A DNA stretch of 17,127 bases from Candidatus Fermentibacterales bacterium (lineage in GTDB: Bacteria > Fermentibacterota > Fermentibacteria > Fermentibacterales > JAFGKQ01): contig JAFGKQ010000055.1 of NCBI GenBank assembly GCA_016928495.1, forward strand, positions 1 through 17,127. The letters are read 5' to 3'. The translations under genes were made by a program, and so were the position numbers. Of the stretch, positions 1-17,127 are shown piece by piece. Numbering within the stretch: the stretch's first letter is position 1; each line of letters opens with the position of its first letter. The notes beneath the pieces were generated by a model, which was given only the letters and a program-made list of their open reading frames with translations, was not told the DNA's origin and did not search any database.

Positions 1-536
1 GCACGTATGCGGGCCGTGATCGACGGGAGCAGGGCTATTCCCAGTCCTCCCGCCACGGCGACCCCGAGGGGCGCAAGGTAGGAGAAGGACCCGGGGATGC
101 TCAGAGAGGCCGCGCCGGCCACGACCAGTCCCATCGCCATGAGGTCCAGGAGCTTCGAGAGCGCGACAGAGGCCGTCCCGTCTCCTACGGGCAGACTTCC
201 CAGCCGTCTTGCCAGCGCGACGTAGGCGACATCGGAGAGCCTCACGGGCAGAACGTGACCCAGACCGATATGGACGGCCGTGAGCGGCAGCAGCAGACCC
301 AGGCGCAGCTCTCTGCGGAAGGTGACGACCTTCCATCGCAGGGCCCTGGCGGCCTGGCTGACAAGGAACAGCAGGGCGCCCCAGGCCACCCATGATGGGC
401 GAGTGCGGGACAGGATGTACAGGATCTCTCGAACCGCCCGGTCAGCGCTCCCGGTTGTCCGCAGCAGCAGAAGAGCGAGGGCGAGCCCGATGAGCGTCGC
501 CACAACCACTCTTGTCAGCAGTCCGCGCTTCGCCAA
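1..536 (-). CDS. UPF0104 / lysylphosphatidylglycerol synthase TM-region family protein, partial (3' end off window)
   Basis: This is the N-terminal 178 codons of a multi-pass inner-membrane protein; the rest lies beyond the left edge. Reading the minus strand from TTG at 536 gives a Lys/Arg start (AKRG), a first membrane segment at about residues 8-25, a second at 46-62 followed by the ARALRW motif (63-68), and a third leading into GHVLPVRLSD (93-102). Further hydrophobic stretches lie at about 122-147 and 149-172. The ALRW and 'lPxRlxD' motifs are typical of the LPG_synthase_TM (UPF0104) family, whose members include the flippase half of MprF and many uncharacterised lipid-related proteins. 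The TTG start is chosen because the frame opens near there and AGAGG lies 10 nt upstream; no better ATG is in frame. It diverges from the ABC gene at 608. The substrate cannot be told. Confidence 0.78.
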   Translation of the reverse strand, partial: MAKRGLLTRVVVATLIGLALALLLLRTTGSADRAVREILYILSRTRPSWVAWGALLFLVSQAARALRWKVVTFRRELRLGLLLPLTAVHIGLGHVLPVRLSDVAYVALARRLGSLPVGDGTASVALSKLLDLMAMGLVVAGAASLSIPGSFSYLAPLGVAVAGGLGIALLPSITARIR

Positions 537-607
537 TAATGTCCAGCCTCTGTTTGCACGGTCGACAGCATCGCAACATACGGCTGGTCGGAAGGGTGTC
601 AAGAAGC
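537..607. promoter_or_regulatory. Divergent intergenic region between UPF0104 and ABC ATPase genes
   Basis: Only about 70 bp separate two divergent starts, so signals for both should lie here. On the plus strand a weak pair TTGCAC (554-559) and CATACG (577-582) has 17-bp spacing, with 3/6 matches in each hexamer. GGAAGG at 590-595 is the likely ribosome-binding site for the ABC gene. CCAGCC (543-548) and GGCTGG (582-587) form a distant 6-bp inverted repeat of unknown meaning. No strong promoter is visible. Confidence 0.3.
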
Positions 608-1540
608 TTGGACTCGGTCGTCCTCAGGGCCCGCGGAGCGGAGAAGCGGTACGGGAGCACCAGGGCCGTGGCCGGTGTCGACCTCGAGATCCCCGAAGGC
701 GAGGTCCTCGCCCTGCTGGGTCCCAACGGAGCCGGCAAGACCACGCTGATGAAGATGTTCCTCGGGCTCGTCTCGCCCGACTCCGGAGAGCTCTCGATCT
801 CAGGGACATCTACTGGCGACCCGGCGTCCAGAAGGGGTGTCGCCTACCTGCCCGAGTCCCTCGATCTGCCGCACTGGTCGACTCCCAGGGTGTTCTGGAG
901 GCACATAGGCAGGCTCAGGGCGATCGGAGAGGGCGCGAAGGGGCTGATGGACGCAGCCGAGCGGATGGGATGCTCCGATCTTCTCGACAGGTCTTTCGGC
1001 AAGATGTCCCGGGGACAGAGGCAGAGGTGCCTGGTCTCCGTGGTCACCGCCGGCTCTCCCGCTGTGCTCCTGCTGGATGAGCCATCGGCCGGCCTCGATC
1101 CGGCCGGAAGGGTCAGGCTCAGGAACCTGATCCGCTCTCTGGCATCCGCGGGCACCACAGTCATGATCAACTCACACCTCCTGGGAGAGGTCGAGAGGAC
1201 CTGCGATACGGCGGCCTTCATCACCGAGGGCAGCCTCATAGCGGGAGGCAGGCTCGATGAGCTCTCGGCTGCCACGGGCTTCGCCGAGATCAGGACCCCC
1301 ACCCCCGAGACGCTCCTGCCCTGGCTTCAGGAGCGGGGATACTCCGCGGACAGGGCGCAGCGCGACTCCCTCAGAGTGGCGCTGACGGGCACCGATCTCG
1401 CCGAGGGGCTGCGCAGCCTCACCGCGGAGGTACTCCGGAGCGGGGCCGAGTTCAGCTCGATCGGGATAGTCCGGGAGAGCCTGGAACAGGTCTTCCTGAG
1501 GCTGACCGGAGAGCCGGGCACGGAGGAGAGCGGTCGATGA
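608..1540 (+). CDS. ABC-2-type transporter ATP-binding protein
   Basis: Cytoplasmic ATPase of an ABC-2-type exporter, 310 residues. Motifs are all intact: Walker A GPNGAGKTT (38-46), a Q-loop region of the LPES form usual in this subfamily, signature MSRGQRQR (133-140), Walker B AVLLLDEP (152-159) followed by the D-loop AGLDP, and the switch histidine in NSHLL (H190). Residues after about 215 form the variable C-terminal extension seen in such exporters. The start is uncertain: TTG 608 gives a natural N terminus (MDSVVLRARG) with GGAAGG 12 nt upstream. GTG 596 directly abuts that site, and the longer ATG 512 would overlap the divergent gene. The stop overlaps the permease ATG by 4 nt (ATGA), so the two are co-translated. 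The cargo is unknown. Confidence 0.93.
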   Translation: MDSVVLRARGAEKRYGSTRAVAGVDLEIPEGEVLALLGPNGAGKTTLMKMFLGLVSPDSGELSISGTSTGDPASRRGVAYLPESLDLPHWSTPRVFWRHIGRLRAIGEGAKGLMDAAERMGCSDLLDRSFGKMSRGQRQRCLVSVVTAGSPAVLLLDEPSAGLDPAGRVRLRNLIRSLASAGTTVMINSHLLGEVERTCDTAAFITEGSLIAGGRLDELSAATGFAEIRTPTPETLLPWLQERGYSADRAQRDSLRVALTGTDLAEGLRSLTAEVLRSGAEFSSIGIVRESLEQVFLRLTGEPGTEESGR

Positions 1541-2391
1541 GGGTCCGAGGCATCTTCCTCAACAACCTCGAGCAGCTCCTGAGGCGGAAGCTGATACTGA
1601 GCGGCTTCGCCATAGCCGTCGGCTTCCTTCTGCTCTTCTCGTGGCCTCTCTTCAAGGGGAAGGCCGCACTGGAATCGGGCGTGGAGCAGGGTCTCGGAGG
1701 GCCGGCGGACGCGGCGATAGTGTCCATGTTCACGGCGTTCCCGATGGCCGCCCTCGCGGTGGTGGGCATCTCGATTATCCTCAACTCGTCCCTGCTCCCC
1801 GAAGAGATCGGAAGCGGCAGGATGTCCTTCTGGTGCTCGCACCCCGTCTCGAGAGCATCCGTCTTCATCGGCACGACCGCCTCGTCGCTTGCGGTCACGG
1901 CGATCCTGGGGCTCGCGATCTTCGGAGGAATAGTCACTCTCACCATGATCGCGTTTCCTTTCAGGCTCTCGAACGTGGTGGAGGCCGCGATCGCCTTCGT
2001 CTACTGGCTCCTGGTGCCATGGGCGGCGGTCACGATGCTCTCGCTGCTCGTGCGGAGAACCGCAGCGATCATCATCTCGTTCGGCCTGTACGGAGTCGCG
2101 GGTTTCCTGGGGGGCCTCGGGCAGCTCGGCAGGTTCCTCGAGGGTTCACTCGGCAACGCGGAAGACCTGATAGCCGCGGGCAACGTCGGAACGCTCATCA
2201 TGCCCGTCGACAGCGCCTTCCGAGCGATGCTCCACGGGCTCACCCCGGTCGGCAGCATGATGAGCGAGCCATTGGCTTTCTTCGGCGCGGTGGAGCAACC
2301 GGACCCCTGGAAGATCGCCTACTGCACTCTCTGGATCGCGGCGGCCCTGCTGCTCTCGCTCTGGAGGTTCAGGTCACTCGACCTGCCCTGA
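1537..2391 (+). CDS. ABC-2-type transporter permease
   Basis: Integral membrane partner of the preceding ATPase, 284 residues with about six hydrophobic segments: roughly 19-38, 61-83, 112-140, 150-170, 175-197 and 258-276. Between the second and third lies the EE-IGSGRMSFW-HPVSRASVFIG stretch (about 89-112). It resembles the 'E...GT...L...P(V/I)SR...G' signature of ABC-2 permeases and is the likely coupling region. It begins at ATG 1537 inside the ATPase stop. Its last 18 bases overlap the end of the convergent aminopeptidase gene. No accessory gene follows, so this looks like a simple two-gene exporter of unknown substrate. Confidence 0.88.
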   Translation: MRVRGIFLNNLEQLLRRKLILSGFAIAVGFLLLFSWPLFKGKAALESGVEQGLGGPADAAIVSMFTAFPMAALAVVGISIILNSSLLPEEIGSGRMSFWCSHPVSRASVFIGTTASSLAVTAILGLAIFGGIVTLTMIAFPFRLSNVVEAAIAFVYWLLVPWAAVTMLSLLVRRTAAIIISFGLYGVAGFLGGLGQLGRFLEGSLGNAEDLIAAGNVGTLIMPVDSAFRAMLHGLTPVGSMMSEPLAFFGAVEQPDPWKIAYCTLWIAAALLLSLWRFRSLDLP

Positions 2392-3750
2392 TCCCCTGGA
2401 GGGAGCGATCCAGGGATCCAGCGGCACCTCCGGGCCGAAGTGAGCTTCCATCAGGCGGATCATCATCTCGTGATCGGCAGTTCCACCCGTCTCCCGGACA
2501 GAGTGCATGGACAGAATGGGATTCCCGACATCTATCGAGGCCGCCCCCAGGGCCGAGGAGAGGATGGGGCCGATGGTCGAGCCGCAGGGCCTGTCGTTCC
2601 TCATCACGAGATCCTGGACCGGGACGCCGGCAACCCCCGCGCACTGTCTGAGGTATCCGGCGGTTGCGGCCGTGGTGCTGTAGCGCATCGATGCGTTCAC
2701 CTTGAGCACGGGGCCCGAGTTGAGAACGGGTCTGTGCGAGGAGTCGTGCCTGTCGCCGAAGCCGGGATGCAGGGCATGAGCGGCATCGGCCGACAGGATC
2801 ATGCTTCGGGAGAGGGCGACGAAGAGGTCCTGCCTCGAGCCCGTCATGCCCTGCTCCTTCCCTGTGGTCGGCACCGCCAGTCTCTCCAGGATCGATGAGA
2901 GGAAGTTGGAGAAGGCGCCGGCGCTCGTCCGGGAGCCAACCTCTTCGCTGTCGAAGAGGGCGAGGACACAGGTATGCAGTCCGGGCGGACAGGACTCGAT
3001 GGCCCTGAGGCCGCAGTGGCACATTGCGAGATTGTCGAGCCTCCCGGAGAGCAGGAGCTCGCCGCAGCGCCCTCCCGTCGCCGCCGGCTGGACATCGTAG
3101 AGGTCCGCGGCGAAGGCCGCTACTCTCTCGGGGTCCACTCCCGCGCTCTCCGCGATCATGCCCGTAAGGTCGGGATCCTCCTGCCCGACTCCGCAGACCG
3201 GTAGCATGTTGTCCTCGCGGTTGAACTTGAAGCCCTCCTCGTTGACCTGGCGGTCCAGGTGGATTGCCAGGCTGGGTATCCTGCAGAGGGCTCCCGTCGA
3301 GAAGAGAAGCTCCTGCATGCCCGGCCCGCCCCCGGAGTCCGGGGCACGGAGCCACAGCCTTCCCGCGAGTCCCAGGTCACGGTCGAACCAGGTGGCCAGG
3401 ATCGGGCTTCCGTAGACCTCCGCCCTCAGCACGCTGTAGCCGGAGAGAGCCTGCGCCGCCTTCGGTTTCAGACGCAGGCAGGGGAAGTCGGTGTGAGCCG
3501 CGATGACCCTGAAGCCCGTCCTTGAAGGCGGAAGCTCACCCGCAAGGCACGCCACGATGGAGGTTCCTCCGCGCGTGCAGAACAGGCGCATGCCGGGCTC
3601 GACGGTCCAGACCTCCCTCTCCGAGAGCTCCTCGAACCCGGCGCTGATCAGATACGACCTGGCGAGCTCGACTGCGTGGGCGGGGGTGGGGCTGCCGTCC
3701 AGGAAGTCGAGCACTGAAGCCCTGGGCCTACCGGATGCGGACACGCTCAT
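2374..3750 (-). CDS. apeB: M18 family zinc aminopeptidase
   Basis: Cytosolic dimetal aminopeptidase, 458 residues, the usual M18 length. Expected ligands and motifs are present in order: AAHTDFPCLRLKP (H86), TWFDRDLGLAGR (121-131), IHLDRQVNEEGFKFN (163-177), RLDN (D239), LFDSEEVGS (E269 and E270), SADAAHALHP (D322), GSTIGPI (390-396) and LSMHSVRE (H416). M18 enzymes trim N-terminal residues from peptides and typically form large tetrahedral oligomers. ATG 3750 is chosen because GGGGAGAAGGGACG lies just upstream and the protein aligns with the family from there; the in-frame upstream extension to 3900 lies wholly inside the activase gene. It starts 23 nt before the activase stop on the same strand, so it is probably translationally coupled. 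The symbol follows the bacterial family name. Confidence 0.95.
   Translation of the reverse strand: MSVSASGRPRASVLDFLDGSPTPAHAVELARSYLISAGFEELSEREVWTVEPGMRLFCTRGGTSIVACLAGELPPSRTGFRVIAAHTDFPCLRLKPKAAQALSGYSVLRAEVYGSPILATWFDRDLGLAGRLWLRAPDSGGGPGMQELLFSTGALCRIPSLAIHLDRQVNEEGFKFNREDNMLPVCGVGQEDPDLTGMIAESAGVDPERVAAFAADLYDVQPAATGGRCGELLLSGRLDNLAMCHCGLRAIESCPPGLHTCVLALFDSEEVGSRTSAGAFSNFLSSILERLAVPTTGKEQGMTGSRQDLFVALSRSMILSADAAHALHPGFGDRHDSSHRPVLNSGPVLKVNASMRYSTTAATAGYLRQCAGVAGVPVQDLVMRNDRPCGSTIGPILSSALGAASIDVGNPILSMHSVRETGGTADHEMMIRLMEAHFGPEVPLDPWIAPSRGSGQVE
2388..2421 (+). terminator. Stem-loop at the end of the ABC permease gene
   Basis: GATCCCCTGGA (2390-2400) pairs with TCCAGGGATC (2409-2418) across an 8-nt loop with one bulged C. 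The stem can be extended by CTG/CAG (2388-2390 with 2419-2421) through a further bulge. It begins at the TGA of the permease and lies inside the C-terminal coding region of the convergent M18 gene. No U-run follows, so it may be a factor-dependent or 3'-end-stabilising structure rather than a classic intrinsic terminator. Confidence 0.4.
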
Positions 3751-6700
3751 CGTCCCTTCTCCCCTCACGGCCCGCGACCTCACTCTCGAGCCGGAGGCGG
3801 CTCCGGGCCTGTTCTCCCGCAATCTCGTCGGGAATGCTCTGCCTGACCTGATACATGAAGGCCTGGAGCCTGGTGTCGGTATCCGTATCCTCCTGACCAT
3901 CGAAGGCGAGATTCAGCCAGGGAAGCCCGGGATGGTCCCTCCTGAGCCTCTTGGAGATGGCCGTGACGATGGTCCCGGGAAGGCATGTGAACGGAAAGAC
4001 GTTGACCGCTCCGTCGATCTCGCCGAGGAGCGCGAGGGGCGCCCCGATGCAGAGTATGGCTTCGCCCCCGACGTTCTCGGTCATGTAGGGCGCGGCAGCC
4101 TCGAGGATCCTGGCGGCATCGGGTTCCCTCCGGTCCGCGAGCAGTCCCCTGAAGGGCCTCTCCACGCTGCGCCTGACCTGCTTCATCAGCAGGTGCTTGA
4201 GGGCGCTGCCCGCCACTGCCAGCGGTTTCCTGCGGGCAAGGGACCGCATCATGAAGGAGTGGTTCACGAAGTCGAACCACTCGCAGACCGGGGTGAAGAT
4301 GACCTCTCCGCCGAGCGCCTCTATGCGGTCTATGGTCCGCGCGTTCGCGTATGGGTCGTTCCGCACGTAGATCTCGCCGAAGAGCAGTATTCGCGGCCTG
4401 CGCGTGTCCACTGTGTCGATCGCGAGGAACCTGCCCCCAGCTCTGGACAGAGCTGCCCTGACTCCCCTGCCGGTTCCGAGCGCTTCGCTCATCTCGTCCA
4501 GGCTGTTCTCGTAGGCTTCCGATGCGCGGCCCTTCTCCAGCTCGTAGGGTCTGGTCCTCAGAAGTGCGCGCATCAGGACGTCTGCGATGGCTGCGGACCT
4601 GAGGAGGTCGAGCTGGAACCGGGGAGTCGAGAGGCAGGAGACGCTGCCGTAGGAGTTCGCGGAGCTGGCGGTGATGATGGGCACGTCTGCGTATCCCGCC
4701 CTGTCGAGGATCAGGCGATGGAGATGGCAGTACTGACCGAACCTGCACGGACCCGATGCCGTGCCCATGAAGAAGGCGCAGCTCGAAGGAGGGTTCTGTC
4801 GCAGGATGGAGAGCATGTTGCCGGAAGTGATTATGGCAGGGTAGCACTCTTTGCCCGTGGTGACCGACCTGCCCAGCGCGACCGTCGCGGATGTCGTCGG
4901 TGGCATCACCTCGACGTCCAGTCCGTAGCGTCGGGCGCACGCCGCTACGAGGCGGGAGCCTTCCCCCAACTGAGGAACCCATATCCGACGGCCTTCGAGG
5001 GAATCCGGTGCGGAGCGTCCACCAGTGGCTCGCGACCCGGCGCCCGGAGAGGCAGACCCGCTGGCCGCACGCCCCCTGATGCTGTCCAGGAATGCCTCGC
5101 ACCTCGTGATGACTCCGGCATCGGCGGCATGCTCGTCTATCTCGATGGTGAGGAATGGCTTCTCTCCCATGGAGCTCTGGAAGAACTGGTGTATGAACGA
5201 ATCAGGACCGCAACCGAAGTTGGTCAGGTAGACGGCATGCAGTCGCTCGTCGCCGGCTATTGCCAGAGCCCCGGCCAGGATCCGGAGCCCATAGTGCCAG
5301 TACATGTTCCCGTGCTCGAGGGCAGCCTTCTCGCAGGGGATGTCGAGGAAGCCGAGAGGGATCACGTTGGCCCCCAGCCGGGAGAGCTTTCTCGCCAGAT
5401 CGACGTTCACCCCGGGGTCGCAGCCGTTGTAGGGCCTGCTCACGAGCACCAGGTTGGGATGCCCCGGATCCGAGGCCAGAGAGCTCAGGATGTCCCTTCC
5501 GGTCCGGGCCACTCTCATCGTGTACGAGCGCTGGGCCTCGAATGCGATCCTGGCCGCCCTGGCTGCCGTCTTCGCGTCGGCGCCAAGCTCGACGGCCATG
5601 GCTATCAGGCTCGAGAACCTCTCGGAGACGGGAAGCGTGAAGTCCACCACGGGTCTCAGGATCGACACGGCTGGAGCACTCGTCTGCAGGGCGTCTGACT
5701 GCAGAGCGGCTTCTATCATGTACGGAGATGCCTGAACGTAGGGGCAGTTGTACGACTCTGTCGCTCCGCGGTGAGGAGGCGACCTCAGGATCGAGGGAAG
5801 CAGGATGTGGTCGACCTCGCCGCCTCGCATCAGGTCCATGACATGACCGTGTGCGATCTTGACGGGGAAGCATGTCTCGGCAGCCACGCTCTCGACTCCG
5901 TCGTGAACCAGTTTCGAGCTGGTCGTTCCCGACAGCCTGACCCCCGCCCCGATGAGCCTGAGGAGTGTTTCGAAGAAGGGCAGCAGCTCCCAGAACCAGA
6001 GGGCCCTCGGGATGCCGATCGTAAGACCGAGCGGAGGCGCATCTGCCCCGGCCGGGATCACGCCCTCCGCTCTCGCGTCCCGGAAAGCCGAAAGCAGCAG
6101 CTCCTCGAACACGGGGAAGTAGTCGGTTCCGCGCTGCTCGACAGCCATGCGCGAGTCTCCCGTGCTCGCTGTCCTCTCGTACTTCTCGCAGCGGCTGCCG
6201 TAGAACAGGCTCCTGCCGTCATCCAGATCGACCCTGTGAATCTCGCACATGTTGCTGCAGGACCGGCAGACGAACGTGCTGAGGCTGTAGCCGCTCTCGG
6301 AGAGCGAGAATCCCCTGAAACTGCTGGGTCTGCCCACGCAGCGGTCCCTGGAAAGCAATGCCGCGCCTATCGCTCCGGTCACGTCATGGTTCGGGGGAAC
6401 GGCTACCGGCCTGCCCAGTATCGACTCGAACGCCGCGCGCACCCCCTCGTTCCAGGCAGTCCCGCCCTGGAAGAGGATCCTGTTGCCCGTTTTCCTCTTG
6501 CCTACGACCCTGCCGAGGTAGTTCCTCGCGATCGAGTAGCAGAGCCCGGCAATGATGTTGTCCACGCTCTCGCCCCTCGCCATGTGGAGCACCACATCGG
6601 TCTCCATGAAGACGGTGCACCTCTCGCCGAGGTGTGTCGGAGAGGCGGCTGCAAGCGCGACAGAGCCGAAGTCCTCGATCTCTACGCCAAGGCGCTCCGC

Positions 6701-8101
6701 CTGCTCCTCCAGGAAGGAGCCGGTTCCTGCAGCACAGACCTTGTTCATCTCGAAGTCCACTACCCTGCCCTTCTCGATGGAGATGAACTTGGAATCCTGG
6801 CCGCCGATCTCGAACACGGTATCCACGTCCGGATCGGCCTCGACAGCAGCTCTGGCCTGGGCCGTGATCTCGTTGCTCACGACGTCGGCGCCAACGAAGT
6901 CCCCGGTCATGTACCTTCCCGAGCCGGTGGTGCAGACGCCGAGGACCCTCGGGTTCGGGCCCAGGTCTGACTCGACGAGTCTGAGGCCCGTCTTGACGGC
7001 CTCGATGGGACGACCGGAGGTCCGGAGATACTGACGCGAGAGGAGCCTGCCGCCGGCTCCTATTGCTGCGAGGTTCGTGCTGATCGAGCCGACGTCTATC
7101 CCCAAAAACACGCCCTCTTCCTCTGGTGGCTCTGCTCCCGGACAGGCGGCCGTGCTGCACTCCAGCGCCGGAGAGGCGGGGCACGCCAGCGAGAGAGCCG
7201 GAAGAGCGGAGACCGGGGGCCCGCCCTCTACCCTTGCCGGTATCTCGCTGAGCAGGGACGTGAAACCGGCATCCAGAACGCAGCGGGAGCGCGGGTCGTG
7301 AGAGATGGCAGCCCCTGCGGCTACGAGGCAGTCGAAGTGCTCGGGTATCAGTATCTCAGTGCCGTCCTCCGCCAGAACGTCCTGGAATGCCCTGACCATT
7401 CCGGCGTTGGCGGCCACTCCTCCCACGAAGGCAACCGGTGCCCTGAACTCCTTGCCGGATGCGATGGTGCTCTTGAAGTTCCTTGCCACCGCGAAGCAGA
7501 GCCCGGCCACTACATCTTCGACCGGGGCTCCTGTCTGCTGAAGGTGTATCATGTCGGACTTCGCGAACACGCTGCAGCGGCCGGCAATGCGGGGTGGGCT
7601 GGTGCATCGCAGCGCGGCGTCGCCCAGGTCCTCGGTCTCCATGCCGAGCCTCTGCGCCTGCTGGTCCAGGAAGGCCCCGGTGCCCGCGGCACAGATCGAG
7701 TTCATCGAGAAGTCATCGAATACCGGGCCGTCGGGCGAGTCCCTGAACAGCAGCAGCTTGGCATCCTGCCCGCCCATCTCTATGACCGAGCGCACGGACG
7801 GGAGCATCATGCTGACCGCAGCCGACAGGGCGACTATCTCGTTCACCGGCTCGATCCCGAGGGCGGATGCTAGAAGGCCCGACGCCGAGCCGGTCACCGA
7901 GCATTTCCTCCCCCTCCACCATGCACCGGAGTCGCAGTCGGCCCGCACGATCTCCGAAAGGGCCGCGAGCGGCCTTCCGTTGTGGCGAAGGTACCAGGAG
8001 GATGCGATCCTGCCGTCCTGGACCACGGAAACCTTGGTGCTGACGGAGCCCAGGTCTATTCCGATGCGTGCCGCGGAGGCGGCTTCGATCTCTTCTTTCA
8101 A
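3728..8101 (-). CDS. Giant acyl-CoA dehydratase activase fusion (two BadF/HgdC-type ATPase modules + DUF2229 + HgdB-like region)
   Basis: 1457 residues. Module 1 (about 12-268) and module 2 (about 332-588) are each BadF/BadG/BcrA/BcrD ATPases (ASKHA fold), with phosphate loops GIDLGSVSTK and GIDVGSISTN. Each keeps both Fe-S ligand cysteines: NSICAAGTG (C137) with GRCSVF (C176), and NKVCAAGTG (C456) with ERCTVF (C495). A Cys4 knot follows (C612, C615, C619, C638), then a DUF2229-type region (about 692-930; AETCFPVKIAHGH, C744) and a region resembling the 2-hydroxyacyl-CoA dehydratase D component (C894, C964, C1086, C1119, C1125). Activases of this family use ATP to fire low-potential electrons into a dehydratase. 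The substrate of these single-chain versions is not established. The start is TTG 8101; an AAGGA lies 12 nt upstream. An 88-bp gap separates it from the lipoprotein gene; I see only a TCGGGAG direct repeat in it. Confidence 0.93.
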   Translation of the reverse strand: MKEEIEAASAARIGIDLGSVSTKVSVVQDGRIASSWYLRHNGRPLAALSEIVRADCDSGAWWRGRKCSVTGSASGLLASALGIEPVNEIVALSAAVSMMLPSVRSVIEMGGQDAKLLLFRDSPDGPVFDDFSMNSICAAGTGAFLDQQAQRLGMETEDLGDAALRCTSPPRIAGRCSVFAKSDMIHLQQTGAPVEDVVAGLCFAVARNFKSTIASGKEFRAPVAFVGGVAANAGMVRAFQDVLAEDGTEILIPEHFDCLVAAGAAISHDPRSRCVLDAGFTSLLSEIPARVEGGPPVSALPALSLACPASPALECSTAACPGAEPPEEEGVFLGIDVGSISTNLAAIGAGGRLLSRQYLRTSGRPIEAVKTGLRLVESDLGPNPRVLGVCTTGSGRYMTGDFVGADVVSNEITAQARAAVEADPDVDTVFEIGGQDSKFISIEKGRVVDFEMNKVCAAGTGSFLEEQAERLGVEIEDFGSVALAAASPTHLGERCTVFMETDVVLHMARGESVDNIIAGLCYSIARNYLGRVVGKRKTGNRILFQGGTAWNEGVRAAFESILGRPVAVPPNHDVTGAIGAALLSRDRCVGRPSSFRGFSLSESGYSLSTFVCRSCSNMCEIHRVDLDDGRSLFYGSRCEKYERTASTGDSRMAVEQRGTDYFPVFEELLLSAFRDARAEGVIPAGADAPPLGLTIGIPRALWFWELLPFFETLLRLIGAGVRLSGTTSSKLVHDGVESVAAETCFPVKIAHGHVMDLMRGGEVDHILLPSILRSPPHRGATESYNCPYVQASPYMIEAALQSDALQTSAPAVSILRPVVDFTLPVSERFSSLIAMAVELGADAKTAARAARIAFEAQRSYTMRVARTGRDILSSLASDPGHPNLVLVSRPYNGCDPGVNVDLARKLSRLGANVIPLGFLDIPCEKAALEHGNMYWHYGLRILAGALAIAGDERLHAVYLTNFGCGPDSFIHQFFQSSMGEKPFLTIEIDEHAADAGVITRCEAFLDSIRGRAASGSASPGAGSRATGGRSAPDSLEGRRIWVPQLGEGSRLVAACARRYGLDVEVMPPTTSATVALGRSVTTGKECYPAIITSGNMLSILRQNPPSSCAFFMGTASGPCRFGQYCHLHRLILDRAGYADVPIITASSANSYGSVSCLSTPRFQLDLLRSAAIADVLMRALLRTRPYELEKGRASEAYENSLDEMSEALGTGRGVRAALSRAGGRFLAIDTVDTRRPRILLFGEIYVRNDPYANARTIDRIEALGGEVIFTPVCEWFDFVNHSFMMRSLARRKPLAVAGSALKHLLMKQVRRSVERPFRGLLADRREPDAARILEAAAPYMTENVGGEAILCIGAPLALLGEIDGAVNVFPFTCLPGTIVTAISKRLRRDHPGLPWLNLAFDGQEDTDTDTRLQAFMYQVRQSIPDEIAGEQARSRLRLESEVAGREGRRDDERVRIR

Positions 8102-8189
8102 GCGATCTCTATCCTTCGGTCCGGCATCTCGGGAGCTGTCGGGAGAGCATGTGGACGGGGCATCCGGCGAGGCGCGTCTCCCCCGGTCT

Positions 8190-8537
8190 TCAGAACCTCA
8201 CGTGAAGCTTCTCGATGTTGCCCTCGAGCTGGATGTTGACCTCGGAAGCATCGGAGATGTTGTCCAGCATCCTGAACTCGCGAACGACGGAGTTGACGCC
8301 GCAGGTCCAGCCTACGACGAGGTCCTCGCCACCGGACAGCTCCATACGGACCGAGACGGTCTCGCCCCTGGGAACGGATCCCCAGCTCTCCCGGCCTGAG
8401 GAGAGCGACTCGACGTACACGTCCCGGATCTCCAGTCCGGTCTGGTTCGTGATGCTGACCCTCTGCCCCTTTCCGCATCCGGGCACGAGACAGACCACGA
8501 CCACGGCAAGAAGAGCAAGCAGAGATCGTGAAGACAT
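8190..8537 (-). CDS. Small predicted lipoprotein of unknown function
   Basis: 115 residues with a classic lipoprotein signal: SSRS n-region, hydrophobic LLALLAVVVV, and lipobox VPGC with the lipidated cysteine at residue 21. The mature part (about 94 residues) is rich in alternating hydrophobic residues and looks all-beta; I do not recognise a named family. The frame has an earlier ATG at 8555. ATG 8537 is preferred because GGAGG lies 11 nt upstream of it, and the predicted promoter would start transcription almost at 8555. It is the first gene of the minus-strand run leading to the activase, although an 88-bp gap separates them, so co-transcription is likely rather than shown. Confidence 0.8.
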   Translation of the reverse strand: MSSRSLLALLAVVVVCLVPGCGKGQRVSITNQTGLEIRDVYVESLSSGRESWGSVPRGETVSVRMELSGGEDLVVGWTCGVNSVVREFRMLDNISDASEVNIQLEGNIEKLHVRF

Positions 8538-8567
8538 CTTCGTGAGAACCTCCATTCAACTGCCGCC

Positions 8568-8598
8568 ACCATAACACCGACCTCTCCCACTCTGTCAA
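8568..8598 (-). promoter_or_regulatory. Predicted sigma-70-type promoter for the lipoprotein gene
   Basis: The minus strand carries a perfect -35 TTGACA (8593-8598) and a -10 TATGGT (8568-8573, 4/6) preceded by TG in the extended -10 position. The 19-bp spacer is long but tolerated with an extended -10. Transcription would begin near 8560, which supports ATG 8537 over ATG 8555. Confidence 0.5.
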
Positions 8599-8633
8599 CG
8601 GCGAGGCACGGGGAACGCAGGGCACGCGTATTC

Positions 8634-8642
8634 TGTTATACT
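8634..8642 (+). promoter_or_regulatory. Extended -10 promoter for the phosphatase operon
   Basis: TG-T-TATACT: the TG is at 8634-8635 and the -10 hexamer at 8637-8642 matches TATAAT at 5/6. No good -35 lies 17 bp upstream, which is usual for extended -10 promoters. Transcription would start near 8649, leaving a leader of about 75 nt before the TTG at 8723. GTGCCG (8667-8672) and CGGCAC (8695-8700) could pair in that leader. Confidence 0.5.
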
Positions 8643-8671
8643 CACGTGATTCTCCGAGAGTGGCACGTGCC
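8642..8671. promoter_or_regulatory. Paired CACGTG palindromes (candidate operator)
   Basis: TCACGTGA (8642-8649) and GGCACGTGCC (8662-8671) are both perfect palindromes sharing the CACGTG core. Their cores are exactly 21 bp apart, two helical turns. The first overlaps the last base of the -10 and the predicted start site. A degenerate CACGCG (8623-8628) lies 20 bp further upstream. This layout suits a dimeric repressor binding cooperatively on one face of the DNA. No regulator can be assigned. Confidence 0.45.
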
Positions 8672-8722
8672 GTTGCAGCGGCCCCGGCCGGACCCGGCAC
8701 CCAACCATAGAGGCAGTCCGAC

Positions 8723-10864
8723 TTGAGCGATCCGGTCTACTCAGAATCGCATGGCCCGCGTGGTCCTGCGCTGGCATGCGGGCTCCTTGCCGCCCTGCTG
8801 CTCACTGCAGGCGAGTCGGCAGCCTACGTCGGACCGGGAGCCGGGATAGGAGTAGCCACATCCTTCCTCGTCTTCCTCAACGCCCTGCTGATCGGCCTGC
8901 TCTCGGTCCTGCTCTGGCCCTTCAGGCTGCTCGTCAGAGGCCTGAAGCGCTCCAGGCTTCCGAAAAGGCCCCGCTGCAGAAGGGTGGTTGTTCTCGGACT
9001 CGATGGCTTCTCTCCCTCTGTCGTCCGGGAGCTGCTTTCCCAGGGAGCGCTCCCGAACATCTCCAGGCTTCTTGACAGCGGCTGTCAGCTCTCCGAGCTC
9101 CGCACGACGCGTCCCGGTGTCTCCCCCGTGGCCTGGTCATCGTTCCAGACCGGCACCAACCCGGGAAAGCACGGAGTATTCGACTTCCTTACCCCCGACA
9201 AGCGCCTGCTGGTTCCGAAGCTGTCATCGGTCGAGGTCAAGACCCCTCCCCCACGCCGTCTGCGAATCGGTCCCCTGAGCCTGACCAGACGCAGCAACGC
9301 CGTGGTCAGGGGCCTTCGTGGCGGCAGGCCGTTCTGGAGCTACCTCGCGCGCTACGCGATCAGGTCGGCCGTCATAAGGGTCCCCATCACCTTCCCTCCC
9401 GAAGAGCTGGACGGAGTTCTCCTCAGCGGCATGTGCGTACCGGACCTGAGGGGAACCCAGGGCAGCTTCACGGCCATGTCGCCGGGCTGGGCCGGCAGGA
9501 AGCTCACCGGGGGCCTCGCCTGCGATCTGACCGAGGTAGGGGGAAAGGGCAAACGCGGAGAAAGGTGCTGGAGGTGCGCCATACCGGGCCCCGAGCTGCC
9601 CGGGGAGGGCCTTGCCTCCTCTGCCGCTCTGACGCTCCGTCATCGCGGCGGGACCGACTGGAGCCTCAGCCTCGAAGGAAGGCGAGGCTGGAAGAAGAAG
9701 CTGACCGCCGGCAGTCTCTCCGGCTGGCTTCCGGTGAGCTTCCGGATGCCCGGAGCGCCTGCCCGTGCCCGGAAGATGAGGTCGATCGCGAGGTTCTGCC
9801 TCAGAGAGTGCGGAGAGCCCGGCACCGGGGACCCGATCCTGTACGCCACGGCGCTCCACATCGACCCGGCCTCTCCGGTTCTCCCCATCAGCCACCCGCC
9901 CCTCTACTCACGCTACCTCGCAAGGCTCACGGGAGGCTTCGCGACCCTCGGCCTGGCGGAGGATACCTGGGCGCTCAACGAGGGCATCACCACGCAGAGC
10001 ACCTTCCTGGAGCAGGCATGGTCCATCTTCGATGAGAGGAAGATCATGCTGGACGATGCGCTCAGAGCGGTGAAGAGGGGGCTGGTCGTATGCGTGTTCG
10101 ATACCTCCGACAGGATCCAGCACATGTTCTGGCGCGAGGGCCTCGGTGAAGGGGCTCCGGTCAGGGAGATGTACCGAAGGATGGACTCGCTGATAGGAGA
10201 GGTAGCCTCTCGCCTCACCGCCAGGGACGTCCTGCTCGTGATGTCAGATCATGCCTTCACTTCCTTCGACACCTGCATCGATCTCAACGCCTGGCTGGCG
10301 TCGGAGGGCTACCTTGCCCGATCTCCCGAAGGCAGCATAGAGTGGAGCGCAACGAGGGCCTACTCCATGGGTATGGCCGGCATATTCCTGAACCTCCAGG
10401 GCAGGGAATCCGCGGGCATGGTCAGCCGCTCCGAGGCGGATGACCTCCTGGAGGAGATAGCGTTCCGCCTCAGGGAGTTGCGGGACCCCACGACGGGCGA
10501 GAGGGTGATGCTCTCGGTCCTGAGGTCTACCGAGGCATACGATGGACCCTACTGCGAGGATGCCCCCGACCTGCTCTTCGGTACCGCAGAGGGCTACAGA
10601 GCGGGATGGGGATGCGTCACGGGAGAGGTCGGAGACAGGGTGATCTATCCGAACGAGAGGCACTGGACGGGCGATCATAGCCACGAGCCGTCGCTGGTCC
10701 CGGGCATCCTGATCTCGAGCCGGCCGCTGGAGAAGGACAGCCCCGCGATCTGGGACATCGGTCCCACAGTGCTCGACCTGCTCGGGCTGGACGTTCCGTC
10801 GCACATGGACGGATCCTCGCTCTGTCCGGAGGCTGCAGCAGCGGGAAAGGGCCGTGAGCAATGA
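8723..10864 (+). CDS. Membrane-anchored alkaline-phosphatase-superfamily protein (type I phosphodiesterase/nucleotide pyrophosphatase-like)
   Basis: 713 residues. The N terminus has a signal-like segment (about 14-34, ending GESAA), the motif AYVGPGAG (34-41), a membrane helix (about 42-66), and a strongly basic stretch (67-87). The catalytic domain follows: metal ligand in LGLDGF (D94), nucleophile position S134 in VSPVAW, then TG-NPGKHGVFDF, D463/H467 in SDRIQHMFW, D509/H510 in MSDHAF, and H652 in TGDHSH. This set matches two-metal phosphoesterases of the AP superfamily; the substrate is unknown. About 160 residues (about 245-405) with beta-rich character separate the two catalytic halves. 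The start is TTG 8723, with AGAGG 9 nt upstream and no ATG that keeps the signal segment. It overlaps the next, paralogous gene by 4 nt (ATGA). Confidence 0.88.
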   Translation: MSDPVYSESHGPRGPALACGLLAALLLTAGESAAYVGPGAGIGVATSFLVFLNALLIGLLSVLLWPFRLLVRGLKRSRLPKRPRCRRVVVLGLDGFSPSVVRELLSQGALPNISRLLDSGCQLSELRTTRPGVSPVAWSSFQTGTNPGKHGVFDFLTPDKRLLVPKLSSVEVKTPPPRRLRIGPLSLTRRSNAVVRGLRGGRPFWSYLARYAIRSAVIRVPITFPPEELDGVLLSGMCVPDLRGTQGSFTAMSPGWAGRKLTGGLACDLTEVGGKGKRGERCWRCAIPGPELPGEGLASSAALTLRHRGGTDWSLSLEGRRGWKKKLTAGSLSGWLPVSFRMPGAPARARKMRSIARFCLRECGEPGTGDPILYATALHIDPASPVLPISHPPLYSRYLARLTGGFATLGLAEDTWALNEGITTQSTFLEQAWSIFDERKIMLDDALRAVKRGLVVCVFDTSDRIQHMFWREGLGEGAPVREMYRRMDSLIGEVASRLTARDVLLVMSDHAFTSFDTCIDLNAWLASEGYLARSPEGSIEWSATRAYSMGMAGIFLNLQGRESAGMVSRSEADDLLEEIAFRLRELRDPTTGERVMLSVLRSTEAYDGPYCEDAPDLLFGTAEGYRAGWGCVTGEVGDRVIYPNERHWTGDHSHEPSLVPGILISSRPLEKDSPAIWDIGPTVLDLLGLDVPSHMDGSSLCPEAAAAGKGREQ

Positions 10865-12822
10865 GGAGGAGGGAGTTCCTGAAGCTGTCCGCCCTGGGCT
10901 CAGCCGGCTTGCTGATGTCCAGGCTCGGCTGCGCCGGCGCGGGCCGATACTCGGGACCCACGAGGGTGATCGCCATGGGAGTGGACGGCATGGATCCGGG
11001 GCTGGTCGAGCGGTACGTTGCCGCCGGCCTGATGCCGAACACCGCCAGGCTCCTGGAGGGACGGCCGCCCGTGCGACTGGGAACCAGCAACCCGCCTCAG
11101 AGCCCGGTGGCCTGGTCGGACTTCATAACCGGCGCCGATGCCTCGGTTCACGGGATATTCGACTTCATCCACAGGGATCCCGCCACGATGAGGCCCTTCC
11201 TGTCCACCTCCAGGGTGGACGCGCCATCCAGGTCGATCGGGATCGGCGACCACAGGTTCCCGCTCTCGGGAGGAAGAGCAGTGCTTCTCCGCCGGGGTGA
11301 GCCCTTCTGGAAGCCACTCGAGGAGGCCGGAGTGCCCGTCGCGCTCATCAAGCTGCCCGTTGACTTCCCTCCCCTGAAGGGCGATGCGGCCATACTCTCC
11401 GGGCTCGGGACACCCGACATGCGGGGAAGCCAGGGAAGCTTCACCTACTTCACGGACGACCCGCTCATGATCAGTGACGACACTTCCGGAGGACTGGTCA
11501 CCGCCGTCAGGGACAACGGCAACGGCTGCTACGACTGCAGGATCACCGGCCCCCCGAACACGATGCTGGCCGACAGCCCCCTGACGCAGATCGAGTTCAG
11601 GGTGTGGCGAGACAGGGACGCCGCTGCGGTGAGAATAGACCTGCCCTCGGGCAAGCTCGTGCTGGCAGAGGGCGAGTGGAGCTCCTGGCAGCCTCTCTCC
11701 TTCCCTCTTCTAGCCGGCGTCTCCTCGGCACGCGCGATCGCGAGGTTCCATCTCGCCTCGGTGAACCCCCATCTGGGGCTCTATGTCTCTCCCCTCAACA
11801 TCGATCCTCTCGACCCGGCCCTGCCGATCTCCCAGCCCGACGGCTACAGCGCGAGGCTGGCCCGGGAGCTCGGCCGGTTCTATACCCAGGGCTTCCCGGA
11901 GGATACGAAGGCTCTGTCGAGGGGCGTTCTGGATGACGAGGGATACCTCGAGCAGGCCCGCATAGTCCTGAGAGAGAGGATGAAGCTCTGGGAGCGCTCT
12001 CTGCGAGCGCATTCGACCGGGTTCCTGTTCTTCTACTTCTCCTCGCTCGATCTCAACGTCCACATGTTCTACAGGACCATCGACGAGCGGAGCCCGCTCC
12101 ACGGAAGGACCGACCTGGCCCTCTTCGGAGGCGTGATCGGCGAGCTCTACTCAGAAGTGGACCGGGCCATCGGCATGGCGATGGAGTGCGCCGACGAGCA
12201 CACCGCGATCGCGGTCTTCTCGGACCATGGCTTCGCGCCCTTCCGCCGCAGCTTCAACCTCAATAGCTGGCTGGCCGCCGAGGGCTACGCCCGCATCGGG
12301 TCCCCCTTCAGCCGTGACCGGGACATGTTCGAGGCGCTCGACTGGTCGGGCACCGCTGCCTATGGGCTGGGGCTGAACGCGCTGTACCTGAACATCCGGG
12401 GACGCGAGAAGGACGGCACGATCGAGGCCGGCCCCGAAGCGGAGAGGGTCCTTCGGGACATCGCTCAGCGACTCGAGGGCGCGGTGGACCCGCAGTCGGG
12501 CCTGCGAATCGTAGACCGTCTGTACCTGGCCAGCGAGATCTACGGCGGCCCTCTGCCCGATCATGCGCCCGATGCCATCGTTGGCTATGCCAGCGGGTTC
12601 AGGTCGTCATGGGAGACTGCCCTCGGCAGCTTCCCGGATGCCGTGATCGAGGACAACCTGGACCCCTGGAGCGGCACCCACTGCGTCTCACCTTCGAACG
12701 TGCCGGGCACACTCATCTCGAGCGTCCCGCTCGGCGAGCATGCCGGGAGAGGCCTATCTCTCCGGGACGTCGGCGTGCTGCTCGCGTCCGGCTTCGACCC
12801 CGGCGCAGGCATCTGGGCCTGA
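10861..12822 (+). CDS. Tat-exported alkaline-phosphatase-superfamily protein, paralogue of the upstream gene
   Basis: 653 residues. It begins with a twin-arginine signal (RRREFLKLSALG, residues 2-13, then a hydrophobic run to about 20), so it should be exported folded to the periplasm. C24 follows but with Arg at -3, so a lipobox is not convincing. The catalytic set parallels the upstream protein: D42 (GVDGMDP), S81 (QSPVAWSDF), VHGIFDF (96-102), D397/H401 (LDLNVHMFY), D455/H456 (SDHGF) and H607 (SGTHC). Shared blocks such as P(D)LRGSQGSFT, NIDPLDPALPIS and NSWLAAEGY show that the two genes are tandem duplicates that have diverged in sequence and in export signal. The substrate is unknown; phosphodiester or phosphomonoester hydrolysis is inferred from the family. 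Confidence 0.9.
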   Translation: MRRREFLKLSALGSAGLLMSRLGCAGAGRYSGPTRVIAMGVDGMDPGLVERYVAAGLMPNTARLLEGRPPVRLGTSNPPQSPVAWSDFITGADASVHGIFDFIHRDPATMRPFLSTSRVDAPSRSIGIGDHRFPLSGGRAVLLRRGEPFWKPLEEAGVPVALIKLPVDFPPLKGDAAILSGLGTPDMRGSQGSFTYFTDDPLMISDDTSGGLVTAVRDNGNGCYDCRITGPPNTMLADSPLTQIEFRVWRDRDAAAVRIDLPSGKLVLAEGEWSSWQPLSFPLLAGVSSARAIARFHLASVNPHLGLYVSPLNIDPLDPALPISQPDGYSARLARELGRFYTQGFPEDTKALSRGVLDDEGYLEQARIVLRERMKLWERSLRAHSTGFLFFYFSSLDLNVHMFYRTIDERSPLHGRTDLALFGGVIGELYSEVDRAIGMAMECADEHTAIAVFSDHGFAPFRRSFNLNSWLAAEGYARIGSPFSRDRDMFEALDWSGTAAYGLGLNALYLNIRGREKDGTIEAGPEAERVLRDIAQRLEGAVDPQSGLRIVDRLYLASEIYGGPLPDHAPDAIVGYASGFRSSWETALGSFPDAVIEDNLDPWSGTHCVSPSNVPGTLISSVPLGEHAGRGLSLRDVGVLLASGFDPGAGIWA

Positions 12823-12830
12823 GGGGAACC

Positions 12831-13655
12831 ATGGACGCCACGGCCGCCGCGGCAGCTTCGGTCCTGAGATCGCTGTTCGATCTCCTCCTCTACCCTACAG
12901 CCCCTCTCTCACCCACTCTCGCCCTGTGCCTGGTGTCGGTGCTGTCGGGCCTCGCCATGATAGCTCTCTTCAGGCTCGCCTCCGACCAGGAGGCGATAGC
13001 CTCGGTTCGCCGACGCATGGGCGCCGAGGCCGTGGGCATGCTCCTCTACCTTGGAGACCCCTCCACGGTGCTCAGGAAGGGCTGGAGGCTCATCTCGCTC
13101 AACTTCGTCTACCTCTATCACCTGATCGGCCCCATGCTCGTCATGGCTCTGCCTTTGCTCCTCCTGATCGCGCAGATCGGGGCCAGGTACTCCCTCTCAC
13201 CGCCGGCGGCGGGCGATACGGCTGTGATCACGCTGAGCCTGTCAGACCCGATTGCCGGTCTTCCACCGGTGGTCGAGACGTCTTCCGGTCTTCGCTACAT
13301 ACCGCCCGTCGTGCTGGTGAGGTCGGGTGCCGAAGCGAGCTTCCGCGTCGAGGCCCAGCCATCCGGGGAGCGAGGCGTCGTGGTGGCGGGAGTGACGCTC
13401 CCCAGTCTCCCCAGTCCCGTCTCACCCGCCTTCCGCGTCGAGTCGTCGGGAGCCACCAGCTCGGGGCTGGAGGCCCTGATGAACCCATCGCTGGAGCATC
13501 TGCCCGACGGATCGCCCATCAGCGCGGCCAGCTACCAGCTCGAGCGCTCAGGATTCGAGATCGGGCTCGGTCGCTGGTCCTGGATCCCGGTCTTCCTCCT
13601 GTTCTCTCTCCTCGGGGCACTGGTCGGCGGGCTGTTGCTGAAGGTGAGAGTCTGA
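12831..13655 (+). CDS. Three-TM membrane protein resembling bacterial DUF106/EMC3-like (YidC/Oxa1 superfamily) proteins, with periplasmic domain
   Basis: 274 residues; the start is ATG 12831 with GAGGGG four bases upstream, 8 bp after the previous stop. Topology: a membrane helix at about 29-47, a basic cytoplasmic segment (48-92) containing SDQEAI and RRRMGAE, a strong helix (about 97-117), a beta-rich domain (about 118-247), and a last helix (250-270) ending KVRV. The helix / 'S.Q..I....r..A' / helical hairpin / 'P.l....P.lll..q...ry' layout resembles, from memory, a bacterial membrane family distantly related to DUF106/EMC3. That group belongs to the Oxa1/YidC insertase superfamily. No insertase activity is shown for it here. 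It is the third gene of the phosphatase operon and may organise or insert those enzymes (inference). Confidence 0.78.
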   Translation: MDATAAAAASVLRSLFDLLLYPTAPLSPTLALCLVSVLSGLAMIALFRLASDQEAIASVRRRMGAEAVGMLLYLGDPSTVLRKGWRLISLNFVYLYHLIGPMLVMALPLLLLIAQIGARYSLSPPAAGDTAVITLSLSDPIAGLPPVVETSSGLRYIPPVVLVRSGAEASFRVEAQPSGERGVVVAGVTLPSLPSPVSPAFRVESSGATSSGLEALMNPSLEHLPDGSPISAASYQLERSGFEIGLGRWSWIPVFLLFSLLGALVGGLLLKVRV

Positions 13656-13661
13656 GCGGCA

Positions 13662-13868
13662 TCACTCCATGTAGCCGAGCCCCTGGAGCTTCTTCCTGAT
13701 CTCCTCTGCCGATTCGCCCGATTCCTCCGGTGTGCGGAGCCTCTCCAGCTCCTTCCGGAGTATGTGCAGCGCCAGCTCCTCTCCGCCGGAATAGCCTCCC
13801 GCACTGGCGACCGACTCGAGCGCTGCGCTCATCTCTTCATCGAGTCTGAGCTTCAGACGCCTGGACAT
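13662..13868 (-). CDS. Small ribbon-helix-helix-like protein with LGY tail
   Basis: 68 residues. The first 44 (RRLKLRLDEEMSAALES, then GGYSGGEELALHILRKELERL) follow the beta-strand/helix/helix pattern of MetJ/Arc/CopG-type ribbon-helix-helix DNA-binding proteins: a basic strand, a DEE-start helix, a glycine turn and a final basic helix. The tail is acidic, then ends in EEIRKKLQGLGYME. ATG 13868 is chosen because GGAGGG lies 7 nt upstream; the longer frame from 13910 includes that site as coding. It converges on the DUF106-like gene (6 bp between stops) and diverges from the ABC cassette at 14121, so it is a natural candidate regulator of that cassette. DNA binding is inferred, not shown; it could also be a small structural protein. 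Confidence 0.72.
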   Translation of the reverse strand: MSRRLKLRLDEEMSAALESVASAGGYSGGEELALHILRKELERLRTPEESGESAEEIRKKLQGLGYME

Positions 13869-13922
13869 AGGGCCACCCTCCGCTCCGTTATTCGTTGCAT
13901 CTACTATCAACGATACTACCTA

Positions 13923-13931
13923 TGCCATAAT
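13923..13931 (+). promoter_or_regulatory. Candidate extended -10 promoter for the ABC cassette
   Basis: TG-C-CATAAT: the hexamer at 13926-13931 matches 5/6 and is preceded by TG at 13923-13924. The best -35 position (13903-13908) is poor. Transcription would start near 13938, giving a leader of about 180 nt that includes the dyad at 13964-13992 and the hairpin at 14089-14103. Confidence 0.35.
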
Positions 13932-13963
13932 CCTTCATCGAATGGAACATTGGCTCAAATGGC

Positions 13964-13992
13964 CATCATGTCTTGTCAAAGTGAACATGATG
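13964..13992. repeat. 29-bp dyad, CATCATGT / ACATGATG
   Basis: Two perfect 8-bp arms (13964-13971 and 13985-13992) are separated by 13 bp. It lies in the AT-rich divergent gap beside a ribbon-helix-helix-like gene, so an operator is the simplest reading. As RNA it would be a weak stem with a 13-nt loop and no following U-run, so a terminator is unlikely. Confidence 0.5.
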
Positions 13993-14088
13993 ACTCGGAA
14001 CCTCGATGACCAGACCCCCTCCGGCGCATTCCGCAGGGCTGCCAGGCTGGTCAGCAGGGGACGAATGGAGCAGATTACCTCTTCCGGT

Positions 14089-14103
14089 CCCGGCCGCGCC
14101 GGG
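14089..14103 (+). repeat. GC-only hairpin just upstream of the ABC cassette start
   Basis: CCCGGC-CGC-GCCGGG is a perfect 6-bp stem with a 3-nt loop. It ends 5 nt before the GAGAGG ribosome-binding site (14109-14114) and 3 nt before the alternative ATG at 14106. It could affect translation initiation, or block ATG 14106 and favour TTG 14121. It may also be chance in GC-rich DNA. Confidence 0.4.
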
Positions 14104-14120
14104 CAATGGAGAGGATTGAC

Positions 14121-15086
14121 TTGGCTGACGCCCCCATAAGAGTCACTGCCCTGACCAAGAGGTATCCGGTGAGGATGGGGCTTGGCTCCGTCGCCGCGCT
14201 GGACTCCGTTTCCTTCGAGCTTCGCGAGGGCGAGATCATGGGCTTCCTCGGTCCGAACGGAGCCGGCAAGACCACTGCCATCAAGTGCGTGCTCGGGCTG
14301 CTCAAGCCGTCTTCGGGAAGGGTGCGGCTCTGGGGGTTACCCCCGGCCCATCCGTCTGTCCGCAGGCGGCTCGGCTACGTACCGGAGAGCCCGGACTACG
14401 ACGACGCCTTCACGCCTCTGGAGCTTCTCTCCCTCTTTGCCAGGATGAGAAGGCTGCCGGGCGGCAGATGCGACTGGCTCGATCTGCTTGCAAGGGTGGG
14501 GCTGAGCGCCTGGGAGACGACACGTATCAGGAAGTTCTCGAAGGGGATGAGGCAGAGGGTGAGCCTGGCGCTTGCCCTGCAGTCCAGGCCGAGCCTGCTC
14601 GTCCTCGACGAGCCGACCGGCGGACTCGATCCCCTCGCCAGATCCGAGTTCCGCTCCATCATACTGGAGGAGAGCAGCAGCAGGGGCGCCACCGTGTTCC
14701 TGTCCTCCCATCTCCTCTCGGAGGTCGAGACCATCTGCACCAGGGCTCTGATACTGGACCACGGATCCCTCGTGAGGCAGGGCTCCATGCGCGAGCTGCT
14801 GCGTGAGGAGAACCAGTGGCGCCTCGAGTTCGCCGGGGAGGCGCCGGCTTCCCTTGCCGGGAGGGTCTCTGCCCTTCCGGTCACCTCGACGCCCGACGAG
14901 GCCGCGGGATCCGGGGAGTACCGCGAGTTGCGGACCGCTGGCGAGGACCTGCAGGCCTGCATAGACGAGCTGAGGTCTGCCGGTGCGCGGATAACCAGGG
15001 TCGAGCCCGTCTATGGGCGCCTCGAGGACGTGTTCCTCTCTGCAACGGCCGGGCAGCGAGAGGAAGAGCCGGAGCGGGATCAGTGA
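14121..15086 (+). CDS. ABC-2-type transporter ATP-binding protein (cassette gene 1)
   Basis: Cytoplasmic ATPase of 321 residues. Motifs: Walker A GPNGAGKTT (44-52), the YVPESPD form of the Q-loop region (86-92), signature FSKGMRQR (139-146), Walker B LLVLDEP (159-165) with GGLDP, and switch histidine SSHLL (H197). All catalytic positions are intact, so it should hydrolyse ATP. The C-terminal 100 residues are the usual variable extension. TTG 14121 is preferred because GAGAGG sits six bases upstream (14109-14114), giving MADAPIRVTALTKRYP. ATG 14106 is in frame but lacks a ribosome-binding site and directly follows a hairpin. Its stop overlaps the permease GTG by 4 nt. It is similar to, but clearly distinct from, the ATPase at 608. 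Confidence 0.93.
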   Translation: MADAPIRVTALTKRYPVRMGLGSVAALDSVSFELREGEIMGFLGPNGAGKTTAIKCVLGLLKPSSGRVRLWGLPPAHPSVRRRLGYVPESPDYDDAFTPLELLSLFARMRRLPGGRCDWLDLLARVGLSAWETTRIRKFSKGMRQRVSLALALQSRPSLLVLDEPTGGLDPLARSEFRSIILEESSSRGATVFLSSHLLSEVETICTRALILDHGSLVRQGSMRELLREENQWRLEFAGEAPASLAGRVSALPVTSTPDEAAGSGEYRELRTAGEDLQACIDELRSAGARITRVEPVYGRLEDVFLSATAGQREEEPERDQ

Positions 15087-15838
15087 GAACGATCCGGGCC
15101 TTCGCCGACATGACGATGAAGATGCTGCTCCGGCGCAGGACGATCTACGGCATCTCCATCGTGATCCTGCTTGCCCTTCTGGGCATATCGAGGGTGCCCT
15201 CCTTCGATGTGGGCAACGAAGGGCGCTTCATTCTCGACTTCGGGATGTTCGGGCTCGAGATAGGGGCCCTGCTCCTGGCGATCGGACTCGCCGCCAACCT
15301 CTATCCCAGGGACAGGGAGAGCAGGGTCCTGCTTCCCCTGCTTGCCGTGCCTCTCTCGAGGGCCCACTACCTGCTCGGACGCTTCGCGGGAGCCGCCCTG
15401 GTCCAGATGGCCTCGCTGGTAGCAGGCTGTCTCGGGCTCGTTGCCGTGCTCGCCATCAACGGCTACGCAGTCCCTCCAGCCCTGATACCGGCTGCTCTGC
15501 TTCTGGTCGTCGAGGGCTGGTTCCTGCTGTCCGTCGTCTTCTTCTTCGGCTTCTGGACCTCTCCCCCGCTCAACGCTCCTCTGACCGTGCTGCTCTTCAT
15601 CATCTCACAGATGAGCGTCAGGGAGTTCGTGAGCCTGCTTCCTGCGGCCTCCGGGGCGATGAAGGTGATCAGGCTCCTGCTGCCGCACATGGACGCCTTC
15701 CACATAAAGGACCCTATCGCACACGGGGAGACCGTGCCCCTCCTGTATTTCGCGGTTGCCGCCTTCTATGGCCTGTGCTACACCGCTTTCATCCTCACCG
15801 TCGGACTCGCGGTCTTCAGGAGCAGGGACCTGAGATGA
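15083..15838 (+). CDS. ABC-2-type transporter permease (cassette gene 2)
   Basis: Membrane partner of the preceding ATPase, 251 residues with about six hydrophobic segments: roughly 20-38, 50-72, 101-124, 130-158, 166-184 and 217-243. The YPRDRESRVLLPLLAVPLSRAHYLLGR stretch (about 74-100) is the ABC-2 coupling signature (acidic residue, then P-SR...G). The start is GTG 15083, overlapping the ATPase TGA, with GGAG 8 nt upstream. The gene ends in an ATGA overlap with the His-rich gene. ABC-2 pairs of this type include exporters and the NosFY copper-site maturation pair; sequence alone does not choose between these. Confidence 0.88.
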   Translation: MRTIRAFADMTMKMLLRRRTIYGISIVILLALLGISRVPSFDVGNEGRFILDFGMFGLEIGALLLAIGLAANLYPRDRESRVLLPLLAVPLSRAHYLLGRFAGAALVQMASLVAGCLGLVAVLAINGYAVPPALIPAALLLVVEGWFLLSVVFFFGFWTSPPLNAPLTVLLFIISQMSVREFVSLLPAASGAMKVIRLLLPHMDAFHIKDPIAHGETVPLLYFAVAAFYGLCYTAFILTVGLAVFRSRDLR

Positions 15839-16215
15839 GGCCGGCAGGAGCGAGCTTTCTCCGCGCTCTCTCGGCGGCCCTCTTCCTGATCGCCTGCGCC
15901 CTGCCCGGGGACTACGACATCGAGGACGTGGCGCCCACATCCCATCTGGGTGAGCCCTGCGAGCACGATCATGGGCACGGGGAGCTGCAGGAGGCCGGGC
16001 ACGAGCACCACGACGACGCGGAACGCCAGGAGTCGACCCAGACCGGCATGCATGTCCACGAGGCGGGGCAGAGGAACCACGGGACCGAGTGGTTCTTCAA
16101 CCAGCCCTGGGCGTCCCCCTTCATATGGCCCAAGATGCTCAGGGACAGCCTCGTCCTCGCAGCCCTGGCCGCCGTGATCGCGCTCGTGAGCCGTCGCCTG
16201 ACCAGGAGAGCATGA
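15835..16215 (+). CDS. His-rich predicted lipoprotein with C-terminal membrane helix (cassette gene 3)
   Basis: 126 residues. The N terminus has a basic n-region, hydrophobic ALSAALFLIA and a canonical lipobox LIAC (C21). Residues 37-82 are acidic and hold ten histidines (37, 44, 46, 48, 56, 58, 59, 73, 75, 82), including EHDHGHG and GHEHHDD. A WFFNQPWASPFIWPK block (86-100) leads into a membrane helix (about 104-119) ending RRLTRRA, so the C terminus should be cytoplasmic. If lipidated, the protein would be anchored at both ends with the His loop outside. The loop suggests divalent metal binding (inference). ATG 15835 and the end at 16215 both lie in 4-nt overlaps with neighbours, which supports it as a real gene. 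No named family recognised. Confidence 0.82.
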   Translation: MRPAGASFLRALSAALFLIACALPGDYDIEDVAPTSHLGEPCEHDHGHGELQEAGHEHHDDAERQESTQTGMHVHEAGQRNHGTEWFFNQPWASPFIWPKMLRDSLVLAALAAVIALVSRRLTRRA

Positions 16216-16868
16216 GAACCCACCAGCTCCTCATCCTCTCCGTGCTCTTCCTTCTTGCGGCAGTCTTCTCCGGTACCGCGACCATCAGTCATGACCTGTC
16301 GGGCCAGGAGCAGGCCGCCAGGGAGTCCGCCTGCTCAGGCTTTGCCGCGGCAAGACAGGCGCTTGCCGATCTGCTCTACATCCAGCTCGACCACTATCAT
16401 CACATCTGGATGTACCAGGGGCACTCCTGGACCGAGGCGACCGACTACCTGCCGCAGATCTGGCTGATCGTGAAGCTCGATCCGGGCTTCGCCGACGTCT
16501 ACGCGGACGGGGCCTACCATCTTGCCGTCAACCTGGACGAGCCGGAGCGCGGAATGGAGCTGCTGGAGACGGGCTTGAGGAACATCCCTGACAGCGAGGA
16601 GCTGATCTGGCAGTATGCCTTCCTCAACCACGAGATCGAGGAAGGCTCGCCCGAGGCGGTCATTTCGGGGTGTCTCGACCTGTTCCGGCTCTCACGCCGC
16701 AGGGACGGGCTCGAGGAGCCGATGCTCGAGAAGAACGCCTGCATACTGATCGCGGACGCTCTGGAAGAGTGTACCTTGCGCGCAAACGCGCCCAGGCTCG
16801 CTCAGAGGTACGACAGGAGGGGCGACCTGCTCAGATGGCTGGAGATCGGAAGGGAGCTGGCTCCCTGA
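16212..16868 (+). CDS. Membrane-anchored TPR-like protein with HYHH motif (cassette gene 4)
   Basis: 218 residues. An N-terminal hydrophobic segment (5-22) anchors or exports it; no lipobox is seen. The rest is helical and repeat-like: about 75-105 (LPQIWLIVKLDPGFADVYADGAYHLA), 110-140 (GMELLETGLRNIPDSEELIWQYAFL) and 148-185 have the A-helix/B-helix spacing and the 'LDP.f...Y..GA..L' phrase of tetratricopeptide-type proteins. A histidine cluster HYHH (61-64) with H71 precedes the repeats. The start is ATG 16212 with AGGAGAGC directly upstream, overlapping the His-rich gene stop by 4 nt. TPR-like domains are scaffolds, so it probably presents or recruits a partner at the outer face of the transporter (inference). 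Confidence 0.82.
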   Translation: MRTHQLLILSVLFLLAAVFSGTATISHDLSGQEQAARESACSGFAAARQALADLLYIQLDHYHHIWMYQGHSWTEATDYLPQIWLIVKLDPGFADVYADGAYHLAVNLDEPERGMELLETGLRNIPDSEELIWQYAFLNHEIEEGSPEAVISGCLDLFRLSRRRDGLEEPMLEKNACILIADALEECTLRANAPRLAQRYDRRGDLLRWLEIGRELAP

Positions 16869-16884
16869 CAGGGACCTCCTGGAG

Positions 16885-17127
16885 CTAGCCGGTTCCGGGA
16901 CCAGGGGCCAGAGCGTCTCCCGGGAGACTGAACACCAGCAGGTTCGGCTCCTCGGGCTGTTCCCACCAGGAGAATCCCTCACGCTTGAGCGATTCGAGCA
17001 TAGCGGACTGGCTCTCGGGGATCAGGAGGGTCTGCCATTCCGCGCCCCGCTTCGAGCAGATGCCGTCGAGAGCCGGGACCAGGTCGGGGACACCATCCGG
17101 AAGGAAATCCACAAGGCAGAAATCGCC
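16885..17127 (-). CDS. C-terminal end of an unidentified protein, partial (start off window)
   Basis: The frame is open from the right edge to TAG at 16885-16887, 80 codons. It continues upstream past the GTG at 17112, so the true start lies outside. Visible sequence includes WQTLLIPESQSAMLESLKREGFSWW and a strand-like NLLVFSLPGD. The 'L..eGF' helix then strand pattern is reminiscent of the end of a GNAT acetyltransferase, but this is too little to name it. It converges on the TPR-like gene with 16 bp between stops. Confidence 0.6.
   Translation of the reverse strand, partial: GDFCLVDFLPDGVPDLVPALDGICSKRGAEWQTLLIPESQSAMLESLKREGFSWWEQPEEPNLLVFSLPGDALAPGPGTG

Follow-up and report, generated by a model that had tools for sequence, protein, structure and literature searches.

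A four-gene cassette from Candidatus Fermentibacterales encodes a genuine conserved membrane machine, with its gene set kept across the whole order, and we consider it probable that this machine is the PilG-PilH-PilI transporter known from type IV pilus biogenesis, extended by a lineage-specific fourth subunit. On sequence evidence, genes 1, 2 and 4 of the cassette are homologues of PilH (the ATPase), PilI (the ABC-2 permease) and PilG (the anchored TPR protein). Gene 3 is a new part of this otherwise described system, an order-wide fourth subunit. What some type IV pili need an ABC transporter for is a question that has stood since 1998, and PilGHI is, to our knowledge, usually regarded as a myxobacterial speciality.

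In Myxococcus xanthus, the products of the operon pilA-pilG-pilH-pilI are pilin and an ABC exporter together with its accessory factor (PMC3546991), and deletion of pilGHI leads to the loss of pilus-driven motility (PMC5544727). PilG, PilH and PilI were reported as indispensable for pilin translocation across the inner membrane of M. xanthus (Wu et al. 1998, as cited in PMC3724824). The claim that PilGHI moves pilin goes back to this one 1998 study, and a 2018 survey holds that supporting data for it are lacking. In the literature pilGHI is also reported to be unlinked to the pilus locus in some species, such that a position in the pilus locus is typical and not defining.

Cassette architecture and conservation within the order

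The window, that is the whole stretch of DNA analysed (17,127 nucleotides), carries all four genes on the plus strand. Gene 1 (14,121-15,086), a PilH-type ABC ATPase (Pfam ABC_tran, E 1e-27), has a TTG start and an in-frame alternative ATG at 14,106. It is followed by gene 2 (15,083-15,838, GTG start), a PilI-type ABC-2 permease with a NosY-like fold, by gene 3 (15,835-16,215, ATG start), a probable lipoprotein that is rich in His and has a membrane helix at its C-terminus, and by gene 4 (16,212-16,868, ATG start), a PilG-type TPR protein with an N-terminal anchor. A sequence-only reading of this DNA had described such a cassette of ATPase, permease, His-rich lipoprotein and TPR protein joined by three 4-nt overlaps, and our analysis confirmed all four open reading frames as well as the junctions, which read GTGA, ATGA and ATGA and overlap by 4 nt each. 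That reading went on to derive a fixed stoichiometry from the overlaps; what they suggest is coupled translation, from which stoichiometry does not follow. Elsewhere the window holds a second ABC ATPase/ABC-2 permease pair of another subfamily (512-2391, the ATPase being 34% identical to gene 1) and, on the minus strand at 3728-8101, a 1457-residue protein which by eye resembles a fused 2-hydroxyacyl-CoA dehydratase activator.

In an order-wide survey we searched 60 and then 385 genomes, 42 of which belong to the order, the window's own included. Gene 4 was present in 41 of these 42 genomes and gene 3 in 39, with truncation at a contig edge explaining two of the three misses. Among the 35 order genomes of the detailed set (window included), 34 keep the order permease-gene 3-gene 4, with the ATPase gene, or its 3' part at the least, in front, and in the remaining one the contig starts at gene 3. 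The earlier expectation that the four genes stay together was therefore borne out. Most cassette junctions across these genomes also measure -4 nt, and the arrangement is not a product of chance. The ATPase orthologues of the order are about 55% identical, and the permease is the most conserved part of the cassette, with a mean column identity of 78% in the order alignment. This unusually high conservation of the permease bears on another explanation, in which the first two genes form a common ABC-2 exporter of drugs or small molecules and the genes transcribed behind them are unrelated to it. The nearest named NCBIfam family of the ATPase is indeed DrrA, at 189 bits, but this is well under the cut-off of 312, and with the four-gene set kept across the order and three of its genes across phyla, the synteny makes such an exporter very improbable.

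Homology to PilG, PilH and PilI

Outside the order, the search of 385 genomes returned relatives of gene 4 in other phyla that were weaker, yet clear. We fetched 41 such loci, selected by gene-4 similarity alone, and an ABC-2 permease lay within 1.2 kb of the gene-4 homologue in 36 of them; the scattering of homologues mostly away from ABC-2 genes, which the sequence-only reading had named as an argument against one machine, is not the pattern seen. A recognisable pilus gene was found within 5 kb in 17 of the 41 loci, a number to be lowered to about 13-14 on a stricter count, because some of the pilus seeds were drawn from the 41 loci themselves and three of the 17 loci rest on one prepilin-like ORF on the opposite strand. 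Two of the loci (L101 and L102) hold a whole pilus operon in the order pilT-pilC-prepilin-ATPase-permease-TPR gene-pilD-pilM-pilN-pilO-pilQ, and three others (L109, L225 and L231) have operons resembling it.

The link to the named genes comes from Pyxidicoccus fallax, which is closely related to M. xanthus. A pattern scan of the named genomes with gene 4 gave no match, and named pilA loci were found by probing with a pilin-core peptide written from general knowledge of deltaproteobacterial PilA, which served as a probe only. In the P. fallax locus a prepilin gene comes first, and behind it a gene-4 homologue (E 7.5e-5), an ATPase corresponding to PilH (243 bits against the cassette-ATPase profile) and a permease (61 bits) directly abut, in the same gene order as MXAN_5783-5780, pilA-pilG-pilH-pilI. 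Profiles built from pilus-operon sequences pointed back to the cassette: in the window's own genome the PilG profile had gene 4 as its top match (E 7e-19, runner-up 1.5e-4) and the PilI profile had gene 2 (E 9e-43, runner-up 1.8e-4). Alignment of profiles with hhalign gave 99.0% (E 3e-18) for gene 4 against pilus-operon PilG, and 99.9% (E 4e-37) over the full length for the permease against pilus-operon PilI. In a permease tree, the cassette fell within the PilI radiation, next to the pilus-linked loci L107 and L183 with weak support, and apart from NosY; where NosY and the other ABC-2 permease fall is not trusted, as both are long branches. For the ATPase, the adjacency to the PilI and PilG genes carries the weight in its assignment to PilH, since ABC ATPases are widespread. 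The pilus-operon loci, the Pyxidicoccus gene order and the profile matches in the own genome are together what identifies genes 1, 2 and 4 as homologues of PilH, PilI and PilG. The earlier statement that no described system has this exact set thus does not hold for three of the four genes, which are described in M. xanthus.

The window's own genome also encodes PilM with a PilN-like tail, PilO, PilQ, PilC, and PilB- and PilT-like ATPases. PilM of the order (L245:2966-4759, and L246-L249) has about 600 residues and its C-terminal part weakly matches PilN, which suggests a PilM-PilN fusion. The PilM family PF11104 matched 356 of the 385 genomes, among them controls including E. coli and B. subtilis, and, across phyla, is not specific enough for counting genomes with pili, so that no co-occurrence statistic was drawn from it.

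With the same pilus-seed search, no pilus genes were found near the cassette in 283 kb of order loci, window included, and we infer the pilus role in the Candidatus Fermentibacterales organism by homology, since the cassette is not next to pilus genes there. This separation leaves room for a reuse of the PilGHI-family member in the order, where it could export a lipid, a glycan or a surface protein tied to the phosphodiesterase-family genes and the membrane protein encoded upstream. In the window itself the region upstream of the cassette (8723-13655) holds two genes of the PF01663 phosphodiesterase family, along with one for a membrane protein that no Pfam family matches, and many cassette loci of the order have relatives of these genes on their upstream side. 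Many distant relatives likewise lack pilus neighbours: no pilus gene lies within 5 kb in 24 of the 41 distant loci, and the transporter family may therefore serve other cargo too. The upstream genes vary, however, with a sulfate adenylyltransferase and other genes intervening, and some loci are without the PF01663 and membrane-protein genes; also, in the own genome the pilus machine is complete and only one homologue of PilG is encoded. We regard a different cargo as unlikely, and the PilGHI pilus transporter as the better account of the cassette.

Permease fold, gene 4 structure and the metal question

The permease model (pLDDT 80) had NosY as its best structural match (Z 20, 231 residues, 3.9 A), and a sequence comparison with the PDB likewise matched the permease to NosY alone (E 2.4e-5). 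The comparison with NosFY that had been made from the sequence is thus right as regards the fold and the motor; the permease is, however, much closer to PilI, with the PilI profile giving 146 bits for the cassette permease and 46 for NosY. Gene 4 consists of a single helix at the N-terminus, followed by a soluble domain that is helical throughout (AlphaFold2 pLDDT 90), of which the Foldseek matches are TPR proteins, at low significance; no Pfam or NCBIfam family was found for it above cut-off. Its HYHH motif (residues 61-64) is a local version of the helix motif of the family, D-x-Y-x-H, which reads QYYG in the pilus-operon PilG.

The His-rich loop of gene 3 (residues 37-82, 15,943-16,080 on the plus strand) does contain 10 His in about 46 residues, as had been counted, but it is the variable part of this protein and not its conserved part, its length differing and its His number ranging from 5 to 17 among the order orthologues. 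Because of this variability, and because HYHH is the local form of a family motif, the link to metals that had been drawn from the two features is not directly supported.

A metal-related scheme could nevertheless be considered in the form of a system that resembles NosDFY and brings a metal site in the periplasm to maturity, gene 3 being a NosL-like His-rich metal donor and gene 4 standing in NosD's place. NosD is a beta-helix protein. The scheme would agree with NosY as the nearest solved permease by sequence and by fold, with the His-rich character of gene 3 in nearly all orthologues and with the adjacency of gene 3 paralogues to ArsP_1 and DUF1980 proteins. It conflicts with the bit scores that set the permease nearer to PilI, with gene 4 being an all-helical TPR protein homologous to PilG and not NosD-like, and with those same paralogues next to ArsP_1 lacking the His loop; nor did a non-systematic look at the neighbours in the window reveal a metalloenzyme gene. 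The system of Pseudomonas stutzeri, NosDFY(L), resembles the cassette in its ABC-2 permease fold and in combining an ABC motor with a lipoprotein and an extracytoplasmic partner, and differs from it in the permease, in a partner that is NosD and not a TPR protein, and in its nitrous oxide reductase genes, none of which were seen here. Taken as a whole, we find a NosDFY-like function of the cassette decidedly doubtful.

Gene 3, the added His-rich probable lipoprotein

Gene 3 encodes 126 residues, with His at positions 37, 44, 46, 48, 56, 58, 59, 73, 75 and 82, and its hydropathy profile has hydrophobic segments at about 3-25 and 100-123 flanking the His loop. In the order alignment, Cys21 is near-invariant and a conserved core, HxH..G.RNHGT.WFFNQPWA..FIWGK..RD, immediately precedes the C-terminal helix. 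No Pfam or NCBIfam match was found for the protein, and the search of 385 genomes gave no confident relatives of it outside the order. A weak lone match outside the order, in genome G144, was rejected as its frame holds five stops, and no gene-3 relative was seen in the gap between the permease and TPR genes of locus L234.

Two genomes of another lineage (L092 and L093) encode a short His-rich membrane protein between the permease and PilG, in the same position as gene 3. This protein resembles gene 3 in its hydrophobic N-terminus, its His-rich linker and a Pro-Trp motif before a C-terminal hydrophobic helix, and hhalign sets its ILNHPWN on FFNQPWA of gene 3 with a probability of 44%; unlike gene 3, it has no lipobox cysteine that we could see. 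The similarity is suggestive only of a relationship. His-rich inserts also occur inside the PilG homologues of other phyla (L097, L107, L183, L223 and L101), in most cases between helices one and two of the TPR region. Together with the L092/L093 linkers, these inserts indicate that a His-rich stretch recurs near the PilGHI-type transporter. His-rich windows were found in 6/47 PilG homologues and 10/321 neighbouring ORFs (Fisher p 0.009), a weak test since the cut-off was picked after seeing the sequences, with some control ORFs possibly spurious, biasing against the claim of enrichment.

Second copies of gene 3, all without the His loop, are found in four order genomes (L103:6132-6509, L104:5409-5750, L105:5403-5744 and L106:900-1259). 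They directly precede an ArsP_1 (PF03773) permease and a DUF1980 protein, families which were tested in L105 only, and the gene 3 core domain thus accompanies two different transporter types. The core domain can therefore exist without the His loop. Metal handling by gene 3 is possible; a fuller version, in which gene 3 would be a metal-binding subunit that makes pilus biogenesis metal-responsive and has its core domain in common with ArsP_1-type permease operons, seems to us unlikely.

Proposed mechanism and relation to Myxococcus PilGHI

By homology, two ATPases and two permeases would form a NosFY-like membrane motor, a likeness that is apt for the motor given that NosY is the best match of the permease in structure and the only one in PDB sequence. 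ATP hydrolysis would drive a movement of the permease that carries along the TPR domain of PilG on the extracytoplasmic side, and the moving TPR domain could help new pilin to get across the inner membrane, or out of it, and on to the assembly machine. More tentatively, gene 3 may sit in the same membrane, anchored through an N-terminal lipid and a C-terminal helix; its conserved juxtamembrane WFFNQPWA segment would bind the permease or PilG, and its flexible His-rich stretch might act as a tether or as a metal- or pH-responsive element.

In PilG-PilH-PilI of M. xanthus (MXAN_5782-5780) as in the cassette, the genes for the ATPase, the ABC-2 permease and the TPR protein with its membrane anchor stand together and are homologous, core motifs are shared, and a pilus machine is encoded in the same genome. 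The gene order is ATPase-permease-TPR in the cassette and TPR-ATPase-permease in M. xanthus, and the cassette, unlike PilGHI of M. xanthus, has the extra His-rich lipoprotein gene between the permease and the TPR gene. It also lies outside the pilus locus, unlike in Myxococcus, a pilus-locus position being found in other phyla.

The PilG-PilH-PilI three-gene unit is thus found in many phyla, often within pilus operons and with NosY as its best structural template, and one lineage adds to it a fourth, predicted lipid-anchored subunit. The mechanism of PilGHI is thereby open to structure prediction and genetics beyond Myxococcus.
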